A stretch of 64,000 nucleotides of DNA from Xenophilus aerolatus. Its GTDB lineage: Bacteria; Pseudomonadota; Gammaproteobacteria; Burkholderiales; Burkholderiaceae_C. The notes under the pieces are model-generated. The model was not told the origin of the DNA and did no database searches. It saw only the letters and a list, made by a program, of their open reading frames with translations. Location of the stretch: NCBI GenBank assembly GCA_030418545.1, contig QAIB01000001.1:310001-374000 (forward strand), read 5' to 3'. Shown piece by piece: positions 1 to 64,000 of this stretch; the first letter of the stretch is position 1, and each line of letters opens with the position of its first letter. The translations under genes and the position numbers were made by a program.

Positions 1-1
1 G

Positions 2-877
2 CGCGCCTTCCAGATGCCGGCGCAGCAGTCGCTCACGCCGCTGCTGGTGCCGCCGCTGATGCTGCCGCGGGCGATGGCCTTCAGCTCGGCGGGGCAGCAG
101 GCCTCGATCATCGGCGGGCCGGCGCTGGGCGGGCTGCTGTTCGTCGCCGGCATGGGGGTGGTCTACGGGGCCAGCCTGCTGCTCTTCGCGGCCGCCTGCG
201 TGCTGGTGGCGCGCCTGCGCTACGCGCACAACGCGCCACAGCGCGAGCCGGTGACGGCCGCCACGCTGCTGGCGGGCGTGCGCTTCATCTGGCAGCGCAA
301 GCCGGTGCTCGGCGCGGTGTCGCTCGACCTGTTCGCCGTGCTGCTCGGCGGCGCGGTGGCGCTGCTGCCCATCTACGCCAAGGAGATCCTGCACACCGGC
401 CCCTGGGGCCTGGGCCTGCTGCGCAGCGCGCCGGCGGTGGGGGCGCTGGCCATGTCGATCACGCTCACGCGCACGCCGGTCGAGCGGCACGTGGGCCGCA
501 CGCTGCTGCTGGCGGTGGGTGCCTTCGGGCTGTGCATGGTGGTGTTCGGGTTGTCGACCAGCTTCATCGTCTCGCTGGTGGCGCTGGCCGTGTCGGGCGC
601 GGCCGACATGGTCAACGTCGTCATCCGCCAGACGCTGGTGCAGCTCGAAACGCCCGATGCCATGCGCGGCCGGGTGAGCGCCGTCAACTCGATCTTCATC
701 GGCGCCAGCAACCAGCTCGGCGAGTTCGAGTCGGGCGCCACCGCGGCACTGCTCGGGCCGGTGGGCTCGGTGGTCGCGGGCGGCGTGGGCACGGTGCTGG
801 TGGCGCTGGCCTGGTTCCGGCTCTTTCCGGGGCTGGCGCAGCGGGACCGCATCGAGACCTCGGTTGCTATCAAATAG
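2..877 (+). CDS. MFS transporter, C-terminal part (partial)
   Basis: The reading frame is open from the first bases of the window, so the true start lies upstream and only about 290 C-terminal residues are present. It shows long hydrophobic helices and a segment (GQQASIIGGPALGGLLF) typical of helix 5 in EntS-like major facilitator exporters, followed by six further predicted helices. The family pumps small molecules (siderophores, macrolides and similar) out of the cytoplasm using the proton gradient; the substrate cannot be told here. The stop codon TAG lies inside a reverse-oriented copy of the dispersed GCTAT-N7-ATAGC repeat, so the repeat has supplied or overlaps the C-terminus (last residues SVAIK). 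Confidence 0.85.
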   Translation, partial: RAFQMPAQQSLTPLLVPPLMLPRAMAFSSAGQQASIIGGPALGGLLFVAGMGVVYGASLLLFAAACVLVARLRYAHNAPQREPVTAATLLAGVRFIWQRKPVLGAVSLDLFAVLLGGAVALLPIYAKEILHTGPWGLGLLRSAPAVGALAMSITLTRTPVERHVGRTLLLAVGAFGLCMVVFGLSTSFIVSLVALAVSGAADMVNVVIRQTLVQLETPDAMRGRVSAVNSIFIGASNQLGEFESGATAALLGPVGSVVAGGVGTVLVALAWFRLFPGLAQRDRIETSVAIK

Positions 878-920
878 ATAGCTGATCGCGCCGGCCGGCG
901 GGCGCCGCGGCCACTTTTCG
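864..920 (-). repeat. Dispersed intergenic repeat, copy 1 (reverse)
   Basis: Read on the minus strand this copy has the family order: an AAAAGTGG start, a GC-rich block with GCGGCGCCCG, then AGCTAT, a 7-base spacer and ATAGC. The arms GCTAT/ATAGC lie at 866-882 on the plus strand. It sits between convergent genes and contains the stop codon of the upstream transporter. Confidence 0.75.
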
Positions 921-923
921 TTG

Positions 924-1217
924 TCAGTCGAACAGCGAGCGCGCGTGCGGCACGTCCAGCACCACGTCGCTGCGTGCCTCGGCCACGCAGGGCAGCACGC
1001 AGCCCTCGGCCTTCTCGTCGGCCGACAGGCCCGGCCATTCGATGGTGTGCACGATGCGCCCGCTCACGACCCGGGCGAGGCAGGTGCGGCACGTGCCATT
1101 GCGGCAGGAACTGGGCAGCTCGACGCCGGCGTCCTGCGCGGCCAGCAGCAGGCTGCGCCCGGTGTCGGGCGCCTCGAAGGCGAGGCCTGCCGGCACGACG
1201 TCGATCCGATGGCTCAT
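924..1217 (-). CDS. 2Fe-2S ferredoxin (plant/YfaE type)
   Basis: A 97-residue protein with the plant-type ferredoxin cluster motif C38-x4-C43-x2-C46-x30-C77, which binds one [2Fe-2S] cluster and carries single electrons to oxygenases or reductases in the cytoplasm. The length fits a stand-alone ferredoxin of the YfaE or oxygenase type. The ATG at 1217 gives a normal N-terminus leading straight into the first beta strand; a longer upstream frame exists but runs antisense to the neighbouring acetyltransferase. It stands alone and convergent to the transporter, so no partner is evident. The Rieske oxygenase near 62 kb lacks a nearby reductase, but a link is only a guess. Confidence 0.88.
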   Translation of the reverse strand: MSHRIDVVPAGLAFEAPDTGRSLLLAAQDAGVELPSSCRNGTCRTCLARVVSGRIVHTIEWPGLSADEKAEGCVLPCVAEARSDVVLDVPHARSLFD

Positions 1218-1295
1218 GGGGCGCGATTGTCGGGGCCGGCGCCGGCGCCCAGCGGCGACAATGGGCCGCTTTCCGATTCGTCCGCTTTCCTGCCC

Positions 1296-1817
1296 ATGTC
1301 TCCCTACGAAGTCCTCCCTGCCGAGCTGCGCGATGCCAAGGCCATCGCCGACATCCACGCCGCGTCCGCCCGCGCCGCCTACCAGGGCATCGTGCCCGAC
1401 GACCAGCTCGACGCACTCGCCCCCTCCACCCGCGAAGCCAAGTGGCGCCAGGCCATCGAATTCGCCGAGCCCCAGGTGCATGTGGCGGTGCAGGGCGACA
1501 CGGTGGTCGGCTTCGTCGGCTTCGACCGCTCGCGCGACCCCAAGACCAAGCCGGTGGACGGCGAGGTGTGGTCGCTCTACGTGCACCCCGACCATTGGGG
1601 CAAGGGCGTGGCCCAGCAACTTTGGGAGGCCGCCGAAGAGGGCCTCGAGGACGAGGGCTGCACCACCGTGACCGCGTGGGTGCCGCTGAAGAACGAGCGC
1701 GCGCTGCGCTTCTTCGAACACACGGCCGGCTTCAAGCGCGACATGAAGACCGCCAAGACCACGGCGCTGGGCGCCATCCGCATCGAGGAAGTGCGCCTCA
1801 AGCGCGACCTGGGCTGA
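1296..1817 (+). CDS. GNAT family N-acetyltransferase
   Basis: A 173-residue protein with the full GNAT fold: N-terminal region with AxxIAxIHxxSxRxAYxGI, beta4 [20 protein letters not shown] where the Q/RxxGxG/A pyrophosphate loop is represented by HWGKGVA, and a C-terminal [17 protein letters not shown] strand characteristic of RimI/PhnO-like enzymes. It should transfer acetyl from acetyl-CoA to an amine; the acceptor is unknown. ATG at 1296 is preferred because the longer frame upstream overlaps the divergent ferredoxin gene. The two genes are divergent with about 80 bases between them. Confidence 0.88.
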
Positions 1818-1905
1818 CACCGGCGCGGGCCGGCATTCCCCTTGCAAGGCCTGCCGCGGCAGCGCATCGTCCTGCCGCTCCTCCCAACTCAAGAAAGAAC
1901 CCCGC

Positions 1906-2826
1906 ATGGCCTCCAGCCTGCTGCTGCTGCTCGACGACATCGCCACGGTGCTGGACGACGTGTCCGTCCTCACCAAGGTCGCCGCCAAGAAGACCGCCGG
2001 CGTGCTCGGCGACGACCTGGCGCTCAATGCGCAGCAAGTCACGGGCGTGAAGGCCGACCGCGAACTGCCGGTGGTCTGGGCCGTGGCCAAGGGTTCGCTG
2101 GTCAACAAGGCGATCCTGGTGCCGGCGGCGCTGGCCATCGGCACCTGGCTGCCCTGGCTCATCACACCCCTGCTGATGGTGGGCGGTGCTTTCCTGTGCT
2201 TCGAGGGCGTGGAGAAGCTGGTCCACAAGTTCCTGCACAAGCAAGACCATGCCGCCGAGGTGGAGCGCCACGCGCAGGCCATGGTCGATGGCGGGGCCGA
2301 CCCGGCCACGATGGAGAAGGACAAGGTCAAGGGCGCGGTGCGCACCGATTTCATCCTCTCGGCCGAGATCATCGTCATCACGCTGGGCGCCGTTGGCGGC
2401 CAGCCCTTCACCACGCAGCTGACGGTGCTGGTGACGATCGCGCTGCTGATGACCCTGGGCGTCTACGGCCTGGTGGCGGGCATCGTCAAGCTCGACGACC
2501 TGGGCCTGTACCTCAGCCGCAAGGCGGGCAGCGCCACCCAGGCCATCGGCCGCGGCATCCTGCGCATGGCACCCTGGCTCATGAAGGCGCTTTCGGTGGT
2601 GGGCACCGCGGCGATGTTCCTGGTCGGCGGCGGCATCCTCGTGCATGGCGTGCCGCAGCTCGGCCATGCCGTGGAGGACTGGGCCGTCGACGCCGGCGCG
2701 CTGGTGGGCTCGCTCGGCTCGATGGGCGTCAACCTGGTGGTGGGCGTGATCGCCGGCGCGATCGTGCTCGGCGCCGTCGAAGGCTTCAAGCGCCTGCGCG
2801 GCAGCCGGCAGGCCGCGGCGCACTGA
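1906..2826 (+). CDS. DUF808 (YedI-like) inner-membrane protein
   Basis: A 306-residue membrane protein matching DUF808/YedI: the start [20 protein letters not shown], then [21 protein letters not shown], then about seven hydrophobic segments with the conserved [13 protein letters not shown] turn. The family length is about 300 residues, so it is intact. Function is unknown; it is predicted to sit in the cytoplasmic membrane. The start at 1906 follows a weak purine run (AAGAAAG). It is a single gene between the acetyltransferase and a convergent small membrane protein. Confidence 0.88.
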
Positions 2827-2843
2827 GACACGACGCTGCGGCG

Positions 2844-3035
2844 TCAGCCCTTGCGGCGCAGCAGCGCGACGGCCATCATGACCACGCCCAGCGCCAGGGC
2901 GAACCAGCCCACGACGTGGGCGCCGGCCACCATGTCCCGCCAGGCCGGCGAGCGCAGCACATAAGGGCCGAGCAGCACGGCCGCGCCGATCACGGCACAC
3001 ATCGCGCCGCGCAGCAGCATCTGGTCGTTCTTCAT
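2844..3035 (-). CDS. Small two-helix membrane protein
   Basis: A 63-residue protein (MKNDQMLLRG...) with two strongly hydrophobic stretches, roughly residues 8-25 and 35-55, ending in LLRRKG, which fits a small inner-membrane protein with a cytoplasmic basic tail. I do not recognise a family. ATG 3035 is preceded by AAGGTG at a good distance; a TTG seven codons upstream is possible but less likely. It lies downstream of the terminator of the next minus-strand gene, so it is probably transcribed separately. Confidence 0.6.
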   Translation of the reverse strand: MKNDQMLLRGAMCAVIGAAVLLGPYVLRSPAWRDMVAGAHVVGWFALALGVVMMAVALLRRKG

Positions 3036-3050
3036 TCGGGGAACACCTTG

Positions 3051-3085
3051 CTTCAAAAAAAGAAAAAGCGCCCGTTGGGGCGCTT
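3051..3085 (-). terminator. Rho-independent terminator
   Basis: A perfect 8-bp stem (AAGCGCCC / GGGCGCTT, loop GTTG) at 3066-3085 is followed on the minus strand by a T-rich tract (TTTTCTTTTTTT). It lies just after the stop codon of the small basic protein at 3105-3263 and should end its transcript. Confidence 0.85.
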
Positions 3086-3104
3086 GCAGGCTCGGCGGCG
3101 CCGA

Positions 3105-3263
3105 TCAGCCCTGGTGGGCGCGCTTGCCGGGGTTCTTCTTGCTGCGGGTGGCCGAGCCGCGCTCCAGGCTGCGCTTCTGGCCCACGCCCTGCTTGGCGAC
3201 GGTGGCGCCCGGCAGGGGCTTGGTGGCTTTGCGGTCTGCTTCGGTGACGATCTTGTTGCCCAT
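3105..3263 (-). CDS. Small basic conserved protein
   Basis: A 52-residue, lysine- and arginine-rich protein (MGNKIVTEADRKATKPLPGA...) with no hydrophobic segment. ATG 3263 has a strong Shine-Dalgarno (AAGGAG) and the gene is closed by a clear intrinsic terminator, so it is very likely real. The composition (many K, R, G, P, no Cys) suggests binding to RNA, ribosomes or DNA, but that is inference only. I believe similar short proteins are common in Burkholderiales genomes. Confidence 0.72.
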   Translation of the reverse strand: MGNKIVTEADRKATKPLPGATVAKQGVGQKRSLERGSATRSKKNPGKRAHQG

Positions 3264-3285
3264 GTCGGGACTCCTTCGGTTGGCT

Positions 3286-3379
3286 GATGAAAAAAATGAC
3301 CCCCACGCTCCCCACGTCGTGGGGTTCGGTGCCCCTCGAGGGGCGCTTTTCATCCTGGGGGCGGCCCGGCGATGAAAAA
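3286..3379. repeat. Cruciform-like intergenic element flanked by direct repeats
   Basis: The element has an outer stem CCCCCA (3300-3305) with TGGGGG (3356-3361) enclosing two hairpins: CCCCACG/CGTGGGG at 3310-3324 and the perfect palindrome GCCCCTCGAGGGGC at 3331-3344, the latter followed by GCTTTT. The direct repeat GATGAAAAA occurs on both sides (3286-3294 and 3371-3379), as expected of a target-site duplication. It lies upstream of the small basic protein gene. Comparable elements are, from memory, frequent in Comamonadaceae genomes. Confidence 0.6.
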
Positions 3380-3489
3380 TCCGGAACCCCGTATTGGGCC
3401 ACAGTTGCGGCCGGGTGCCGGCGGGCGCGTTGCATGACGGGCGGATGGCCGGGCGCCCCGAGCGGGCGGCCGACGCGCCGATTTTCGGG

Positions 3490-3549
3490 TCAAATCGGGC
3501 TCCAGCGCGCGCCGGAGGGGCGCGGACAGCTATCAAAAACATAGCAAAC
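3490..3549 (+). repeat. Dispersed intergenic repeat, copy 2
   Basis: A forward copy: CAAATCGGGCT, a GC-rich variable middle, then CAGCTAT-N7-ATAGC (the AGCTATC...ATAGC arms span about 3528-3545). It ends about 11 bases before the ATG of the secreted protein at 3560, so it forms most of that gene's 5' leader or promoter. Confidence 0.8.
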
Positions 3550-3559
3550 AAAAGTTCGC

Positions 3560-3967
3560 ATGACTTTCTCGACTTCGCGTGGCGCCGGTGCCGCACGCAT
3601 GCTGGCCGCGGCACTGCTCGCAGTGGCGCCCTGCGCCTTCGCGCAGCAGGACGCTTCGCAGTTTCCCGCCGCCGCGACGCGCTTTCTCGACGGCGAGATG
3701 CCGGCCATGGAGGCCGCGGTGCGCAACGCCGATCGCGCCTACTTCCACGATGCGATGGCGCGCATGGTCGACTTCGCCGATGCCTGGGGTTTCAAGTCGC
3801 GCGCCAACCCCGAGCTGGCCCGCTACCCGATGTGCACCGGCGCCGTGCAGGACTTCCTGGTCGTCGGCCTGTGTCGCATGACGCCCAATGGCGAGGACTG
3901 CACGCCCATGCTCGCCAGCGGCTTCGAGCGCAACCTGCGCGCCTGCCGCGACATCGCAGGACGCTGA
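3560..3967 (+). CDS. Secreted hypothetical protein
   Basis: A 135-residue protein with a Sec signal peptide: basic start, hydrophobic core MLAAALLAVAPCAFA and likely cleavage after AFA before QQDASQF. The mature part of about 106 residues is alpha-helical in character and holds four cysteines (in PMCTGA, GLCRM, EDCTPM and RACRD) that could form two disulfides in the periplasm. No family recognised. The start lies directly after a dispersed repeat copy and no good Shine-Dalgarno is visible. Confidence 0.7.
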   Translation: MTFSTSRGAGAARMLAAALLAVAPCAFAQQDASQFPAAATRFLDGEMPAMEAAVRNADRAYFHDAMARMVDFADAWGFKSRANPELARYPMCTGAVQDFLVVGLCRMTPNGEDCTPMLASGFERNLRACRDIAGR

Positions 3968-3974
3968 GACGCGA

Positions 3975-4184
3975 TCAGCGCGAACCCGGTGCCTCGGGGC
4001 GGCCGCGGGCAGCGGCCACCTCGGCAGGATGAGGCGCGGCAAACACCGGTTTGACTGCTTCGCCGCGCTGGTGCTGCTGGCGCACCGTCTGCACCAGCAG
4101 TTCGTGCAGGCACACCGGGGTGCCGTGGTGCCGCAGGTAGGCCTGCATGGCAAGGCTCGTCGCAAGACCGGGGGTCGGGTGCAT
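3975..4184 (-). CDS. Small hypothetical protein with strong RBS
   Basis: A 69-residue protein (MHPTPGLATSLAMQAYLRHHGTP...) with no clear domain. The call rests on an excellent Shine-Dalgarno (AGGAGG, 5 bases before ATG 4184). The middle (AYLRHHGTPVCLHELLVQTVRQQ) could form two amphipathic helices. It is convergent with the secreted protein gene, with 7 bases between the stops. Confidence 0.5.
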   Translation of the reverse strand: MHPTPGLATSLAMQAYLRHHGTPVCLHELLVQTVRQQHQRGEAVKPVFAAPHPAEVAAARGRPEAPGSR

Positions 4185-4322
4185 GGCCACCTCCTGAAGG
4201 TGAAAGGGCCGCGATGCGTGCTGGGCTGCGCATGATGCGCCTGCCGCGGAAAAATGCACCTGAAACCGCGCCGCCGGGCGGGTTGTTCCGCGCGCCCGCC
4301 ACGTGCCCACCGGCGGCCTTGA

Positions 4323-5408
4323 TCAGGCCTTGCGCAGCCCCTCCAGCGTCTGCAGCAGCACCACCCGGGCCTGGCCGAGGATCATGCCCTTCCACACGTC
4401 GTCGTCGCAGTAGAAGGCCTCGCGCACACCCTGCCGGATGGCGCGCCGCTGCGCGTCGGTAGCTTCGGGGTGGCGGTACAGCCAGTGGTCGGCGCGCAGG
4501 CGGTCCAGCACCTCCAGGTCGGGCAGGGTGCCGAACTCCAGGCCCATCAGAGCCACGGCCGCATCGGGGCATTCGTCGTAGATCGCCGTGACCACCGGCC
4601 CCGAGACGTCCGGCGAGGCCGAGTTGCCCTCGAAGGGCGCGAACACGTCGGCGCCCCACCAGGCGCGTGCGCGCGCGAGGCCGTCTGCGCGGCCCGGGTA
4701 GATCTTCTCGCCGTGGCCGCGCGGGCCCAGGCCGGTGTGCACGTCGATCCAGCCGATGTGCGTCATGCCCGCGCCGTGCTGGCGCAGCGCGGTGCGGATG
4801 GTGCGGTTGCTCCAGCTCGGCGCCTGGCCGCCGTAGAAGAGGCCGTCGGGCACGGTGTACTGGCCCTTGCTGACCGCCGTGCGCCAGGCGCGCAGTCCGT
4901 TCTTCTCGATGTAGGCGGCCAGCGCGGCCTCGTCGGCCGCGCTCGGCGGCCAGGTGGCAGGAATCGCCAGCGGGTCCACCTCCGCATAGCCCGCGTTCAC
5001 CGGCAGAGGCTGGCCGAAGTCGATGTGGTTGCGGTTGAGGTCGATGTTGTCCTCGTTGGTGCGCCGCAGGTGCGAGAAGCCGTGCGGGTTGACGGCGTGC
5101 ACCAGCAGCAGCGCGACCTTCGCGGCCTCGAAGCGGGCGAGCAGTTCGTCGTCGCGCAGCGTGGCGACCTGGCAGCCCGAGCCGCAGAAGCCCTCGGGGC
5201 CGTGCGTGCCCGAGGTGACGATCAGCAGCCGGGTCGCGTCGGCCGGGCCGAGGCGCGCGACGTCCATGGCGAGCGTTTCGCCGACGGCGCCACGGTGGCC
5301 ATCCATCTCGAAGGACTGGGCCTGTGCGCCGCGATCGGCGGCGGCATCGAGGAACTTGGCGCGGGCTTCGGCGTAGGTGCCGGAAAAGTGTCGTGAGGCG
5401 TGAGTCAT
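4323..5408 (-). CDS. M14-like metallopeptidase, DUF2817 family
   Basis: A 361-residue cytoplasmic protein. It has the zinc-carboxypeptidase features of the M14/DUF2817 group: H69-x2-E72 in GTHGPEG, the downstream NPHGFSHLRRTNEDNIDLNRN segment equivalent to the DLNRN substrate-binding motif, and a second histidine in DVHTGLGPRG that can complete the zinc site. It probably hydrolyses a small amide or peptide. It follows the MHS transporter gene by 40 bases on the same strand, so the pair probably imports and cleaves one compound. ATG 5408 is chosen because it gives a compact N-terminus (MTHASRHFSGTYAEAR). Confidence 0.85.
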   Translation of the reverse strand: MTHASRHFSGTYAEARAKFLDAAADRGAQAQSFEMDGHRGAVGETLAMDVARLGPADATRLLIVTSGTHGPEGFCGSGCQVATLRDDELLARFEAAKVALLLVHAVNPHGFSHLRRTNEDNIDLNRNHIDFGQPLPVNAGYAEVDPLAIPATWPPSAADEAALAAYIEKNGLRAWRTAVSKGQYTVPDGLFYGGQAPSWSNRTIRTALRQHGAGMTHIGWIDVHTGLGPRGHGEKIYPGRADGLARARAWWGADVFAPFEGNSASPDVSGPVVTAIYDECPDAAVALMGLEFGTLPDLEVLDRLRADHWLYRHPEATDAQRRAIRQGVREAFYCDDDVWKGMILGQARVVLLQTLEGLRKA

Positions 5409-5448
5409 GGCGTGACGTGAGGCAGGGGAGTGGAACGAAGGGACGGGT

Positions 5449-6759
5449 TCAGGCGGCGGCACCGTGCGCGCCGGCCGCGTCGATGTCCTGGCCGGTGTGG
5501 TCCTTGAGCCAGAGCAGGCCCAGCAGCGACACCAGCGTCATCACCAGCAGGTACCAGGCCGGTGCGAGCTTGCTCGCCGTCGCGTTGACCAGCCAGGTGC
5601 TGATGAAGGGCGAGAAGCCGCCGAAGAGCGCCACGCCCACGCTGTAGACCAGCGACATGCCGCTGGCCCGCACGCGCTTGGGAAACATCTCGGGCAGCAT
5701 GGTGATGCCGGGCACGGTCTGCACCACCAGCCCCACGCTCAGCAGGCCCACCACGACGTACAGCACCGCCGGCGAAGGCGCCGACGTGAGCCAGAGGAAG
5801 CAGGGGTAGATCGCCACGGCCATCGCGACCCGGCTCCAGACGATCAGCCGCTTGCGCCCGACGCGGTCCGACCATCGTCCGACCAGGGGCGCCAGGGCGA
5901 AGGAGATCAGCCCCGTCAGCACGGCGCCGAACAGCGCGACCGGCGGCGGCAGGCCGAGCTCCCGGATCGCGTAGGTCGGCATGTAGAAGGTGACCACGTA
6001 GGCCGCGACGGTGCCGCCGACGATGGTGAGGATGGCCGCCAGCACCGTGCCGCCGTGCTCGCCGCACACCTCGGCCAGGCGGCTCTTCTCGGGCGAGCCG
6101 GTGGCGGTGCGCTCGTCCAGCGATTCCTCCAGGTGGCGACGGATGTACATGCCCACCGGGGCGATCGCCAGCCCGAGCACGAAGGGCAGGCGCCAGCCCC
6201 AGCTCTCCATCGCCGAGGGCGTGAGCGTGGCCGACAGGACGCCCACCACCACGGCGCCCAGCAGGATGCCCAGCCCCTGGCTGGCGAACTGCCAGCTGGC
6301 CATGTAGCCGCGGTCCGCGGGCGTGGCGTGCTCCACCAGCAAGGTGGTCGATGCGCCGACCTCGCCGCCGGCCGAGAAGCCCTGGATGAGGCGCGCCAGC
6401 ACGATGAGCAGCGGCGCAGCGACACCGATCTGCGCGTAGGTGGGGGCGAAGGCGATCAGGGCGCAGCCCAGCGCCATCAGGAAGATGGTCAGCGTCATCG
6501 CCTTCTTGCGCCCGGCGCGATCGGCATACGCACCGATCACGATGCCCCCGAGGGGCCGCATGATGAAGCCGACGCCGAAGCTCGCCACCGTGAGCAACAG
6601 CTGGCCGTAGCCGCTGAAGGTGGGGAAGAACAGCTTGCCGATGGTCAGCGCGAGAAACCCGTAGACCGTGAAGTCGAAGAACTCGAGCGCGTTGCCGATG
6701 GTGGTGGCGACGATGGTGCGGCGGCGACTGATCGGCGCACGCGGGGAAGAGGCGGTCAT
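5449..6759 (-). CDS. MHS-family MFS transporter (metabolite:H+ symporter)
   Basis: A 436-residue, 12-helix transporter of the metabolite:H+ symporter family (ProP, KgtP, ShiA relatives). Seen are the family signature GNALEFFDF in helix 1, the loop motif AYADRAGRKKAM between helices 2 and 3, RLIQGFSAGGEVGAS in helix 4-5, and a second RVGRKRL loop. It should import an organic anion or zwitterion with protons. ATG 6759 is used; in-frame ATGs upstream would add an arginine- and proline-rich extension. It is first in a two-gene operon with the M14-like peptidase and divergent from a LysR gene. Confidence 0.9.
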   Translation of the reverse strand: MTASSPRAPISRRRTIVATTIGNALEFFDFTVYGFLALTIGKLFFPTFSGYGQLLLTVASFGVGFIMRPLGGIVIGAYADRAGRKKAMTLTIFLMALGCALIAFAPTYAQIGVAAPLLIVLARLIQGFSAGGEVGASTTLLVEHATPADRGYMASWQFASQGLGILLGAVVVGVLSATLTPSAMESWGWRLPFVLGLAIAPVGMYIRRHLEESLDERTATGSPEKSRLAEVCGEHGGTVLAAILTIVGGTVAAYVVTFYMPTYAIRELGLPPPVALFGAVLTGLISFALAPLVGRWSDRVGRKRLIVWSRVAMAVAIYPCFLWLTSAPSPAVLYVVVGLLSVGLVVQTVPGITMLPEMFPKRVRASGMSLVYSVGVALFGGFSPFISTWLVNATASKLAPAWYLLVMTLVSLLGLLWLKDHTGQDIDAAGAHGAAA

Positions 6760-6874
6760 GGGAGGGGTCGGGTCCTGGTTGGAATGCCGGCAAGGCGCCG
6801 GGGCTTCACGGCGGATTCGCCGCGGCATGCTAGGCACAGCCTCGTGCGGTGAAAAGACAATAATTCGTGCACGG

Positions 6875-6893
6875 AGATAACGTGCTGTTATCT
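6875..6893. promoter_or_regulatory. LysR-type operator dyad (T-N11-A)
   Basis: A perfect 7-bp inverted repeat AGATAAC-GTGCT-GTTATCT lies between the divergent MHS operon and the LysR gene, 15 bases before the LysR ATG. Its core fits the T-N11-A rule for LysR binding sites, so it is the likely recognition site for the regulator at 6909. Confidence 0.75.
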
Positions 6894-6908
6894 GCGGGAA
6901 TACCCTTC

Positions 6909-7799
6909 ATGAAGCCCAACCAGCTCCACGCCTTCGCGGCCGTCGCCGCGCAACTGAGCATCCGAGGCGCGGCGCGCGTGCTCGGCATCTCGCAGCCGGC
7001 GGTGACGAAGATCGTGCGCGAATTGGAGCGGGAAGTGGGCGCGCCGCTGGTCGAACGCAGCGTCAAGGGTGTGCGCCTCACGACCTACGGCCAGGCCTTC
7101 GCACCGCGCGCCCGGCAACTGCTGGAGGACATGCGCCGCGCGCGCGACGAGATCGCGCAGATCCGCGACGGCGTGCGCGGCCGCGTGGCCCTGGCGGTCA
7201 GCACGTCCTTCGCTCTGACGCTGCTGCCGCCGGCGTTCAAGGAGTTCCATGCGCGCCTGCCCTCGGTCGACGTGCATTTCAGCGAGGCGGTGTTGCCGGC
7301 CATGCTCACCCAACTGCTCGACGGGCGGCTCGATTTCGCCGTGGCGCACATCGTGCCGGGCACGCTGGGGCCCGAGTTCGACAGCACCGAGCTGTTCCAG
7401 GTCCAGCTGGTCATCGGCGTGCGCCGCCGGCACCCGCTGCGGCACGCGCGCTCCCTGCTCGAGTTGCACGGCGCGGAGTGGGCGCTTCCCGGCGACGGCG
7501 AGGCGGCGCGCGACGCGATCGCGCCCTTGTTCGCCCCGATGGGACTGTCGCCGCCCGCGCGCGTGGTGCAGGGCCAGTCGGTGACCGTGGCGCTGGCCCT
7601 GGTGGGTCACATGGACCTGGTGGGCATGTTCGTGGAGCCGCTCGAAAGCCTCGCCTTCCGCCAGCATGGGGTGGTGCGCGTGGCGCTCGACGAGGCGCTT
7701 CCCGCGCTGCGCGTGTGCGTCATCCGGCGCCGCGGCCATGCCCTCACGCCGGCGGCGCAGCAGTTCGTCGAATGCATCCAGCGCTGCGCGCAGCGCTAG
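6909..7799 (+). CDS. LysR-family regulator of the MHS/M14 operon
   Basis: A 296-residue LysR protein: N-terminal winged helix (residues about 3-60, with GAARVLGISQPAVTKIVRELEREVG) and a periplasmic-binding-protein-like effector domain from about residue 90. ATG 6909 gives the usual MKPNQLHAFAAVA start; an upstream GTG would read through the operator dyad. It is divergent from the MHS transporter/M14 peptidase operon and probably controls it in response to the imported substrate. Its stop overlaps that of the convergent TpsB gene by 4 bases. Confidence 0.9.
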   Translation: MKPNQLHAFAAVAAQLSIRGAARVLGISQPAVTKIVRELEREVGAPLVERSVKGVRLTTYGQAFAPRARQLLEDMRRARDEIAQIRDGVRGRVALAVSTSFALTLLPPAFKEFHARLPSVDVHFSEAVLPAMLTQLLDGRLDFAVAHIVPGTLGPEFDSTELFQVQLVIGVRRRHPLRHARSLLELHGAEWALPGDGEAARDAIAPLFAPMGLSPPARVVQGQSVTVALALVGHMDLVGMFVEPLESLAFRQHGVVRVALDEALPALRVCVIRRRGHALTPAAQQFVECIQRCAQR

Positions 7800-9496
7800 C
7801 GTTCGCCGAGGTTGTAGGTCAGCAGCAGGGTCAGCCGCGCGCGGCGCAGCGGGTTGTTGGCGCTGGGGTCGCCCGTCGGCTTGGCGACGGCCACGTCCAG
7901 GTTGTAGTGCTTGCCGTCGGTGAAGCGCGCCCCGAGGGCCAGCGAGCGCAGCTTGCGCGGCGAGGGCTCGCCCTGCTTGAACGACACCTGCGCGGCCTCG
8001 GCCAGCACATAGGGCTCCACCTGCTTGAGCCAGTTGCCGCCCTCCAGCTTGAACAGGCGGTTGACCTCCAGGCCCAGGCCCCAGCCCGAGTCGCCGGCCG
8101 CATCGCCGGCCGCGTAGCCGCGCCCGAAGCGCTGGTTGCCGAAGGAGACGCGTTCCGAACTGGCCAGCGTGTGCGGGCTGTACTGCGCGCCGAAGCTCAC
8201 GGCCGTGCCCCACTGGTTGTCGAAGCGGTCGCGCTGGCTCAGGTCGAGCGCCAGGCGTGTGAAATCGAGCTTGGCGGGGTTCGTGCCCGCCACGCCGGCC
8301 ACGTTGCTGCGCTGCTCGGCCAGGGCACCCATGGCACGCAGGCCCTGGGCCAGCATCACGCTGGCGCTGCGGCTGCGCGTGGCGGTGGCGTCCAGGTAGC
8401 TCAGCTGCGCGAACAGCGCCCGCACGCGGGTGTCGTCGTCGAGCCGGGTGCCGGTCAGCGGCACGCGGTAGTCGTCGAGGTTGTTCACGGCGTAGAAGCC
8501 GCCGCTGAGCGTGAGGCTGCGCTGGGCACTCAGCAGCAAGGGATAGCTCGCCGAGAGCTCGGCCCGGCGGTTGGTGTTGCGGCGCTCGATGCGCGAGCCG
8601 CGGTCCATCGCCTCGTCGGGGTAACCGCGGTAGTGGGTGTACGCGGCCTTGAATGCCAGTCCGTCGGCACCGACGAGTTGCGTGTAGCTGGTGGTCAGCA
8701 GCGCCTCGTTGCGCGGGTTGCCCAGCAGGGTGGAGGCGCTGAGCTGGCCCCCGGCGATGAAGGGGTCGTTGATCACGCCGGTGAGCACCGCCCGCGGCGT
8801 GGGCTGGCGCAGGTCGGCGCCCAGCGAGATGTCGTAGGGCCGGCGCTTCACCGCCAGCACGAGGGTGGTGGCACCGTCCGTGGTGCCGGGCAGCGCCGCC
8901 GTCGCGTTCACGGTGAGGCCGGGCAGGCGCGCCATGAGCTGCGTCGCGCGCTCGAAGGTGGCCTGGCGCAACGGCCGTTCGGCGCGCAGCGTCTCGGCCA
9001 TCGCGCGCAGGCGTGCTTCCGAGGGGCCGGCATCGCCCTCGATGCGGACGTTGGCGATGTAGCCCTCGACCGCCACCACCCGCACGATGCCGCCGTCGAA
9101 GGACTGTTCGGGCACGTAGACGAAAGCCAGCGGGTGGCCGCGTTCCTTGTACAGCGCGGTCGCTTCGCGCGCGGCCTGCACCAGCCGGGCCACCGGCACC
9201 GACTGGCCGGCCAGCGGCGCGAAGAAGGCCGCGAGCTCGGCAAAGGGCAGGGCGTTCACGCCCTCGATGTCGAAGCGCGAGGGCGTGATCGTCTGGCCCA
9301 TCCGACCGGCCGCCTGGGCCGGTGTCTGCACGTCCACCTGCGCCCTCTGGGCCGGCACCGGCGCCTGCGACGCGGGCAACGGCAACTGGTCGAGCGGGTT
9401 GCCGGCTGACTGGGCGTGGGCTGTCGCCCAGCCCCCAGCGCTCAGGGCAGCCGCGATGCCGACTTTCAGAAGGGGGTGGGACGCACGTCTTCTCAC
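7796..9496 (-). CDS. Outer-membrane transporter, FhaC/ShlB (TpsB) family
   Basis: A 566-residue Omp85-superfamily protein. It has a signal peptide (cleavage near AHAQ), a proline-rich linker, POTRA-like domains at about 70-145 and 146-220 (FDIEGVNALPFAELAAFF...; VRIEGDAGPSEARLRAM), then a 16-stranded barrel-type region with alternating aromatic strands. Loop 6 shows the hallmark R459-G460-Y461 (RFGRGYAAGD), equivalent to the VRGY motif. The family secretes large beta-helical TpsA proteins across the outer membrane. Here the gene overlaps the upstream lipoprotein gene by 4 bases, so the two are translationally coupled, yet no classical TpsA is nearby. Confidence 0.9.
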   Translation of the reverse strand: MRRRASHPLLKVGIAAALSAGGWATAHAQSAGNPLDQLPLPASQAPVPAQRAQVDVQTPAQAAGRMGQTITPSRFDIEGVNALPFAELAAFFAPLAGQSVPVARLVQAAREATALYKERGHPLAFVYVPEQSFDGGIVRVVAVEGYIANVRIEGDAGPSEARLRAMAETLRAERPLRQATFERATQLMARLPGLTVNATAALPGTTDGATTLVLAVKRRPYDISLGADLRQPTPRAVLTGVINDPFIAGGQLSASTLLGNPRNEALLTTSYTQLVGADGLAFKAAYTHYRGYPDEAMDRGSRIERRNTNRRAELSASYPLLLSAQRSLTLSGGFYAVNNLDDYRVPLTGTRLDDDTRVRALFAQLSYLDATATRSRSASVMLAQGLRAMGALAEQRSNVAGVAGTNPAKLDFTRLALDLSQRDRFDNQWGTAVSFGAQYSPHTLASSERVSFGNQRFGRGYAAGDAAGDSGWGLGLEVNRLFKLEGGNWLKQVEPYVLAEAAQVSFKQGEPSPRKLRSLALGARFTDGKHYNLDVAVAKPTGDPSANNPLRRARLTLLLTYNLGER

Positions 9497-11115
9497 CGGC
9501 GAAGACCTCCGATCAGGCCGCCCACGGTGCCCGTGAGCGTGTTGACCGCCGACGTGGTGGTGTTGCTCAGCGTGGAGGTCGTGGACGACAGCGTGTTGCT
9601 CAACGTCGAGCCCGCTGCGGTCAGCGTGCCCGTGGGCGAAGAAGTGGCCGTCGACAGCGTGTTGCCGAGCCCGGATGTCGCGGTCGACAGCGTAGTGCCG
9701 AGCCCGGAGGTCGTGGTGGAGATCGTGTTGCCCGCGCCGGTGGTTGCCGACGACAGCGTGTTGCCGACCACCGGCGCCGTCGACAGCGCGGTGCCGAGGC
9801 TGTTGGTGGTGCTGGCCACGGTGCTTCCCAACGCACTGGTGGTGGAGGTCAGCACGCTGGTCGTGGTGCTCAGCGCGTTGCCGGCGGTGCCGGTGACCGG
9901 CGCCAGTGCGGTGGTGACCCCGCCGACCGTGTTGCCCAGGCCTGCCGTGCTCACACCGGCGCCCGCGCCGACGCCCGCCGACACCCCGCCCGGGCCCGTG
10001 TTCACGCCGCCGCCGAGTCCCAGGCCCGCCGTGACGCCCAGCAGTCCGCCGAGGCCTGCGCCGCCCGTGCCGCCGTTCGGCGCGTTCACCAGGTCACCGG
10101 CATTGCCGACCGTCGTGCCCAGCGCGTTGGTCACGCCATCGGCCTGGTCGCCAGGCAGGGCGCTGCCGACCTGCTTGATCGCACCCCCCAGGCGATCGGT
10201 GAGGCCGTCCAGCGGCGCGCCGAGGCCGGTCGCCTCGCCCACGCCCTGGGTGGCACCGACGAGCTGGCGGTCGACCGCCACCACCACTTCGCTCGTACGG
10301 CCGGTGACCTGGCGCACGGCGCCATTGCCGAGCACGTCGCCCACCCGGCCGCCCACTTCGCCGACGCCGTCGCCCACCCGGTCGACCAGGCCACCCACGG
10401 GCTGCGTGACGGCGGCCAGGGGCGTGCCGGCCCCCAGCGTCCCGACCCCGGTGCCGACGCTCGACACCGCCGTGCCGACCTGGCGCACCGCCGGGTCGGC
10501 GCTCGAGAGCGTGGTGCCCACCGGGTCGCTGGTCTCGCCGAGCTTGCCCAGGCCGTTGGTCACGCCCTGGCCCAGGGTGCTGACCGCCCCGCCGGTCGCG
10601 GTGACCGCACCACCCACGCCGGCCGTGGTGCCGCCGAGCGGCGTGCCGCTGCCCACCTGGCCGAGCTGGCCGCCCAGGGAGCCGACGAGCTGGCCAGTCC
10701 GGTCGACGGTCTGCCCGGCGGACTGGATGATGTTGTTGCTGGCCGCCAGGGCCCGGTCGGGCGTGGTGCCTCCACCGCCCGACCCACCGCCGCCGTCGCC
10801 CGGGGTTCCGCCCCCGCCGCCCGTGCCGCCACCGCCGCCGGCTACGCCGGTGCCGCCGCCCGAGCCCGCACCTCCGCCTGCGCCCGTGCTGCCGCCGCCC
10901 GACGCATTGGTGCCACCGCCTGCGCCGGCGGTGCCTGTGCCGCCCTCGCCGCTGCCGCCGCTGATCGCCGACGGCGCCCTGCTGCTGGTCCCGCCGAAGC
11001 CCAGCGAGGTCGAGCCCTTGGACGCGCAGGCGCCCAGGGTCGACAACGCCGCCACGGCCGCCATCACGGCAGCCAGCCTGCCGAGGCGAAAGTCCTTCTG
11101 ATTCGAAGCGTTCAT
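9493..11115 (-). CDS. Low-complexity, Gly/Ser/Thr-rich lipoprotein (candidate TPS partner)
   Basis: A 540-residue lipoprotein: signal sequence with lipobox LSTLGAC (Cys30, followed by Ala, so outer-membrane sorting is expected), a Gly-rich stretch at about 47-115 that automatic pipelines might call collagen-like, a long Val/Gly repeat region (VGGLVDRVGDGVGEVGGRVG), and a Thr/Ser-rich C-terminus of 11-residue repeats (LGTTLSTATSG, LGNTLSTATSS). There is no TPS secretion domain with an NPNG/NPNL motif. It overlaps the TpsB-type transporter by 4 bases. ATG 11115 is preferred because AGAGGA precedes it; ATG 11139 is possible. It may be a surface-exposed fibrous lipoprotein; function unknown. Confidence 0.8.
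   Translation of the reverse strand: MNASNQKDFRLGRLAAVMAAVAALSTLGACASKGSTSLGFGGTSSRAPSAISGGSGEGGTGTAGAGGGTNASGGGSTGAGGGAGSGGGTGVAGGGGGTGGGGGTPGDGGGGSGGGGTTPDRALAASNNIIQSAGQTVDRTGQLVGSLGGQLGQVGSGTPLGGTTAGVGGAVTATGGAVSTLGQGVTNGLGKLGETSDPVGTTLSSADPAVRQVGTAVSSVGTGVGTLGAGTPLAAVTQPVGGLVDRVGDGVGEVGGRVGDVLGNGAVRQVTGRTSEVVVAVDRQLVGATQGVGEATGLGAPLDGLTDRLGGAIKQVGSALPGDQADGVTNALGTTVGNAGDLVNAPNGGTGGAGLGGLLGVTAGLGLGGGVNTGPGGVSAGVGAGAGVSTAGLGNTVGGVTTALAPVTGTAGNALSTTTSVLTSTTSALGSTVASTTNSLGTALSTAPVVGNTLSSATTGAGNTISTTTSGLGTTLSTATSGLGNTLSTATSSPTGTLTAAGSTLSNTLSSTTSTLSNTTTSAVNTLTGTVGGLIGGLRR
9496..9768 (-). repeat. Degenerate 33-bp tandem repeats encoding hendecads
   Basis: The last 91 codons of the lipoprotein are built from about seven 11-residue units of the form (L/V/A)GNTLSTATSG, later units being more divergent (LSNTLSSTTST, LSNTTTSAVNT), followed by a glycine-rich LTGTVGGLIGGLRR tail. 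At the DNA level this is a degenerate 33-base periodicity. Confidence 0.7.
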
Positions 11116-11435
11116 GTCGCTGTCCTCTTCCTTTGTCATGCTGGGGGCGGAGCCATGGGGGCACCGTCGACTTGCGGCCTCGCGAACACACTGTCCGAGC
11201 TTGGCCGAGCCCAGTTTGGCTGTAGGAGAATCATTTGTTTACAGTCGTAACCCGTCCGCGACGTCACATTTGGACAAAAAAGTCACGGACTGGGAATCAA
11301 AGAAATTCACCTAAGAAATAGGTGCTAAGCGCTCGTGTCGGTCAAAAGTTTCATTGGGCCGTGGGCGCCGAATGCGTGGGGATCGGGCCCCGCGTCCGTT
11401 AACGTGAGCGTCCCTGCATTGCCGAGCCCAGCGCC
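11116..11435. other. Intergenic region upstream of the lipoprotein-TpsB operon
   Basis: About 320 bases without a gene between the divergent lipoprotein and carboxylesterase genes. It contains an AT-rich section (about 11220-11325), the likely place for the operon promoter, and an inverted repeat CACCTA-N5-TAGGTG at 11308-11324. This implies a leader of up to 100-200 bases for the lipoprotein mRNA. No clear -35/-10 pair could be assigned. Confidence 0.5.
11308..11324. promoter_or_regulatory. Inverted repeat CACCTA-N5-TAGGTG
   Basis: A perfect 6-bp inverted repeat with a 5-base spacer in an AT-rich patch between divergent genes. It could be a regulator binding site or a small hairpin; no regulator is adjacent. 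Confidence 0.4.
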
Positions 11436-12104
11436 ATGACCCACCGCCCCCCCATCGAGATCGAGACCGGCCCCGCGCCGCGCGCCGCCGTGCTGCTCAT
11501 GCACGGCCTGGGCGACGAAGGTCGCAGCTTCGTGCCGCTGGTGCAGGAGCTGGCACCGGCCCTCCAGGCGGCGGGCGACGTGCGCTTCGTGTTTCCCAAC
11601 GCGCCCGAGATGCCGGTCACCATCAATGGCGGCTACCGCATGCCGGCGTGGTACGACATCCTCGGACCCGGCGGTCCGGAAGACGAGGCGGGCCTGCGCC
11701 GCTCGCAGGCGGCCATCGAGTCGCTGATCGCCGCCGAGGCGGCACGTGGCATCCCGGCGTCGCGCATCGTGCTCGCGGGCTTCTCGCAGGGCTGCGCCAT
11801 GGCCTTTCTCACCGGGCTGCGGCACCCTGAGCGGCTGGCGGGCATCGCGGGCCTGTCGGGCTACCTGCCCCTGCCGGCACTCACGGCGGCCGAGGCCCAC
11901 CCGGCGAACCGCGCCACCCCCATCTTCCTGGCGCACGGCACGCAGGACGACATCGTGCCGCTGGCGCGTGCCGAGGCGTCGCGCGACGCCTTGCGCGCGC
12001 TCGGCTACGAGGTGCAATGGCACAGCTACCCGATGGCGCACAGCCTGTGCATGCAAGAAGTCGAGGCGCTTGGCGCCTTCCTGGCCGGCGTGCTGGCGGC
12101 CTGA
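11436..12104 (+). CDS. Phospholipase/carboxylesterase (alpha/beta hydrolase)
   Basis: A 222-residue serine hydrolase of the carboxylesterase/acyl-protein thioesterase family. The catalytic triad is visible: S117 in GFSQG, D171 in HGTQDDIVP and H202 in PMAHSLC. The N-terminal LLMHGLGDEG supplies the oxyanion hole. The length matches the family (about 220 residues) and there is no signal peptide, so it acts in the cytoplasm on short-chain esters. It is followed 34 bases later by a small ABM-domain gene on the same strand, and the two may be co-transcribed. Confidence 0.92.
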   Translation: MTHRPPIEIETGPAPRAAVLLMHGLGDEGRSFVPLVQELAPALQAAGDVRFVFPNAPEMPVTINGGYRMPAWYDILGPGGPEDEAGLRRSQAAIESLIAAEAARGIPASRIVLAGFSQGCAMAFLTGLRHPERLAGIAGLSGYLPLPALTAAEAHPANRATPIFLAHGTQDDIVPLARAEASRDALRALGYEVQWHSYPMAHSLCMQEVEALGAFLAGVLAA

Positions 12105-12138
12105 GCGCGCCAGGCGACCCCTTCAACGGAGACCCGTC

Positions 12139-12471
12139 ATGATCGTCGTCCTCGGTACTGCGTTCGCGCGCCCCGACACGCTGGATGAAATGCGCCGCCT
12201 GTCGATCGAGCACGTGGAGCGTTCGCGCCTCGAGCCCGGCTGCGTGTCGCACGAGGTCGCGATCGACGCGCTTCGCCCGCTGCAGCTGAGCTTCACCGAG
12301 CGCTGGAGCGACGCGGCGGCGCTGGCCGCGCACTTCCAGCTCGACGCCTCGCGGCGCTTCGCCAAGGCGCTGGCGGCGCTCGGCGCACAGCCGCCGCAGA
12401 TGACGCTGTACGTCGCCGACGCCGTGACGCCGTCGCAACTGCTGGCGCAGGCGGGGCTAGAGGGCGGCTGA
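12139..12471 (+). CDS. ABM-domain monooxygenase (YgiN-like)
   Basis: A 110-residue single-domain protein of the antibiotic-biosynthesis-monooxygenase fold: MIVVLGTAFARPDTLDEMRRLS, ERSRLEPGCVSHEVAIDAL, LSFTERWSDAAALAAHFQ. Such dimeric ferredoxin-like enzymes oxidise quinols or heme-like substrates without a bound cofactor. Start ATG 12139 has GGAG upstream. It lies between the carboxylesterase and gshA; a second ABM protein follows gshA. Confidence 0.85.
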   Translation: MIVVLGTAFARPDTLDEMRRLSIEHVERSRLEPGCVSHEVAIDALRPLQLSFTERWSDAAALAAHFQLDASRRFAKALAALGAQPPQMTLYVADAVTPSQLLAQAGLEGG

Positions 12472-12502
12472 GCGGCGGCCATCGCCATAGGGTCTTTAGG
12501 GG

Positions 12503-12562
12503 TCGAATCGGCCCGCAGCGCCCGCCAGACGGGTGCCGGCAGCTATGAAAAGCATAGCGGAT
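12503..12562 (+). repeat. Dispersed intergenic repeat, copy 3
   Basis: A forward copy: TCGAATCGGCCCGCAGCGCCCG, a variable GC-rich middle, then GCAGCTATGAAAAGCATAGCGG with arms GCTAT/ATAGC. It lies about 95 bases upstream of gshA. Confidence 0.8.
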
Positions 12563-12656
12563 CGGCCCGGGCCAGAGCGCGGCATGGGCCGCCCGGCGCG
12601 AAGGCGCGCGCGGTGTTACCGTCCGGCCCAATCCGAGATTCATGAGACACGAGAAC

Positions 12657-14225
12657 ATGAGCAAACTGCAGCAGCGGCTGGGAGCGATACCGCCGGCGAG
12701 GCTGAAAGGCATTCGCCGGGGCATCGAGAAGGAAAGCCTGCGTTCGCAGCCCGACGGCAAGCTGGCCCTGACGCCGCACCCCACGGCCTTGGGCAGCGCC
12801 CTGACGCACCCGCACATCACGACCGACTTCAGCGAGTCGCAACTGGAACTGATCACCGGCGTGCACGCCGATGTCGAGGCCTGCCTGGCCGAGCTCACCG
12901 AGGTGCACCAGTTCACCTACCGGGCGCTACAGGGCGCGGCCGGCGAGCCCGGCGAAATGATGTGGGTGTCGAGCATGCCCTGCGGCCTGCCGTCGGACGA
13001 GAACATCCCGCTCGGGCGCTACGGCACATCGAACGTGGGCCGTGCCAAGAGCGTGTATCGCATGGGCCTGGCGCACCGCTACGGCCGGCGCATGCAGACC
13101 ATCTCGGGCATCCACTACAACTGGTCGCTGCCCGAGGTGAAGAGCGACGAGTACTTCGCCCTGATCCGCAACTTCCGCCGCCATGCCTTCCTGCTGCTGT
13201 ACCTCTTCGGCGCCTCGCCGGCGGTGTGCGCGAGCTTCGTCGAGGGCCGCCCGCACGAGCTGCAGCCCATCGGCGAATACAGCATGCACATGCCGCACGG
13301 CACCTCGCTGCGCATGGGCCGGCTGGGCTACCAGAGCGAGGCGCAGGCCTCGCTCTTCGTGAGCTACAACAGCCTGGACGGCTACGGCGCCTCGCTGGCC
13401 GACGCGCTCACGCGACCCTGGCCCGACTACGAGGCCATCGGCATCCGCAACCTGGGCGGCGAGTACAACCAGCTGGCCACCACGCTGCTGCAGATCGAGA
13501 ACGAGTTCTACGGCACCATCCGCCCCAAGCGCGTGATCTTCCCCGGCGAGCGTCCGCTGCACGCGCTGCGCGAGCGCGGGGTCGAGTACGTCGAGGTGCG
13601 CCTGATGGACCTCGACCCTTTCGAGCCGGTCGGCATCCGCGCGCAGACCATGCGCTTCCTCGACATCTTCCTGCTGCATTGCCTGCTGGCCGACAGCCCG
13701 CCCGACAGCCGCGACGAGATCGGCGAGATCGCGCACAACCAGCACCTCACGGCCGCGCGCGGGCGCGAGCCGGGCCTGTCGCTGCAGCGCGGCGGGCGGC
13801 CGGTGAAGCTGGTGGAGTGGGGCGCCGAGATCCTGGACCAGTGCCGTCCGATCGCCGCCGCACTCGATGCCGCCCAGGGCGGCGAGCTGCATGCCCAGGC
13901 GCTCGATGCCGCGCTGGCGGCCCTGGCAGCGCCCGACACGCTGCCCTCGGCCCGCGTGCTGGCCCACATGGCCGCCGAGCACGACAACTCCTTCACCGCC
14001 TTCACGCGGGCGCGCTCCGAAGCCGTCCGCGACGCGCTCCTGGCGCTGCCCTGGAGCGCCGAACGCCAGCAGGCCTTCGAGGCGGCCACGGCCGCCTCGG
14101 TCGAGGAGCAGCGGCGCATCGAGGCCGCCGACACCATGCCCTTCGAGCAGTACCGGGAGCAGTACGTCTCGCCGGCACGCCTGGGCTTGCGGCCGCTGCG
14201 CGGCGACGTGGCGCTGGCCATCTGA
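12657..14225 (+). CDS. gshA: Glutamate-cysteine ligase
   Basis: A 522-residue enzyme of the proteobacterial (type 1) GshA family, which joins L-glutamate gamma-carboxyl to L-cysteine with ATP, the first step of glutathione synthesis in the cytoplasm. Recognisable blocks are RRGIEKESLR near the start, TTDFSESQLELITG, MWVSSMPCGLPSDENIPLGRYG, YGRRMQTISGIHYNWS, and SYNSLDGYGASLADALTRPWPDYEAIG; the length matches E. coli GshA (518). ATG 12657 is preferred (MSKLQQRLG), with ATG 12642 five codons upstream possible. Two ABM oxygenase genes flank it. Confidence 0.95.
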   Translation: MSKLQQRLGAIPPARLKGIRRGIEKESLRSQPDGKLALTPHPTALGSALTHPHITTDFSESQLELITGVHADVEACLAELTEVHQFTYRALQGAAGEPGEMMWVSSMPCGLPSDENIPLGRYGTSNVGRAKSVYRMGLAHRYGRRMQTISGIHYNWSLPEVKSDEYFALIRNFRRHAFLLLYLFGASPAVCASFVEGRPHELQPIGEYSMHMPHGTSLRMGRLGYQSEAQASLFVSYNSLDGYGASLADALTRPWPDYEAIGIRNLGGEYNQLATTLLQIENEFYGTIRPKRVIFPGERPLHALRERGVEYVEVRLMDLDPFEPVGIRAQTMRFLDIFLLHCLLADSPPDSRDEIGEIAHNQHLTAARGREPGLSLQRGGRPVKLVEWGAEILDQCRPIAAALDAAQGGELHAQALDAALAALAAPDTLPSARVLAHMAAEHDNSFTAFTRARSEAVRDALLALPWSAERQQAFEAATAASVEEQRRIEAADTMPFEQYREQYVSPARLGLRPLRGDVALAI

Positions 14226-14333
14226 AGGCGGCGCCGCGCTGTCCGGCGCCGGACAGCGTCGCGGCGCCAAGGATGGAACACTGCCGCCGGCGGCGCAGGT
14301 CGCGCCCACGCCTATACCCCTCAAGGAGACCCC

Positions 14334-14642
14334 ATGATCCACGTCATCGCCACCGTCGAGCTCAACCCGGGCACGCGCGACGCCTTCCTGGCCGAGTTCC
14401 ACAAGGTCGTGCCCACCGTGCTGGAGGAGGCCGGCTGCATCGCCTACACGCCCACCGTCGACAACCAGCCGGCCATCCCCGGCCAGTTCGAGGTCGGCGC
14501 CGACCGCGTGGTCGTCGTCGAGCAGTGGGAAAGCCTGGACGCGCTCAAGGCGCACGGCGCGGCGCCCCACATGAAGGCCTACCGGGCGGCCGTCAAACCC
14601 TATGTGCGGGGCATGGAGCTGCGGGTGCTCACGCCCGCCTGA
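14334..14642 (+). CDS. Putative quinol monooxygenase (ABM domain)
   Basis: A 102-residue ABM-fold protein: MIHVIATVELNPGTRDAFLAEF, EEAGCIAYTPTVDN, VVVVEQWESLDALKAHGAAPHM, which is the typical YgiN/quinol-monooxygenase pattern with the conserved EQW and the histidine in the APHM stretch. It should oxidise quinols or similar phenols as a dimer. It has a strong Shine-Dalgarno (AAGGAGACCCC before ATG) and is followed by a strong terminator, so gshA and this gene form one transcription unit or it is a short unit of its own. Confidence 0.88.
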   Translation: MIHVIATVELNPGTRDAFLAEFHKVVPTVLEEAGCIAYTPTVDNQPAIPGQFEVGADRVVVVEQWESLDALKAHGAAPHMKAYRAAVKPYVRGMELRVLTPA

Positions 14643-14679
14643 GCTCAGCTCACCGCGCCGGCCAGGGCGCTCCACCACG

Positions 14680-14709
14680 GCGGGACCCTCGGGTCCCGCT
14701 TCTTTTTTT
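14680..14709 (+). terminator. Rho-independent terminator after quinol monooxygenase
   Basis: A perfect stem CGGGACCC/GGGTCCCG at 14681-14698 is followed by CTTCTTTTTTT. It lies 39 bases after the stop codon and is a textbook intrinsic terminator. Confidence 0.93.
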
Positions 14710-14765
14710 GGGGCATCGGGCCGCCGAGGCCGGACTTTTGCCACATATAGGCCATTTGGCTTATC

Positions 14766-14787
14766 AAACTTTTGAATTCAAAGGTTT
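14766..14787. promoter_or_regulatory. 22-bp near-perfect palindrome
   Basis: The perfect core TTTGAATTCAAA (14771-14782) is extended by AAAC on the left and GTTT on the right with one mismatched pair. It lies in an AT-rich island about 50 bases upstream of the GTG start at 14836, where an operator would be expected. Confidence 0.5.
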
Positions 14788-14835
14788 TCAAAATCGTCAC
14801 AAGGTGTGAAACTGAATACCTCTGACTGACATTGG

Positions 14836-15435
14836 GTGGCCACCTTGAACTTCTTCGACTTCCAGCACAACCCTGCCTCCGTGCAGGTCGAGGAGCTCGA
14901 GTTCGCCGTCGTCACGGCGCGCCGGCCCGACCGCCACATCGACACGACCATCGGCGATGTGCTGCGGGTCATCCACGACAAGATGGGCATGCACTTCGTG
15001 TTCGCCTCCGAGGTGGTGGTAGGCGCCGCGCCGGAGCCGAGCCGCGAGCTCTCCGAGGCTGCCCAGTGGTATCTGTTCGACAGCGCGTTCTGCCGCGACG
15101 AGGTCATGCCGCACTGGATCCAGGCCGACGCACCGCTGCCCACCGGCTGTTTCACCGTGCCGGTGGTGCTGGCCAGCGGCAGCGTGGTGGGCGTGATCTA
15201 CGCCCCGCGCTTTGCCGCCGACGCCGGCCGCGAGCCCCAGCTGTTGCGCCAGGTCGAGCTGTCCAGCCAGCTCATCGCGCGCCGCATCGACGAGCGCAGC
15301 CGCCCCGTGGCGGCACCGCGCGCCACCGGCGAGAGCGCCACCGTCACGCCTTTCGTCGAGGCCCAGCCGCAGCCCGTGCCGGCAGCGGCGCCGCGGTTCG
15401 ACGACCTCCCGCGCGCCTGGGCCCTTGCGGCCTGA
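14836..15435 (+). CDS. GAF-like hypothetical protein
   Basis: A 199-residue cytoplasmic protein starting at GTG (MATLNFFDFQHNPASVQVEE). Residues about 75-140 resemble a GAF domain: LFDSAFCRDEVMPHWIQAD, then PVVLASGSVVGVIYAPRF and a final helix QLLRQVELSSQLIARRID. The C-terminus is proline- and alanine-rich and probably disordered. GAF domains bind small ligands, but no output domain is present, so it may work with a partner. No good Shine-Dalgarno is visible; a 22-bp palindrome upstream suggests regulated transcription. Confidence 0.65.
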   Translation: MATLNFFDFQHNPASVQVEELEFAVVTARRPDRHIDTTIGDVLRVIHDKMGMHFVFASEVVVGAAPEPSRELSEAAQWYLFDSAFCRDEVMPHWIQADAPLPTGCFTVPVVLASGSVVGVIYAPRFAADAGREPQLLRQVELSSQLIARRIDERSRPVAAPRATGESATVTPFVEAQPQPVPAAAPRFDDLPRAWALAA

Positions 15436-15612
15436 CGGCGCCTCGTTCCCCGACTTCCTCCCGGCCGGCGCAGCGCGCGCCGCAGCGCGTGCGTGCGCCC
15501 GCGACAGGCCCGCCGCTGCGCCAGGCACTACAGTCGCCGGTTGCCATCCTCCGGCCGTGGTCCTTCGGGGCGCGTGCGGCCATTCAATGCCAGACAAGGA
15601 AAGGAACCGAGC

Positions 15613-16521
15613 GTGAACATCGATTTCAAGGGCCGCGTGGCCATCGTCACCGGGGCCGGCGGCGGCCTGGGCCGCCAGCATGCGCTGGCGCTGGCGGCGC
15701 GGGGCGCCAAGGTGCTGGTCAACGACCTGGGCGGCGCGGTGGACGGGCAGGGCGGCTCGGCCACGGCGGCGCAGCAGGTGGTCGACGAGATCCGCGCGGC
15801 CGGCGGCGAGGCCATCGCCAACGGCGCCTCGGTCACCGACTTCGCGGCCGTGCAGGCCATGGTGCAGCAGGCGGTGGACGCCTGGGGCCGGGTCGACGTG
15901 CTGGTCAACAACGCCGGCATCCTGCGCGACAAGAGCTTCGCCAAGATGGACCTGGCGGACTTCCGCCTGGTGGTCGACGTGCACCTGATGGGCGCGGTGC
16001 ACTGCACCAAGGCCGTGTGGGCGCTGATGAACGAGCAGAAGTACGGCCGCATCGTGATGACCACCTCGTCCTCGGGCCTGTACGGCAACTTCGGCCAGAG
16101 CAACTACGGCGCCGCCAAGCTCGCGCTGGTGGGCCTGATGCAGACGCTGAGCCTCGAGGGCGCCAAGAACAACATCCACGTCAACTGCCTGGCGCCGACC
16201 GCGGCCACGCGCATGACCGAGGGCCTGATGCCGCAGGAGGTGCTTGACGCCCTCAAGCCCGAGGCCGTGGTGCCGGCGATGCTGGTTCTGGCCGCTGAGA
16301 GCGCGCCCACCCGCACCATCCTGTGTGCCGGCGCCGGCACCTTCGAGGCCGCGCACATCACGCTCACGCAGGGCGCCTACATCGGCCTGGCGGCCGACAC
16401 GCCTGAGCAGCTGGCCGCGCGCCTGCAGGAAGTGACCGACCGCAACGGCGAGCAGGTGCCGCAAAGCGGCGCCGCGCAGGGCGCCAACGAGGTCGGCAAG
16501 GCGATGGCGGCGCGCCGCTGA
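15613..16521 (+). CDS. SDR-family oxidoreductase (3-hydroxyacyl-CoA dehydrogenase-like)
   Basis: A 302-residue short-chain dehydrogenase/reductase. The cofactor motif is T13-G-A-G-G-G-L-G20, NNAG is at 99-102, and the catalytic set is the serine in TSSSG (152-154), Y165 and K169. LVNDLGG at 35-41 and the C-terminal TRTILCAGAGTFEAAHITLTQG region resemble the dehydrogenase part of peroxisomal multifunctional enzyme type 2, suggesting a 3-hydroxyacyl-CoA substrate in fatty-acid or steroid beta-oxidation. It starts at GTG 15613 after AAGGAA and stands alone, convergent with the EF-hand protein gene. Confidence 0.88.
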   Translation: MNIDFKGRVAIVTGAGGGLGRQHALALAARGAKVLVNDLGGAVDGQGGSATAAQQVVDEIRAAGGEAIANGASVTDFAAVQAMVQQAVDAWGRVDVLVNNAGILRDKSFAKMDLADFRLVVDVHLMGAVHCTKAVWALMNEQKYGRIVMTTSSSGLYGNFGQSNYGAAKLALVGLMQTLSLEGAKNNIHVNCLAPTAATRMTEGLMPQEVLDALKPEAVVPAMLVLAAESAPTRTILCAGAGTFEAAHITLTQGAYIGLAADTPEQLAARLQEVTDRNGEQVPQSGAAQGANEVGKAMAARR

Positions 16522-16534
16522 GGCGCGCGCGTCT

Positions 16535-18730
16535 TCAGGAGGCCGGCGCGCCCGTGGCAGCCGGCACCTCCGGTGCGTGCTGCAGCGCGGCCGGCAGGCG
16601 CGGGTCCAGCCAGTCCATGCGCCAGGCCAGCACCGCGATCGCGGCGACCAGCACCACCGCGGCGGCCGCGCCGGCGAAGCCGTTGCGGTCGGCAAAGGGG
16701 TCGCGCGTGATGCGCCGCGCCGTGGCCGGCACATGCGCCACCTGCGACAGCGACGCACCCAGCCGCACGTTGACCTTCATGCGCCCGTTGATGGCCCAGC
16801 CGCTCGCGTCCAGGATCGGCCCCAGGCTGCGCTGGCGCAGTTTGAGCCAGGCGATCAGCATGCTCGGCCCGGAGATCGCCAGCACGATGCCTGCGAGGGC
16901 GATCGGGATCCAGGCGCCCAGGTCGATGAACTTCGCGAAGATGCCCACCATCACCGCGCTGATGCTGCCCAGCGCCACGCCGATGGCCGCCACCGTCCCG
17001 ACGTCGATGCGCCCGTTGCCCGCCTTGGGCACCACGCCGGGCTTGGCCGGCGCGGCGGCCGCCTTGTCGGCCGTGGTGAGCGAGGTCGCCACCGACGTCA
17101 GCGAGCTCTGTGCCGTGGCCTCGCTGGCCGCGGCGCGCTTGGCCACCTGCTCCTCGATCACGCGCACGAATTTCTTGTAGGGCGAGAAGAAGGCCTGCGC
17201 CACGCTGGTCGGGTTCTCGATCAGCTTGGTGATGCTGGCGTCCCAGTCGCGGCCCTGCCGGTCGTAGAAGACGCCGTTGCGTCCGACGAAAAGAAAGTCG
17301 ACGTCGCCCGCGGTGAAGGCGGCCACGATGCCCATCTTCTGGCCCTCGCGCGTGCAGTCGCAATACGCAAGGCAGGTCTTGGCCAGGCCGGCGAGCATGG
17401 CGTGCTTCTTCGCGTCGTCCACCCGCACCGTCAGGTCGCAGCTGCGGCCGTCGAGGTACAGCGTGCCGGCCTGGAAGATCGCGCCCTCGCGGTGGTAGAA
17501 GGCCTTGAAGGACACGAAGTTGTGCAGCAGCGCGACCAGGTCGCGGCGCAGGCGGATCAGCCGTTCCAGGTCGACGATGCGCGCGTTGTGCGCCTCCACG
17601 CCCTCATCCTCGGCGATGAGCGCGAGCAGCGCGGGCCGGGCTTCGAGCCACGCATCGAGTGCGGCCGAGTCCGCGGCGCCCAGCTTCGTGTCGGGCCGCG
17701 TGCGCAGCCACTCGCGGCAGGGTGCCAGGCGGGCGAGCAGATCGCGCCACTGCGCCTCGCTCAGGGCCTCGGTGCCTTCGCCCAGCAGCGGCACGGCCGC
17801 CGCATCGCGCAGGCGCCCCAGCGCGTCGGCCCAGGCGGGATTCACATGCCCGACCAGCGGCAAGGTGCGGCCCGGTGTGACGGGCGCGAGCGGCAGCGCG
17901 GCGAGGGCCGCGGCGTGCGCATCGATGGCCTGGCCGGCCAGCGCCTCGTACTCGGCGGGCGAGGGGTTCAGCGCCGGCACGGCTTGGATGTCGTAGGCCG
18001 CGACGCGGCAGCGCGCGAAGAAGTCCTCGACCTTGTCGTGCACCGCCTCCACCGCCTGCGCGGCATCGAGCGTGCGGCCGCCCAGCGGCATGGCCGGCCC
18101 GTCGGCCACGGCCCGCGCATGCCAGTCGCGCAGCGCCTGCACGTCGGCGAAGAAGGCGTCGGCGTGCGCGCGGTCCACGCCGGCTTCGCCGTTGCGGTCC
18201 TGCACGCTGCCGTGGGTGGCGACGATGCGGCGGATGAGCGCCTGCGTCGGCGCGTCCTGCGCCGTCGCCGCCGTCACGATGCCGTCGCCGTTGAAGCGCA
18301 TCGCGGCCAGCAGCTCGCTGCGGCCGGTGACATCTTCGAGCGTGAGCGCATCGCCCGCGCCCTTGCCCACGATCTCCAGGATGCGGGCCACCTCGGGCGC
18401 CAATGCGCTGCCCTCGGCAAGATCGGCCACGGCCAGCGTGGCGTGCGGCGCGAGCAGCGTGTCGGGGTCGCGCAGTTCCCTGCACACCCATTCGCAGGCC
18501 GCGATCAGTTCGGGCGGGCGGATGCGCCCGTCGTGGTTGGTGTCGATCAGCTCCAGCGTGCGGGCATCGAACTCCAGGCCTTGCACCGGACAGGCGAGGG
18601 CAACCCACAGCTTGGGGTCGAGCTCGCGCAGGCGCGCGATGTCCTCGCCGCTGCGGAAGATGACCTGGTCCACGCCGCCCGCGCGGACGAATTGCCAGGC
18701 ATGCGGCGTTGCCGCGCTCGGTCCATCCAT
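16535..18730 (-). CDS. Large EF-hand membrane protein of unknown function
   Basis: A 731-residue protein. Near residue 65 it holds a canonical 12-residue EF-hand loop (DTNHDGRIRPPE, ligands at positions 1, 3, 5 and 12), and about 80 residues later a second, weaker site (RFNGDGIVTAATAQD), so calcium binding is likely. A long central part is soluble and alpha-helical; the C-terminal third has three hydrophobic segments (VGTVAAIGVALGSISAVMVG, PIALAGIVLAISGPSMLIAWL, GAAAAVVLVAAIAVLAW). It overlaps or abuts the S30AE-like gene: GTG 18736 overlaps that stop, while ATG 18730 has GGAG upstream and is used here. I do not recognise a named family. Confidence 0.75.
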   Translation of the reverse strand: MDGPSAATPHAWQFVRAGGVDQVIFRSGEDIARLRELDPKLWVALACPVQGLEFDARTLELIDTNHDGRIRPPELIAACEWVCRELRDPDTLLAPHATLAVADLAEGSALAPEVARILEIVGKGAGDALTLEDVTGRSELLAAMRFNGDGIVTAATAQDAPTQALIRRIVATHGSVQDRNGEAGVDRAHADAFFADVQALRDWHARAVADGPAMPLGGRTLDAAQAVEAVHDKVEDFFARCRVAAYDIQAVPALNPSPAEYEALAGQAIDAHAAALAALPLAPVTPGRTLPLVGHVNPAWADALGRLRDAAAVPLLGEGTEALSEAQWRDLLARLAPCREWLRTRPDTKLGAADSAALDAWLEARPALLALIAEDEGVEAHNARIVDLERLIRLRRDLVALLHNFVSFKAFYHREGAIFQAGTLYLDGRSCDLTVRVDDAKKHAMLAGLAKTCLAYCDCTREGQKMGIVAAFTAGDVDFLFVGRNGVFYDRQGRDWDASITKLIENPTSVAQAFFSPYKKFVRVIEEQVAKRAAASEATAQSSLTSVATSLTTADKAAAAPAKPGVVPKAGNGRIDVGTVAAIGVALGSISAVMVGIFAKFIDLGAWIPIALAGIVLAISGPSMLIAWLKLRQRSLGPILDASGWAINGRMKVNVRLGASLSQVAHVPATARRITRDPFADRNGFAGAAAAVVLVAAIAVLAWRMDWLDPRLPAALQHAPEVPAATGAPAS

Positions 18731-18732
18731 CC

Positions 18733-19089
18733 TCACTCCAGCGTGCCGTCGACGGTGCGGATCGTGCTGCGGTCGCGGTGCTTGGCGCTGCGTTCGGTCT
18801 TGTGTTCGATCTGGCGCTTGAGCTTGTCCAGCGCACCGCGGAAGGCGTCATCCAGCGTCCCGGCATCGTGCGTCACGGCCAGCGGTGCATGGTGCGCGAG
18901 CCGCGCCTCCATCACGCAGCGCTTGTCGGCATCGCTGGCGCGCTGGCCGTTCTCGTCGCTCAGGTGCACCTCGATGCGGGTGAGATCGTCCGCATAGCGA
19001 TGCAGCTGCTGGCGCAGCTCCTCGTCGGCCCAGCGGTCCAGCGACTCCTTGTTCTCGACGCCGTTGCTCGTGTTCAGCTGGATTTGCAT
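18733..19089 (-). CDS. S30AE/HPF-like ribosome-associated protein
   Basis: A 118-residue protein with the S30AE (RaiA/HPF) pattern: MQIQLNTSNGVENKESLDRW, LHRYADDLTRIEVHLSDENG, RCVMEARLAHHAPLAVTHDAGTLDDAFRGALDKLKRQIEHK. Family members bind the 30S decoding centre and hibernate or protect ribosomes in stress. This one is short and lacks the C-terminal dimerisation domain of long HPF. ATG 19089 has AGGAG 9 bases before it. The stop is shared with the start region of the EF-hand membrane protein, so the two form an operon. Confidence 0.85.
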   Translation of the reverse strand: MQIQLNTSNGVENKESLDRWADEELRQQLHRYADDLTRIEVHLSDENGQRASDADKRCVMEARLAHHAPLAVTHDAGTLDDAFRGALDKLKRQIEHKTERSAKHRDRSTIRTVDGTLE

Positions 19090-19325
19090 GCGTGCCATCT
19101 CCTGGGGCAGTTCAACATGTCCGCGAGGGTGCGGCATGCAGGGGCCCGAACGCGTAGGCCGAGGTCCAAGCCGCCGTTCGGCGATCCTGCCCAATCGGCC
19201 CGCTCGCCCCGGTGTGGCGGCCGGCATCGGCCTTTGCCTACAGCCGCAACGATCCGCTGCGCGCTAGCGTCGTGCCGCCCCTCGCGGGCAAAAGATCGTT
19301 TCGCCTTTTCACAGGACAGACCAAC

Positions 19326-19526
19326 ATGAAGAAATACCTGATCGCGCTCGCCGCAGCCACCATGTGTGTGGCCAGCTTTGCTCAACCGATGCGTCCCCCG
19401 CCGCCGCCCGGCCCGCACATGGAGCGTCCGCACGCGCGCCCCCACCATCGCAAGCACAAGGTCTGGGTGCCCGCGCACCGCGACCACCGCGGCCGCTACG
19501 TGCGCGGCCACTATGTCTGGCGCTGA
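19326..19526 (+). CDS. Small secreted His/Arg/Tyr-rich protein
   Basis: A 66-residue protein with a clear signal peptide (MKKYLIALAAATMCVASFAQ, cleavage after SFA) and a mature part of 46 residues rich in Pro, His and Arg (PMRPPPPPGPHMERPHARPHH). The end VWVPAHRDHRGRYVRGHYVWR resembles the VWVPGHW / GRYVWV repeats of YXWGXW-type exported proteins. AGGA precedes ATG 19326. Role unknown; metal binding by the histidines is a guess. Confidence 0.7.
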   Translation: MKKYLIALAAATMCVASFAQPMRPPPPPGPHMERPHARPHHRKHKVWVPAHRDHRGRYVRGHYVWR

Positions 19527-19538
19527 GCGCCGCGCCGT

Positions 19539-21191
19539 TCAACGCTCCTGCAGGCGCGCGTCCTTCGGGTAGCCGATGGTGTAGTCGGCCGTGAAGCGGG
19601 CGCGCTGGCCGGCGCCCAGCTCGGTGCGCCACATCGCCACACCCGGCTGCCGGTTCCACGCCAGCTCGGCCGGTTGCGGCGAGAACTGCGACGCCACGCG
19701 CACCTGCTCGTTGACCGACACGGGCGCTGCTTCCAGCACCTGCACGGCGATCGGCGTGCGGTGCCGGTTCTCCACCACATAGGCGCGCTGCACCTGGCGC
19801 TCGGCACGGCTGCCGGCGAAGCCGCCGCTGCCCTGGTTGTCGCGCTCGGGCTCGGCGCTCACGCGCACCAGTTCGTCGCGGCCGAAGGAGAGCGTCACGC
19901 GTGCCGGCCCGTCGACGTTGCCCGGCGCGTTCCACTGGCCGCTGCCGACGAAGGCGCCGTCCCGGTACAGCTGCAGCGCGCCGGCCGGCCACACACCTTC
20001 GGGCTGCGCGATGTCGGCCACGAGGTAGGCCGCCTGCTCCAGCCTCGGGCTGATGCGCACCGCCACCTGCGCCGTGTCTTCATGCTGGCCCAGCGGCATG
20101 GCTACGCGCTGGCCGTTCGACGGCACGTCGATGGCTTGGGTCACGTCGAACTCGGTGGCGAAGCTGCCTTGGAACACGTTGACGTCGAAGAGCGGCCGCT
20201 CCGGCAGCATCGCCTTGGCCGCGGCCATGGGCGCCGCGGGTGCCGGCGCCATGGCGAAGCGCGCCACGCTGTCCTCGCGCGCGACCTGCTGCTGCGGTGG
20301 CGGCTCGACGCCGATGCGCCACGGCGCGGGCGTGCGGCCGGCCGTGTTGCGCCTCGGCTGGCCGGTGGACAGCACGAGCTTCACGCCGCGCCAGTCCTCG
20401 CCCGTGGCCTGCGCGACCAGCGCCTGGCGCTCGATGCGCAGCTTGCGGGTGGTGGTGTCCAGCAGTGCGCGGTAGCTGGGCGTCCAGCCCGGCCCGGCCA
20501 CCTGGTAGGAGAGGCGCAGCTCGGCTTCGCGCGGCGCGTCGAGCGTGATCGTCACCGCCGTGACCTGGCCGTTCTCGCCGCCCTGGCTGCGCTGGCGCTC
20601 GGCCAGCAGTGGCTGCAATTGGCGGTCGAGGTCCTCCTGCCGCCGGTCGATCTGGTGCTGGCGCAGCAGCGACTCCTGGCCGGTGCGGCGCATCGCGTCG
20701 GCGGTCGCGGCCAGGTTGCGCGCATCGACCGCGGGCCGCTTCGCATCCCCGTCGCCACCGCCGCCCAGCCCCTTGAGATATCCGGTGACCAGGCCCAGCG
20801 CGTCGCGCTCGGCCTGCAGCGTGGCCTTCTGGTCTTCCAGCGCGCGGATGCGGCCGTCGAGTGCACTGGTGGCGCAGGCGGCCGAGAGCGCGCGTGGCTC
20901 GGTGATGACCGAGGTCTCGCCCACGCGCACCGAAGCGTCGGCGCTCACCTGCAGGCTCTGCACGTCCAGGCCGGCCGGCAGGCAGGCGAGCGTGACGCTG
21001 CGGCTGCCGGCCGGGATGCGGGCCACGCGTTCGACGGTCGCGCTGCCCGGGTAGACCTTGACCTGCGCGATGCGCGAGTTGACTGCGGCGGGCGGCGGCA
21101 TGTCGAGTGCGGCGGCCGGCAGGGTGAAGACCGCGGCGAGTGCGGCCAGCAGCGGCTCGGGGCGCAGGAGGGGCGAGGACAGGAAAGACAT
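19539..21191 (-). CDS. DUF4139 domain protein (mucoidy inhibitor-like)
   Basis: A 550-residue exported protein with a signal peptide (hydrophobic core LLAALAAVFTLPAAALD). The N-terminal DUF4140-like part (SRIAQVKVYPGSATVERVARIPAG, LPAGLDVQSLQV) is followed by a coiled coil at about 115-205 (rich in Q, R, E), and then DUF4139 from about 225 (LRLSYQVAGPGWTPSYRALLDT, WRGVKLVLSTGQP). This matches proteins called mucoidy inhibitor A-like; their role is not established. ATG 21191 is the only start compatible with the signal peptide. It is convergent with the small secreted protein gene. Confidence 0.88.
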   Translation of the reverse strand: MSFLSSPLLRPEPLLAALAAVFTLPAAALDMPPPAAVNSRIAQVKVYPGSATVERVARIPAGSRSVTLACLPAGLDVQSLQVSADASVRVGETSVITEPRALSAACATSALDGRIRALEDQKATLQAERDALGLVTGYLKGLGGGGDGDAKRPAVDARNLAATADAMRRTGQESLLRQHQIDRRQEDLDRQLQPLLAERQRSQGGENGQVTAVTITLDAPREAELRLSYQVAGPGWTPSYRALLDTTTRKLRIERQALVAQATGEDWRGVKLVLSTGQPRRNTAGRTPAPWRIGVEPPPQQQVAREDSVARFAMAPAPAAPMAAAKAMLPERPLFDVNVFQGSFATEFDVTQAIDVPSNGQRVAMPLGQHEDTAQVAVRISPRLEQAAYLVADIAQPEGVWPAGALQLYRDGAFVGSGQWNAPGNVDGPARVTLSFGRDELVRVSAEPERDNQGSGGFAGSRAERQVQRAYVVENRHRTPIAVQVLEAAPVSVNEQVRVASQFSPQPAELAWNRQPGVAMWRTELGAGQRARFTADYTIGYPKDARLQER

Positions 21192-21287
21192 GGTGGACTT
21201 CTCCGGAGTTGATGAAGACGCCGTCCGCAGGTGGCGATGAAGGCTCATACGGCGCACGCGGCGTTTCGGGGTTGGCGGATTCGCGGC

Positions 21288-21352
21288 TTCAAGCAAAAAA
21301 AGCCTGCAGCGCCCGTCGGGCGGACGCACGCAGCTATCGAATCCATAGCAAT
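21288..21352 (+). repeat. Dispersed intergenic repeat, copy 4
   Basis: A forward copy: TTCAAGCAAAAAAAGCCTGC, AGCGCCCGTCGGGCGGACGC, then CAGCTATCGAATCCATAGC. It lies in the 287-base gap between divergent genes (DUF4139 and thioesterase). Confidence 0.82.
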
Positions 21353-21478
21353 GCGCCGTGATGTCGCCCGCGCGTCTGTCGCCCACGCAACCGCGGCGGG
21401 CGGTAGCGTCGCGCGCGGGACGACGCGCAGGCCCGGTGATTCCTAGAGTGCCTGCACCGTTCCACCAGGAGTCGTCCG

Positions 21479-21907
21479 ATGCTCGACACCATCACCGCCA
21501 TCAACGCCAGCGCCGCCTTCAACCGCTGGGCCGGCTTCGAGGTCACGCAGGCCGCCGACGGCCAGGCCGAACTGCAGCTCGCCTGGCGCGCGGAGGACAT
21601 GGGCCAGTACGCCGGCTTCCTGCACGCGGGGCTGATCGGCGCGCTGATCGACACCGTGTGCGGATTCGCGGCGGCGACCGTGTCGGGCCGCGTGCTCGCC
21701 TCGCACTTCGCGGTCAATTGCCTGGCGCCGGCGGTGGGTGAGCGCTTCGTCGCCCGCGGCCGGGTCGTGCGCGCGGGGCGCAAGCAGGTCTTCACCACCG
21801 CCGAGCTGTTTGCCGAGGCGCGCGCCGGCGACCCAGCCACACGCAAGCTGGTCGCCACCGGGGACGCGATCCTGGTGCCGGTGGAGGACGCGGCGCCGGC
21901 GCGCTGA
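21479..21907 (+). CDS. PaaI-like hotdog-fold thioesterase
   Basis: A 142-residue hotdog-fold protein: FNRWAGFEVTQAADGQAEL, the family signature YAGFLHAGLIGALIDTVCGFAA (HAG plus the acidic helix residue D), and a C-terminal beta sheet with RGRVVRAGRKQVFTTAEL. It should hydrolyse acyl-CoA thioesters, probably as a tetramer like PaaI. The start follows AGGAG (CCAGGAGTCGTCCG) and a TAGAGT hexamer sits 31 bases upstream of it, as a -10-like element. Confidence 0.88.
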   Translation: MLDTITAINASAAFNRWAGFEVTQAADGQAELQLAWRAEDMGQYAGFLHAGLIGALIDTVCGFAAATVSGRVLASHFAVNCLAPAVGERFVARGRVVRAGRKQVFTTAELFAEARAGDPATRKLVATGDAILVPVEDAAPAR

Positions 21908-22009
21908 TCCCGGCCCCTGTGCGTGCGCGCCACAGCGCGCTGGCCGGCGGCGCGATCAGCCGCTAGAGTGGCACGCTCGATCCCACAACAACGCGAACAG
22001 GAGGTGCCC

Positions 22010-22090
22010 ATGCCGAACCGCTTCTTCCCCATCGCATCCGCACCTGTGGCCATGCCGGGCATCCGCTGCCCGCACATGCCGCGCGGCTGA
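22010..22090 (+). CDS. 26-residue peptide ORF with strong RBS
   Basis: A 27-codon ORF (MPNRFFPIASAPVAMPGIRC, then PHMPRG) preceded by the near-ideal Shine-Dalgarno CAGGAGGTG six bases before the ATG, and by a TAGAGT -10-like hexamer 41 bases upstream of the ATG. The product has one cysteine, one histidine and several prolines. It lies in the 286-base gap before a GNAT gene whose own RBS is poor (22194). It may be a leader peptide controlling the GNAT mRNA, or a free small peptide. No homologue is known to me. Confidence 0.45.
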   Translation: MPNRFFPIASAPVAMPGIRCPHMPRG

Positions 22091-22193
22091 GGCCGCGCCC
22101 CGCATCGCGCCGGCCCCCGCGCCGGTCCTTCCAGTTCCAGACGCCCGAGCCCACGCCCCCGCGTGGCGCGGTCGTCGTTCCCGTGGGAATTCC

Positions 22194-23279
22194 ATGACAC
22201 ACGATCCCCTCGCGGACCGGGCGCGCGTGCCCGGCGTCCGCATCGAGCCCTTCGACGTGCACGGCGCCAGCGCGTCGACCTGGACCGCCTACCAGCGCTA
22301 CCGCCGCGTGCGCGACCTCGACCGCGCGCCCGACATGCCGCTCATGAGCGACGACGAGTTCGTTCGCACCCTGCAGCGCGAAGAGCCGCTGGTGCAGCAC
22401 CACCGCTGGACGGCGTGGGCGGCCGATGGCGAACCCGTCGGCAACCTGCTGGCCAGCGTCCGCCGCGCTGGCACGCCCGGTGCGCACGAGCACGCCGCGC
22501 TGGCCGACGCGTGGTGCTACGTGCTGCCGTCATGGCGGCGGCGCGGCATCGCGGCTTGCATGCTCGGCACGCTGCACCACTTCCTGCAGATGCAGGGGCG
22601 CACGCTGGTCACGGTGCAGGCGCACGACCCCGCGGCCTGGGCCTGGCTCGCGTCGCTGGGCACTCCGCCCAGGCTGTCGACGGTCCAGAACCGGCTGCAC
22701 TTCGACCGCCTCGACGCCGCGCTCCTGCAGCGCTGGCGCGAGGCGCCGGCCATCGCCGCGCACGGCCTGCGCTGGGAACTGCACGCTGGCCGGGTGCCGC
22801 TGGACCGTCTGGCGCAGCTGCTGCCGGTGTTCGACCGGCTGTTCCGCGACGTGCCGCTGGGCGCGCTCGAAGGCCCGCCGGTGCGCCACGCGCTGGAGGA
22901 CTTCCGCAGCTGGTACGCCGACATGGACGCGCGCGGCGGCGCCCACCACGTGGCGCTGCTGCTCGGCGCGGCGGGCGAGGTGGCGGCGCTGAGCATCGGG
23001 TCGTGGGACGCGCGCATGCCGGATGTGCTGTGGCAGAAGCTCACCACCACCGACCCGCGCTGGCGCGGGCTCGGCCTGGCCAAGGCGGTGAAGGCGGCCC
23101 TGCTGATCGGCGCGCGCGAGCTGCATCCGACGCTGCGCCGTGCCGTGACCGTCAACGCCGAGGTCAACGCGCCGATGCTCGCCGTCAATCGCCAGATGGG
23201 CTACGAGGTCCACCGGCGCGAGGCCTTCTACCAAGCGCCGCGCGAAGCCATCGGCGCCTGGCTCGCCAAGCGCGGCTGA
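22194..23279 (+). CDS. GNAT-family protein with two acetyltransferase-like halves
   Basis: A 361-residue protein. The N-terminal half (residues about 10-165) contains CYVLPSWRRRGIAACMLGTLHHF, an acetyl-CoA-binding loop (RxxGIA). The C-terminal half (about 190-361) contains TTDPRWRGLGLAKAVKAALL with another loop (RGLGLA) and NAEVNAPMLAVNRQMGYEVHR, the usual beta6-7 end of GNAT. It is therefore a tandem GNAT, with both acetyl-CoA loops intact. The acceptor is unknown. The ATG at 22194 has only GGGA upstream. Confidence 0.82.
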   Translation: MTHDPLADRARVPGVRIEPFDVHGASASTWTAYQRYRRVRDLDRAPDMPLMSDDEFVRTLQREEPLVQHHRWTAWAADGEPVGNLLASVRRAGTPGAHEHAALADAWCYVLPSWRRRGIAACMLGTLHHFLQMQGRTLVTVQAHDPAAWAWLASLGTPPRLSTVQNRLHFDRLDAALLQRWREAPAIAAHGLRWELHAGRVPLDRLAQLLPVFDRLFRDVPLGALEGPPVRHALEDFRSWYADMDARGGAHHVALLLGAAGEVAALSIGSWDARMPDVLWQKLTTTDPRWRGLGLAKAVKAALLIGARELHPTLRRAVTVNAEVNAPMLAVNRQMGYEVHRREAFYQAPREAIGAWLAKRG

Positions 23280-23348
23280 GCCGCGCGCGGGGGCGACGGA
23301 ATTCGCCCCGCGGGCGCCCAGCCTGGCGGATGGCGGCGCCGGCCGGCC

Positions 23349-23573
23349 TCAGGGTTCCTGGTTGCTGTCCGGCTTCAGGTTCTCGTGCAGGTGGAAAGCA
23401 TCCGAGTCGTCGTTGTCGGCGGACTGGGCGTCCTGGCGCTTGCGGGTCATGCGTTCGGTCGTCGCAGGAGCGACGTTGCCGTTGCTCGTGAGCTTCTTGG
23501 CGGGGCCGATGTTCGCGGCGGCGCCGTCCGTCGTGGGACGGGTGCCGTCACCGCTGTCGAGAGGGTTGGTCAT
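23349..23573 (-). CDS. Small hydrophilic hypothetical protein
   Basis: A 74-residue, highly polar protein (MTNPLDSGDGTRPTTDGAAA, many N, D, S, T, K) with no hydrophobic segment, so probably intrinsically disordered. AGGA precedes ATG 23573. It is convergent with the tandem GNAT gene. No family recognised. Confidence 0.6.
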   Translation of the reverse strand: MTNPLDSGDGTRPTTDGAAANIGPAKKLTSNGNVAPATTERMTRKRQDAQSADNDDSDAFHLHENLKPDSNQEP

Positions 23574-23933
23574 GGGTGTTCCTGGGTGGATGGAAAGGTC
23601 GAACGCACCGCCCGGGCCGCCCTGGGGCAGCCGTTCGGGTGCATGCCTGCAGCTTGGCAGTTGCGACAGGGCGCGCTGTGGTCCTGCGCTGTCCCGGGCG
23701 TAGGCGCAGCCGCCGAGAAGCCGCCCGTTAGGTCACCGTGCCCGTGCACTGCAGCGGCGGGGACACCCGGCTGCGGACAGCCGCGGCCGGCGGAGTCGTC
23801 TTTCAAGCCAAATCGGGCTGCGGCGCCCGTCCTGCCTGCGCAAGCAGCTCTCATTTCGATAGCAGAACGGGCCGCGGAGCCAAGCGCGGACAATCGCGCT
23901 CTCCCTTCCTTCCAGCCAGCAGCCAGCGCCCCG
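23574..23933. other. Intergenic region with one repeat copy
   Basis: A 360-base gap between the divergent small hydrophilic gene and the YlqF-like GTPase. It holds dispersed repeat copy 5 (23801-23867). I see no convincing ORF, terminator or RNA gene in the remainder; longer frames through it are continuations of out-of-frame shadows. Confidence 0.5.
23801..23867 (+). repeat. Dispersed intergenic repeat, copy 5
   Basis: A nearly complete forward copy: TTTCAAGCCAAATCGGGCTG, CGGCGCCCGTCCTGCCTGCG, then CAAGCAGCTCTCATTTCGATAGC. The left arm is GCTCT instead of GCTAT; the right arm ATAGC is intact. It ends 67 bases before the GTPase start. Confidence 0.82.
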
Positions 23934-24926
23934 ATGACGATCCAGTGGTTCCCCGGTCACATGAATGCCACCCGCAAGGCGATCGCGGAGCGGCTGAAGA
24001 CCACCGACGTCGTGATCGAGCTGCTCGACGCGCGCCTGCCCGGCTCGAGCGCCAACCCGGCCATCGAGGGCATGACCTCGGTCAAGCCGCGGCTGAAGAT
24101 CCTCAACAAGCAGGACCTGGCCGACCCCGCCCGCACGGTCGAGTGGCTGGCCCACTACCAGGCGCAGAGCGCCACCGGCGCCATCGCCCTGGACGCCAGC
24201 CAGACCGCGCCGGCCCAGCGCCAGGCCATCATCGACGCCTGCCACCGCCTGTCGCCCAACCGTGGCGGGCTGGCCAAGCCCATGCGCGTGCTCATCTGCG
24301 GCGTGCCCAACGTCGGCAAGTCCACCCTCATCAACACGCTGAGCCTCAAGCGCCAGGCCAAGGCGGCCGACGAGGCGGGCGTGACCAAGCAGGAGCAGCG
24401 CATCCTGCTGGCCGACGACTTCTACCTCTACGACACGCCGGGCATGCTGTGGCCCAAGATCATCGTGCCCGAGAGCGGCTACCGGCTGGCCATCAGCGGC
24501 GCGGTGGGCCGCAACGCCTACGACGACGAGGAGGTGGCGCTGGAGCTCATCGCCTACCTCAAGGCCCAGTACACCGAGGCGCTGCGCAGCCGCTACAAGC
24601 TGGCGGCCGACACGGCCCAGGCGGCGCTGTGCACGCAGCCCGACGAGGACATCCTCGACGCCATCGGCCGCAAGCGCGGTGCCCTGGTCAGCGGGGGGCG
24701 GGTCGACCGGCAGAAGGCGGCCGAGGCACTGATCACCGACTTCCGCAGCGGCGTGCTCGGGCGCATCACGCTCGAGACGGTCAACCAGTTCACCAAGTGG
24801 CTGAGCGACGGCCGCAAGGCCGAGGCCGAGTTGCGCAAGCGGCGCGAGGCCGCGCTCAAGGCCAAGAAGGGCACCGGCCGCCGCGCCGACGACGACGCGG
24901 CAGGCGACGAAGAAGCGGCAGACTGA
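23934..24926 (+). CDS. ylqF: Ribosome biogenesis GTPase, YlqF/RbgA family
   Basis: A 330-residue circularly permuted GTPase: the G4 motif NKQD (near residue 61) precedes G1 GVPNVGKST (near 123) and G3 DTPG (near 168), the order that defines the YlqF/RbgA group. The N-terminal MTIQWFPGHMNATRKAI is diagnostic. In other bacteria it helps assemble the large ribosomal subunit. The C-terminus carries a basic then acidic tail (RRKREAALKAKKG-type, then DDDAAGDEEAAD). ATG 23934 is the family start. Confidence 0.93.
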   Translation: MTIQWFPGHMNATRKAIAERLKTTDVVIELLDARLPGSSANPAIEGMTSVKPRLKILNKQDLADPARTVEWLAHYQAQSATGAIALDASQTAPAQRQAIIDACHRLSPNRGGLAKPMRVLICGVPNVGKSTLINTLSLKRQAKAADEAGVTKQEQRILLADDFYLYDTPGMLWPKIIVPESGYRLAISGAVGRNAYDDEEVALELIAYLKAQYTEALRSRYKLAADTAQAALCTQPDEDILDAIGRKRGALVSGGRVDRQKAAEALITDFRSGVLGRITLETVNQFTKWLSDGRKAEAELRKRREAALKAKKGTGRRADDDAAGDEEAAD

Positions 24927-25096
24927 ACCCCTGCAGGCCGCCGCGGGGGCGCGCGGACTGGCCATCCGGCAGATGGGCAGCGCGCAGGGCCTTGCCCACA
25001 ATGGTCCGTTCGTTCCGGACCTGTCCCGCGCCCCATGGCTGCCCGCTTCGCCTCCTTCCACGCGCTCCGCCGCCCCAGACCCGGGAGGCGCTGAGC

Positions 25097-26842
25097 TTGC
25101 CGGCCCGCACCTCGCCCGGCGTCTACGTGCAAGAGTCGCTTCCACCGGGCCGCGCGATCACCCTGGTGCCCACGCACGTCGCGGCCTTCGTCGGGCCGAC
25201 GCGCCGTGGACCGCTGGCGGGCGCGCCGCCGATGCTCACGAGCGTTGCGGACTTCGAGCGCATCTACGGCGGCGTGCAGGCGCTGTGGTTCGACGACGGC
25301 GCGGGCGGGGTCGCGCCCCAGACCAACCACGTCGCCCTGGCCGTGCGCGCCTTCTTCGACAACGGCGGCGCGCGGCTGTACGTGCAGCGCACCGTCGGGG
25401 CGGCGATGGCGGCAGCTGCACGGCTGCACCCCGAGGGAATCTCCGAGGACCAGGCCATCGTCATCCACGCCGCGGCGCCGGGCCGCCTGGGCAACGGCAC
25501 GGTGCGTCTGCGGGAGCGGGCCAGCCCGGTCACCCTGCGCGCCATGACCCATGCCGAGCCGGGCACCCTGCTGCGCACCACCAACGCGGAGGGCACCTTC
25601 GAATGCATCGCCGATGCCGAGGGCCGCTGGCACGACCGCCAGGGCCGCCGGGTCGTGCACGGGCGTGTCGGCGCCAGCCGGGTGCTCACGCTGGAGGCAG
25701 CCAGCTTCGACGCCGAGGGCCTGCCCCTGGACGCCTGGACGGGGCTGGCTTTGTCCGCCCTGCATGCCCGGTGGGTGGGCACGGTGCTCTCGCGCGAGGC
25801 GGCGGCCGTGGGGCGCGCGTCGGCATGGTGGGCACTGGGGCCGCAGGCCGATGCCTGGGCGCTGCTGGATGCGGTCCGCGCGCTGGCGCCCGACGCCGAC
25901 GGCGCGGCGACGGTCGCATTGGCTGGTGGCACCGATGGCGGCCTGCCACCGGTGGGCACGGCGGACCAGCCCGGCAGCTACGCCGCCGCGCTCGCCACGC
26001 TGGCCCGCCAAGGCGATGTGCGCATCGTCGCCGCACCGGGCAGCAGCCTGCGTGAAGACGGCGCCGCACTGCGGGCGACGCTGGTGGCGCATGCCGGCGC
26101 GCCTCGGGCCTGGCGCATGGCCTTGCTCGACCCGGCACCGGGGCTGGCGGTGGCGGGCGTGAAGGCCCAGCGCGCCGAAATCGATTCGCCGCACGCCGCC
26201 CTGCACTGGCCCTGCCTGGTGGTGCCCGACCCCTTGCCGCCGCCGGGCGTCGTCGGCGCGACGGTCACCGTGCCGCCCAGCGGCGCCGTTGCGGGGCTGT
26301 ATGCGCGCGCCGACCTGAATCGCGGCGTGCACCACGCACCGGCCAACCTCGATGTGAAAGGCGTGGTCCGCGCCGAACAGCCGGTGAGCATGCACGAGCA
26401 GGAGCAGCTCAATCCGCTGGGGGTGAATTGCTTTCGCGAATTCATCGGCCGCGGCCTGGTGCTGTGGGGCGCGCGCACGCTGTCGTCCGACCCGCAGTGG
26501 CGCTACGTCAGCGTGCGGCGGTACGTCGACGCCATCGAAGCCTCGCTCGACGCCGGCCTGCGCTGGGTCGTGTTCGAGCCGCAGGGCGAGGCCTTGTGGG
26601 CCCAGGTGCGCTCGGCGGTCGACCACTTCCTGCTGGGCCAATGGCGCGAGGGCGCATTGCAGGGCAGTGGCGCGCGCGAGGCCTGGTACGTGCGCTGCGG
26701 CGCGGGCAGCACCATGACGGCCGACGATGTGGCCCAGGGCCGCGTCGTGTGCGAGATCGGGGTCGCGCTGCTGCGGCCTGCGGAGTTCGTGGTGTTGCGC
26801 TGGACCGGCGCCACCGCCGGCGCCCTGCAGCCGGATGGATGA
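25097..26842 (+). CDS. Orphan contractile-tail sheath protein
   Basis: A 581-residue phage-type tail sheath protein. The N-terminal PARTSPGVYVQESLPPGRAI and HVAAFVGPTRRGPL are the conserved sheath start; the C-terminal part (LNPLGVNCFREFIGRGLVLWGARTL, RYVSVRRYVDAIEASL, WVVFEPQGEALW, then EFVVLRW) is the conserved assembly domain. Sheath proteins contract to drive phage tails, R-pyocins and extracellular injection systems. No tube, baseplate, tape-measure or lysis gene is near, and the neighbours are housekeeping genes. TTG 25097 is chosen because GGGAGG precedes it by 8 bases; no ATG fits the N-terminus. Confidence 0.88.
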   Translation: MPARTSPGVYVQESLPPGRAITLVPTHVAAFVGPTRRGPLAGAPPMLTSVADFERIYGGVQALWFDDGAGGVAPQTNHVALAVRAFFDNGGARLYVQRTVGAAMAAAARLHPEGISEDQAIVIHAAAPGRLGNGTVRLRERASPVTLRAMTHAEPGTLLRTTNAEGTFECIADAEGRWHDRQGRRVVHGRVGASRVLTLEAASFDAEGLPLDAWTGLALSALHARWVGTVLSREAAAVGRASAWWALGPQADAWALLDAVRALAPDADGAATVALAGGTDGGLPPVGTADQPGSYAAALATLARQGDVRIVAAPGSSLREDGAALRATLVAHAGAPRAWRMALLDPAPGLAVAGVKAQRAEIDSPHAALHWPCLVVPDPLPPPGVVGATVTVPPSGAVAGLYARADLNRGVHHAPANLDVKGVVRAEQPVSMHEQEQLNPLGVNCFREFIGRGLVLWGARTLSSDPQWRYVSVRRYVDAIEASLDAGLRWVVFEPQGEALWAQVRSAVDHFLLGQWREGALQGSGAREAWYVRCGAGSTMTADDVAQGRVVCEIGVALLRPAEFVVLRWTGATAGALQPDG

Positions 26843-26859
26843 CGCGCCAGAATGGCGCA

Positions 26860-27807
26860 ATGACCCACACACCGCCCCCGCTCCCCACGCTCGAAGTCAC
26901 GCCCCGCGACCTGTCGGCCTACAAGGCCGGCAATACCGGCGTCGAGTATGTCCACCGCTTCGAATCCGGCCGCCCCGGCCCGCACGTGCTCATCAACGCA
27001 CTGACGCACGGCAACGAGATCTGCGGCATGGTGGCCGCCACCCATCTGCTCGACACCGGCGTGCGGCCCAAGGTCGGCACGCTCACCGTCAGCTTTGCCA
27101 ACGTGGCCGCGTACGAGAGCTTCGACATCGAGAAGCCCTTCGAGAGCCGGCAGCTGGTGCACAACATGAACCGCATCTGGTCCAGCGAATGGCTCGACGG
27201 CGCCGAAGACAGCCCCGAGCTGCAGCGCGCCCGCGCCATGCGCGGCGTGGTCGACGCGGCCGACCACATCCTCGACATCCATTCGACCAGCCAGGACGTC
27301 GTGCCCTTCTGGGTGTACCCCGCCTTCGAGCGCAACGGCGCCGTCGCCATGGCCATCGGGCGCCCGGCGGTGCACCTGGTCATGCCGCAGGGCCTGGGCT
27401 CCGGCATCCCGCTCATCCAGTACGGCCACCACGGCAACGACGGCCCCGGCCCCGGCACCGCCATGGTGGTCGAGTGCGGCCAGCACTTCAAGGCATCCGC
27501 CTCGCAGCTGGCCACCGCCGTGACGCTGGACTTCCTGGCCCACTTCGGCCTCATCGACGCGCCCGAGCCCGCGGCACCCAAGGAGCCGCAGCGCCGCTAC
27601 GAGCTGCTGCAGACGCACATGGTCCACACGACCGAGTTCCGCTTCGAGCGGCCGCTGGTCGGCTTCGAGACCTTTGCGAAGGACGAGCTCATCGCCACGG
27701 ATGGCGATCGACGGATCGTGTCGCCTTGCGATGGGTGCACGATCTTCATGCCGACGCGGGAGCCGATCGTGGGGCGGGAGGCGGTGTATCTGACGCGGGG
27801 GATTTGA
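26860..27807 (+). CDS. Succinylglutamate desuccinylase/aspartoacylase family protein
   Basis: A 315-residue zinc hydrolase of the AstE/ASPA group. The metal ligands are H50 and E53 (NALTHGNE) and H141 (ILDIHSTS); HNMNRIW near 101-107 is the substrate-binding NRIW-type motif; the catalytic glutamate is in MVVECGQHF. It cleaves an N-acyl amino acid or related amide in the cytoplasm. The start lies 17 bases after the sheath gene stop, but functional linkage is doubtful. Confidence 0.9.
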   Translation: MTHTPPPLPTLEVTPRDLSAYKAGNTGVEYVHRFESGRPGPHVLINALTHGNEICGMVAATHLLDTGVRPKVGTLTVSFANVAAYESFDIEKPFESRQLVHNMNRIWSSEWLDGAEDSPELQRARAMRGVVDAADHILDIHSTSQDVVPFWVYPAFERNGAVAMAIGRPAVHLVMPQGLGSGIPLIQYGHHGNDGPGPGTAMVVECGQHFKASASQLATAVTLDFLAHFGLIDAPEPAAPKEPQRRYELLQTHMVHTTEFRFERPLVGFETFAKDELIATDGDRRIVSPCDGCTIFMPTREPIVGREAVYLTRGI

Positions 27808-27872
27808 GGGCCAGGCAGCTTCGCATCGACCGACGGGATTTGGCGCCCATGGTCGGCGCCGCCGATGCAGCG

Positions 27873-28850
27873 CTACCGCCCGCTCCCGTCGGCTTGGCGC
27901 CCGCGCTTCGACCCGGCGCGAATTCCAGGCATCGTGCCTCCTGTGGCGCTTTTCGCGGCGTCCACGACAATGGAGGCCGCTGCACCCGGCTCCCGGCTTG
28001 CACAGACCGACACAGGCATGCCGACATCCTCTAATTCAAACAGGATTTGCAACAGCCCTGCGCGCTGACAATGCTCGGCGAGGCGCCGTGGAACGACGGT
28101 CGCTGCGGTGGAAGCGCCCAGCAATCCGGTCGTCACGTCGACCGAGGCGGTTTCCACGATGGCCCGGAATGGACCCAGCGAACGTCGCTCCAGGTAGTCG
28201 TCGAAGGTCGATCGGAGCAGATTCTGGCGGGGTGGAAGGACCCAATCCGTGGCGGACAGTCTGGCCCAGAGCTCAGCCCGCTTTCGCGCGGGCTTGAAGG
28301 TGGTAGACGCGCAGACCGCAATCGTGTCTTCGTAGAGCCGTTCTACCCAAATATGAGACGGCGGCGATCCATCCATCACGGACCCGATGGCCAGATCGAT
28401 CTTGCCCTGCTGCAGCAAGCTGAGCAGGGCAGGCATTGGCGCCTCGCGCACCACGAGTCGAATGTGCGGTGCCGATGAGTGCACGCGGGCGAGACATTGC
28501 GCCATCATCGAGCGTGCGGGACCGGGCATGACGCCAACGACAACCGTCTCCGACACGCCATCGGAAATCGCTGCCAACGCGTCACCCGCGCGGTCTATCT
28601 CGCCCAGAATCCTTCGGGCGTAGGACACAAGGCACGCGCCGGCAGGCGTCGGCACGACACCGCTGGCCGTTCGGCAGAACAGGCGCGCGCCGATACCCTC
28701 TTCCAACTCAGCGAGAGCTTTCGAGACAGCCGGCTGCGTGATGAACATGACCTTGGCCACCGCGCCGATGCTGCCGTGGCGGGAAAGCGCATCGATCAAT
28801 TTGAGATGGCGCGTTTTCAGTGAACTGCGCGCATAACGTTCAAAGTTCAT
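27873..28850 (-). CDS. LysR-family regulator (GbpR/PcaQ-like)
   Basis: A 325-residue LysR protein. The helix-turn-helix begins RYARSSLKTRHLKLIDALSR and includes GSIGAVAKVMFITQPAVSKAL, the pattern of the GbpR/PcaQ branch. An effector domain follows from about residue 95 (ETVVVGVMPGPARSMM). The C-terminus extends about 20 residues beyond the usual end with a basic tail (GSKRGRQADGSGR). ATG 28850 has AAAGG upstream; ATG 28880 is possible. It is divergent from the TauD-family gene and probably controls the following catabolic operon. Base composition drops from this gene on. Confidence 0.85.
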   Translation of the reverse strand: MNFERYARSSLKTRHLKLIDALSRHGSIGAVAKVMFITQPAVSKALAELEEGIGARLFCRTASGVVPTPAGACLVSYARRILGEIDRAGDALAAISDGVSETVVVGVMPGPARSMMAQCLARVHSSAPHIRLVVREAPMPALLSLLQQGKIDLAIGSVMDGSPPSHIWVERLYEDTIAVCASTTFKPARKRAELWARLSATDWVLPPRQNLLRSTFDDYLERRSLGPFRAIVETASVDVTTGLLGASTAATVVPRRLAEHCQRAGLLQILFELEDVGMPVSVCASREPGAAASIVVDAAKSATGGTMPGIRAGSKRGRQADGSGR

Positions 28851-28869
28851 CGGACCTTTGGTGGCAGGG

Positions 28870-28881
28870 CATGAGCTCATG
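28870..28881. promoter_or_regulatory. Palindrome CATGAGCTCATG in divergent promoter region
   Basis: A perfect 12-bp palindrome in the 148-base gap between the LysR gene and the TauD-family gene, followed by GGTTATATCC. It could be part of the regulator's binding region; a second short inverted repeat (CCGGA...TCCGG near 28951-28966) lies closer to the dioxygenase gene. Confidence 0.35.
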
Positions 28882-28998
28882 GTTATATCCCACGCGCAAA
28901 AGTGATGATGGCGATCGACAGGTTGTGTTCAAAACTGGCGTTCGAGCTGTCCGGATCGCGGTCCGGGTGGCCGCAGCAACCTACACCCTGGAGACCTG

Positions 28999-29880
28999 AT
29001 GACCCACTACCGCCATTTGGACGTACGCAAACTCACACCCACGATCGGAGCCGAAGTGCATGGCATCGACCTGCGCCAGGAGCCGCAGGGCGAAGTCCTC
29101 GACGAATTGATCCGTGCGCTGCACGACAACCTCGTCATCTTCTTCCGCGATCAAGAGATCACCTTCGAACAGCACATGCGCGTCGGCCGTCTTTTCGGCG
29201 ACCTCCAGCAGCACCCGATCGCACGCGCCCGTCATCCCGTCCACCCAGAACTGCTGGTTGTCCACGCGGATGAGAACTCCAAGGTGGTTGCCGGCGAAGA
29301 CTGGCATTCCGACATCACTTGCGATGTTGCGCCGCCCATGGCCAGCATGCTGCATTTGAAGGTGGTGCCTCCCGTCGGTGGCGACACCATGTGGGCCAGC
29401 ATGTATGCCGCGCTCGAGGCGCTCTCTCCATCAATGCAGGCCTACCTGCAGACATTGACCGCTGTGCATGATGGTGGCAAGCCGTATATCGGACACTACA
29501 AGGCCAAGGTGCCAGAAGGTGGCTTCCCGCGGTCCGAGCATCCGGTCGTCACTGTTCATCCGGCGACTGGCCGGAAGGTGCTGTTTGTCAACAAGGGCTT
29601 CACCACGCATATCAAAGGCATGCGCCGTGCCGAGAGCGACGCGCTGCTCGAATTCCTGTTCCACCATATCGAGTCGCCTAAGTTCAACTGCCGCTTCCGT
29701 TGGCGTTCGAATTCGATCGCGTTTTGGGACAATCGCTGCACCCAGCACTACGCGATATTCGACTACTTTCCGCAGGTGCGCACGGGGCACCGGGTCACGA
29801 TCTCTGGCGCCCCGCCGGTCTCTGCCCGCTCCGGTGCCATCGAATCCGTAAGCAAGCCGTTGGATACGATGGCTGCGTGA
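28999..29880 (+). CDS. TauD/TfdA-family Fe(II)/2-oxoglutarate dioxygenase
   Basis: A 293-residue dioxygenase. The iron facial triad is H103-x-D105 (DWHSDIT) with H250 (NRCTQHYA); the 2-oxoglutarate arginine is R261 or R265 (VRTGHRV). The N-terminal TIGAEVHGIDLRQ and ALHDNLVIFFRDQ blocks are typical of TauD. The family hydroxylates the carbon next to a sulfonate, sulfate ester or ether oxygen and so releases sulfite or an alcohol. GGAG precedes ATG. It heads an operon with a Bug receptor and an acyl-CoA synthetase, 66 and 6 bases apart. The substrate is unknown. Confidence 0.9.
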   Translation: MTHYRHLDVRKLTPTIGAEVHGIDLRQEPQGEVLDELIRALHDNLVIFFRDQEITFEQHMRVGRLFGDLQQHPIARARHPVHPELLVVHADENSKVVAGEDWHSDITCDVAPPMASMLHLKVVPPVGGDTMWASMYAALEALSPSMQAYLQTLTAVHDGGKPYIGHYKAKVPEGGFPRSEHPVVTVHPATGRKVLFVNKGFTTHIKGMRRAESDALLEFLFHHIESPKFNCRFRWRSNSIAFWDNRCTQHYAIFDYFPQVRTGHRVTISGAPPVSARSGAIESVSKPLDTMAA

Positions 29881-29945
29881 ACCTCAGGCCGTCCCGCATG
29901 GACGGCCTTGTGCGTTTGATGACATTAAGAATGACGGAGACGACG

Positions 29946-30932
29946 ATGAATTGCATGGAAACGTTGAAGCGCGCGCGTACTGTGCTCGCTTCGGTGATCT
30001 TCGGATTGGTGGCAGTCGCAGCCGCAGCCGGTCCCTGGCCCGAACGCCCCCTCAAGATCGTAGTAAGCAGCGCCGCTGGCGGCGGCCCCGATATCCTCGC
30101 GCGGCAAATTGCGCAGAAGCTCTCCGGCGCCATCGGCCAGCCGGTCATAGTGGAAAACAAGATCGGCGCCAACGGGATCCTCGCCGTGTCGGAAGTCGCG
30201 CGCTCGCCGGCCGACGGCTACACCCTGCTCTATACCGGCGCTTCGAGCACCGCGCTCAACCAGGCCTTGCGCACCGACCTGCCTTTCGATGTGCAACGCG
30301 ACCTGCAAGCCGTCACCCAGATCGGTGTGGGCGCAAATTACCTCGTGGTAGCCGCGGACATGCCCATTGCGGACATGGACCAGTTCGTGCGCTATGCCAA
30401 GGCACGGCCCCAAGAGGTCGCCTATGCATCGTGGGGCGTGGGCTCCCCCGGGCACCTGACCATGGCCGCCATTGAGAATCAGACCGGCATCCAATTGCGC
30501 CATATTCCCTACAAGTCGATTCCCCAAATGCTTCAGGATCTTCAGGCTGGGACGGTCAAGGTCGCGGTGGTCGACCCAGTGTCGTCGCTGCCATTCATCC
30601 GAAGCGGTTCGATCAAGGTCGTGAGTGCCATCGGTACCGTCAAAGGCCCGCTGCTGCCCGAGGTGCGAACGATGAACGAACAAGGGTACCGCTTCGACGC
30701 CAACGGATGGCACGGTGTCTTCGTAGCTGCGCGCACGCCCGAGCCGATCGTTGCGCGGCTCAACCATGAAATCAACGCGATTCTCAAGGACGCGGACATG
30801 CGGGCACGCCTGACCCAGTTGAACATCGGTTCATCCACGCCCACGAGCCCCTCGGACTTCCAGAAGATCCTCCAGTCCGATATCCAGTTCTGGAGCCAGG
30901 TGGTCACGTCCAATCACATTGCTGCCAACTGA
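29946..30932 (+). CDS. Bug-family periplasmic solute receptor (TctC type)
   Basis: A 328-residue tripartite tricarboxylate transporter receptor protein. It has a signal peptide (core VLASVIFGLVAVAAAAG) and the diagnostic N-terminal strand WPERPLKIVVSSAAGGGPDILAR, then ENKIGANGILA and SPADGYTLLYTG. The family binds organic acids in the periplasm; genomes of Burkholderiales encode many copies without their membrane partners, as here. It presumably captures the substrate of the neighbouring dioxygenase pathway. ATG 29946 follows CGGAGACGACG. Confidence 0.9.
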   Translation: MNCMETLKRARTVLASVIFGLVAVAAAAGPWPERPLKIVVSSAAGGGPDILARQIAQKLSGAIGQPVIVENKIGANGILAVSEVARSPADGYTLLYTGASSTALNQALRTDLPFDVQRDLQAVTQIGVGANYLVVAADMPIADMDQFVRYAKARPQEVAYASWGVGSPGHLTMAAIENQTGIQLRHIPYKSIPQMLQDLQAGTVKVAVVDPVSSLPFIRSGSIKVVSAIGTVKGPLLPEVRTMNEQGYRFDANGWHGVFVAARTPEPIVARLNHEINAILKDADMRARLTQLNIGSSTPTSPSDFQKILQSDIQFWSQVVTSNHIAAN

Positions 30933-30938
30933 AGCCCG

Positions 30939-33026
30939 ATGGTCCCCCAATCACTCGAGGCTTTCTTCTCCCCGCGATCGATCGCCATCGTCGGAGCGTC
31001 CGGTACACCCGGCAAGATCGGTGCCTACCCGCTCCACTACCAAAGGCATTTCGGCTACGCCGGCGCCCTTGTCCTCGTGAATCCTGGCCGCTCCGACATC
31101 GACGGGATCCCATGCGTGCCGAGCCTGCGCGTGGCTCAGGAGGAGCTTGATCTGGCCATTCTCGCGGTACCCGCCGACCAGATCGAGGCGGCCGTTGACG
31201 ATGCGATCGCCGCTCGGGTTCGCAACGTGGTGATGTTCTCAGCCGGATTTGCCGAGACCGGCGGCGCCGGCGCCGAATTGCAGCGACGCGTTGTCGGAGC
31301 GCTGCAGGAGGCGGGCATCCGGCTTCTCGGACCCAACTGCCTCGGCTATGTGAACGTGGCGCAGTCGATTTACGCCACCTTCAGCCCGGCCATGATGACC
31401 GCACGGGCAAGTCCTGGCCATGTGGCCGTCGTGAGCCAGAGCGGAGCTTTCGGCGGCTACGCGTACGCAATGGCCTGTCGGCGGGACCTCGGCTTGTCGC
31501 ACTGGATCACCACGGGAAACGAGGCGGACCTGCATGTGGCCGACTGCATCGAGTGGTTGGCTGGGGACGAACGCACGCGAGTCATCCTGGCGTATATGGA
31601 AGGGTGCGGCGACGGGGAACGCTTCGTTCGCTCGCTGCAGGCAGCGCGCGCGGCGGGCAAGCCCGTCGTGGTCATCAAGGTCGGTGCCACGGCACGAGGC
31701 GCGAGCGCGGCCAGCTCGCACAGCGCGGCGCTAGCGGCCGACGACCGGGTTTTCGATGCCGTGCTGAGGCAATACGGCGCTTGGCGCGTCGGATCGATCG
31801 AAGAGCTATTCAACGCCGGCTATGCCCTTTCAACGCTGCCACGGCCGTCAAACCAGTCGCTCGGCGTGCTGACTGTGTCCGGCGGCGTCGGTGCGCTTGT
31901 GACGGACTATGCGGACGGGCTGGGCGTTGCGATGCCGCCCATGCCGGATGACGCACAGCGGCTTATTCTTGAGCAAGTGCCTTTTGCCGCTGCGGCCAAT
32001 CCCGTCGACATCACCGCCCAGGTCATGCACCGGCCCGAGTTGCTCGTCTCGACCGCTCGGCTCATGCTGGACAAAGGTGGCTATGGCAGCCTGTTGGTGT
32101 TCTTGGCCAACGGCGTGCGCACAGAGGCTGGATGGCAATTGCAACGGGATCTTGCGGCCACGCTTCGCCGGGACTTTCCTGATCGGGCGATCGTTTTTTC
32201 CGCGTTGAGTTCGTCTGAACGCACGAGTGCGCTGGATGCATGGGGGTGTGCGTCTTTCGAGGATCCGTCCGCTGCCGTGCGAGCCATCGCTGCGCTCAGC
32301 CACTTCGCTGCGGACCTGCCCGCGCCGCCCGCCGTCGTTGCGGGTGCCGCCCATGGCCGAGCGCGGAGCGCCCTGAACGAATTGGAAGCCATGGATCTGC
32401 TGCGCGACTATGGAATCTCGACCCCCGCGGCCGAACGCGCCGCGACGGCCCTCGAAGCGGTCGAAGCGGCGAGGCGCATCGGTTTTCCGGTCGTACTCAA
32501 GGTGTTGTCGGCCGAGGTGCAACACAAGACGGAAATTGGCGGTGTCGTGCTGGACGTCGCGGACGAAGCAGCGGTCGAGTCAGCGTTCTCGTCCTTGGGC
32601 GAGCGCTGGAATGCGAGCATGTCGGGACGTCCTTTCGAAGGCGTGGTTGTCGCGTCCATGGTTTCGGGCGGAGTGGAGTGTCTGTTGGGTCTGCACCGCG
32701 ACCCTCAGTTCGGACTCGTTGCTGTCTTCGGCATGGGTGGCGTGCAAGCCGAACTTCTGGCGGACGTCACAGTCCGCAGATTGCCACTCACTCACACGCA
32801 TGCGCGCGAGATGATGACGGGCCTGAAGTCTTCCGCCGTGTTTTCGGGCTTCCGTGGAGCAGCGCCGCTGGATGTCGCGGCGCTTGAGAGGACCATCTTG
32901 GCGCTTGGCCGATTCGGCGAAAATTACGCCGACGAGCTCGAGTCCGTAGACTTGAATCCACTTCTGGTGCGGCCGGAGGGCAAAGGCGCGGTGGCGCTCG
33001 ATGCCGTCATCCAGTGGCGACGGTGA
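30939..33026 (+). CDS. ADP-forming acyl-CoA synthetase (acetate-CoA ligase family)
   Basis: A 695-residue fusion of the alpha and beta parts of the NDP-forming acyl-CoA synthetase: CoA-binding Rossmann domain (SIAIVGASGTPGKIG, about residues 14-27), succinyl-CoA-synthetase-like domain with the phospho-histidine H261 (ASSHSAALAADD), and a C-terminal ATP-grasp domain from about 480 (LLRDYGISTPAAERAATALE, FPVVLKVLS, HKTEIGGVVLDV). It forms an acyl-CoA from an acid, CoA and ATP, feeding the product of the dioxygenase into metabolism. It starts 6 bases after the Bug gene, without its own strong RBS. Confidence 0.9.
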   Translation: MVPQSLEAFFSPRSIAIVGASGTPGKIGAYPLHYQRHFGYAGALVLVNPGRSDIDGIPCVPSLRVAQEELDLAILAVPADQIEAAVDDAIAARVRNVVMFSAGFAETGGAGAELQRRVVGALQEAGIRLLGPNCLGYVNVAQSIYATFSPAMMTARASPGHVAVVSQSGAFGGYAYAMACRRDLGLSHWITTGNEADLHVADCIEWLAGDERTRVILAYMEGCGDGERFVRSLQAARAAGKPVVVIKVGATARGASAASSHSAALAADDRVFDAVLRQYGAWRVGSIEELFNAGYALSTLPRPSNQSLGVLTVSGGVGALVTDYADGLGVAMPPMPDDAQRLILEQVPFAAAANPVDITAQVMHRPELLVSTARLMLDKGGYGSLLVFLANGVRTEAGWQLQRDLAATLRRDFPDRAIVFSALSSSERTSALDAWGCASFEDPSAAVRAIAALSHFAADLPAPPAVVAGAAHGRARSALNELEAMDLLRDYGISTPAAERAATALEAVEAARRIGFPVVLKVLSAEVQHKTEIGGVVLDVADEAAVESAFSSLGERWNASMSGRPFEGVVVASMVSGGVECLLGLHRDPQFGLVAVFGMGGVQAELLADVTVRRLPLTHTHAREMMTGLKSSAVFSGFRGAAPLDVAALERTILALGRFGENYADELESVDLNPLLVRPEGKGAVALDAVIQWRR

Positions 33027-33169
33027 AGATGCTGGCGCGGCGTTGCCGCAACTGACGCCGGGGTCGTCATCCGGCCTACTCATGTATTGCTCACACGCAG
33101 GTCACATGACGGCACAACCGGGCCTGGCAGCCGCTGGTTCATTGCAAATCGCGGGGCAGCCGCTGGGAT

Positions 33170-34081
33170 TCAGGTTACGCCCTCACAGTGCGCTACGAAG
33201 CGTTGCAGGTTGGCCGACAGGCGCTTCTTTCGATGATGGACCAGGTAGAAGCGGCGAGTCAGCTTCGGCAAGGTGGTCCGCAGCAGGACCAATCGGCCGA
33301 GTGTCACGAGATCCTCCACCGCACACAGCGAGAGGCAGGCCAGGCCGAGGCCTTCGGCTGCCGCTTGTTTGATCGCCTCGGTGCTGCCCGGCTGCATGTC
33401 GCTTTGCAGGTGGTGCACATGCGGCAGCAACGCGCGCTCCACTGCCTCGCGCGTGCCGGAGCCCGGCTCGCGGAGCAACCAGCGGGCCTGTCGAAGGGCT
33501 TTCAACGAGACCCGCGTCTGCACGTCGTCCTGCAAGAGCGCATGTGTCGGTGCGGCGACGATGACCAGCTCGTCCAGGAGCCACGGCGTCACCTGAAGCT
33601 CGCTCTCGTGACAAGGCCCTTCGATCAGACCCAGGTCGACCTCCAGGCGAGTTACCGATGCGGCGACATCCCGCGTGTTGCCGATCACCACGTCGACCGC
33701 CGCACCTGGCCATACTTTTTCGTAGCCGGCGATCAGCGCCGGCAGCACATAGTTGCCAATGGTCGTACTGGCGCCAACACGTAGGCGTGTGACTAGAGGC
33801 GCTGCCGCTGCGTTCGCGCTTCCAACCCTGAACTGACTTTCGATCTCCTGGACGCCATCGAGCAACGCCCTGGCTTGCGGGAGCAGCGTCCGGCCGCAGT
33901 CGTTCAGAAGCAAGCGCTTGCCGATGCGGTCGAACAGTTGTGCGCCAAGCAAGCTTTCCAGTTCGTTCAGCGCGCCGCTGGTCGCTGATTGCGAAAGCGC
34001 GACCCTCTGTGCGGCAGCGGTGGTGCTGCCGGTATCGGCCACAGCCGTGAAGATTTGCAGCTGGCGCAAGGTCAGTCGCAC
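33170..34081 (-). CDS. LysR-family regulator (YeiE/CysB-like)
   Basis: A 303-residue LysR protein: helix-turn-helix with TAVADTGSTTAAAQRVALSQSATSGALNELE, effector domain from about 95 (LRVGASTTIGNYVLPALIAGY, the CbbR/YeiE-type pattern). It starts at GTG 34081, as no in-frame ATG is available. It is divergent from a YeiH-family gene, the arrangement known for yeiE-yeiH, so it probably controls that exporter, perhaps in response to sulfite. A 14-bp palindrome GTTGACCGGTTAAC abuts the start. Confidence 0.88.
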   Translation of the reverse strand: MRLTLRQLQIFTAVADTGSTTAAAQRVALSQSATSGALNELESLLGAQLFDRIGKRLLLNDCGRTLLPQARALLDGVQEIESQFRVGSANAAAAPLVTRLRVGASTTIGNYVLPALIAGYEKVWPGAAVDVVIGNTRDVAASVTRLEVDLGLIEGPCHESELQVTPWLLDELVIVAAPTHALLQDDVQTRVSLKALRQARWLLREPGSGTREAVERALLPHVHHLQSDMQPGSTEAIKQAAAEGLGLACLSLCAVEDLVTLGRLVLLRTTLPKLTRRFYLVHHRKKRLSANLQRFVAHCEGVT

Positions 34082-34085
34082 GGCA

Positions 34086-34099
34086 GTTGACCGGTTAAC
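34086..34099. promoter_or_regulatory. Palindrome next to LysR start
   Basis: GTTGACCGGTTAAC is a 14-bp palindrome with one mismatched pair, overlapping the putative -35 of the yeiH promoter and lying 5 bases upstream of the LysR GTG. It is well placed for binding by the regulator to control both genes. Confidence 0.45.
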
Positions 34100-34116
34100 G
34101 TTTTCATAGGTAGGTT
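34087..34116 (+). promoter_or_regulatory. Putative sigma-70 promoter for yeiH-like gene
   Basis: TTGACC (34087-34092), an 18-base spacer and TAGGTT (34111-34116) fit sigma-70 elements about 50 bases before the ATG at 34165. Confidence 0.45.
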
Positions 34117-34164
34117 ATAGCGGAACTATCTGGTTGTTGAATAGATTGCAACCGTTCAAAGTCG

Positions 34165-35313
34165 ATGCCTGACTTGCTAGAAACGTCGATGGAGAACGCC
34201 GTGCACAACCCCATTTCAGCAGCTGACCTGACGCACCCGCCCGCTGCACTGCAGCGCTTGTGCCGGCTGCTTCCCGGCCTTGCCCTCACGAGTGTGCTGG
34301 CATATGCATCGATCCGAATGGGCAAGATCCACTGGCTGCAATCGACCGGCATCAGCGCGTTGACCCTGGCCATCGTGCTGGGCATGCTGGTCGGCAACAC
34401 CGTCTACCCACGCATCGGCCCGATGGCGGGCCCTGGCGTGAACTTCTCCAAGGCCAACCTTCTGCGCCTGGGCATCATCCTCTATGGCCTGCGCCTGACC
34501 TTCCAGGACATCGGCGATGTCGGCTGGACCGGGGTCGCGATTGACGCGACTGTGCTGTGCAGCACTTTCGGGCTTGCCTGCTTCCTCGGCACCAGGGTGT
34601 TCGGCCTCGACCGCAAGACAGCGATGCTGATCGGCGCGGGCAGTTCGATCTGCGGCGCAGCGGCTGTCATGGCGGCCGAGCCCGTCGTGCGCGGCGGCGC
34701 CGAACAGGTGATGGTCGCGGTGGCCACTGTGGTGGTGTTCGGCACGCTGGCGATGTTCATGTATCCGGTTCTCTACAACGTAGTCGCACATTACCGGTTG
34801 TTTGACCTCTCGCCCAACGCCTACGGCGTGTTCGTTGGCTCGACCATCCACGAAGTGGCACAGGTCGTGGCCGCCGGGCGTGCCGTCAGCGAGCAGGCTG
34901 CGAACACAGCTGTCATCGCCAAAATGGTCCGGGTGATGATGCTGGCGCCGTTCCTGATCATGCTGTCGGCCTATCTATCCCGCTCCAGTGCCAAGGACGA
35001 AGAGGCAGCAGATGGCGGAAGGAAGAATGCCACGGCGTGCGGCGGCATGGTGATTCCATGGTTCGCCGTCGGGTTCGTACTGGTTGCGGGGGTCAACTCG
35101 CTTGCGCTGCTGCCCCCCACGGTGGTCGCGCAACTGAGCGACATTGACACCGGAGTGCTGGCGATGGCGATGGCCGGCCTTGGTCTCACGACGCATGTCT
35201 CCGCGATCCGTAGGGCCGGCATCAAGCCGCTGGCGCTGGCAGCCGTACTTTTTGCTTGGTTGACGTGCGGCGGCTTCTTCATCAACGTGGGTGCTACTGC
35301 GCTTTTGAACTGA
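34165..35313 (+). CDS. YeiH-family putative sulfate/sulfite exporter
   Basis: A 382-residue membrane protein of the UPF0324/YeiH family (PSE), with about ten predicted helices and conserved blocks GPGVNFSKANLLRLGIILYGLRLTFQDI, AGSSICGAAAVMAAEPVV and VGSTIHEVAQVVAAG. Members are thought to export sulfate or related anions. With a TauD-type dioxygenase upstream, export of sulfite or sulfate released from a sulfonate is a reasonable inference. ATG 34165 or ATG 34189 (MENAV) could be the start; neither has a clear Shine-Dalgarno. A bidirectional terminator follows. Confidence 0.88.
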   Translation: MPDLLETSMENAVHNPISAADLTHPPAALQRLCRLLPGLALTSVLAYASIRMGKIHWLQSTGISALTLAIVLGMLVGNTVYPRIGPMAGPGVNFSKANLLRLGIILYGLRLTFQDIGDVGWTGVAIDATVLCSTFGLACFLGTRVFGLDRKTAMLIGAGSSICGAAAVMAAEPVVRGGAEQVMVAVATVVVFGTLAMFMYPVLYNVVAHYRLFDLSPNAYGVFVGSTIHEVAQVVAAGRAVSEQAANTAVIAKMVRVMMLAPFLIMLSAYLSRSSAKDEEAADGGRKNATACGGMVIPWFAVGFVLVAGVNSLALLPPTVVAQLSDIDTGVLAMAMAGLGLTTHVSAIRRAGIKPLALAAVLFAWLTCGGFFINVGATALLN

Positions 35314-35416
35314 CCGCGCGACTTGAAGCACCTGTCCATGGCAGCCGGCTGAAAGTACGGTCGAGCCGACTTGGTCTTGCTTCAGACGCGTGCAGCCGCG
35401 GCGAAACGCAAGTGGA

Positions 35417-35440
35417 AAGCGCCCCCCAGGGCGCTTCTTC
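35417..35440. terminator. Bidirectional terminator between convergent genes
   Basis: A perfect 8-bp stem AAGCGCCC/GGGCGCTT with loop CCCA, followed by CTTCT on the plus strand and TTTCC on the minus strand. It lies between the YeiH-like gene and the aminotransferase gene and can end both transcripts. Confidence 0.7.
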
Positions 35441-35462
35441 TACATGCGTACCAACCGCCCGA

Positions 35463-36827
35463 TCAAACCGTCTCCGCCAGCGCATCCCCCACCGCATTCA
35501 CCAGCCGATCGATCTCCGCCTTCTCGGTGATGAAGGGCGGCGCGAGCTGGATGGTGTCGCCGCCGTAGCGCACGTAGAAGCCCTTCTTCCAGCACGCCAT
35601 GGCGATCTCGTAGGGGCGCTTGGCGGGCTCACCGGGCACGGGGTCGATGGTGATGCCGGCGGCCAGGCCGTAGTTGCGGATGTCGAGCACGTGCTTGCTG
35701 CCCTTGAGGCTGTGCACGGCGGCTTCGAAATGCGGCGCGAGCGCCTTGACGCGGCCCGGGCCGTCTTCCTTCTCGAGCAGGTCGAGCGCGGCCAGGCCGG
35801 CTGCACAGGCGACCGGGTGGGCCGAGTAGGTGTACCCATGCGGGAACTCGACCATGTAGTCGGGGCCGCCGGCGGCCATGAAGGTGTCGTAGATCTCCTT
35901 GCTGGCGACCACGCCGCCCAGCGGCTGCACGCCGTTGGTGACCTGCTTGGCGAAGTTGAGGATGTCGGGCGTGACGCCGAAGGCCTCGGCGCCCGTCATG
36001 GCGCCGCAGCGGCCGAAGCCGGTGATGACCTCGTCGAAGATCAGCAGGATGTTGTTCTGCGTGCAGATCTCGCGCAGACGCTGCAGGTAGCCCACGGGCG
36101 GGATGACGACGCCGGCCGAGCCGGAGAAGGGCTCGACGATGACGGCGGCGATGTTCGACGCGTCGTGCAGGGCGATCACGTCCAGCAGGCGGTTGGCCAG
36201 CGCCACGCCGCCTTCGGCCGGCATGCCCTGGTGGAAGGAGCCCATGGCCGGCTGCGTGTGCGGGATGTGGTCGGCTTCGACGCCCTGGCCGAAGGTCTTG
36301 CGGTTGCCGACGATGCCGCCGACCGAGATGCCGCCGAAGTTGACGCCGTGGTATCCCTTCTCGCGACCGATGAGGCGGGTCTTGGTGCCCTGGCCCTTGG
36401 CCCGCCAGTAGGCGCGCGCCATCTTCAGCGAGGTGTCGGCCGATTCGGAGCCCGAGTCGGTGAAGAACACGTAGTCCAGCCCGGCGCCGGCGGGCATCAG
36501 GCCCTTGATGCGGTTGGCCAGCTCGAAGGACAGCGGGTGGCCGAACTGGAAGCCCGGCGAGTAGTCCAGCTTCGCCGCCTGGCGGCCCACGGCCTCGGCG
36601 ATCTCGCTGCGGCAGTGGCCCAGGCCCGTGCACCACAGGCCCGACAGGCCGTCGAAGATCTTGCGGCCGTCGGCATCGGTGAAGTACGCCCCCTTGCCTT
36701 CGACGATCAGCCGCGGGTCGGCCTTGAACTGGCGGTTGGCGGTGAAGGGCATCCAGTGCGCGTCGAGCCAGGCGGCGTCGCTGCGCGAATGGGAGGACGA
36801 GGTGTCGGGCGTGAGGACGGAGCTCAT
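35463..36827 (-). CDS. Class III aminotransferase (beta-alanine/omega-amino acid:pyruvate type)
   Basis: A 454-residue PLP enzyme. The cofactor lysine is K294 (NFAKQVTNGV), the ring-pairing aspartate D265 (LLIFDEVITGFGR), and the phosphate-binding loop TDSGSESAD lies near 123-131. The N-terminal HWMPFTANRQFK and FDGLSGLWC are those of beta-alanine:pyruvate aminotransferases. It moves an amino group from an omega-amino acid or amine to pyruvate. ATG 36827 gives the usual length; ATG 36863 would add 12 residues. It is divergent from a LysR gene, 94 bases apart. Confidence 0.92.
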   Translation of the reverse strand: MSSVLTPDTSSSHSRSDAAWLDAHWMPFTANRQFKADPRLIVEGKGAYFTDADGRKIFDGLSGLWCTGLGHCRSEIAEAVGRQAAKLDYSPGFQFGHPLSFELANRIKGLMPAGAGLDYVFFTDSGSESADTSLKMARAYWRAKGQGTKTRLIGREKGYHGVNFGGISVGGIVGNRKTFGQGVEADHIPHTQPAMGSFHQGMPAEGGVALANRLLDVIALHDASNIAAVIVEPFSGSAGVVIPPVGYLQRLREICTQNNILLIFDEVITGFGRCGAMTGAEAFGVTPDILNFAKQVTNGVQPLGGVVASKEIYDTFMAAGGPDYMVEFPHGYTYSAHPVACAAGLAALDLLEKEDGPGRVKALAPHFEAAVHSLKGSKHVLDIRNYGLAAGITIDPVPGEPAKRPYEIAMACWKKGFYVRYGGDTIQLAPPFITEKAEIDRLVNAVGDALAETV

Positions 36828-36921
36828 GGGCGGAAGGGCAGTGAGGGTAGAAGAAGGCGCCATTGTTGGCGCGCCGCTTACTGGCGAAAATGGACAATCA
36901 TCACTGTTCACTTGACGATCC

Positions 36922-37902
36922 ATGCAAGTTAAGAAGCCGGCCAGGCGCGTCGCACCCAAGGCAGCTCCCGCGCAGCCCCGTCAGCGCGCCGTGCTGGGCC
37001 AGCTCAGCGACATGGACCTGCGCCTGCTGCGCGTGTTCAAGAGCGTGGTCGACTGCGGCGGCATGACGGCGGCCGAGCTGGAGCTGAACATCGGCACCTC
37101 CACCGTGAGCCGCCACGTGAAGGACCTGGAAACGCGCCTCGGCCTCACGCTGTGCCGGCGCGGGCGCGCGGGCTTCGCGCTCACGGCCGAGGGCCAGCGC
37201 GTGTACGACGAGACGCTGCGGCTGCTGGCCTCGGTCGACGGTTTTCGCAGCGGCATCGACGACATCCACGGGCGCATGGGCGGCGAGCTCGACCTGGCCC
37301 TGTTCGACAAGACGGCCAGCAACCCGCAGGCGCGCATCGGCGAGGCGATCGCGCTCTTCTCGGCGCGCGCGCCCGACGTGCGGCTCAACGTGCACGTGGC
37401 GTCCATCAACGCCATCGAGCGCGGCGTGATCGACGGCCGCTTCCAGGTCGGCGTGATCCCGGCGCACCGGGCCTCGCAGAGCCTGGCCTACGCCGACCTC
37501 TTCGGCGAGACGATGCAGATGTACGCGGGCCGCACGCACCCGCTCTTCGCCAGCGCGGGCACGTCGCTGAGCTGGGCCGAACTGCGCCGCCATGCCTTCG
37601 CCGGGCTGGGCTACCACTCGCCCAACATGGAGCTGAGCCATGCCCGGCGCCTGGCGCGCAGTGCCACCGGCTACGACCAGGAGGCGATCGCTCTGCTGAT
37701 CCTCTCGGGCCGCTACCTGGGCTTCCTGCCCGACCACTACGCCGCGGCTTTCGAGCGTGAGGGCCGCATGGCGGCGGTGTCGCCCGCGCAGTTGCGCTAC
37801 GACTGCCGCTTCACGGCGATCTGGCGCCGCTCCCCGCAGCCGGGGCGGGCGACGGCGCTCTTCGGCGAGTGCCTGGCGCAGGCGCACGCAGCGGCCGGGT
37901 GA
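36922..37902 (+). CDS. LysR-family regulator of the aminotransferase
   Basis: A 326-residue LysR protein with an unusual basic N-terminal extension of about 28 residues (MQVKKPARRVAPKAAPAQPR) before the helix-turn-helix DMDLRLLRVFKSVVDCGGMTAAELELNIGTSTVSRHVKDLE. The effector domain starts near residue 110. It is divergent from the class III aminotransferase and probably regulates it. The helix-turn-helix uses STVSRHVKDL rather than the common QPAVSxxI, as in the amino-acid-linked LysR branches. Confidence 0.88.
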   Translation: MQVKKPARRVAPKAAPAQPRQRAVLGQLSDMDLRLLRVFKSVVDCGGMTAAELELNIGTSTVSRHVKDLETRLGLTLCRRGRAGFALTAEGQRVYDETLRLLASVDGFRSGIDDIHGRMGGELDLALFDKTASNPQARIGEAIALFSARAPDVRLNVHVASINAIERGVIDGRFQVGVIPAHRASQSLAYADLFGETMQMYAGRTHPLFASAGTSLSWAELRRHAFAGLGYHSPNMELSHARRLARSATGYDQEAIALLILSGRYLGFLPDHYAAAFEREGRMAAVSPAQLRYDCRFTAIWRRSPQPGRATALFGECLAQAHAAAG

Positions 37903-37975
37903 CGCAGACCGGGACGCTGACGCAGATCAAGGTGGCCCCCCGCGCGCCGCCCTACAGTGCGGCGCTTTGGCCGCC

Positions 37976-38779
37976 ATGCCCCTCGAGCTCTACCGCGACC
38001 CGCAGCATGTCTGCCTGATGTTCTCCGACCTGGTCCACGAGTCCGAGGAGGCGGTGCAGGCCAACCAGTTCCTCGTCGTCGACCACGGTGTGGGCGCGCT
38101 CATCGACCCGGGCGGCAACATCGCCTTCAACGAGCTCTTCCTCGGCATGGGGCGGCAGTTCCCGCCGCAGAAGCTGGCTTGGCTGCTGGCCTCGCATGCC
38201 GACCCGGACATCATCGCGTCGCTCGACCGCTGGCTGACCTCGACGCAGGCGCAGCTCGTCATCTCGCGCGTGTGGGAGCGCTTCGTGCCGCACTTCGCCA
38301 AGAGCGGCAAGACGCAGGAGCGGGTCCTGGCGGTGCCCGACGCGGGCGGCATCCTGCCCCTGGGCGACAGCGAACTGCACCTGCTGCCTGCGCACTTCCT
38401 GCATGCCGAAGGCAACTTCCACTTCTACGACCCGGTGAGCCGCATCCTCTTCACCGGCGACCTGGGCGTGTCGATGACCAGCGGCAGCGGCGCGCAGCAG
38501 CCGGTGCGCGACCTGGCGCCGCACATCCCGCGCATGGAAGGCTTCCACCGCCGCTACATGGTGTCGAACAAGGTGCTGCGGCTGTGGGCACAGATGGCGC
38601 GCCGCCTGCCGATCTCGATGCTGGTGCCGCAGCACGGCGCGCCGATCGAGGGTGCGGCGGCCATCGCGGATTTCTTCGATTGGGTGGAGTCGCTGGCCTG
38701 CGGCATCGACCTGTTCGGGCCGGAGGCCTACCGCCTGCCGACCGGGCGGCTGTCGCCTGCGCGGCGCCCGCCCGCCTGA
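37976..38779 (+). CDS. Diiron-type metallo-beta-lactamase-fold protein
   Basis: A 267-residue protein of the oxygen-binding diiron (flavodiiron-like) branch of the MBL superfamily, without a flavodoxin domain. Seen are SHADPDIIASLDRWL near 79-93 (an HxDxD variant of HxExDH), LPAHFLHAEGNFHFYDPVSRILFTGDLG (His then Asp ligands) and VPQHGAPIEG (final His). The N-terminal QANQFLVVDHGVGALIDPGG fits this branch. The role may be oxygen or NO sensing or reduction, but is not established. It follows the LysR gene by 73 bases, with a TACAGT hexamer between, and probably has its own promoter. Confidence 0.8.
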   Translation: MPLELYRDPQHVCLMFSDLVHESEEAVQANQFLVVDHGVGALIDPGGNIAFNELFLGMGRQFPPQKLAWLLASHADPDIIASLDRWLTSTQAQLVISRVWERFVPHFAKSGKTQERVLAVPDAGGILPLGDSELHLLPAHFLHAEGNFHFYDPVSRILFTGDLGVSMTSGSGAQQPVRDLAPHIPRMEGFHRRYMVSNKVLRLWAQMARRLPISMLVPQHGAPIEGAAAIADFFDWVESLACGIDLFGPEAYRLPTGRLSPARRPPA

Positions 38780-38793
38780 GCGGCGGGCGACCT

Positions 38794-39009
38794 TCAGTCG
38801 GCCGGGCGGATCTTTCCGGCCTCGACGTACTGGTCGTACTGGATGCGCGGCATGGCGGTGGAGCCGACCACGCCATCGGCCTGCTGCCAGCCCAGGATCA
38901 CGCTGTCCTCGGTTTCCTCGATCTCGATCGGGCCCTCGGGGATCGGAATCGGGACGCCGTCGCCGGGCGTGTAGGTGACGTGGCCGTGGATGGTCGCTTG
39001 GCGCTTCAT
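38794..39009 (-). CDS. Small conserved hypothetical protein
   Basis: A 71-residue protein (MKRQATIHGHVTYTPGDGVP...), acidic in the middle (EGPIEIEETEDSVILGW) and beta-rich, ending MPRIQYDQYVEAGKIRPAD. AAGGAG precedes ATG 39009 at ideal spacing. No family recognised. It is convergent with the MBL-fold gene, 14 bases apart. Confidence 0.7.
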   Translation of the reverse strand: MKRQATIHGHVTYTPGDGVPIPIPEGPIEIEETEDSVILGWQQADGVVGSTAMPRIQYDQYVEAGKIRPAD

Positions 39010-39130
39010 GGCATCTCCTTTGGGGCAGGGCGTTGACGCCGCAGGGGCGCGTCGCCGGTGCTGCATTGCAGCGCAGATCCAGGGTGACCGGCTGTCGGAC
39101 GAAAGCCTGCGCGTGCGGCGGCGAGCCTGG

Positions 39131-39197
39131 CTTCACGAGCCAAATCGGGCTGTAGCCCCCGTCCGCATTGCGCAGGATGCTATTGATTCGATAGCGG
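39131..39197 (+). repeat. Dispersed intergenic repeat, copy 6
   Basis: A nearly complete forward copy: CTTCACGAGCCAAATCGGGC, TGTAGCCCCCGTCCGCATTG, then CGCAGGATGCTATTGATTCGATAGC. The arms are GCTAT/ATAGC. The stop codon of the LysR gene read on the minus strand (39180-39182) lies in the left arm. Confidence 0.85.
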
Positions 39198-40166
39198 CGG
39201 CGATTGGGCTCCTGCCTGCCTGACTTGCGCGCCGTGCACCGCCGCCGGCATGGCCTGGCGCATCAGTTCGACGAAGCGGCGCAGCCGCGCCGGGTAGAAG
39301 CGGGCGTAGGGGTACACCAGGTACACCGGCAGCGGCGCCGCCTGCCACTGCGGCACCAGATGCACGAGGCGTCCCTGCGCGATGTCCTCCGTCAGCAGCC
39401 AGGCCGAGCCCACGCCCACACCCAGGCCCAGCAGCGCCGCGCCGCGCAGGGCGTTGAGGCTGTCGGTCGACAGGCGCGGCTGCAGCGCGAGGCGGCAATG
39501 CTCCCCGGTGGTGGCGTGCGTCAGGCCGATCTCGTGGCGGTAGTACATCTGCAGCGCCAGCCAGGGCAGGGCGGCCAGGTCGCGCGCGTGCTGCGGCGCC
39601 GGCCGGCCCGCCAGCACCGAGGGCGCGGCGACCACGATTCGTGGCACTTCGGCCAGGCGGATGGCCACCACCGAGGGGTCGTCCACCTCGCCGACCTGGA
39701 TCGCGCAGTCCACGCCCTGGGCGATGAAGTCCGGCCGCCGGTCGTGGAGCAGCCATTCGACGTTCACCTGCGGGTGGGCACGCAGGAACTCGGCCAGCGG
39801 CGCCACCAGCAGCTCCTGCCCGAAGGCGTGCGGCGCCACCACGCGCAGCAGGCCTTCGGGCGCGTCGCCGGCACCGCGCAGGTCGGCCTCGAAGGCGTGC
39901 CAGTTCGCCAGCAGTTCCTTGGCCCGGGCGTAGCAGCGCTCGCCGTCCTCGGTGAGCTTCATCGCGTGGGTGGATCGCTGCAGCAGCCGCACGCCCAGCG
40001 AGCGCTCCAGCGCCTGCAGGCGCCTGCTCACCGTGGGTTGGGTCGACAGCATCTGGACCGCCGCCGCCGACAGGCTGCCCGCGTCGACGATGCGCACGAA
40101 GGTCTGCATCAGTTCCAGCCGGTCGGCGGCCACCGGCGCGGGGGTACGGGGTTCAGGCTTGCTCAT
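39180..40166 (-). CDS. LysR-family regulator of the MFS exporter
   Basis: A 328-residue LysR protein: helix-turn-helix with LMQTFVRIVDAGSLSAAAVQMLSTQPTVSRRLQALE and effector domain from about 100 (LLRVVAPHAFGQELLVAPL), the DmlR/AaeR-like branch that lacks a large inducer gap. It is divergent from an MFS transporter gene, 99 bases apart, which it probably controls. Its last residues (QSPPLSNQ) come from DNA that is part of dispersed repeat copy 6, so the C-terminus has been extended or replaced by the repeat. Confidence 0.88.
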   Translation of the reverse strand: MSKPEPRTPAPVAADRLELMQTFVRIVDAGSLSAAAVQMLSTQPTVSRRLQALERSLGVRLLQRSTHAMKLTEDGERCYARAKELLANWHAFEADLRGAGDAPEGLLRVVAPHAFGQELLVAPLAEFLRAHPQVNVEWLLHDRRPDFIAQGVDCAIQVGEVDDPSVVAIRLAEVPRIVVAAPSVLAGRPAPQHARDLAALPWLALQMYYRHEIGLTHATTGEHCRLALQPRLSTDSLNALRGAALLGLGVGVGSAWLLTEDIAQGRLVHLVPQWQAAPLPVYLVYPYARFYPARLRRFVELMRQAMPAAVHGAQVRQAGAQSPPLSNQ

Positions 40167-40265
40167 GCGTCGAGCGTATATCAATTGTGCAGTGCACACG
40201 CCTACCCACTGCGAGAGCCGGCCTGCACACTTCAGCCCGTTGCCACAAAACCAAGGGTTAACACC

Positions 40266-41504
40266 ATGTCCAACATTCAACCCATGCATGCCACGGCCGG
40301 CGCTTCGGTGCCGGCCCCGGCCGCGGCGGGCCTGCCGCCGGCCCTCACGCTGCTGCTGGCCAGCGGCGCCGGCTTCGGCGTCGCCGCCCTCTACTACGCC
40401 CAGCCCATGCTCGGCGTGCTGGGCGCCGACATCGGCGCCTCCGACCGGCTGGTCGGCTTCGTGCCCACGCTCACGCAACTGGGCTACGCGCTGGGCATCC
40501 TGCTGCTCGCGCCGCTGGGCGACCGCTACGACCGCCGTCGCATCATCCTGATCAAGGCGGCCGCCCTGTGCGCCGCGCTGCTGATGGCCGGCGCCGCGCC
40601 TTCCATCGCGATGCTGCTGGCGGCCAGCCTGGCGATCGGCCTCTCGGCCACGCTGGCGCAGGACATCGTGCCCGCCGCCGCCACGCTGGCGCCCGAGGCG
40701 CACCGCGGCAAGGTGGTGGGCACGGTGATGACGGGCCTGCTGCTGGGCATCCTGCTGTCGCGCGTGGTGAGCGGTTTCGTGGCCGAGCATTTCGGCTGGC
40801 GCTCGATGTTCGTGGCCGCGGCCGCCAGCATCGCGCTGATCGGCGCCGCCGCGTGGCGCGGGCTGCCGCGCTTCAAGCCGACGACGCACCTGGCGTACGG
40901 CGCATTGCTGGGCTCGCTGGGCAAGCTGTGGCGCCAGCACGGCGCGCTGCGTCGCGCCGCCCTGGCGCAGGGCCTCCTGTCGGTGGGTTTCAGCGCCTTC
41001 TGGTCGACGCTGGCGGTGATGCTGCACGGCGCGCCTTTCCACCTCGGCAGCGCCGCGGCCGGGGCCTTCGGGCTGGCCGGTGCCGCCGGTGCGCTGGCCG
41101 CGCCAATCGCCGGCCGCATCGCCGACAAGCGCGGGCCCGAACTGGTCACGCGCCTGGGGGCAGGGCTGGTGGTCGTGTCCTTCGCGCTGATGGCGCTGAC
41201 GCCGCTGCTGATGCCGCATGCACGGCTGGGCCTGCTGGTGGTGAGCGCGATCGGCTTCGACCTCGGCCTGCAGGCGGCGCTGATCGCGCACCAGACCATC
41301 GTCTACAGCATCGACCCCGGTGCCCGCAGCCGCCTCAACGCGGTGCTCTTCGTGGGCACCTTCACCGGCATGGCGGCCGGCTCCGCACTGGGTGCGCTGG
41401 CCCTGGCGCAATGGGGCTGGATGGGCGTGACCGCGCTGGCCACCGTGTCGGCATTGGGCGCGCTGACCGTGCGGCTGTGGCCGGGCGCCGCCCAGGCCCG
41501 CTGA
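40266..41504 (+). CDS. MFS exporter (YnfM/arabinose-efflux-like)
   Basis: A 412-residue, 12-helix major facilitator. Seen are YAQPMLGVLGADIGASDRLVG in helix 1, the loop LGDRYDRRRIIL after helix 2, and IADKRGPELVTRLG in the second half. This is the drug/sugar efflux (DHA1) pattern. It is divergent from the LysR gene at 39180, which is the typical arrangement for an inducible efflux pump. The substrate is unknown. Confidence 0.88.
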   Translation: MSNIQPMHATAGASVPAPAAAGLPPALTLLLASGAGFGVAALYYAQPMLGVLGADIGASDRLVGFVPTLTQLGYALGILLLAPLGDRYDRRRIILIKAAALCAALLMAGAAPSIAMLLAASLAIGLSATLAQDIVPAAATLAPEAHRGKVVGTVMTGLLLGILLSRVVSGFVAEHFGWRSMFVAAAASIALIGAAAWRGLPRFKPTTHLAYGALLGSLGKLWRQHGALRRAALAQGLLSVGFSAFWSTLAVMLHGAPFHLGSAAAGAFGLAGAAGALAAPIAGRIADKRGPELVTRLGAGLVVVSFALMALTPLLMPHARLGLLVVSAIGFDLGLQAALIAHQTIVYSIDPGARSRLNAVLFVGTFTGMAAGSALGALALAQWGWMGVTALATVSALGALTVRLWPGAAQAR

Positions 41505-41524
41505 GTATCCAGGGGCACCATGCC

Positions 41525-41555
41525 GACGCGGCCCGGCTGCACGCCGGGCCGCGTC
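41525..41555. other. Perfect 12-bp hairpin between convergent genes
   Basis: GACGCGGCCCGG (41525-41536) pairs perfectly with CCGGGCCGCGTC (41544-41555) across a 7-base loop. It lies between the MFS gene and the hsp20 gene, which converge. There is no T-tract, so it may stabilise 3' ends or act with Rho rather than as a standard terminator. Confidence 0.65.
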
Positions 41556-41561
41556 GTCGCT

Positions 41562-41966
41562 TCAGCCCACGCGGATGTCGATGCGCCGCGCCTGCGCGTG
41601 CGTCGCCTTGGGGATGCGCAGCGTCAGCACGCCCTGCGCCAGCTCGGCGCTCACCTGCTCGGTGTCCAGTTCCTTGCTGAGCGTGAACACGCGCCGGAAG
41701 CGCGGCGCCGCCACCTCGCTGTGGCTGGACTGAAGGTTCTCGGGCACGGCCAGGTGCAGCTGGCCTTCGATGGTCAGCGTGCCGGCTTCCACCTCGAGCT
41801 GCAACTTGTCCTTGGCCACGCCCGGCAGGTCGGCGTAGAGCGTGATGCCCTGGGCGTCCTCGACCACGTCCACCGGTGGAGTCAGGTAGTCCTCGGCGTA
41901 ACGCGGGTTCGCTTCGGCCTGGCCGGTCGATGGGGTGGCCCGGCTGCGGGTCTGGATGTCGTTCAT
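41562..41966 (-). CDS. Small heat shock protein (Hsp20), second of pair
   Basis: A 134-residue alpha-crystallin-domain chaperone: PPVDVVEDAQGITLYADLPGVAKDKLQLEVEAGTLTIEG, then FRRVFTLSKELDTEQVSAELAQGVLTLRIPK, which contains the A-x-x-x-x-GVL motif. It holds unfolded proteins until DnaK can refold them. It lacks the usual C-terminal IxI extension (ends ARRIDIRVG). It lies 17 bases downstream of another hsp20 gene and shares its promoter. Confidence 0.92.
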   Translation of the reverse strand: MNDIQTRSRATPSTGQAEANPRYAEDYLTPPVDVVEDAQGITLYADLPGVAKDKLQLEVEAGTLTIEGQLHLAVPENLQSSHSEVAAPRFRRVFTLSKELDTEQVSAELAQGVLTLRIPKATHAQARRIDIRVG

Positions 41967-41983
41967 GGCAGGGTCCTCCTGGG

Positions 41984-42421
41984 TCAGTGGATCTCGATGC
42001 GGCGCGGTTGGGCCGCGGCGCGGCGGCGCACGGTGATGTGCAGCACGCCGTCCTGAAGATGGGCGTCGACCCCCTCGGGGTCGGCATCGTCGGGCAGCGT
42101 CAGCGCGCGGTGGAACTTGCCGGCGAAGCGCTCGTTGATGTGCACGGCGGCCTTGCTCTGCGCGTCGGGCAGGGCGGCCTTGCGCTCGCCCGAGATGGTG
42201 AGCAGGCCGCGTTCGAGCTGCACGTCGATCGAGCCCGGGTCGACGCCGGGCACGAAGGCGTAGATCTCGAGCGTCTGCGGCGTGTGGCCGACGTTGAGGG
42301 CCGGGAAGCCCTGGCGGGCGATGCCGCGGATGGTGGGAGACAGATCGAAGGTCTGCTGCATCTCGCGCTGCAGGCGATCCATCTCGGCGAACATGTCGCG
42401 CGGGAACGGCGATCGGTACAT
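41984..42421 (-). CDS. Small heat shock protein (Hsp20), first of pair
   Basis: A 145-residue Hsp20: N-terminal MYRSPFPRDMFAEMDRLQRE, alpha-crystallin domain PALNVGHTPQTLEIYAFVPGVDPGSIDVQLERGLLTISGER, and FHRALTLPDDADPEGVDAHLQDGVLHITV. ATG 42421 has AGGAGG at good spacing. It is the first gene of a two-chaperone operon; the two proteins probably form mixed oligomers. A sigma-32-like promoter lies about 70 bases upstream. Confidence 0.93.
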   Translation of the reverse strand: MYRSPFPRDMFAEMDRLQREMQQTFDLSPTIRGIARQGFPALNVGHTPQTLEIYAFVPGVDPGSIDVQLERGLLTISGERKAALPDAQSKAAVHINERFAGKFHRALTLPDDADPEGVDAHLQDGVLHITVRRRAAAQPRRIEIH

Positions 42422-42490
42422 GGCGAAACCTCCTGAAGTCGAACGGTGATACGGGGCGCGCCGGCCGAAGCGCGGCGGCTCCGAGGGGCC

Positions 42491-42518
42491 ATCTAGGTGC
42501 TCTTGCCGGGGCTTCAAG
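42491..42518 (-). promoter_or_regulatory. Sigma-32-like promoter of the hsp20 operon
   Basis: On the minus strand CTTGAA (42518-42513), a 14-base spacer and ACCTAGAT (42498-42491) resemble the heat-shock consensus CTTGAA-N13/14-CCCCATNT. It lies about 70 bases before the hsp20 ATG. Confidence 0.55.
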
Positions 42519-42559
42519 TAGGAAATTTCAGCAGTCCGCACGGGGGGGCGGCAGGCCCT

Positions 42560-42587
42560 CTTGAATTGCCGCCGGCCGCACCTATTT
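42560..42587 (+). promoter_or_regulatory. Sigma-32-like promoter of the small gene at 42635
   Basis: CTTGAA (42560-42565), a 14-base spacer and ACCTATTT (42580-42587) match six of eight positions of CCCCATTT. It has the same spacing as the divergent hsp20 promoter and lies 48 bases before the small gene's ATG. Confidence 0.6.
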
Positions 42588-42634
42588 CGCCTCTCGTCAC
42601 GACGCATGGTTCATCGAGAAAAGGAGGCAAGAGC

Positions 42635-42910
42635 ATGACCATCGATCCGACGACCCACTCTTCGGGCGCATCGCCCTCGCCGTCGCCATCGCACTACCGC
42701 GGCGTCGACATCCGCATCGACGTGGAGCGCACGCCCGACTGCACTTTCGGCCGCGCCGACCTGTTCGAGGACGCGGAATTCCGCGGCCGGCTGTCCATCG
42801 GCAGCCCCCGGGCGACGCCGGAGGACGTGGCGAACCGCCTGGCCCGCCTGGCCCGCGCCAAGGTCGACATCTGGCGGTCCGTGCAGCGCCATAGGCGCCC
42901 CGCGCACTGA
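42635..42910 (+). CDS. Small hypothetical protein, probable heat-shock gene
   Basis: A 91-residue protein (MTIDPTTHSSGASPSPSPSH...) with a Ser/Pro-rich N-terminus, a central beta region YRGVDIRIDVERTPDCTFGRADLF and a C-terminal basic helix ANRLARLARAKVDIWRSVQRHRR. AAGGAGG precedes ATG 42635. No family recognised. It is divergent from the hsp20 pair with a sigma-32-like promoter, which suggests co-induction by heat. Confidence 0.72.
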   Translation: MTIDPTTHSSGASPSPSPSHYRGVDIRIDVERTPDCTFGRADLFEDAEFRGRLSIGSPRATPEDVANRLARLARAKVDIWRSVQRHRRPAH

Positions 42911-42928
42911 GCGCGGCGCGCCCGGCAC

Positions 42929-43402
42929 TCAGCGGCCTTCGTAGGCCGCGCGCAGGGCGGCGATGTCGAGCTTGCCCATCTTCATCATCGCCGCCATGGC
43001 GCGCGCGGCGCCGGCGGCGTCGGGGCCCTGGAGCATCTCGATCATCGGCCGCGGCACGATCTGCCACGACAGGCCGAAGCGGTCCTTCACCCAGCCGCAG
43101 GGGCCCTCGGAGCCGCCCTCGCTCAGCGCCGACCACAGGCGGTCGACCTCCGCCTGGTCGGCACAGTCCACCGACAGCGAGATCGCCTCGGTGAAGGGGA
43201 ACTGCGGGCCGGCGTTGAGGGCCAGCAGCTCCTGGCCCTCGACCTCGAAGCGGATCGTCAGCACCTTGCCCTTGAGCGCGGGCGAGGCATCGTTGTAATG
43301 CGCGGTCTCGAGCACGCGCGAGTTCGGGAAGATGCGCATGTAATGCGCCACCGCCTCCTCGGCGTTGAAGTCGAACCACAGGCAGGGTGTGATCTTGCGC
43401 AT
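42929..43402 (-). CDS. VOC-family protein (PhnB-like)
   Basis: A 157-residue PhnB-type VOC protein: MRKITPCLWFDFNAEEAVAHYMRIFPNSRV, then FPFTEAISLSVDCADQAEVDRLW and CGWVKDRFGLSWQIVPRPM, followed by a C-terminal MAAMMKMGKLDIAALRAAY helix characteristic of this group. The catalytic role is unknown; many were formerly called 3-demethylubiquinone methyltransferases, without proof. It is the last gene of a TetR-led operon. Confidence 0.88.
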   Translation of the reverse strand: MRKITPCLWFDFNAEEAVAHYMRIFPNSRVLETAHYNDASPALKGKVLTIRFEVEGQELLALNAGPQFPFTEAISLSVDCADQAEVDRLWSALSEGGSEGPCGWVKDRFGLSWQIVPRPMIEMLQGPDAAGAARAMAAMMKMGKLDIAALRAAYEGR

Positions 43403-43412
43403 GGTGTGCTCC

Positions 43413-43922
43413 TCAGCGCTTGGCCAGCAGCTCGGCCAACTGGTCGGCGCACTGGCCCCAGCCTTCGTGGAAGCCCATCTTCTCGTGCGTCTCGCGGTCG
43501 GCCGCGCTCCAGTGCATGGCGGTGGCGGTGTAGCGCGTCTTGCCGTCGCCTTCGGGTTCGAAGCTCACCACCGCGACCATCTTGATCGGCTGCGGATCGG
43601 CCGGCACCCAGCCGGGCGTGAAGGCGTTCGTGAACACCAGCTTGCGGTTGGGCACGATCTCGAGGAACACGCCGTCGTTCGGGTACTCGTTGCCCTCGGG
43701 GTCGCGCATCACCACCAGCGACTGGCCGCCGGGGCGCAGGTCGTGCTGCACCCTGGAGATGGTCCACGGGCGCGGGACGAACCACTGCTTGAGCAGTTCG
43801 GGGTCGGTCCAGGCGCGGAAGACCTGCTCCGGCGTGGCGTCGTACAGGCGCGTGAGGCTGAGCGCATGGGCATCGCTCGCGGCGACGTTGCGGCAGGGAT
43901 CGGGATTCGTCGTGTCGGTCAT
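43413..43922 (-). CDS. SRPBCC (AHSA1-like) domain protein
   Basis: A 169-residue START-like ligand-binding protein: LTRLYDATPEQVFRAWTDPELLKQWFVPRPWTI, LRPGGQSLVVMRDPEGNEYPNDGVFLEIVPNRKLVFTNAF, HEKMGFHEGWGQCADQLAELL. This is the AHSA1 subgroup, whose bacterial members often sit beside PhnB-like genes, as here (11 bases apart). It probably binds a hydrophobic ligand. Confidence 0.9.
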   Translation of the reverse strand: MTDTTNPDPCRNVAASDAHALSLTRLYDATPEQVFRAWTDPELLKQWFVPRPWTISRVQHDLRPGGQSLVVMRDPEGNEYPNDGVFLEIVPNRKLVFTNAFTPGWVPADPQPIKMVAVVSFEPEGDGKTRYTATAMHWSAADRETHEKMGFHEGWGQCADQLAELLAKR

Positions 43923-44017
43923 GGTGAGCTCCTGGGTTGCAAAAGCAGGGTGAGGAAGGGCTTGCAGCCGCGCGGGCCGCAAGTTCGGCGGGAACGAGGA
44001 AAGGGGCTGACGTGCGC

Positions 44018-44371
44018 CTAGAAGGCTCGGCCGTTCACGTGCTTCACCGGGATGGCGTCGAGGTCGATGCCTTCCACGCAGCGCAGGTTGATCGCCACCA
44101 TCGGCGAGCCGTCGGGCTTCTTCCCGTCGGCGTAGGGATGGATGCCGCAGACGGTGCAGAAGCGGTGCGCGATCACATGCCTGTGGAAGAGGTAGCGGCC
44201 CACCTTGCTCTCGTCGGACTCGAAGCGCACCTGCTGCGGCGGCACGAACCACAGCAGCGAGCCCTTGCGCTGGCACATCGAGCAGTTGCAGGCCATGCCC
44301 GAGTCGATGGTGCCGTCGACTTCGAGGCGCACGGCGCCGCAGTGGCAGCTCACGCGGTGGGTGGGGGTCAT
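44018..44371 (-). CDS. GFA-family zinc protein
   Basis: A 117-residue protein of the GFA (glutathione-dependent formaldehyde-activating-like) family. Zinc cysteines are visible as CHCG (about 9-12), CNCSMC (28-33) and the later CTVCG. The fold is the Mss4-like beta sheet. Function in this group is largely unproven; a role in glutathione-adduct or aldehyde handling is inferred. Its start overlaps the TetR gene's stop by 4 bases (ATGA), showing translational coupling. Confidence 0.9.
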   Translation of the reverse strand: MTPTHRVSCHCGAVRLEVDGTIDSGMACNCSMCQRKGSLLWFVPPQQVRFESDESKVGRYLFHRHVIAHRFCTVCGIHPYADGKKPDGSPMVAINLRCVEGIDLDAIPVKHVNGRAF

Positions 44372-45066
44372 GGTGTGTCTCCTTGGTGTCGGGATGCGGG
44401 AACCGGAATGTGCTCGCCCACCGGCACGGGCGGCGCGAGCTGCACCGCCGCGCCGGGCGTGAGCAGCGCCTGCACATAGGCGCGCAGGTGGGCCACGCAG
44501 ACCGACGCGATGTGCGCGCCGCCCTGCGCCTTGGCCAGCACGAAGGCGCCCTGCAGCGCGGCCTGGGTGTAGAGCGCGAGCTCCTGCGCGTCCCAGGTGG
44601 CGTCGGGCACGTACAGCGCCTGGGCCTGCGCGATGTCCACCGCCACCGTGTGCGCATGCCCCTCGATGCCGGCATTGCAGGCGTCGCGGATGGCAGGGTG
44701 GGTGGTGAAGGTCTCCTGCACCATGGTGCCGAGCAGGCAGGTGAAGTCGGGCAGCTCGCCGGCCAGCATGACGGCCCGCAGGTCGATGTAGCCCAGCACG
44801 CGCTCGCGCGGGTCGGGCAGTCGGTGGTAGTCGGCGGCGGCGAAGGCGGCACCGGTGACGTCGCTCCAGTGCAGCGTGGCCTGGATGGCGAGATCTTCCT
44901 TGCCCTTGAAGTGGTGGAAGAAGCTGCCCTTGGTCACGCCGGCGGCCTGGCAGATCTCGTCGACCGTGGTCGCGGTGTAGCCCTTGGTGCGGATGACCTG
45001 CAGCGCGGCGTCGAGCAGCCGGGTGCGCGACGGGAGGGCAGGGGAAGTGGGGGTGTTCATGACCAT
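44368..45066 (-). CDS. TetR-family regulator heading the GFA/SRPBCC/VOC operon
   Basis: A 232-residue TetR protein: helix-turn-helix RTRLLDAALQVIRTKGYTATTVDEICQAAGVTKGSFFHHFKGKEDL, then a TetR_C-like all-helical ligand domain. It is the first gene of a four-gene operon that it probably represses. Two candidate operators (CCATACC-N8-GGTATGG and TACC-GATT-GGTA) start at its own initiation codon. ATG 45066 is used; ATG 45060 is also possible. Confidence 0.9.
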   Translation of the reverse strand: MVMNTPTSPALPSRTRLLDAALQVIRTKGYTATTVDEICQAAGVTKGSFFHHFKGKEDLAIQATLHWSDVTGAAFAAADYHRLPDPRERVLGYIDLRAVMLAGELPDFTCLLGTMVQETFTTHPAIRDACNAGIEGHAHTVAVDIAQAQALYVPDATWDAQELALYTQAALQGAFVLAKAQGGAHIASVCVAHLRAYVQALLTPGAAVQLAPPVPVGEHIPVPASRHQGDTP

Positions 45067-45107
45067 ACCGATTGGTTGGTATGGACTATACGTACCGATT
45101 GGTATGG
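45063..45107. promoter_or_regulatory. Tandem TetR operator candidates
   Basis: A perfect inverted repeat CCATACC-N8-GGTATGG at 45063-45084 and a second, TACC-GATT-GGTA, at 45093-45104. The string TACCGATTGGT occurs in both. They overlap and precede the TetR start, as expected for autorepression. Confidence 0.75.
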
Positions 45108-45142
45108 CGCAAGCGAAAAAATGTAACTTGCACCGAAGTCGA

Positions 45143-45200
45143 GGATGAAACAGCCCCCGGTGCGCGTCCTGTCTGCGCGAGCAGCTATGAATTCAGGAGC
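45143..45200 (+). repeat. Dispersed intergenic repeat, copy 7 (degenerate)
   Basis: A decayed forward copy: GATGAAACAGCCCCCGGTGCG, CGTCCTGTCTGCGCGAGCAG, CTATGAATTCAGGAGC. The left arm GCTAT is present; the right arm ATAGC is lost. Confidence 0.6.
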
Positions 45201-45323
45201 GCAAAAGGTGGGCAGTCAATGGCGCGCTGCCGTGCAAGTCCGTGGCCGCGCGCCCCACCCGGCCACTGCGCCATCGCGGCGTGTCCGGCCGCCGGCTGTC
45301 GGCGCGGCCGACAATCCGCGGCC

Positions 45324-47270
45324 ATGAACACGCTCGCCTCCGTCGGCCGGCGCCTCGGCATCGACGCAGCGGGCGCCGCCCTCGCGCTGCGCATGGCCCT
45401 GGCCGCCACGCTGGGCTTCGCCATCGCCGCCGCCTTCCACGTCCACAACGCCTACTGGGCCGCGATGCCGGTGTGGGTCGTCGCGCAGAACGCGCGCGGC
45501 CTGCTCATCGAGCGCGGCTTCTTCCGCATCGTCGGCACGCTGGTCGGCGCGGCGGCGGGTTTCGCGATCCTGCGCGCCGTCCCGGGCCCCTATGCGGCGC
45601 TGGCGCTGCTGGGCCTGTGGGCGGCAGGCGGCGCCGCGGCCGCGGCGCTGCTGCGCGGCGTGGTGTCGTATGCGGCGCTGATGGCCGGCATGACGGCGGC
45701 GGTGGTCGTGCTGCCCTCGGTACTGGCGCCGGAGCGGCTGCTGCCGCTGGCGGTGGCGCGCGTGGAGTGCACGCTGATCGGCGTCGTGGTGGTCACGCTG
45801 GTCACGGGCTTCTTCACGCCCTCGGCTCGGCGGCGCGAGTTCTACCAGCGCGTGCGGCACCTGGCGGCCGACGCCGCCGGCTTCGCCGCCGAGGCGGCCG
45901 CAGGCCGCCCGGCGCGCGACACGGCCGCGCTGGAGCGGCGCGTGCTGACCGAGATGGGCGAGGTCGACACCGCCGCTCGCACCGTGGCCGCCGGTTCGGT
46001 CGAAGGCTACCGGCGCCTGCGCTACACGACGGCGCTGGTGGCCGCCTCCATCGCGCTGATGGCCGCCGCGGCGGCGCTGCGCGCCCGGCGCCTGCGCGGC
46101 GAGCCGGTGCCCGACGCGCTGGCGGGCCAGCTCGCCAGCCAGGCCGCCCGGCTCCGCGAGGCTGCACCCTGGGAGCCGGCGCCGCTGGACCCGGCCCAGC
46201 TCCCGGGCCGGGCGGCCACGCCCGAGGATCGCGTCCACCGCGCGATGGCCTGGCTGGTGGCGGCCGAACAGGCCTTGTTCGCGCAGCGCGTCGACGCGGC
46301 CGCCGACGAGCGCGGTTTCGCACCGCGCGCGAGCGCCTACCTGACGCCGCAGCGCGACTGGCAGCGCGCCGCGGGCAACGCCGCGGCCGCCGGACTGGGC
46401 ACCTTCGTCGCCGCGGCCGTGGGCCTGGCCTCCGGCTGGCCGGCGGCCGAGCTGGCGGCGCTGGGTGTGTGCATCTTCTCGATGGTCCTGGGAACGCTGC
46501 CGGCGCCGCGCGCGGTGGCACCGAAGCTCATCGCCGGCGTGGCGGCCGGCGTGGTGGCCGCCACCTTCTACCGCTTCGTGGTGCAGCCTCAGGTGGACGG
46601 CCCGGTGTCGCTGGTGCTCAGCATCGTGCCCTTCATCGCCGTCGGCGCGCTGGCGCGCGTGAGCCGCCACACCGCCATGCCGGCGCTGGATGCCAACATG
46701 TGCTTCATGCTCGGCAGCCAGGCCGGCATGCCGGCGGCCGCCGGCCCGGAGATCCTCAACGGGGCCGCGGCGCTGATGACGGGGGCGGTGCTGGTGGGCA
46801 GTGCCTTCCTGCTGGCGCCCGACCGTTCGGCGGCGCGCTCGCAGGCGCTGGCCGGCCACATCCGGCGCGACGTGGCGCGCCTCTTCGACCACCCGCGCAC
46901 GCGCGCCGCGGCCGTGGCGGGCGAGTGGCACGCGCAGACGGCGCGGCGCATCCTGCGCCTGCTGCTGGACCTGCAGCGCGCCGGCCGCTCCGGCGACGCG
47001 CCGGAGGGCCTGCTGGCGGCGCTGAACCTGGGCCATGCCGTCACCACATTGCAGGACGCGATCGACGCCTGCAGCGAGGGCGACCCCCAGCGCGCCGCGC
47101 TCGAAGCCGTGCTGCGCGCCCTGCAGGGCTTCGAAGAGGACCCCGAGGGCGCCGCGGCGGCTGCGCTCCAGGCCGGCGCTGTCCTGCACGACGCGGCGCT
47201 GCGCCAGGTCGTGCACGATGCCGCCGATGCGCTGCGCGAGGGCGCCGCGCTGTGGAGGCCGACGGCCTGA
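45324..47270 (+). CDS. FUSC-family inner-membrane protein (aromatic acid exporter-like)
   Basis: A 648-residue protein with two membrane blocks, each of about six helices (about residues 18-165 and 350-505), separated and followed by soluble helical regions, the FUSC/YccS/AaeB layout. The first block begins ALALRMALAATLGFAIAAAFHVHNAYWAAMPVWVV. Such proteins are linked to export of aromatic acids. There is no adjacent membrane-fusion protein gene. ATG 45324 is preceded by no clear RBS; the longer frame upstream runs through the TetR operator and repeat copy 7. Confidence 0.88.
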   Translation: MNTLASVGRRLGIDAAGAALALRMALAATLGFAIAAAFHVHNAYWAAMPVWVVAQNARGLLIERGFFRIVGTLVGAAAGFAILRAVPGPYAALALLGLWAAGGAAAAALLRGVVSYAALMAGMTAAVVVLPSVLAPERLLPLAVARVECTLIGVVVVTLVTGFFTPSARRREFYQRVRHLAADAAGFAAEAAAGRPARDTAALERRVLTEMGEVDTAARTVAAGSVEGYRRLRYTTALVAASIALMAAAAALRARRLRGEPVPDALAGQLASQAARLREAAPWEPAPLDPAQLPGRAATPEDRVHRAMAWLVAAEQALFAQRVDAAADERGFAPRASAYLTPQRDWQRAAGNAAAAGLGTFVAAAVGLASGWPAAELAALGVCIFSMVLGTLPAPRAVAPKLIAGVAAGVVAATFYRFVVQPQVDGPVSLVLSIVPFIAVGALARVSRHTAMPALDANMCFMLGSQAGMPAAAGPEILNGAAALMTGAVLVGSAFLLAPDRSAARSQALAGHIRRDVARLFDHPRTRAAAVAGEWHAQTARRILRLLLDLQRAGRSGDAPEGLLAALNLGHAVTTLQDAIDACSEGDPQRAALEAVLRALQGFEEDPEGAAAAALQAGAVLHDAALRQVVHDAADALREGAALWRPTA

Positions 47271-47427
47271 CCCCGCGGCGCCTGCGAGGCCCGCGAAGCA
47301 CTGGCGGGCGCGGCGTCGGACGGCCCCGCGTGCCGGCGGCGTCCGGCGAACCGGCGCGGGCGCCTCGCCTCCAATACGGACCGATGGCGCACCGCGCCTG
47401 CGGCCCATCGCTTTCAAGGAGTTGCCG

Positions 47428-47739
47428 ATGACCCCCTTTCACCGCTTCGGACCTGCGCCTCTCGCCGCCGCTGCCGGCATCGCCCTGGCCCTGTCCGCCT
47501 GCAGCAGCACCGCCGTGCGCGCGGGCGGCGCCCCCGACGTCAGCGTGAAGAACTGCGTGGCCGCTGCCGTGCGCGAGTTCAAGGTGCCGCCGGCGGGGGT
47601 GGCGGTGATGAGCAGCAGCACGCCGCGCGACGGCGTCTATGCCGTCAACCTGGCCGTCGGCCCGCAAAAGCGCAGCGCCGTGTGCACGGCCGACGAGAAC
47701 GGCGCCGTGCTGGGCCTGGTCTACAAGCGCCCCGAATGA
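47428..47739 (+). CDS. Small outer-membrane lipoprotein
   Basis: A 103-residue protein with a lipoprotein signal peptide and lipobox LALSAC (Cys25; following Ser). The mature part VSVKNCVAAAVREFKVPPAGVAVMSSS and RSAVCTADENGAVLGLVYKR has two cysteines that may pair. AAGGAG precedes ATG 47428. No named family recognised. Confidence 0.78.
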   Translation: MTPFHRFGPAPLAAAAGIALALSACSSTAVRAGGAPDVSVKNCVAAAVREFKVPPAGVAVMSSSTPRDGVYAVNLAVGPQKRSAVCTADENGAVLGLVYKRPE

Positions 47740-47839
47740 CCGGGCGGTGCCCGCTGTGCGGCGCTTTATCCGACAGGCCGCGCGCTAGACCGAAGGTACG
47801 CTATCGCGCATCATCCGGCGCCCTTGCGGGCCGCGCCCC

Positions 47840-49486
47840 ATGAGCCAACCCGAAAAACCGCCAATTCCCGGCCGCAGCCCTGTCCAGGTCGAGGACGGCG
47901 GGCCCTCCCAGTTCGTTTCCCACCGGGACGACATCTTCTTCGCCGCCATCGAGACCACGCGCATGCCCATGCTCGTGACCGATCCGCGCCAGCCCGACAA
48001 TCCCATCGTCTTCGCCAACCGCGCCTTCGTGGCGATGAGCGGCTATTCGATCGACGAGTTGCTGGGCCACAACTGCCGCTTCCTGCAGGGCCCCGCAACG
48101 GATCGCCAGACGGTGCAGACCATCCGCCAGGCGATCGACCAGCGGCGCGAGATCTCGCTGGAGGTGCTCAACTACCGCAAGGACGGCTCCTCCTTCTGGA
48201 ATGCGCTGTTCATCTCGCCGGTCTACGACCGCAACGATGAACTGGTGTTTTTCTTCGCCTCGCAGCTCGACGTCAGCCGCCGTCGCGACGCCGAGGAGGG
48301 CCTGGCCCAGGCGCAGAAGATGGAGGCGCTGGGCCAGCTCACCGGCGGCATCGCGCACGACTTCAACAACCTGCTGCAGGTCATGTCGGGGCACCTCGAC
48401 CTCATGAGTGCCCGGGCCCGCCTGAACAAGCTCGGGCCCGAGGACCTCGCGCGCGGCATCGGCAGCATCCGCAGCGCGGTGACCAAGGCGTCGACCCTCA
48501 CGCAGCAGCTGCTGGCCTTTTCGCGCAAGCAGCAGCTGCGCGGGCGCACCATCAACCTCAACACACTGGCCACCGGCATGACGGCGCTGGTGCAGCGCAC
48601 GCTGGGCGAGCAGATCCAGCTCGAGTTCGACCTGGCGCCCGACCTGCCCAACTGCGAGCTCGACACCACGCAGGTCGAGGTGGCGCTGCTCAACGTCCTG
48701 ATGAATGCGCGCGACGCCATGCCCGACGGTGGCCGCATCCGCATCGAGACGCGTGCGGTCGAGGCCGCCAACGAGGGCGACGACAGCGGCGAACTGCCCG
48801 CCGGCCTGCGCCCCGGCGCTTATGCGGCGCTGTCCGTCACCGACACCGGCACCGGCATCCCGGCGGACATCATCGCGCGTGTGATGGACCCGTTCTTCAC
48901 CACCAAGGACGAGGGCAAGGGCACGGGCCTGGGCCTGTCGATGGTGTACGGCTTCGCGAAGCAGTCGGGCGGCACGGCGACGGTCTCGTCCGAGCCGGGT
49001 CAGGGCACCACGGTGCGCATGTTCTTCCCGGCGGTGCGCAATGCCGTGCGGATCGAGGGCGAGAGCGGCTTGCGTCCCAACGAGCGGGGTGGGAGCGAGA
49101 CCATCCTCGTGGTGGAAGACCGGCCCGAGGTGTCGGAACTGGCGCGCGACATGCTCGAGGGCCTGGGCTACCGCGTGCACGTCGCCGACTCGGGCCGCGC
49201 CGCGCTGGAGCTGGTGCGCTCGCTGCCGCCCGACCGCATGCCCGACCTGCTGTTCTCCGACGTCGTGATGCCCGGCGGCATCAACGGCTACACGCTGGCG
49301 CGCGAGGTCCGGCGCCTGCTGCCCTCGGTCCATGTGCTGCTGACCACCGGCTACGACCGCGACATGGGCAACATCGACCAGGTCGCGCCCTCGGAGTTCG
49401 ACATCCTCAAGAAGCCGTACCGCCTGTCGGACCTGGCGTTGCGCGTGCGCATGGCACTCGACGGCGCCACCGGCACGCGCTCCTGA
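47840..49486 (+). CDS. LOV-domain hybrid histidine kinase (probable blue-light sensor)
   Basis: A 548-residue sensor. A PAS domain of LOV type spans about 35-140 and has the photoactive motif GHNC79RFLQG, the cysteine that bonds FMN on blue-light excitation. A dimerisation helix leads to the phospho-accepting H173 (GGIAHDFNNLLQ). An ATPase domain follows (NVLMNARDAMPDGG, DTGTGIP, GTGLGLSMVYGF). The C-terminal receiver has acidic EDRPE, D474 (LFSDVVMPGG) and a conserved lysine (ILKKPY). It is soluble, with no membrane helix. No output gene is adjacent. Confidence 0.92.
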   Translation: MSQPEKPPIPGRSPVQVEDGGPSQFVSHRDDIFFAAIETTRMPMLVTDPRQPDNPIVFANRAFVAMSGYSIDELLGHNCRFLQGPATDRQTVQTIRQAIDQRREISLEVLNYRKDGSSFWNALFISPVYDRNDELVFFFASQLDVSRRRDAEEGLAQAQKMEALGQLTGGIAHDFNNLLQVMSGHLDLMSARARLNKLGPEDLARGIGSIRSAVTKASTLTQQLLAFSRKQQLRGRTINLNTLATGMTALVQRTLGEQIQLEFDLAPDLPNCELDTTQVEVALLNVLMNARDAMPDGGRIRIETRAVEAANEGDDSGELPAGLRPGAYAALSVTDTGTGIPADIIARVMDPFFTTKDEGKGTGLGLSMVYGFAKQSGGTATVSSEPGQGTTVRMFFPAVRNAVRIEGESGLRPNERGGSETILVVEDRPEVSELARDMLEGLGYRVHVADSGRAALELVRSLPPDRMPDLLFSDVVMPGGINGYTLAREVRRLLPSVHVLLTTGYDRDMGNIDQVAPSEFDILKKPYRLSDLALRVRMALDGATGTRS

Positions 49487-49499
49487 GGGGCGGCGGACT

Positions 49500-49973
49500 T
49501 CAGGCGGCGCGCAGGGCCAGCCGCAGGATGAAATCCATCGACTCGCCGCGGGCGCGCTGCACCGGGTTGAGCGACACGCGAACGCGGTAGTCGCCATCGG
49601 CCGCCAGCCGCCCCTGCCACAGCGGCAGGGCCGAGAACTCGCTCATGAAGAGCGCGTCCTTGTGTTGCGGGCCCAGCACCTTGAACGATGCGCCAGGTGC
49701 GAGCGTCTCCAGTTCCACTTCGAGCGACTGCCCGGCGCGCCCCTGGATGAGGTAGTCGCGCACGCTGTGCGCCGGCGCCTGCAGCCGGCCGCGCAGCAGC
49801 CGCTGGCCACCCCGCCGGGAGAAGCGCACGCGCAGCGATGGCACCCGGGCGGCGGGCGCGGCGGACGTCTTGACCTGCGCCGGCGCCGCGACCGGCAGCC
49901 ATGCCATGGCGGCGGCCCACAGGAGCCAGCGGCGGCGGGAGTCGGACGAGGGGGTGCGAGCGTGCAGCGGCAT
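49500..49973 (-). CDS. Exported hypothetical protein (PliG/PPC-like)
   Basis: A 157-residue protein with a signal peptide (RRRWLLWAAAMAWLPVAAPAQ). The mature part VRFSRRGGQRLLRGRLQAPAHSVRDYLIQGRAGQSLEVELE and DGDYRVRVSLNPVQRARGESMDFILRLAL resembles the beta-sandwich of g-type lysozyme inhibitors (PliG) or bacterial pre-peptidase C-terminal domains. That assignment is tentative. Its ATG overlaps the stop of the ABC ATPase gene by one base (TGATG), so they are co-translated. Confidence 0.7.
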   Translation of the reverse strand: MPLHARTPSSDSRRRWLLWAAAMAWLPVAAPAQVKTSAAPAARVPSLRVRFSRRGGQRLLRGRLQAPAHSVRDYLIQGRAGQSLEVELETLAPGASFKVLGPQHKDALFMSEFSALPLWQGRLAADGDYRVRVSLNPVQRARGESMDFILRLALRAA

Positions 49974-50614
49974 CAGCGAAGCGGAAGGGTGAGTACTGCG
50001 GCCAGCGGCAGGCCCTGTACGGGCAAGCTGCTGGCCAGGACCACGGCCTGGCGCATGCCCTGGCTCGCGCGCTCGGCCAGCACCTGCCACAGCCAGCGCA
50101 CCGAGGCCTTGTCGAGTGCGGCCGTGGGCTCGTCGAGCAGCACCAGCGCGCGGCCGCTGGCCAGCGCGGCGGCCAGCGCCACCTTGCGCCGCGAGCCGGT
50201 GGAGAGCATGTCCATGCGCTTGTCGAGGTGCTCGCCCAGCGCGAAGCCCTCGACGATCGAGGACCAGCGCGCTGCATCGAAGCCCGGGTCGTGCTCACGC
50301 CAGGTGGCGGTGCAGTCGCGCGGCGTGAGCGCATCGAGCGCCGCGTCGCGCGCATCGACATGGAACACGGCATGCCGGTAGGCCTGTGGTGCATGCGCGA
50401 GCTCGATGGCGCCCAGCACCAGCGTGCCCTGCGCGGGTTGTTTGCCGGCCAGAACGCGCAGCAGCGTGCTTTTGCCCGAGCCGGTGTCGCCCTCGACCAG
50501 CGTGAGGCCTGCAGGCAGGGCGAGCGACTCACAGGAGATCAACGGCGCTTCTCCGGGGAAGGCCACCCGCAAGCGGTGGATCTGGAGGACGGGAGCGGAG
50601 GAGGGGTCAGTCAT
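49973..50614 (-). CDS. Orphan ABC transporter ATPase
   Basis: A 213-residue ATP-binding subunit: Walker A GDTGSGKST (42-50), signature LSTGSRRKVAL, Walker B LVLLDEPTAAL. The signature departs from LSGGQ. No permease gene lies on either side, only the exported protein coupled by a one-base overlap. It may serve a permease elsewhere or act on another process. Short length and a C-terminal region lacking the usual H-loop histidine (VVLASSLPVQG) suggest specialised or weakened activity. Confidence 0.82.
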   Translation of the reverse strand: MTDPSSAPVLQIHRLRVAFPGEAPLISCESLALPAGLTLVEGDTGSGKSTLLRVLAGKQPAQGTLVLGAIELAHAPQAYRHAVFHVDARDAALDALTPRDCTATWREHDPGFDAARWSSIVEGFALGEHLDKRMDMLSTGSRRKVALAAALASGRALVLLDEPTAALDKASVRWLWQVLAERASQGMRQAVVLASSLPVQGLPLAAVLTLPLR

Positions 50615-50691
50615 GGCGCGGACTCGTCTTCAACGCCGCAGGGCGGTCGTCGGAGGACCGCATTGTCGTAGCGCCGCGGTGCGCCCCCCTG

Positions 50692-51198
50692 TCAGGTGCG
50701 GTGCCGCTGGTCGATCAGGCGTGCCGTCAGGTCGGCCGCCATCCGCAGGCGCTTGAGGTCGCGATCGACAAGCGGCCGTGCCGCCTCGAAGCTGAAGCAG
50801 CACATCGTGCCGTAGATGCTGCCGTCACCCAGCACGACGGGTGTGCTCAGGTGCGAACCGATGCTGAAGGACGGTGCCGGCAGCTCGGCGGCGCCGGGCA
50901 GCAGGCGAACGTCCTGGATGCTCTGCGGCAGGCGGCCGTCGATCACACGCTGGCAGAAGCTTTCTTCCGCCGGGTCCGAGTCGCCAGTGGCGATCACCTC
51001 GGCGCCGGCGCGCGTGTCGACGGTGATGAAGTAGCGCCGCCCGCCGTGCAGGTGCGAGACGAAGGCCACGTCCATCTGCATATGCTCGCGCATGAGCCGC
51101 ACCACCTCGTGCACCGCGCGATCGATGCGCTCGGCAGGCGCATCCGCGGGCAATGCAGCCGCACGCCCGAGTGCTTCTTCCAACGGTTCAACGGCCAT
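50692..51198 (-). CDS. GAF-domain protein
   Basis: A 168-residue protein made of one GAF domain: VVRLMREHMQMDVAFVSHLHGGRRYFITVDT, EESFCQRVIDGRLPQSIQDV, IGSHLSTPVVLGDGSIYGTMCCFSFEARP-type end. GAF modules bind small ligands or nucleotides; no catalytic output is attached. Start ATG 51198 has no strong Shine-Dalgarno but fits the domain. It is not clearly linked to its neighbours. Confidence 0.85.
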   Translation of the reverse strand: MAVEPLEEALGRAAALPADAPAERIDRAVHEVVRLMREHMQMDVAFVSHLHGGRRYFITVDTRAGAEVIATGDSDPAEESFCQRVIDGRLPQSIQDVRLLPGAAELPAPSFSIGSHLSTPVVLGDGSIYGTMCCFSFEAARPLVDRDLKRLRMAADLTARLIDQRHRT

Positions 51199-51271
51199 CG
51201 CGCCCGACTCCTGTTTGACGCCCTTTTAAGGTGCAACCGGCGCGCTCGTCAATCGGTGCGGCGCCGGTCTC

Positions 51272-52156
51272 TCAGGCGTCGATGAACAGGGCGGGGTCGA
51301 CCATGGCGCGATTCAGCATCACCGACCAGTGCAGGTGCGGGCCCGTTACGCGGCCGGTGGCGCCCACCGCGCAGAAGGCGTCGCCGGGCTTGACCCTGTC
51401 GCCCACCTTGCAGTCGATGCGGCTCAGGTGGCAGTACATGCTGAGCAGGCCCGCGCCATGGTCGAGCCACACGGTGCCGCCGTTGAAGAAGTAGTCGCCG
51501 GTGTCGATCACCCGGCCCGCGAGCGGCGCGCGGACGGGCGTGCCGGTGCCGGCCGCGATGTCCATGCCGCTGTGCGGATTGCGCGACTGCCCGTTGAAGA
51601 CGCGGCGCAGGCCGAAGGAGCTGGAGCGCCGGCCGGGCACGGGCACTGCCATGTGCAGCGTCGCAGGCGGTGCGTCGGTGAAGGTCGCCATCACGCCCGC
51701 CAGGTGGGTGCGCTCGCGCTCGTAGCGCGCCGTGTCCTCCGCGGACAGGTCGACGGTGCCCGGCGCCACCTTCAGGTGCTGCTCGCGGTACTGCTTGGGG
51801 GCGACGGTGTACGGGATGCTGCGCCCGGCCCTGGTGATGGCCGCCTCGCCCGGCGTGGCCGCCAGGGGAATGCCGACCAGCGCAGTCCAGTCGATCGCAT
51901 CGCCCACCACCAGCAGCGGCACCTGCGCGTCGCCCACGCGGGTGTGTGCCGTGGGCCGGTCGGCCGCCGGCCCGAGGGACAGCCGCGCCACGCCGCCCGG
52001 CACGGCCAGCGCCTTCGGCCACAGCGGGGGCGCGGGCGGAGCAGGGGGCGCGGCCTTGGCGCGCGCGGCCCAGACGGCAGGGGTGGCAAGGCTGGCGGCC
52101 AGGCCGGCGATCACATGGCGGCGGGGCAGCGAAGGGGCGGGGGAGGCGGATGTCAT
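51272..52156 (-). CDS. M23-family metallopeptidase
   Basis: A 294-residue exported peptidase. The N-terminus has a twin-arginine-like start (PRRHVIAGLAASLATPAVWA). The LytM/M23 zinc domain has H195-x3-D199 (NPHSGMD), H243 (MYCHLS) and H274-x-H276 (GPHLHW), all ligands present. It should cleave peptide bridges in peptidoglycan in the periplasm. The region before it (about 45-130) includes a beta-rich domain common in this subgroup. Confidence 0.92.
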   Translation of the reverse strand: MTSASPAPSLPRRHVIAGLAASLATPAVWAARAKAAPPAPPAPPLWPKALAVPGGVARLSLGPAADRPTAHTRVGDAQVPLLVVGDAIDWTALVGIPLAATPGEAAITRAGRSIPYTVAPKQYREQHLKVAPGTVDLSAEDTARYERERTHLAGVMATFTDAPPATLHMAVPVPGRRSSSFGLRRVFNGQSRNPHSGMDIAAGTGTPVRAPLAGRVIDTGDYFFNGGTVWLDHGAGLLSMYCHLSRIDCKVGDRVKPGDAFCAVGATGRVTGPHLHWSVMLNRAMVDPALFIDA

Positions 52157-52213
52157 GCAGGGCGCGGGATTTGGGGGCGAATGGGCCGCTCACGCCCACG
52201 GGGCGGGCACGGC

Positions 52214-52256
52214 ACGCTATGAAGTCTATAGCGGCTGCGGCCCCCGCCGTGCGTCA
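52214..52256 (-). repeat. Dispersed intergenic repeat, copy 8 (short, reverse)
   Basis: GCTAT-GAAGTCT-ATAGC at 52216-52232, with a GC-rich block next to it that reads GGCGGGGGCCGCAGCC on the minus strand. Only the terminal half of the element is recognisable. It lies in the gap between two minus-strand genes, close to the end of the VOC gene. Confidence 0.6.
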
Positions 52257-52697
52257 CCCCTGCGGCAGGGCCGACGCCTCGTACTGCTGCACGAACTCGC
52301 CCGTCGGCGGAATCGGCGTGATCACGTCGATCAGCACGCCGTTGGGGTCGCGGGTGATGAAGTGCCGCTGGCCGAAGGCCTCGTCGCGCAGCGGCAGCAG
52401 CACCGGCAGGCCGGCGGCCTGCACGCGGGCATGGAAGGCGTCCACGTCCTCCACCTCGAAATTCAGCAGCAGGCCGGCCGCGACCTGCCCGCGCGCGGCC
52501 TCGGGGATGGTGGCGTGGCGGCCGTCGAGCACCGCCAGGTTGACGGCGGCGTCGCCTTCGAGCTGCAGGTGGACGTACCAGTCGCTCGTGAACAGCGGCA
52601 CGAAGCCGAAGTGCGTGCGCCAGAACGCGGCGGTGCCGGCGACGTCGCGGGTCATGACGACGGGGTAGTAGCTGCTGACCTTGAAGGGTGCCGACAT
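52254..52697 (-). CDS. VOC/glyoxalase-family protein
   Basis: A 147-residue VOC protein: [89 protein letters not shown]. Metal-binding positions typical of glyoxalases (H/E) are partly present. AGGAGAA precedes ATG 52697. It is divergent from a TetR gene with a duplicated operator between, so it is probably its regulated target. Confidence 0.88.
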
Positions 52698-52723
52698 GGC
52701 TTCTCCTCGAAAGGGTTGAATTA

Positions 52724-52771
52724 ACATACAGGCCGCATGTTTTATTCAAGATTAACGTACAGGCTGTATGT
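52724..52771. promoter_or_regulatory. Duplicated TetR operator
   Basis: Two direct copies of a 17-bp imperfect palindrome: ACATACAGGCCGCATGT (52724-52740) and ACGTACAGGCTGTATGT (52755-52771), each preceded by TTA, 31 bases apart. They lie between the VOC gene and the TetR gene and touch the latter's ATG. Confidence 0.78.
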
Positions 52772-53398
52772 ATGTCAGTGGATGACCCTGCCGATCGCAA
52801 GTCCATGACCGCCGAGGTCGACCCGCCCGCCCCGCGCAGCAACCGCGAACGCACCGAGGCCACGCGGGGTGCGCTGATGGATGCGGCGCGAAGGCTCTTT
52901 GTCGAGAAGGGCTATGCCGACACCTCCACGCCGGAGGTGGTGGCCGCGGCGGGCACCACGCGCGGCGCGCTGTACCACCATTTCGTCGACAAGCGCGACC
53001 TGTTCCGCGCCGTGCTGGCGCGCGAGATGGCGGCCGTGGCCGAGGACATCCGCGCCGCCGCGCGCGAGGGCCTGCCGCCGCTGAAGGCGCTGGTCGCCGG
53101 CAGCGACGCCTACCTGCGTGCGATGACGGCGCCGGGCCGCACGCGGCTGTTGCTGGTCGACGGGCCGGCCGTGCTGGGCCTGGCGGAGGTGCTGGCGATG
53201 GATGGGGCTGCCGCCGCGGCCACGCTCGCCGAGGGGCTGACCGCCGCTGGCGTCACGCCGCGCGGCGTGGCGCTGCCGGTCCTCGCCGACCTCTTGTCGG
53301 CGGCCTTCGACCGCGCGGCGCTGGCGGTCGATGCGGGTGGCGACCTCAAGGCGCAGCAGGCGGCGATGGCCTGGCTGCTGCGCAAGCTGGCGGACTGA
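52772..53398 (+). CDS. TetR-family regulator of the VOC gene
   Basis: A 208-residue TetR protein: helix-turn-helix RGALMDAARRLFVEKGYADTSTPEVVAAAGTTRGALYHHFVDKRDLF, then a helical ligand domain of about 130 residues. ATG 52772 directly follows the operator, so bound repressor would block its own transcription; ATG 52805 (MTAEV) is an alternative. It is divergent from the VOC-family gene. Confidence 0.9.
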   Translation: MSVDDPADRKSMTAEVDPPAPRSNRERTEATRGALMDAARRLFVEKGYADTSTPEVVAAAGTTRGALYHHFVDKRDLFRAVLAREMAAVAEDIRAAAREGLPPLKALVAGSDAYLRAMTAPGRTRLLLVDGPAVLGLAEVLAMDGAAAAATLAEGLTAAGVTPRGVALPVLADLLSAAFDRAALAVDAGGDLKAQQAAMAWLLRKLAD

Positions 53399-53410
53399 GC
53401 GCCGCGTCGG

Positions 53411-53479
53411 CGTTTCGAGCAAAAAGTGGCTGCGGCGCCCGTCCCATGGCCGCGAGCAGCTAGGAAATCAATAACAAAT
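53411..53479 (+). repeat. Dispersed intergenic repeat, copy 9
   Basis: A forward copy: CGTTTCGAGCAAAAAGTGGC, TGCGGCGCCCGTCCCATGGC, CGCGAGCAGCTAGGAAATCAATAAC. The arms have decayed (GCTAG, ATAAC). It lies between the convergent TetR and Acg-like genes. Confidence 0.75.
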
Positions 53480-53513
53480 CGGATTCGGTGCCGGCATCGT
53501 TGGCCGCCCGCGC

Positions 53514-54620
53514 TCAGGCCAGAACCTGTGCCACCGGCCGCCGGGGCGACCAGGGCATGCGCGGCCCTCTGCCGAAGCGCAGCACCAGGTCGGGCCGACG
53601 CCCGGGCAGGCCGGCCAGCACGGCCAGTTCGGCGCGCAGGGAAGGCACCTCCACCGGCTGGTTCAGGAAGCTGGTCCGCACGTCCAGGCGCGTGGCCGCA
53701 AGTTGCAGGCGCTGGCTGGCACGACCGACCTGCACCCAGCCGGCGGCGTTGTCCTGCTGGGCGAACAGCAACACCGCGCCTGCCGACGCATCGAGCAGCG
53801 CCGCCTGGCGGGCGCTGTCCGACGCGGGCCGCACCGCCAGCCGGAAAGCCAGCGGTCCCAGCCAGGCCGGCAGGCTGGGATTGCCGGTCGTGGCGCTGTA
53901 CAGGCCATCGCCCCGCGCCATGGCCTGCGCCGGGTTGAAACGCAGCCATTGCTGCACCTCGGCGACGAAAGCGGCGTCACGCCACTGCGCCGTGTTGCCG
54001 GCCACCACCAGGTCGCGCAGGCGGGCCCGCCGCGCGCGGTCGGTGAGGATCACGACATCGACGCCGGGCAGGGTGGCGGCCTGCTCGAGCTGCGCCAGCT
54101 CGGCGGGTGCCAACGGCTGGGGGTCGTAGGCGGCGCGGGTGGACTGCCGCCAGGGGATGGCCTCGGCCAGAGCGTGGGCCGTGGACGTCCCCGAGGCCGT
54201 GAAGGCGCAGCGCACGCCGGTCGGGCCGGCGGACTCGAGCGTGCCTGCCTGGGCCGACAGGGTGGCGGCCAGCAAGAGGTTCTCCGCCGCGCAACCCAGG
54301 CTCACATGCAGGTGGTGGTCGTCCCGATCCACCACCGGCGTGCGGCGATCGGGGGCCGGCATCAGCGTGATGGCGCGAGGCCGCGCGGCCGATCCGTCAA
54401 GCGCGAAGTGCCAGGGCTGCGTGTTGTGGCTGTTCGCGGCCAGCGTCGCATAGCGCACCCATTCCGCAGCGCCCAGCGCCGGCGACAGCGGCGAGCGCAG
54501 GCCGCGCGCCCAGGTGTCGTAGCGCGCTGCTGAGCCCATGCCACGACGCCACGTCACCGCAATCGCCGCCGCCAGGGCGGCCGTTCCCACGCCGGCCGCC
54601 AGAAGGGTTCGCCTGTTCAT
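53514..54620 (-). CDS. Acg-like FMN-binding nitroreductase-fold protein
   Basis: A 368-residue protein with an N-terminal signal anchor (MNRRTLLAAGVGTAALAAAIA, twin-arginine-like) and two nitroreductase-like halves. The block ATLAANSHNTQPWHF is the FMN-contact motif of the Acg family (Mycobacterium Acg relatives), and SLGCAAENLLLAA follows. It may be a flavin-storing or reducing protein at the membrane. AGVQVGRASQRLQL-like helix near 300 completes the second half. Role in the cell unknown. Confidence 0.82.
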   Translation of the reverse strand: MNRRTLLAAGVGTAALAAAIAVTWRRGMGSAARYDTWARGLRSPLSPALGAAEWVRYATLAANSHNTQPWHFALDGSAARPRAITLMPAPDRRTPVVDRDDHHLHVSLGCAAENLLLAATLSAQAGTLESAGPTGVRCAFTASGTSTAHALAEAIPWRQSTRAAYDPQPLAPAELAQLEQAATLPGVDVVILTDRARRARLRDLVVAGNTAQWRDAAFVAEVQQWLRFNPAQAMARGDGLYSATTGNPSLPAWLGPLAFRLAVRPASDSARQAALLDASAGAVLLFAQQDNAAGWVQVGRASQRLQLAATRLDVRTSFLNQPVEVPSLRAELAVLAGLPGRRPDLVLRFGRGPRMPWSPRRPVAQVLA

Positions 54621-54696
54621 CGGCCGCCATTGTGGGCCGGTGCACACGGCGGACCCTTGACGCGGCACAAGGGCCCAAGTCGGCAGCTAGCAGCAG

Positions 54697-54927
54697 CTAG
54701 CAGCAGCGTCCCTTGCCCGCGCCGTAGCGTGCCTCCAGCCGCTCGCGGAAGAAGGCCTCGTAGCTCATCGGCGCGCGGTCCGGGTGGGTGGCCGCCATGT
54801 GCGACAGGTAGGTGTCGTAGTCGGGCAGCCCCACCATCAGCCGGAGCGACTGGCCCAGCGCGCGCGTCGAGCGGGCGAGGTAGCGCCCCGCCTCGGGCAG
54901 GTCGAGGCCGCCAAGCTTCATTATCAT
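54697..54927 (-). CDS. ybdD: YbdD/YjiX family small protein (DUF466)
   Basis: A 76-residue protein with the family pattern LARSTRALGQSLRLMVGLPDYDTYLSHMAATHPDRAPMSYEAFFRERLEARYG and the usual cysteine end (GKGRCC). It always accompanies CstA/BtsT-type carriers and is needed for their function in other bacteria. Its ATG (54927) overlaps the cstA stop by 4 bases. A direct repeat CAGCAGCTAG spans its stop codon. Confidence 0.92.
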   Translation of the reverse strand: MIMKLGGLDLPEAGRYLARSTRALGQSLRLMVGLPDYDTYLSHMAATHPDRAPMSYEAFFRERLEARYGAGKGRCC

Positions 54928-56990
54928 CGCGCGGGCGCTGCCGCGAGCGGCTCGTAGGGCGTCTCGTGCACGGTCGGCCGGTTGGCGGCGCGCGCGGCCA
55001 GGCAGGCCTTGATGCTGTAGACCAGCACGCTCAGCACCACGAACATGAACAGGGCGCACAGCCCGGCGTCGAGCCGGTCGTTGAAGACGATGCGGGCCAT
55101 CGCCTCGGGCGTCTTGGCCGGCGCCACCAGCACGCCGTTGGCCAGGCCCTCGGTGTAGCGCGCGGCGTGCGACAGGAAGCCCACCTTCGGGTCGGCCGAG
55201 AAGATCTTCTGCCAGCCGGCCGTGAGCGTGCAGGCCAGCAGCCAGGCCGCCGGCGCTGCCGCCACCCAGGCGTAGCGCTCGCGCTTCATGCGGAACAGCA
55301 CCACCACGCCCAGCATCAGCGCCACGGCGGCCAGCATCTGGTTGGAGATGCCGAACAGCGGCCACAGCGTGTTGATGCCGCCCAGCGGATCGACCACGCC
55401 CTGGTAGAGGAAGTAGCCCCAGGCCGCCACGGTGAGTGCGGTGGCGAAGAGGTTGGCGGGCAGCGAGTCGGTGCGCTTGAGCGCGGGCACGAAGCTGCCC
55501 ATCAGGTCCTGCAGCATGAAGCGGCCGGCGCGGGTGCCGGCGTCGACGGCGGTGAGGATGAACAGCGCCTCGAACAGGATCGCGAAGTGGTACCAGAAGG
55601 CCATCATGGCGGGGCCGCCGATGGCCTGGTGCAGGATGTGGGCCATGCCCACGGCCAGGGTCGGCGCGCCGCCGGCGCGGCCGAGGATGGTGCTTTCGCC
55701 CACGTCCTTGGCGGTCTGCAGCAGCATGTCGGGCGTGACGGTGAAGCCCCAGCCGGAGATCACCTTCGCCACGGCTTCGGGCGTGCTGCCGACCAGCGCG
55801 GCGGGGCTGTTCATCGCGAAGTACACGCCCGGCTCGATGCACGAGGCCGCGACGAGTGCCATCACCGCGACGAAGGACTCGGCCAGCATGCCTCCGTAGC
55901 CGATGAAGCGGGCGTGCTTCTCGTTGTCCAGCATCTTGGGCGTGGTCCCCGAGGAGATCAGCGCGTGGAAGCCCGACACCGCGCCGCAGGCGATGGTGAT
56001 GAAGAGGAAGGGGAACAGGCTGCCCGACCACACCGGCCCGTTGCCCTGCGCGAACTGCGTAAGCGCCGGCATCTGCAGCGTGGGCATCACGAACACGATG
56101 CCGATGGCCAGCGCGACGATGGTGCCGATCTTCAGGAAGGTCGAGAGGTAGTCGCGCGGCGCCAGCAGCAGCCACACCGGCAGGCTGGCGGCCACGAAGC
56201 CGTAGCCCACCAGCATCCAGGTGAGCGCCTTGCCGTCGAAGGTGAAGAGCGGCGCCCACGTCGGGCTCTGGCTCACGGCCTGGCCGCCGAAGATGGCCGC
56301 CATCAGCAGCACGAAGCCGATGATGGAGACTTCGCCGATGCGGCCCGGGCGGATGTAGCGCAGGTACAGGCCCATGAACACCGCCACCGGAATGGTCGCC
56401 GCCACGGTGAAGGTGCCCCAGGGAGACTCGGCCAGCGCCTTCACCACGATCAGGGCCAGCACCGCCAGGATGATGATCATGATCATGAAGGTGCCGAAGA
56501 GGGCGATCATGCCGGGCACCACGCCCATCTCCTGCTTGACCAGGTCGCCCAGCGAGCGGCCGTCGCGCCGCGTGGAGATGAAAAGGATGATGAAGTCCTG
56601 CACCGCGCCGGCGAACACCACGCCCGCCAGCACCCACAGCAGGCCGGGCAGGTAGCCCATCTGCGCCGCCAGCACCGGGCCCACCAGCGGGCCCGCGCCC
56701 GCGATGGCCGCGAAGTGGTGGCCGAACAGCACGTTCTTGTCGGTCGGCACGTAGTCCAGGCCGTCGTTGTGGCGGTGCGCCGGCGTCTTGCGGCTGCCGT
56801 CCAGGCCGAGCACCTTGTCGGCGATGAAGAGGCTGTAGTAGCGGTAGGCGATCAGGTAGACGCAGATGGCGGCCGTGACCACCCACAACGCGTTGATGCT
56901 TTCGCCCCGGCTGAGGGCCACGGTGCCGAGCGCGAAGGCGCCGACCACGGCCACGACCAGCCACACCAGGTGGCGGCGGATGCTGTGCAT
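54924..56990 (-). CDS. cstA: CstA-family carbon starvation/pyruvate carrier
   Basis: A 688-residue inner-membrane protein with about 16-18 helices. The family blocks AIAGAGPLVGPVLAAQMGYLPGLLWVLAG, FHALISSGTTPKMLDNEKHARFIGYGGMLAES and GGINTLWPLFGISNQMLAAVALML are present. CstA and BtsT import pyruvate or peptides when carbon is scarce. ATG 56990 follows GAGGAGA. It is coupled to ybdD and preceded, on the same strand, by a two-component system that probably controls it. Confidence 0.94.
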   Translation of the reverse strand: MHSIRRHLVWLVVAVVGAFALGTVALSRGESINALWVVTAAICVYLIAYRYYSLFIADKVLGLDGSRKTPAHRHNDGLDYVPTDKNVLFGHHFAAIAGAGPLVGPVLAAQMGYLPGLLWVLAGVVFAGAVQDFIILFISTRRDGRSLGDLVKQEMGVVPGMIALFGTFMIMIIILAVLALIVVKALAESPWGTFTVAATIPVAVFMGLYLRYIRPGRIGEVSIIGFVLLMAAIFGGQAVSQSPTWAPLFTFDGKALTWMLVGYGFVAASLPVWLLLAPRDYLSTFLKIGTIVALAIGIVFVMPTLQMPALTQFAQGNGPVWSGSLFPFLFITIACGAVSGFHALISSGTTPKMLDNEKHARFIGYGGMLAESFVAVMALVAASCIEPGVYFAMNSPAALVGSTPEAVAKVISGWGFTVTPDMLLQTAKDVGESTILGRAGGAPTLAVGMAHILHQAIGGPAMMAFWYHFAILFEALFILTAVDAGTRAGRFMLQDLMGSFVPALKRTDSLPANLFATALTVAAWGYFLYQGVVDPLGGINTLWPLFGISNQMLAAVALMLGVVVLFRMKRERYAWVAAAPAAWLLACTLTAGWQKIFSADPKVGFLSHAARYTEGLANGVLVAPAKTPEAMARIVFNDRLDAGLCALFMFVVLSVLVYSIKACLAARAANRPTVHETPYEPLAAAPAR

Positions 56991-57117
56991 GATGATGTCT
57001 CCTCGGGTTGGAACCCCGGGAGTCTTTCTTGTGCAAGGCGGCGGCGCATCGGTTGCAGTGCGCAGGCGGCTTGCGCAGGATTGCCTAAGGGACAACCCTA
57101 GGGATGCGCCCCGCGGT

Positions 57118-57756
57118 TCAGCCGCCGCCGAACTGCCGCGTGTGCTCCACCGCGTACTTGATGAGCTCGGCCTGGCCGTCGATGCCCAGGCGGCGCTTGA
57201 TGCTCTGGCGGTGGGCGTCGACGGTGCGCACGCTCAGGCCCAGGCTGCGGGCGATCTGCTTGCTCGATTCGCCGCGGCCCAGCGCGGTGAGGATCTCGGC
57301 CTCCCGGGGCGTGAGCAAGGGCCGTGCCGCCTGGTTGCGAAACAGCTTCTTCGATACCGCGGGGCTGAGGAAGGTGCCGCCGGCCGACACCGCCTCGATC
57401 GCGGCCACGATTTCCGAGGCGGGCGCGTCCTTGAGCACGTAGCCGTGCGCGCCCGCCTGCAGCGCGCGCTGCACGTACTCGGGGTTGTCGTACATGCTCA
57501 GCATCACGACGTGCGGCGGCGCGGAACGCTGCAGCAGCAGCGCGGCCAGCTCGATGCCGTTCATGTCCTTCATGCCGACGTCGACCAGCATCAGGTCGGG
57601 GCGCAAGGCGTCGACCTGTGCCAGCGCCTCGGCGGCGCTGCCCGCCTCGCCCACGATCTCCAGCCCCGGCATCGCGCCCAGGCGCGCGCGCAGGCCGTCG
57701 CGCACCAGCGGGTGGTCGTCGACGAGGAAGAGTCGCACGGGCGCTGCAGTGCTCAT
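57118..57756 (-). CDS. NarL/FixJ-type response regulator
   Basis: A 212-residue regulator: receiver with acidic pair D13-D14, phospho-acceptor D59 (LMLVDVGM) and a lysine in YVLKDAPAS; C-terminal LuxR-type helix-turn-helix LTPREAEILTALGRGESSKQIARSLGLSVRTVDAHRQSIKRRLGI. Its ATG overlaps the kinase gene's stop by 4 bases, so the two form a pair. It lies 127 bases upstream of cstA on the same strand, its probable target. Confidence 0.93.
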   Translation of the reverse strand: MSTAAPVRLFLVDDHPLVRDGLRARLGAMPGLEIVGEAGSAAEALAQVDALRPDLMLVDVGMKDMNGIELAALLLQRSAPPHVVMLSMYDNPEYVQRALQAGAHGYVLKDAPASEIVAAIEAVSAGGTFLSPAVSKKLFRNQAARPLLTPREAEILTALGRGESSKQIARSLGLSVRTVDAHRQSIKRRLGIDGQAELIKYAVEHTRQFGGG

Positions 57757-59180
57757 GCGCTGGCTCCTTCCGCGCGGGCGCTCGCGGCGGGCACCTCGGC
57801 GGTGATGGTGGTGCGGCCCGCGCCCGAGCGCATGTGGAGCTGGCCATCGATGGCGCCCAGGCGCTCGCGCATGTTGCGCAGGCCGATGCCGCGGCGAGGG
57901 TCGGCCTGCGTGGCCTCGACGTCGAAGCCGGCGCCGTCGTCCTCCACGTCGAGCCGCACGCCCGTGGCGGCATCGAAGCGCAGCACGATGTGCACCCGGC
58001 GGGCGCGCGCATGTTTGTGCACGTTGGTCAGCGCCTCCTGTGCGACACGGAAGAGCGCGGTCTTCACGTCGGGCGACAGCTCGAAGGGCTCGCCCTGCAC
58101 GTCGAGGGTGGCCGTCAGCGTGCCGTCCTCGCCGAACTCGTCGACCAGCCGCTCGATGGCGGCCGGCAGGCCCAACGTGTCGAGCAGGGCAGGGCGCAGC
58201 CGGTGCGAGATGCGACGCACCTCGGTGAGCGAATCGCCCAGCCGCTGCAGCGCCTTGGGCAGCGCCGGCGGTACCGGCCGCTGCTCGCGCGCCAGCGCAT
58301 CGACGGCCGATTCGATCAGCAGCTTGGCCGACACCAGCGTCTGGCTCGTGCCGTCGTGCAACTCGCGCGCGAGGTGGCCGCGCTCCTCTTCCTGCGACTG
58401 CACCACGCGCCGCGCCAGGAGGCGCAACTTCGCCTCGGCCACGCGGTGTTCGCTGAGGTTGAGCGCCAGTCCGCCCGCGCTCACGGCCGCCAGGCACAGC
58501 GCGGCGATGCCGGCGATCCACAGCAGCGTGGTCGTCACATTGCTGCTGATCTGCCGGTCCAGCGAATCCATGGTGGACTGAATGTCGTCCTGGTACAGGC
58601 CGGTGCCGACCATCCAGTTCCAGCGCGGGAAGGCCGTCACGTAGCCCAGCTTGGGGGCGGCCGTGCCCAGCGAGGGCTTGCGCCATTCGTATTCGACGTA
58701 GCTGCCGCCGCCGCGCTGCGCGCCGGCGATGAGCTCGCGGATGGTGTAGCGGCCCTGCGAATCGCGCAGGTCCCACAGGTTCTGGCCCACCAGCTCGGGC
58801 TGGCGCGAATGCATCAGCGAGCGGCCCTGCAGGTCGTAGACGAAGAAATAGCCGTCGCTGCCGTAGTCCAGCGCGGCCAGCCGCCGCAGCGCCTCGGCGC
58901 GCGTGGCCTCGTCGTCCTGGCCGGCCTCGTACAGCGGCCGCACGATGCTCACTGCGAGGTCGACGTAGCTGCGCAACTCGCTGCGGCGCTGCGCCATGTA
59001 GCTCTGCTCGATCAGCACCCGTTCACGCTGCGCCAGGTCGCGCTCCTGGTGGCGCACGGCCAGCGCCACCAGAAGCAGCGCCACCAGCAGCGGGGCCACG
59101 GCCAGGGCGACGATCTTGGTGCGCAGGTTCACGGGGGGCGAGCCTACCAGCAGCGGCGGCACTGTACCCGGGCTGCTCAT
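57753..59180 (-). CDS. Cache-domain sensor histidine kinase (HisKA_3)
   Basis: A 475-residue kinase: membrane helix (KIVALAVAPLLVALLLVALAV), periplasmic single-Cache domain to about 225 (YGSDGYFFVYDLQGRSLMHS, then GYVTAFPRWNWMVGTGLY), second helix (TTLLWIAGIAALCLAAVSAGG), then HisKA_3 with EEERGHLARELHDGTSQTL and a HATPase (GIGLRNMRERLGAI). Cache domains of this sort bind small carboxylates such as pyruvate, which fits the neighbouring cstA. ATG 59180 is used; ATG 59201, with GGGAGG upstream, would add seven residues. Confidence 0.9.
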   Translation of the reverse strand: MSSPGTVPPLLVGSPPVNLRTKIVALAVAPLLVALLLVALAVRHQERDLAQRERVLIEQSYMAQRRSELRSYVDLAVSIVRPLYEAGQDDEATRAEALRRLAALDYGSDGYFFVYDLQGRSLMHSRQPELVGQNLWDLRDSQGRYTIRELIAGAQRGGGSYVEYEWRKPSLGTAAPKLGYVTAFPRWNWMVGTGLYQDDIQSTMDSLDRQISSNVTTTLLWIAGIAALCLAAVSAGGLALNLSEHRVAEAKLRLLARRVVQSQEEERGHLARELHDGTSQTLVSAKLLIESAVDALAREQRPVPPALPKALQRLGDSLTEVRRISHRLRPALLDTLGLPAAIERLVDEFGEDGTLTATLDVQGEPFELSPDVKTALFRVAQEALTNVHKHARARRVHIVLRFDAATGVRLDVEDDGAGFDVEATQADPRRGIGLRNMRERLGAIDGQLHMRSGAGRTTITAEVPAASARAEGASA

Positions 59181-59219
59181 GGACAATGCCTCTTGAGCCA
59201 TCCGAAGGACCTCCCTCAC

Positions 59220-59936
59220 GTGCCAGCGAAACCTCGACAGCCCGTCCGCGCCCCGACCGCCGCCCCGGGCCCGGCTTCCAGCGCCGGCGGCCCGACCCGG
59301 CGCAAGTTGCAGCGCGATCCGGGCGACCAGATCGAGAACCGCATCCTGGCGGCCGCCATGGAAGAATTTGCCGAGCATGGCTTTGCCGGCGCACGCATCG
59401 AACGCATCAGCAGCCAGGCGGGCACGGTCGACCGCATGCTGTATTACTACTACGGCAACAAGGAGCGGCTCTACCAGGCCGTGCTGGAGCAGATCTATGC
59501 CGACATGATCGGCGCGCAGCGCAATTTCGTGCAGCCCGACGACCCCGTGGCAGCGATGCGTCAGCTCATCGAACATTCGTGGGACCACTATGCGGCCAGC
59601 CCGAAGCTGGTGCGTCTGCTCATGAACGAGAACCTGCTGCGGGGGCGGCACATCGAGCAGTCGGAGCAGATCGGACCGACCTCCTTCCCGCTCGTCCAGA
59701 CGGTGACGCGCATCCTGGAGGCGGGCCAGGCGCGCGGCGTCTTCCGTGCCGACGCCACGCCCGAGCACACGCTCATGACGATCATGTCGCTGGGCTTCTT
59801 CTACCTGTCGAACCAGTACACCTGCTCCGTCTGGCTCGGTGGCGACCTGATGAAGAAGTCGCGCCGCACGGCTTGGCGCGCGCACATCTGCCGCGTGGTG
59901 CTGGACCACCTGGCGACCGGTGCGCCGCGCGCCTGA
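59220..59936 (+). CDS. TetR-family regulator
   Basis: A 238-residue TetR protein starting at GTG 59220 (AAGGA upstream). A basic, proline-rich N-terminal arm of about 35 residues precedes the helix-turn-helix ENRILAAAMEEFAEHGFAGARIERISSQAGTVDRMLYYYYGNKERLY. The ligand domain has FVQPDDPVAAMRQLIEHSWDHYAASPKLVRLLMNENLLRG, the TetR_C pattern of regulators of aromatic and pyrimidine catabolism (RutR-like). It is convergent with the catabolic operon at 59940-63280, with 3 bases between the stops, and may control it. Confidence 0.88.
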   Translation: MPAKPRQPVRAPTAAPGPASSAGGPTRRKLQRDPGDQIENRILAAAMEEFAEHGFAGARIERISSQAGTVDRMLYYYYGNKERLYQAVLEQIYADMIGAQRNFVQPDDPVAAMRQLIEHSWDHYAASPKLVRLLMNENLLRGRHIEQSEQIGPTSFPLVQTVTRILEAGQARGVFRADATPEHTLMTIMSLGFFYLSNQYTCSVWLGGDLMKKSRRTAWRAHICRVVLDHLATGAPRA

Positions 59937-59939
59937 GTC

Positions 59940-60998
59940 TCAGGCTGGGGCTGCGATCTCGTCCCAGGTGCGCCGCAGGTAGGCGGCAATGGCTGCGTTC
60001 TGCCCGATCAGCGAGAAGCGCGCGTTGTGGGCGTAGTCGGGCAGGTTGATCATTTCCGTGGTGATCCAGCGCAACGGCGAATCGGCATGGCCGTGGTGGT
60101 GCTGCAGCACCTTGCGCACCACGGCGCGCGTGCAGTCCAGCGCCGCATCGTGCCAGGGCGAATGCCACTCTCCCTCGGCCGGCTCGGTGAAAGGGTAGAG
60201 AATGCCGCGGCCCGGCTCGCCCGCGCGGTAGGGAAAGATCGAGTGCTCCGGCACCGCGGCCACGGCCAGGGTCGGATCGGCGATCGACCATACATTGCGC
60301 GGCCCGTTGGGCGCCACGGCGCGCACCTGTAGCCAGCGCACGATGCCCATGGCCAGCCATCGATCGACGAAGCTGTCGTCGCACCGAGGGTCGAGCACCG
60401 CACGCCCGGTTGCCACGTCGTCGGTGAGCCCGCAGATGGCGAGCTCCTGCGCATTCCCGATCTTGAAGATCGCATGGCTGTAGTCGAGCGTGAACCAGAA
60501 GTGCACGCCGCGCGCACGCACGCGCTCGGCCACGCGGGCGACCCGGCGCGGGTCCTCGCTCCACATGTTGACGTGGTATTCGAGCATCGGTTCCACGCCG
60601 CGCGCCATGCCGAGGTCATAGGCGCGCAGGTAGAAGTCGGCCACCTCGTCGTCGGTGATCGGGCGGCCGCTGCCATCGTGCCAGTACAGCATGATGTTGT
60701 GCGCCTTGGCGCCCACGTCGGCGGCCAGTTCGATCTTGGCGGGCAACTGTGCCTCGTCGCGGCCCACGGCGTAGAACCAGCTCGCCGTGTGCACGGGCAG
60801 GGCGTGGCGGGCGATACAGTCGCGGTAGCGCTCGACCTCGCCTGCGCCGGGCAACCGGTCGAAGCCGTCGAACACGTCGGCCTCCTTGACCAGGCGGAAC
60901 TGCTCCTCCAGCGGCGGCTCGGTCAGCGAGACCGGCCACTCCAGCGAGGATTGCTGTGCGCCACGCCCGTTGCAGCCGATCGGCGGCAGCGCGTTCAC
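59940..60998 (-). CDS. Xylose isomerase-like TIM-barrel enzyme
   Basis: A 352-residue sugar-phosphate isomerase/epimerase-type (AP endonuclease family 2) barrel. Strand ends carry the usual metal residues: LEYHVNMW (E, H), FWFTLDYSHA (D, H) and the region around LYPFTEPAEGEWHSPWH. It probably isomerises or hydrates an intermediate of the pathway served by the Rieske oxygenase. ATG 60998 overlaps the stop of the binding-protein gene by 4 bases. Confidence 0.82.
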   Translation of the reverse strand: MNALPPIGCNGRGAQQSSLEWPVSLTEPPLEEQFRLVKEADVFDGFDRLPGAGEVERYRDCIARHALPVHTASWFYAVGRDEAQLPAKIELAADVGAKAHNIMLYWHDGSGRPITDDEVADFYLRAYDLGMARGVEPMLEYHVNMWSEDPRRVARVAERVRARGVHFWFTLDYSHAIFKIGNAQELAICGLTDDVATGRAVLDPRCDDSFVDRWLAMGIVRWLQVRAVAPNGPRNVWSIADPTLAVAAVPEHSIFPYRAGEPGRGILYPFTEPAEGEWHSPWHDAALDCTRAVVRKVLQHHHGHADSPLRWITTEMINLPDYAHNARFSLIGQNAAIAAYLRRTWDEIAAPA

Positions 60999-62209
60999 GA
61001 GGGGTTGCGCAGCTTGCGCACCTGCTCGTCGCTGGGTTGCAGCTTCGCGCCGTCGAGGTAGGTACCGCCGGGCATGACGCCCTTGCCGTCCTTCACCTCG
61101 GTGCGGCCGACGAAGATGCCCAGCGTCGACTGGTTGTCCTGCGGGCGGAAGACGGCCTTGCCGAAGGGCGTGCCGAACTCTAGGCCCTTGAAGGCGGCGA
61201 TTAGCTTTTCGGTGTCGGTCGAGCCGGCCTTCTGGATGCCCGCGGCCAGCGCCTTGACCGTCGCGTAGCCCACCACCGAGTTCAGCCGCGGATAGTCGTT
61301 GTACTTCTTCTGGTAGGCCGCGATGAAGGCCTTGTGCTCCGGCGTGTCGATGTTCGCGTAGGGGTAGCCGGTGACGATCCAGCCCGCGGGCGCATCGTCC
61401 TTCAGCGGATCGAGGTACTCCGGTTCGCCCGTCAGCAGGCTCACCACTTCGCGGCCGTTGAACAGCCCGCGCGTCTTGCCTTCACGCGCCAGCTTGGTCA
61501 GGTCGCTGCCGAACATCACGTTGAAGATGGCGTCGGGCTTGGCGTCGGCGATGGCCTGTGACACGGCACCGGCGTCGATCTTGCCCAGCGGTGGTGCCTG
61601 CTCGGCCACGAACTCCACGTCGGGCTGCACCTTCTTCAGGTTCTCCTTGAAGGCCGCAACGGCGGCCTGGCCGTATTCGTAATTGGGGTAGATCAGCGCC
61701 CAGCGCTTCTTCTTGAGCCTGGCCGCTTCGGCCACCACCGAGGTGGCCAGCGCGTAGGTGCCCGAGCGCAGGCGGTACGTGTAGCGGTTGCCGTTCTCCC
61801 ACACCACCTTGTCGCTCAGTGGCCCGGAGGCGAGGAAGAACATCTTGCGCTGCTTGGCGAAGTCGGTGAGCGCCAGCCCGACGTGCGACAGCGTCACGCC
61901 AGAGAGCAGGTCGACGTTCTCGCGCGCCAGCAGTTCCTCGGCCATGCGCACCGCGTCGCCGGGGTTGGCGTTGTCGTCGCGGAACACGGTCTCCAGCTTC
62001 TTGCCGAGCACGCCGCCGGCTGCGTTGACTTCTTCCTGCGCCAGCAGCCAGCCTTGCTTGTAGGGCACCAGGTTCTGCGGCAGGGCCTTGTAGCTGTTGA
62101 TCTCGCCGATCTTGATCGTCGCCTGCGCGAGCGCAGGGCCCGCCACCAGCGCGAAGGCCAGCGATCCGAGCGAGACAGTGGAGAGGCCGAGGCGTCGAAA
62201 GTGGGACAT
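60995..62209 (-). CDS. ABC transporter periplasmic binding protein (branched-chain amino acid/aromatic type)
   Basis: A 404-residue type I periplasmic binding protein: signal peptide (VSLGSLAFALVAGPALAQ) and ATIKIGEINSYKALPQNLVPYKQGWLLAQEEVNAAGGVLGKKLE, then VDLLSGVTLSHVGLALTDFA and YPNYEYGQAAVAAFKENLK. Such proteins bind amino acids, aromatic acids or amides. No permease or ATPase genes are in the window. It lies 39 bases after the Rieske oxygenase gene in one operon. Confidence 0.92.
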   Translation of the reverse strand: MSHFRRLGLSTVSLGSLAFALVAGPALAQATIKIGEINSYKALPQNLVPYKQGWLLAQEEVNAAGGVLGKKLETVFRDDNANPGDAVRMAEELLARENVDLLSGVTLSHVGLALTDFAKQRKMFFLASGPLSDKVVWENGNRYTYRLRSGTYALATSVVAEAARLKKKRWALIYPNYEYGQAAVAAFKENLKKVQPDVEFVAEQAPPLGKIDAGAVSQAIADAKPDAIFNVMFGSDLTKLAREGKTRGLFNGREVVSLLTGEPEYLDPLKDDAPAGWIVTGYPYANIDTPEHKAFIAAYQKKYNDYPRLNSVVGYATVKALAAGIQKAGSTDTEKLIAAFKGLEFGTPFGKAVFRPQDNQSTLGIFVGRTEVKDGKGVMPGGTYLDGAKLQPSDEQVRKLRNPS

Positions 62210-62248
62210 CGTGGAGCTCCGTGGCAAGGAATGAGTGGCGGGCGGTGG

Positions 62249-63280
62249 TCAGGCGGCGGGCGGGCTGTCGGCCGCCGCCATCTCGTCGACGATGCTGCGC
62301 ATCTTGATGGACGACGCGTCGAGCGCCAGGCGCACGCGCTTCCATTCGCGCGGCTTGTCCTCGTTGCGCTGGATGGCCTCGAGCACGCGCTTGTCCTCGT
62401 CGAAGGCGTGCCGCAGGTTGGCGCGCAGCCGCTCGTCCACTGCACGGTCGGCCGGCGAGTTCTTCAGCACCAGCCAGTGCTGTACGCAGGTGCGTTCGTC
62501 CACCGGCGTGATGAAGTGGCAGGCGTACATCTGGATGCAGTCCTCGCGATTGCCTTCGGGGGCGCCGGTGCCGGTCCTCGCCGAACCGAAGTCGATGACC
62601 GCGATGCTCGGCGCGTGGTAGTGGTAGTAGTGCCAGCGGTCCACGTTGCCGCCGAAGTCCTTCAGGCCTTCGAAGACCGGGATCAGCGGGCCGTCGATGA
62701 CCCAACGCCAGGTCACGACCTTGGTGCCCTGCCGTTCGTTCTGCACGCGCGTCTCTTCGCGTCCCGAGCTGGCCAGCGTGGTCTGGTGCACGAAGACCAC
62801 ATGCGTCGGGTCGCACAGGTTGTCGGCCAGGCTCAGGTAGTTGGCCTGCACTGGCAGCGCGTCGCCTTCGACCACGCTGTAAGTCGGGTCGTCGTACTGC
62901 GGCAGATGGAAGACTTGCGACCGGTCGGCCCTGGCGGCGTCGCCCATCCACACCCACGCCATGCCCATGCTCTCGGCCGTCGGGTAGCTGCGCACGCGCG
63001 CCGATGCCGGAGGGCGCGGCATGCCTGGGGCGTGCGTGCACGTGCCCTCGCAGTCAAAGGTCAGGCCGTGGTAGCCGCATTCCACGGCGTCGCCGCGCAG
63101 CCGGCCGATGGACAGCGGCGCGAGCCGGTGTGGACAGGCGTCTTCCAGTGCGGCCACGACGCCGGCTTCAGTGCGGAAGACGACGAGGTCTTCTTCCAGC
63201 ACGCGGCGGGTGGTGAGGGCGCGGCCAATGTCGCGCGACCATGCGAGCGGGTACCAGGCGTTGAGGGCGTAGCGGTTCAT
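62249..63280 (-). CDS. Rieske non-heme iron oxygenase (VanA/PobA-like)
   Basis: A 343-residue oxygenase component. The Rieske cluster is bound by C49-x-H51 (CPHRL) and C68-x2-H71 (CGYHG). The catalytic iron site has H160-x4-H165 (CDPTHVVFVH) with a distal acidic ligand further on. The size and motifs match vanillate O-demethylase-type monooxygenases, which demethylate or hydroxylate aromatic ethers. No reductase gene is adjacent. It heads the minus-strand operon with the binding protein and TIM-barrel enzyme. Confidence 0.92.
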   Translation of the reverse strand: MNRYALNAWYPLAWSRDIGRALTTRRVLEEDLVVFRTEAGVVAALEDACPHRLAPLSIGRLRGDAVECGYHGLTFDCEGTCTHAPGMPRPPASARVRSYPTAESMGMAWVWMGDAARADRSQVFHLPQYDDPTYSVVEGDALPVQANYLSLADNLCDPTHVVFVHQTTLASSGREETRVQNERQGTKVVTWRWVIDGPLIPVFEGLKDFGGNVDRWHYYHYHAPSIAVIDFGSARTGTGAPEGNREDCIQMYACHFITPVDERTCVQHWLVLKNSPADRAVDERLRANLRHAFDEDKRVLEAIQRNEDKPREWKRVRLALDASSIKMRSIVDEMAAADSPPAA

Positions 63281-63346
63281 CGTTGCGGGGCTCCTGCGGC
63301 AAGGCTCTTCAGCACGAGCCATGCCAGCCGTTTTGTGGAGTGTTTA

Positions 63347-63362
63347 CTTCACTAAAGTGGAG
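63347..63362. promoter_or_regulatory. Imperfect palindrome upstream of the Rieske operon
   Basis: CTTCACT-AA-AGTGGAG, seven bases each side with one mismatch, lies 67 bases before the Rieske gene ATG in an AT-rich patch. It is a candidate operator, possibly for the TetR protein at 59220. Confidence 0.45.
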
Positions 63363-63555
63363 AAGGTACTTAATTTGGTGCGAGCGCGCGCCGGGGTTTG
63401 CACCGATGTAAGCGGCGGGCGAGCCTGCCGCCCGGTCGTGGTGCGGTCCGTGTCGCGAAGGTCGCGCGTGGCCTGGGCGCGGCTTCAGCTCCGCCTAAGC
63501 CGGCGTGCCGAGACTGGTCTCCATACACATCGCCCCGACGGGCAGGAGCTACCCC

Positions 63556-63903
63556 ATGACACACGACGAATTCGCCACCCCCACCTTCGACGGCGCGCAG
63601 ATGCGCCACGTGATCGAGCTGCTCGATCTGCTGGACTTCGCGCCGCACGAGGCGCGCCGGCAGCTCGACCGCCTGGCACGCGAACGCGTGCTGACGGCCG
63701 CGCAGCGTGCGTCCGTGGAGCATCTCTTCACCCGGCCGCTGCACGAGGTCGATCGGCTGCTGCGTGCCGCCTGCGCCGACGACGAGGCGCGCGATGCGCT
63801 GCGCGAGGAGCGCGTGCACGAGGCCCGCGGCATCTACATCGCGCCGGCGCGGCCCGCACGTGTCGCGCGCAGCAGTGCGTCAGCCGGCGTGCTCGCTGCC
63901 TGA
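63556..63903 (+). CDS. Small helical hypothetical protein
   Basis: A 115-residue protein (MTHDEFATPTFDGAQMRHVIEL...) rich in charged helices (HEARRQLDRLARERVLTAAQRASVEHLF, EVDRLLRAACADDEARDALREERVHEARGI). There is no membrane segment. CAGGAG precedes ATG 63556. No family recognised. Its last 24 bases overlap, convergently, the end of the pseudouridine synthase gene. Confidence 0.65.
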   Translation: MTHDEFATPTFDGAQMRHVIELLDLLDFAPHEARRQLDRLARERVLTAAQRASVEHLFTRPLHEVDRLLRAACADDEARDALREERVHEARGIYIAPARPARVARSSASAGVLAA

Positions 63904-64000
63904 GCCCGGCCCCAGCACCGGCTGCGCCGCCCACTGCCCGGGCACCAGCCCGTCGAGCGTGTAGGGCCCGATCGCCACGCGGATGAGCCGCAGCGTGGGA
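63880..64000 (-). CDS. rRNA pseudouridine synthase, C-terminus (partial)
   Basis: The minus strand from the window end is open and reads PTLRLIRVAIGPYTLDGLVP, then GQWAAQPVLG, ending at TGA 63880. This matches the C-terminal strand of RluE/RsuA-type synthases (LRVxIGPYxLDGLxPG), which make pseudouridine in 23S or 16S rRNA. Only about 40 residues are in the window. The tail after GQW is longer than usual (about 18 residues). Confidence 0.7.
   Translation of the reverse strand, partial: PTLRLIRVAIGPYTLDGLVPGQWAAQPVLGPGSGSEHAG

Follow-up and report, generated by a model that had tools for sequence, protein, structure and literature searches.

In the account of Heinz and Lithgow, each TpsB transporter of two-partner (type Vb) secretion has one dedicated substrate, which is characteristically haemagglutinin-like, and no TpsB subfamily was found beyond FhaC and Hmw1B (PMC4104836). 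One review calls it unclear whether two-partner cargo emerges with its N-terminus inside or outside; it also gives the final lipid leaflet of lipidated passengers of the NalP/SphB1 type as not determined (PMC8151025). Another system, Slam, has been likened to two-partner secretion by its authors (PMC9090332).

The Pfam family Collagen_mid is that of the 'Bcc-CLP' adhesins of Burkholderia cenocepacia and the B. cepacia complex (PMC10224339; PMC10303873). Outer-membrane vesicles of B. cenocepacia contain the family member BCAL1524, and cells deleted for it auto-aggregate less (PMC10303873). Presence in vesicles alone does not prove surface exposure. The main text of PMC10224339 names no TpsB partner for the Bcc-CLPs, and we found no literature linking the Collagen_mid family to any TpsB.

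Here we analyse a gene pair in a 64,000-nucleotide stretch of Xenophilus aerolatus DNA (the window), in which a TpsB-type transporter is coupled to a lipoprotein of the Collagen_mid family. We conclude that the pair is probably a two-partner secretion system, belonging to a distinct lipid-cargo branch of type Vb and displaying adhesins.

Results

Both genes lie on the reverse strand. The lipoprotein gene (9493..11115) starts with ATG and encodes 540 amino acids; the transporter gene (7796..9496) starts with GTG and encodes 566. The open reading frames bear out the original prediction of their place and of a four-base overlap (9493..9496), in which the lipoprotein stop meets the transporter start. 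A candidate TpsB start with the same overlap is present in three close relatives (G001, G009 and G010).

The transporter had been read as a TpsB with POTRA domains and an RGY motif, and profile searches agree: POTRA_2 scores 51.2 bits (cut-off 24) and ShlB 49.6 bits (cut-off 22.7). The first POTRA domain (9062..9283, reverse strand) is found both by Pfam and in the predicted structure, the second (8843..9061) in the predicted structure. An AlphaFold2 model (mean pLDDT 83.7, pTM 0.77) has two POTRAs and a 16-stranded barrel, as counted from its DSSP line. In Foldseek its best solved match is CdiB (6wim, E 3.5e-27), and FhaC is matched at E 1.3e-24; the predicted fold is that of a TpsB. Residues 1-34 of the mature model, where an N-terminal plug helix would lie, contain only a four-residue helix, with pLDDT mostly below 50. 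A search of viral_contigs with the transporter (P0001) found no relative.

A loop-6 motif with an arginine is a hallmark of TpsB proteins. The window transporter keeps this arginine (FGRGY, 8114..8128, reverse strand), as do 18 of 27 members of its clade in our G-numbered genomes, against 40 of 40 other TpsBs; it is absent from the remaining 9 of the 27 and from all 74 readable members of the named set (6 of 80 rows could not be read by pattern). Near the mature N-terminus lies the motif GNPLDQLP (9380..9403, reverse strand). The general pattern GNPLDxLP occurs in 17 of 29 CLP-type TpsBs vs 0 of 42 others.

The lipoprotein (P0002) has a predicted lipobox, LGAC, with Cys30 followed by Ala at +2 (11026..11037; this and the following features are on the reverse strand). 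A Gly/Ser/Thr-rich spacer (residues 31-118, 10762..11025) precedes the Collagen_mid domain (PF15984; residues 162-347, 10075..10632), which scores 128.9 bits against a curated cut-off of 31.1 and is flanked, by eye, by low-complexity regions on both sides. The original prediction of hendecad repeats holds for part of the protein. In the Thr/Ser/Leu/Gly region of residues 395-540 (9496..9933) hydrophobic positions repeat every 11 residues (z 5.2, 4.1 and 4.1 at lags 11, 22 and 33; 500 shuffles), so the hendecads are real, but they are limited to the C-terminal third; over residues 120-350 the period is heptad-like instead (z 5.9 at lag 7, 3.2 at lag 11). The protein ends in GGLIGGLRR (residues 532-540, 9496..9522).

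As had been predicted, the lipoprotein lacks the marks of a TpsA. No TPS domain (PF05860) was found by Pfam at E up to 1, no NPN motif of the NPNG/NPNL kind is present, and the signal peptide, judging by the lipobox, is not of the non-lipidated kind. Nor is it a true collagen-like triple helix, an identity we reject because a long Gly-X-Y run is absent: the protein contains no run of at least four G-X-Y triplets with X and Y other than Gly. Longer runs occur in a few relatives (35 triplets in G464:C173, for example), and the spacer region of some relatives consists of GTS, GGT or Gly-X-Y repeats. The Collagen_mid domain is predicted to form long helices. Its model (pLDDT 67.3, pTM 0.49) is better in helices 1 and 2 (about 81-91) than in the third (about 70-78), and poor from residue 148 on. 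Foldseek returned nothing for it at E 0.001, the top match being a designed antiparallel four-helix coiled coil at E 0.2; a PDB sequence search with the family profile gave coiled-coil and viral chains (best E 0.007), which we do not regard as meaningful.

The lipobox is conserved. In the G-numbered genomes it is present in every one of the 45 CLP genes whose N-terminus is intact (41 by script, 4 by eye), and the 7 of 126 lipoprotein frames in the named set without it comprise four cut by contig ends and three that are short or apparently frame-broken. Directly after the lipobox Cys, 11 of 119 named proteins have Leu or Val and 2 of 119 have Asp; Asp also stands there in the lipoproteins of G334 and G380. 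The C-terminal tails are mostly Gly/Leu-rich, with Lys, Arg or His last. Such a basic last residue is found in 79 of 89 family representatives, whereas 85 of the 418 other genes at the named loci have one; the representatives were chosen among 172 sequences on the basis of shared 4-mers, and some of them may be frame-broken pieces. A C-terminal PVTxL-type motif is not general (61 of 174 sequences).

The two genes are tightly paired. A Collagen_mid gene above the cut-off lies within 5 kb of a POTRA_2 protein in 28 of 29 genomes, counting one such Collagen_mid copy per genome as sufficient, and in the last genome (G007) the TpsB orthologue is at a contig end. The original prediction would have been refuted had the lipoprotein occurred without the transporter in most genomes, which is not the case. 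Matches below the cut-off (G030, G046, G226, G366, G703, G749, G811, G889 and G1010) were set aside. Within the genus, a TpsB orthologue (75-100% identical) and Collagen_mid share the same 7 of 15 genomes. In a sample of 399 genomes of the order, a transporter profile and Collagen_mid match the same 10 among the best-scored candidates (649-754 bits for the transporter); in a sample of 299 genomes of the family the two again match an identical set of 10 (nine at 638-754 bits; in the tenth, G017, the transporter is in three frames). Scoring in these samples covered the top 3-10 first-look candidates of each genome, so matches may have been missed. Because the profile was built from CLP-adjacent TpsBs, high scores for such TpsBs are expected; the informative part is that genomes without such lipoproteins never scored near them.

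Below these scores lie G334, G380 and G496 (477-491 bits) and G472 (366 bits), with no Collagen_mid among the matches listed; their transporters do have lipoproteins of a related repeat type nearby. The next-best family matches (206-242 bits; G016, G158, G212 and G028) adjoin proteins of 1351-1887 amino acids that by eye resemble a TpsA; two of these proteins run off the end of the stretch. Of the protein clusters in 21 diverse neighbourhoods, just two occur in 19 or more: TpsB (21) and the lipoprotein (19), the remaining two neighbourhoods holding lipoproteins of another repeat type. We reject a chance operon, because the pairing is seen in 28 of 29 genomes and again in both larger samples, and because the partners switch outside the clade. 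Orphan lipoproteins are frequent: 13 of 43 Collagen_mid matches are more than 20 kb from any POTRA_2 match or on another contig. Orphans, three each in G558 and G587, were found only in genomes that also carry the pair.

The CLP-adjacent transporters are monophyletic in our tree: 27 fall on one side of a branch with 100/100 support, vs 40 others, although the program gave a long-branch warning. The tree took 67 of 71 TpsBs, omitting rows that were identical or shorter than 450 amino acids; the G007 TpsB was assigned to the CLP class by hand, and the TPS class was defined by a PF05860 match within 20 kb. Had homologues of the transporter always sat beside a classical TpsA, the original prediction would have failed. 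A TpsB is present in 80 of 80 named loci of the clade and a lipoprotein lies upstream on the same strand in 77, while a TPS domain was found in none of the 80 within the fetched stretch (up to 8 kb on each side). The other three are a 3-kb contig and two Pandoraea genomes with three such lipoproteins each elsewhere. In B. cenocepacia, BCAL1523/1524 adjoin BCAL1522, a 1686-bp outer-membrane gene whose annotation refers to heme utilization. The same layout in G587 includes a clade TpsB of 561 amino acids; from layout and length, BCAL1522 would be a clade member.

Discussion

In our proposal the lipoprotein, synthesized with a signal peptide, would receive its lipid at Cys30 and then travel to the outer membrane, a sorting suggested by the lipobox and the lack of Asp at +2. 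The dedicated TpsB, whose POTRAs would have no TPS domain to bind, would take the low-complexity passenger and move it through its barrel to the cell surface. There the N-terminal lipid would keep the protein anchored as an adhesive, repetitive fibre, which would favour aggregation, and one TpsB may serve several lipoprotein paralogues of a cell. Direct transport, the final position of the lipid and a role for the C-terminal tail are the steps that we infer. As to mechanism, we offer tentatively the possibility that the TPS code has been replaced: with the N-terminal lipid fixed, the Gly/Leu tail ending in Lys, Arg or His would enter the POTRAs and the pore first, the passenger would exit C-terminus first and the barrel would pass the lipid to the outer leaflet. 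Such a two-partner pathway, if true, would run with reversed polarity and would also flip a lipid.

Could the lipoprotein instead keep its TpsB permanently plugged? Its N-terminal lipid and a spacer of about 90 residues (31-118) precede the helical part, and the leaflet of lipidated type V proteins is, according to the review cited above, not determined (PMC8151025). We think this unlikely because G558 and G587 each have one clade TpsB for five lipoprotein genes, an argument from numbers of genes, not of molecules. The same surplus, up to five lipoproteins per clade TpsB, also counts against a periplasmic accessory (plug, chaperone or tether) for a TpsB whose true cargo is a TPS-domain protein encoded elsewhere. 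That arrangement would recall BcpO, a predicted periplasmic lipoprotein of some Burkholderia CDI loci (PMC5422565), and the window's own genome does have one TPS-domain gene (C2:99471, on another contig) and further TpsBs. But C2:99471 has its own TpsB 1.6 kb away, and PF05860 is absent from six of 31 whole genomes, all six carrying the pair. In four of these (G017, where the pair looks broken, G032, G243 and G511) no POTRA_2 match was found besides the CLP-adjacent TpsB. Divergent TPS domains may escape PF05860: two other TpsBs of the window's genome have no match nearby. The repeats, and the vesicle location of a homologue, suit cargo better than a plug, and we consider the accessory role very improbable.

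It is also conceivable that the lipoprotein surfaces by a Slam-like or Bam route and that the TpsB, though in the same operon, does something unrelated. Surface lipoproteins are moved by Slam (PMC9090332), and the title of a PDB entry describes BamA binding to the lipoprotein RcsF; the co-occurrence of the lipoprotein with one TpsB clade across families and orders makes such a division of labour scarcely credible.

Secretion of the lipoprotein by its own TpsB is therefore the reading we prefer. A TpsB clade with lipoproteins as constant partners would widen type Vb secretion, and it suggests an export partner for a lipoprotein family to which a studied protein of B. cenocepacia belongs. With its N-terminus fixed to lipid, the cargo would be a natural probe of orientation during emergence, making that question testable.

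Like FhaC, CdiB and ShlB of type Vb, the transporter is an Omp85-superfamily protein with two POTRAs and a 16-stranded barrel, both as modelled, and a loop-6 motif, and its partner gene adjoins its own. Unlike type Vb cargo, the partner is predicted to be lipidated and has no TPS domain, and its gene mostly lies upstream; the protein is predicted to be helical or of low complexity, whereas TpsAs are mostly predicted beta-helices (PMC8151025). The clade differs from other type Vb TpsBs in its GNPLDxLP N-terminus and the frequent absence of the loop-6 Arg. The lipoprotein resembles the Bcc-CLPs in Pfam family, lipobox and low-complexity flanks. To our knowledge Slam is not an Omp85/TpsB protein, and the transporter here differs from it in having POTRA and ShlB domains. 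The likeness to Slam is that one outer-membrane barrel is proposed to move lipoproteins to the surface (PMC9090332). With NalP and SphB1, lipidated classical autotransporters of type Va, the pair shares a type V passenger with a lipobox; their barrel and passenger are fused, whereas here they are separate genes.

Results

The pair and the architecture of its lipoprotein

The original prediction placed a TpsB-type transporter in a four-base overlap with a lipoprotein gene, and both genes are there on the minus strand. The TpsB gene (7796-9496, 566 residues) matches Pfam POTRA_2 and ShlB; the lipoprotein gene whose end it overlaps (9493-11115, 540 residues) matches PF15984, Collagen_mid, at 128.9 bits. 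In the lipoprotein, a signal peptide with the lipobox LGAC is followed by a Gly-rich spacer (residues 31-118), the Collagen_mid domain (162-347), a Thr/Ser/Leu region (395-540) and the C-terminal tail GGLIGGLRR. It had been described as a hendecad-repeat protein. Period 11 does appear in residues 395-540 (lags 11, 22 and 33; z 5.2, 4.1 and 4.1), but hydrophobic residues in the Collagen_mid domain recur at period 7; hendecads are therefore a feature of the C-terminal third. The predicted model of Collagen_mid is helical, with helices of 34 and 31 residues well predicted, a third fair and the remainder poor.

Collagen_mid genomes carry the transporter

Is the lipoprotein found mostly without the transporter, as would count against the pairing? 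Collagen_mid scored above the curated cut-off in 10 of the 299 genomes sampled from the family, 10 of 399 from the order and 13 of 398 from the phylum; these overlap and, with the genus, make 29 genomes, searched for POTRA_2 as sets of 23 and 6. In 28 of the 29, a Collagen_mid gene has a TpsB no more than 5 kb away; in the other, G007, the TpsB orthologue runs to a contig edge. Each of the 28 has at least one same-strand lipoprotein copy upstream of TpsB, save G511 and G540, where TpsB comes first. Additional paralogues far off are frequent (13 of 43 Collagen_mid matches). Seven of 15 genomes in the genus have the TpsB orthologue (75-100% identity), and it is the same seven that have Collagen_mid. 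Absence is uncertain in the large samples because the best first-look candidates alone were scored (7-10 per genome for Collagen_mid, 3-5 for the transporter profile). The pair in G017 (locus L124) seems broken, with TpsB in three frames and an odd lipoprotein C-terminus; this reflects either decay of the pair or a mistake in the assembly.

The transporter's partners

The reverse question was asked with profile A1, made from 25 TpsBs adjacent to Collagen_mid lipoproteins. In the order sample it picked out 10 of 399 genomes (649-754 bits), and in the family sample 9 of 299 (638-754 bits) plus G017; the positive genomes are the Collagen_mid genomes of those samples. Assuming independent genomes, the odds of identical sets of 10 are about 4e-20 and 7e-19, figures that are formal only because the genomes are related, and that are limited by A1 having itself been made from such members. 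Next in the order sample came G380, G334 and G496 (477-491 bits) and G472 (366 bits), none among the Collagen_mid genomes listed for that sample. A lipobox protein lies immediately upstream of TpsB in G380 and G334, three lie within 7 kb upstream in G496 (one with Gly-X-Y repeats), and one lies about 2.4 kb away on the opposite strand in G472; all bear PVT/LLGG-type repeats. In the G496 stretch L200, the lipobox protein at 4412-6127, upstream of the clade-related TpsB, has true Gly-X-Y followed by LLAPVTGLLGG repeats. G016, G158, G212 and G028, which score 206-242 bits, have partners that by eye resemble TpsA, and so does G523; at L202 (238 bits), L204, L206 and L207 no partner of either kind is seen.

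A closer profile, A3, was used to scan named genomes, and the best 80 of 202 relatives were taken (Cupriavidus, Ralstonia, Collimonas, Glaciimonas, Pandoraea, Paraburkholderia, Caballeronia, Burkholderia, Sulfuriferula and a few other relatives). All 80 loci have TpsB and 77 have a lipoprotein upstream; two Pandoraea genomes without one at the TpsB locus have three each elsewhere. A classical TpsA beside every homologue would have spoken against the pairing, and our own profile of 25 TPS domains found none above 40 bits at these best 80 of 202 loci.

The other possibility originally raised was that the true TpsA lies elsewhere in the genome. The window's own genome, with four ShlB and two Collagen_mid proteins, yielded a single TPS-domain gene, 1.6 kb from a different TpsB. 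PF05860 was searched in 31 whole genomes, the six phylum genomes being outside this set, and had no match in six (G017, G032, G243, G428, G511 and G540), all of which have the pair, frame-broken in G017. The pair's TpsB is the sole POTRA_2 match in G017, G032, G243 and G511. A TpsA elsewhere is thus a weakened alternative. Across 21 diverse neighbourhoods, TpsB is the commonest gene (all 21), followed by the lipoprotein (19, with one of related repeat type at the two other loci); among the following clusters, at no more than 13 loci, are antisense frames and genes judged by eye to be of tad/flp pili. These comparisons show that the TpsB and the lipoprotein form a dedicated pairing.

Several further copies were seen. 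The second Collagen_mid lipoprotein of the window's genome (L040, G000:C11:288655-289179) is about 30 kb from the pair's TpsB and 21 kb beyond the window; its neighbours, by eye, are an ABC transporter on one side and a small exported protein on the other. G001, G007 and G010 each have a similar copy at 22-24 kb from their pair. Two closely similar extra TpsBs (L044, G000:C10:8838; L045, G000:C43:80762) have no PF05860 match nearby, and TpsBs of similar POTRA score in G001 (C1:98874) and G007 (C13:44765) have a TPS-domain match directly upstream. At several Burkholderiaceae loci, namely L134 (G587, 10.7-16 kb), L128, L133, L135 and L209, the pair sits beside tad/flp-like genes, which by eye resemble prepilin peptidase, CpaB/CpaC/TadZ-like and ATPase genes.

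Predicted lipid anchor and C-terminus

Each of the 45 lipoprotein genes whose N-terminus is intact in the sampled genomes has a lipobox (41 by script, 4 by eye), two more being truncated at contig ends and outside this count. The 41 have Ser, Gly or Ala at +2. The named set has a lipobox in 119 of 126 lipoprotein frames; at +2, 106 of these have Gly/Ala/Ser, 11 have Leu/Val and two have Asp. Asp also occupies this position in the G334 and G380 partners. In E. coli, Asp at +2 retains lipoproteins in the inner membrane, yet this is species-specific (PMC5472700). Of 89 representatives, 79 end in K, R or H, versus 85 of 418 other genes of named loci (odds ratio 31); the K/R/H background within the proteins is 1.7%. 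Spacers hold GTS-dominated Gly-X-X runs of 73 triplets in L162 (G587 C2) and at least 48 in L132 (G558 C18), which suggests that stalk length may vary via DNA repeats.

Discussion

What would the transporter do for its partner? The simplest reading is that TpsB would export the lipoprotein, because no other candidate cargo is constantly at hand. Our guess, from the sharing of one TpsB by several lipoproteins, is that the lipid anchor would finish in the outer leaflet. We hypothesize from conservation that the C-terminal tail would act as a signal.

In the portions of the literature available to us, five collagen-like proteins of Burkholderia cenocepacia are named, and BCAL1522 is placed beside BCAL1523/1524, not called TpsB there (PMC10224339). 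BCAL1524 is located in outer-membrane vesicles, and its deletion lowers auto-aggregation, a defect that was complemented (PMC10303873). Contact with host membrane vesicles induces BCAL1520, BCAL1523 and BCAL1524 with nearby flp pilus genes (PMC7970998). The accessible parts of the open-access literature yielded no description of a lipidated two-partner cargo or of a TpsB link for the Collagen_mid family.

How do these transporters compare with known ones? A tree of 67 of 71 TpsBs (27 next to Collagen_mid, 33 having a TPS domain no more than 20 kb away, and 7 others) puts the 27 on one side of a branch with support 100/100. The stem is about one change per site, and the program flagged long branches, including CLP_G1041 and the neighbour row TPS_G112_C1_3875361. 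A strict N-terminal pattern, GNPLDxLP, occurs in 17 of 29 clade members versus 0 of 42 other TpsBs. Omp85 proteins have the loop-6 Arg as a hallmark. This Arg is present in 40 of 40 other TpsBs versus 18 of 27 in the clade, and in none of 74 readable named Burkholderiales members, where the Arg of RGY is swapped mostly for Leu or Gln. The predicted TpsB model (pLDDT 83.7, pTM 0.77) has two POTRAs and 16 strands, counted by hand, and the solved structures nearest to it are CdiB and FhaC.

Follow-up and report, generated by a model that had tools for sequence, protein, structure and literature searches.

The window analysed here, a 64,000-nt stretch of the 5.84-Mb genome of Xenophilus aerolatus (Xenophilus, Comamonadaceae; G000), carries a solitary contractile-sheath gene. 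We read its product, with a probability of about 0.5, as a domesticated eCIS sheath-fold protein that is no longer a contractile sheath and that would act through its folded body, as a monomer or a small non-contractile assembly. In this proposal, an ancestor of these Xenophilus species would have acquired or kept the first sheath ("sheath 1") of a two-sheath eCIS without the remaining machine. The gene would then have settled between ylqF and astE and been inherited vertically, with the sheath fold kept under overall purifying selection. We infer that contraction was lost, that the protein is cytoplasmic, and that the folded body carries the present role. The loss of contraction is proposed since the parts that join and move the subunits, the N-terminal arm with its linker and the core, evolve as fast as the remainder of the protein or faster.

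The sheath gene and its neighbours

The coordinates of the gene, its parts and its neighbours are given in Table 1. Both domains of the Phage_sheath_1 family exceeded the curated Pfam cut-offs, the subtilisin-like domain at 66.5 bits (E 3.3e-18; cut-off 31.4) and the C-terminal domain at 42.2 bits (E 8.9e-11; cut-off 26.9). The protein also matched the PHROG tail sheath (E 2e-49). A phmmer search of the PDB returned a haloarchaeal CIS sheath (9ezm, E 2e-73) and a Streptomyces CIS sheath (8bky, E 2.5e-72), and Foldseek with the predicted model gave 9ezm as the top PDB match (E 6e-31). These matches confirm what a sequence-only reading had claimed, a full-length sheath that starts at TTG behind GGGAGG. 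There was no match to the TssB/TssC-type T6SS sheath family; the protein matches PF04984 and PF17482 only. With the sheath protein as query, no second match was found in the genome, indicating a single copy. When an orphan and a cluster sheath were predicted with AlphaFold at equal alignment depth, the core failed in each, in different parts.

Table 1. Features of the solitary sheath locus (positions in the 64,000-nt window).
Feature	Position	Strand	Evidence
YlqF/RbgA ribosome biogenesis GTPase, upstream neighbour	23934..24926	+	TIGR03596, E 5e-90, over cut-off
GGGAGG ribosome-binding site	25083..25088	+	sequence
Solitary contractile-sheath gene, 581 aa, TTG start, TGA stop	25097..26842	+	Pfam PF04984 and PF17482, PHROG, PDB
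N-terminal arm, residues 2-27	25100..25177	+	dN arm/mid rate test; variable-column count
Phage_sheath_1 (subtilisin-like) domain, residues 295-462	25979..26482	+	Pfam
Sheath core as taken for the rate test, residues 386-572	26252..26812	+	dN core/mid
Sheath C-terminal domain, residues 463-568	26483..26800	+	Pfam
Succinylglutamate desuccinylase/aspartoacylase-like (astE/aspA-like) gene, downstream neighbour	26860..27807	+	AstE_AspA_cat PF24827, E 3e-10

The TTG start is kept in the closest orthologues, and the more distant orthologue in G005 starts with ATG. A purine-rich site lies upstream of the start in all orthologues (GGAGG in the closest ones, GGAGGG in G005). The neighbours had been described as housekeeping genes, ylqF and a desuccinylase, and the YlqF and AstE_AspA_cat models support both names. 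The sheath stop codon (TGA) occupies 26840-26842 and the desuccinylase-like gene begins 17 nt later; judging by this spacing, the two are probably co-transcribed. A promoter and terminator scan gave nothing above chance, and ARAGORN found no tRNA in the 64-kb window.

The site in the genus

We compared the site among 15 genomes of the genus. The order ylqF-sheath-desuccinylase, whose conservation in relatives had been put forward as a check, is held in seven of them: G000 and G060 (same species), G002, G008, G012, G013 and G005. The orthologues in G002, G008, G012 and G013 are 79-84% identical to the window sheath and that of G005 is 56% identical. A contig of Xenophilus sp. E41 gave a 100% match, and X. 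aerolatus DSM 19424 has the gene as well. At this site the sheath is missing in the other eight. In six of these (G001, G006, G007, G009, G010 and G011) the gap is filled by another gene, which proved to be a sulfate permease wherever it was read, and ylqF and astE are separated in G003 and G004. The permease is of the SulP type (loci L105-L110; Pfam-checked in L107).

A marker search of the whole 64-kb window revealed no tube, baseplate, spike, gp25 or cap gene. The gene is thus an orphan, as claimed from the letters, and the sister species share this state at the same site. No other phage genes or tail cluster were found in the window or at this site in relatives, which speaks against a prophage or prophage remnant. 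A complete tail cluster at this site in relatives would have marked the gene as a deletion remnant. That objection fails, because none of the 15 genus genomes has a tail cluster, or a remnant of one, between ylqF and astE.

Another gene of the window (19539-21386), which we take to be DUF4139-like, has a homologue that adjoins a complete single-sheath eCIS in G026 (G026:C2, ~577-603 kb; L067/L073). In G005, a homologue lies directly beside ylqF. Both adjacencies are possibly due to chance.

An eCIS lineage

The better phage sheath matches to the window sheath reached only 37% identity over 30% of the protein. A scan of viral contigs, by a method that detects close relatives only, found no sheath relatives. 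The closest relatives in a set of 400 genomes of the family are 44-48% identical over the full length, and most are the first sheath of two-sheath eCIS. These clusters have the order cap-hypothetical-sheath1-tube1-sheath2-tube2-CIS_tube-gp27-gp5-gp25-baseplate. Given the weak phage matches and the eCIS "sheath 1" as nearest relative, the sheath is of eCIS origin and not recently derived from a phage. The earlier description of a phage-type sheath was therefore right about the sheath and imprecise about its type.

Two-sheath, two-tube eCIS are common in Comamonadaceae (L143-L162). The N-terminal arm of their sheath 1 is nearly invariant (MPEYLAPGVYVEETSFRAKSIEGV), and the PGVYVEE motif is missing in most of their second sheaths.

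Selection on the sheath and its parts

Selection was assessed by pairwise NG86 omega in the five tube-carrying species. Omega was 0.22-0.40 for the sheath (overall ~0.3), 0.11-0.18 for the unlinked tube described below, 0.29-0.40 for the CIS_tube-like gene and 0.04-0.21 for neighbouring genes. No stop or frameshift occurs in the sheath in any of the seven genomes, against ~40 stops expected under neutrality for the five species (star tree, dS 0.38). The omega values and the stop-free frames indicate that the gene is maintained, in agreement with the proposal of selection rather than prophage decay.

The constraint within the protein is distributed differently from that of cluster sheaths. In a dN ratio test with bootstrap over codon columns, in which pairs were pooled and are non-independent, the core/mid ratio was 1.03 [0.77-1.40] in the window sheath vs 0.22-0.37 (upper limits <=0.68) in five sets of cluster sheaths whose dS is roughly comparable. 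The arm/mid ratio was 1.72 [1.00-2.74] in the window sheath vs 0-0.25 in the same cluster sets. In addition, 14 of the 26 arm columns are variable in the window sheath, vs 0, 1, 5 and 4 of 26 in four cluster quintets (Fisher p 1e-5 to 0.02). The extra constraint on core and N-terminal arm is strong in every cluster lineage examined and lost in the lineage of the window sheath, which thus lacks the mark of a working sheath, a strongly conserved core and inter-subunit arm. Relaxed selection, named earlier as evidence against retention, is present in arm and core, but the gene overall is not relaxed. At the level of sequence, this pattern suggests a new role that would not need contraction.

The N-terminal arm takes part in the handshake between sheath subunits. 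Through this conserved "handshake" the sheath subunits of eCIS are interwoven (PMC8894135), and the Streptomyces CIS no longer contracts when the linker I21-G25 is lengthened (PMC10066040). The arm residues P7, G8, V9, V11, E13 and I21 are invariant over orphans and clusters, and V24 nearly so. The orphan sheath may still self-associate or polymerise, with which the kept hydrophobic pattern of I21 and V24 is compatible. However, the suggestion that it polymerises alone is disfavoured by the loss, in N-terminal arm and core, of the special constraint of working sheaths. We also considered the change of the linker from IEGVG to ITLVP as proof of non-contraction and rejected it: the motif alone proves nothing, since sheaths of single-sheath clusters lack IEGVG too.

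Solitary sheaths elsewhere in the family

We scored a sheath as solitary if no other marker lay within ~9 kb. Among the loci examined in the family, further solitary sheaths were found in G279, G401, G102, G099, G342, G085, G219, G221, G131, G201 and G020; a few of these calls may be wrong, because L186 lies near a contig end and the marker set draws on three types of cluster. In a quickly built tree of 90 rows, with some long branches, solitary sheaths fall within groups of cluster sheaths. Mapping the solitary state onto it takes 11 changes, gains and losses counted together, and well-supported branches require 10 or more of these. We thus count about ten origins of solitary sheaths in the family. 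The PF06841 tube was absent from all 15 solitary-sheath genomes tested outside the tube-carrying clade (the 11 further genomes plus G005, G006, G007 and G009), and two cluster genomes used as controls were positive. No recurrent partner gene lies beside solitary sheaths of different lineages; the flanks differ, and G401 and G342 share a site.

A different solitary sheath, unrelated to that of the window and belonging to another eCIS class, is shared by G006, G007 and G009 (L069, L068 and L040), where it lies away from ylqF-astE beside an amidase-like gene. In these sheaths the last 190 columns are 0.74 identical vs 0.65 for the middle; the clusters give 0.90 vs 0.55. This class leans toward the same loss of constraint as the window sheath.

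Solitary eCIS sheaths might then form a recurrent domesticated class, captured about ten times in one family for a shared non-contractile role that needs only the fold, without tube, spike or baseplate. We put this generalisation forward tentatively and would sooner bet against it than for it.

The same recurrence bears on the strongest rival, in which the window sheath is a slowly eroding remnant, all that survives of a lost eCIS, held by weak selection (for example, against misfolding) and without a new role. Sheaths have become orphans about ten times, at sites unrelated to each other, and shortened forms occur among the solitary ones (377 aa in G020, 409 aa in G102). The window sheath is also missing at its site in eight of the 15 congeners. 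Furthermore, the core omega is 0.29 in the window sheath set vs 0.10-0.17 in cluster sheaths. All of this would fit erosion. However, the intact frames in seven genomes contrast with the ~40 stops expected in the five-species set alone, and the start, the ribosome-binding site and the synteny are conserved out to the 56% sister G005. The arm is the fastest part while the body is constrained, a pattern that uniform erosion would not yield. We give the eroding remnant roughly half the weight of the domesticated protein.

The rest of the machine in the genome

The sequence-only reading had also raised the option that the sheath serves a distant injection system, with tube, baseplate and spike elsewhere in the genome. 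A gp19-type tube gene (PF06841, E 1e-41) does occur at G000:C46:105320-105745, alone on its contig; NCBIfam CIS tube models match it below cut-off. A 187-aa tube-initiator-like gene follows 15 bases after it, with a CIS_tube-like domain (PF19266) below cut-off; the G008 orthologue of this gene matched PF19266 at E 3.5e-4, also below cut-off. A PF19266 search of the G000 genome gave no match, and this search is blind to the 187-aa gene. In six Xenophilus genomes the pair is cleanly set between NUDIX/NrtR-like and GNAT-like genes (G000:C46:105275-106375; L033 19275-19799, L033/L034 junction).

For the remaining parts we searched with one query joined from segments of cap, ATPase, spike, gp25 and baseplate genes, which recovered the clusters in G026, G058 and G040 as positive controls. 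With this query no eCIS cap, spike, gp25 or baseplate was found in G000 and its sisters, and the only ATPases were generic AAA ATPases. Nor did the genus yield a complete eCIS. The single Baseplate_J match and one of the two gp25 matches in G000 belong to a P2-like prophage, and Baseplate_J was accordingly rejected as a dispersed eCIS part. This prophage (L059, G000:C1:149001-169000) encodes a sheath of its own together with an FII tube, a hub and baseplate J. The second gp25 match lies 20 kb from TssC (C2:149800-150708) and is most likely the T6SS TssE. Given these assignments and the result of the composite query, no fitting baseplate was found for the window sheath. Thus, of the parts sought elsewhere, the gp19 tube was found, and an eCIS baseplate or spike was not.

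Together with the tube pair, the window sheath could build a dispersed minimal machine, in which the unlinked tube and tube-initiator-like (CIS_tube/Afp7-like) genes supply a sheathed or simple tube, perhaps spikeless or with borrowed parts. The tube pair is confined within the genus to the six genomes with a 79-100% identical sheath, and its tube has an omega like that of tubes in complete eCIS clusters; retention in six genomes fits a residual machine. This co-occurrence is limited to one clade and therefore possibly reflects one event. Against such a machine, the tube shares 75-80% identity with its counterparts in single-sheath clusters (for example, in G026, whose sheath is only 31% identical to the window sheath), but the sheath is nearest to two-sheath clusters at 44-48%, so that tube and sheath descend from different eCIS classes. 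Moreover, G005 has the sheath without the tube and its NUDIX-GNAT gap is empty, eCIS baseplate, spike and gp25 were not found in the genome, and constraint is relaxed in the arm and core of the sheath. As the main reading, a single machine of sheath and unlinked tube was rejected because of lineage, the G005 pattern and the constraint data. The distant-system option is weakened to an unlikely one, and repurposing is the best supported of the three options offered at the outset.

A dominant-negative decoy, a lone subunit that inserts into the sheath of an invading or acquired eCIS or tail and so spoils its assembly or contraction, would explain why lone subunits from several eCIS classes are retained recurrently, and an altered arm on a retained fold is what a poisoning subunit could show; we consider it very improbable, and the genus showed no complete eCIS. 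An accessory sheath for the T6SS or the P2-like prophage tail of the same genome is the least probable, for although both systems are present (TssC; prophage with baseplate J, hub, tube and sheath), each owns a sheath, that of the prophage being too divergent for detection with the window sheath as query.

Comparison with known systems

No linked tube, spike, gp25 or baseplate lies beside the window sheath, and the locus thus does not qualify as an eCIS. One eCIS survey requires at least four linked members (PMC8213781) and another requires baseplate, tube and sheath initiator (PMC12210884). Single sheath genes drop from such surveys by design, because several linked genes are required. We found no description of orphan or solitary sheaths in open-access papers, a result that does not prove there is none. 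The family of the protein is known; the combination of a conserved, solitary, non-contractile-looking sheath with repeated origin was described nowhere in the open-access papers searched. To our knowledge, no sheath has been described other than as a spring, in phage tails, eCIS, tailocins and T6SS. Should lone sheaths be retained because they serve a purpose, this well-studied fold would gain a new use, and working and captured sheaths could be told apart in any genome by their constraint profile.

Lone structural genes are known from T6SS orphan hcp/vgrG islands, in which single structural genes lie apart from the main cluster and serve the main cluster of the same genome. The window sheath resembles them in standing alone and differs in that no matching main cluster was found for it. 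The Halogeometricum borinquense CIS sheath (9ezm) is the top PDB match by sequence and fold, but it is a member of a complete, contractile system (PMC11566945). The Streptomyces coelicolor Cis2 sheath (8bky, 8bl4, 9gtp) is the second-best PDB match (E 2.5e-72). Its contraction linker I21-G25 corresponds by position to residues 21-25 of the window sheath (PMC10066040 numbering); however, the linker reads IEGVG there and ITLVP here, and Cis2 belongs to a complete cytoplasmic machine. Closest is sheath 1 of the Comamonadaceae two-sheath eCIS (L143-L162), with full-length homology (44-48% at best), the same domain order and the arm pattern P7-G8-V9, I21 and V24 in common. That sheath sits in a complete cluster with cap, two tubes, second sheath, spike, gp25 and baseplate, whereas the window gene stands alone, and its near-invariant N-terminal arm and slow core are both relaxed in the window sheath.
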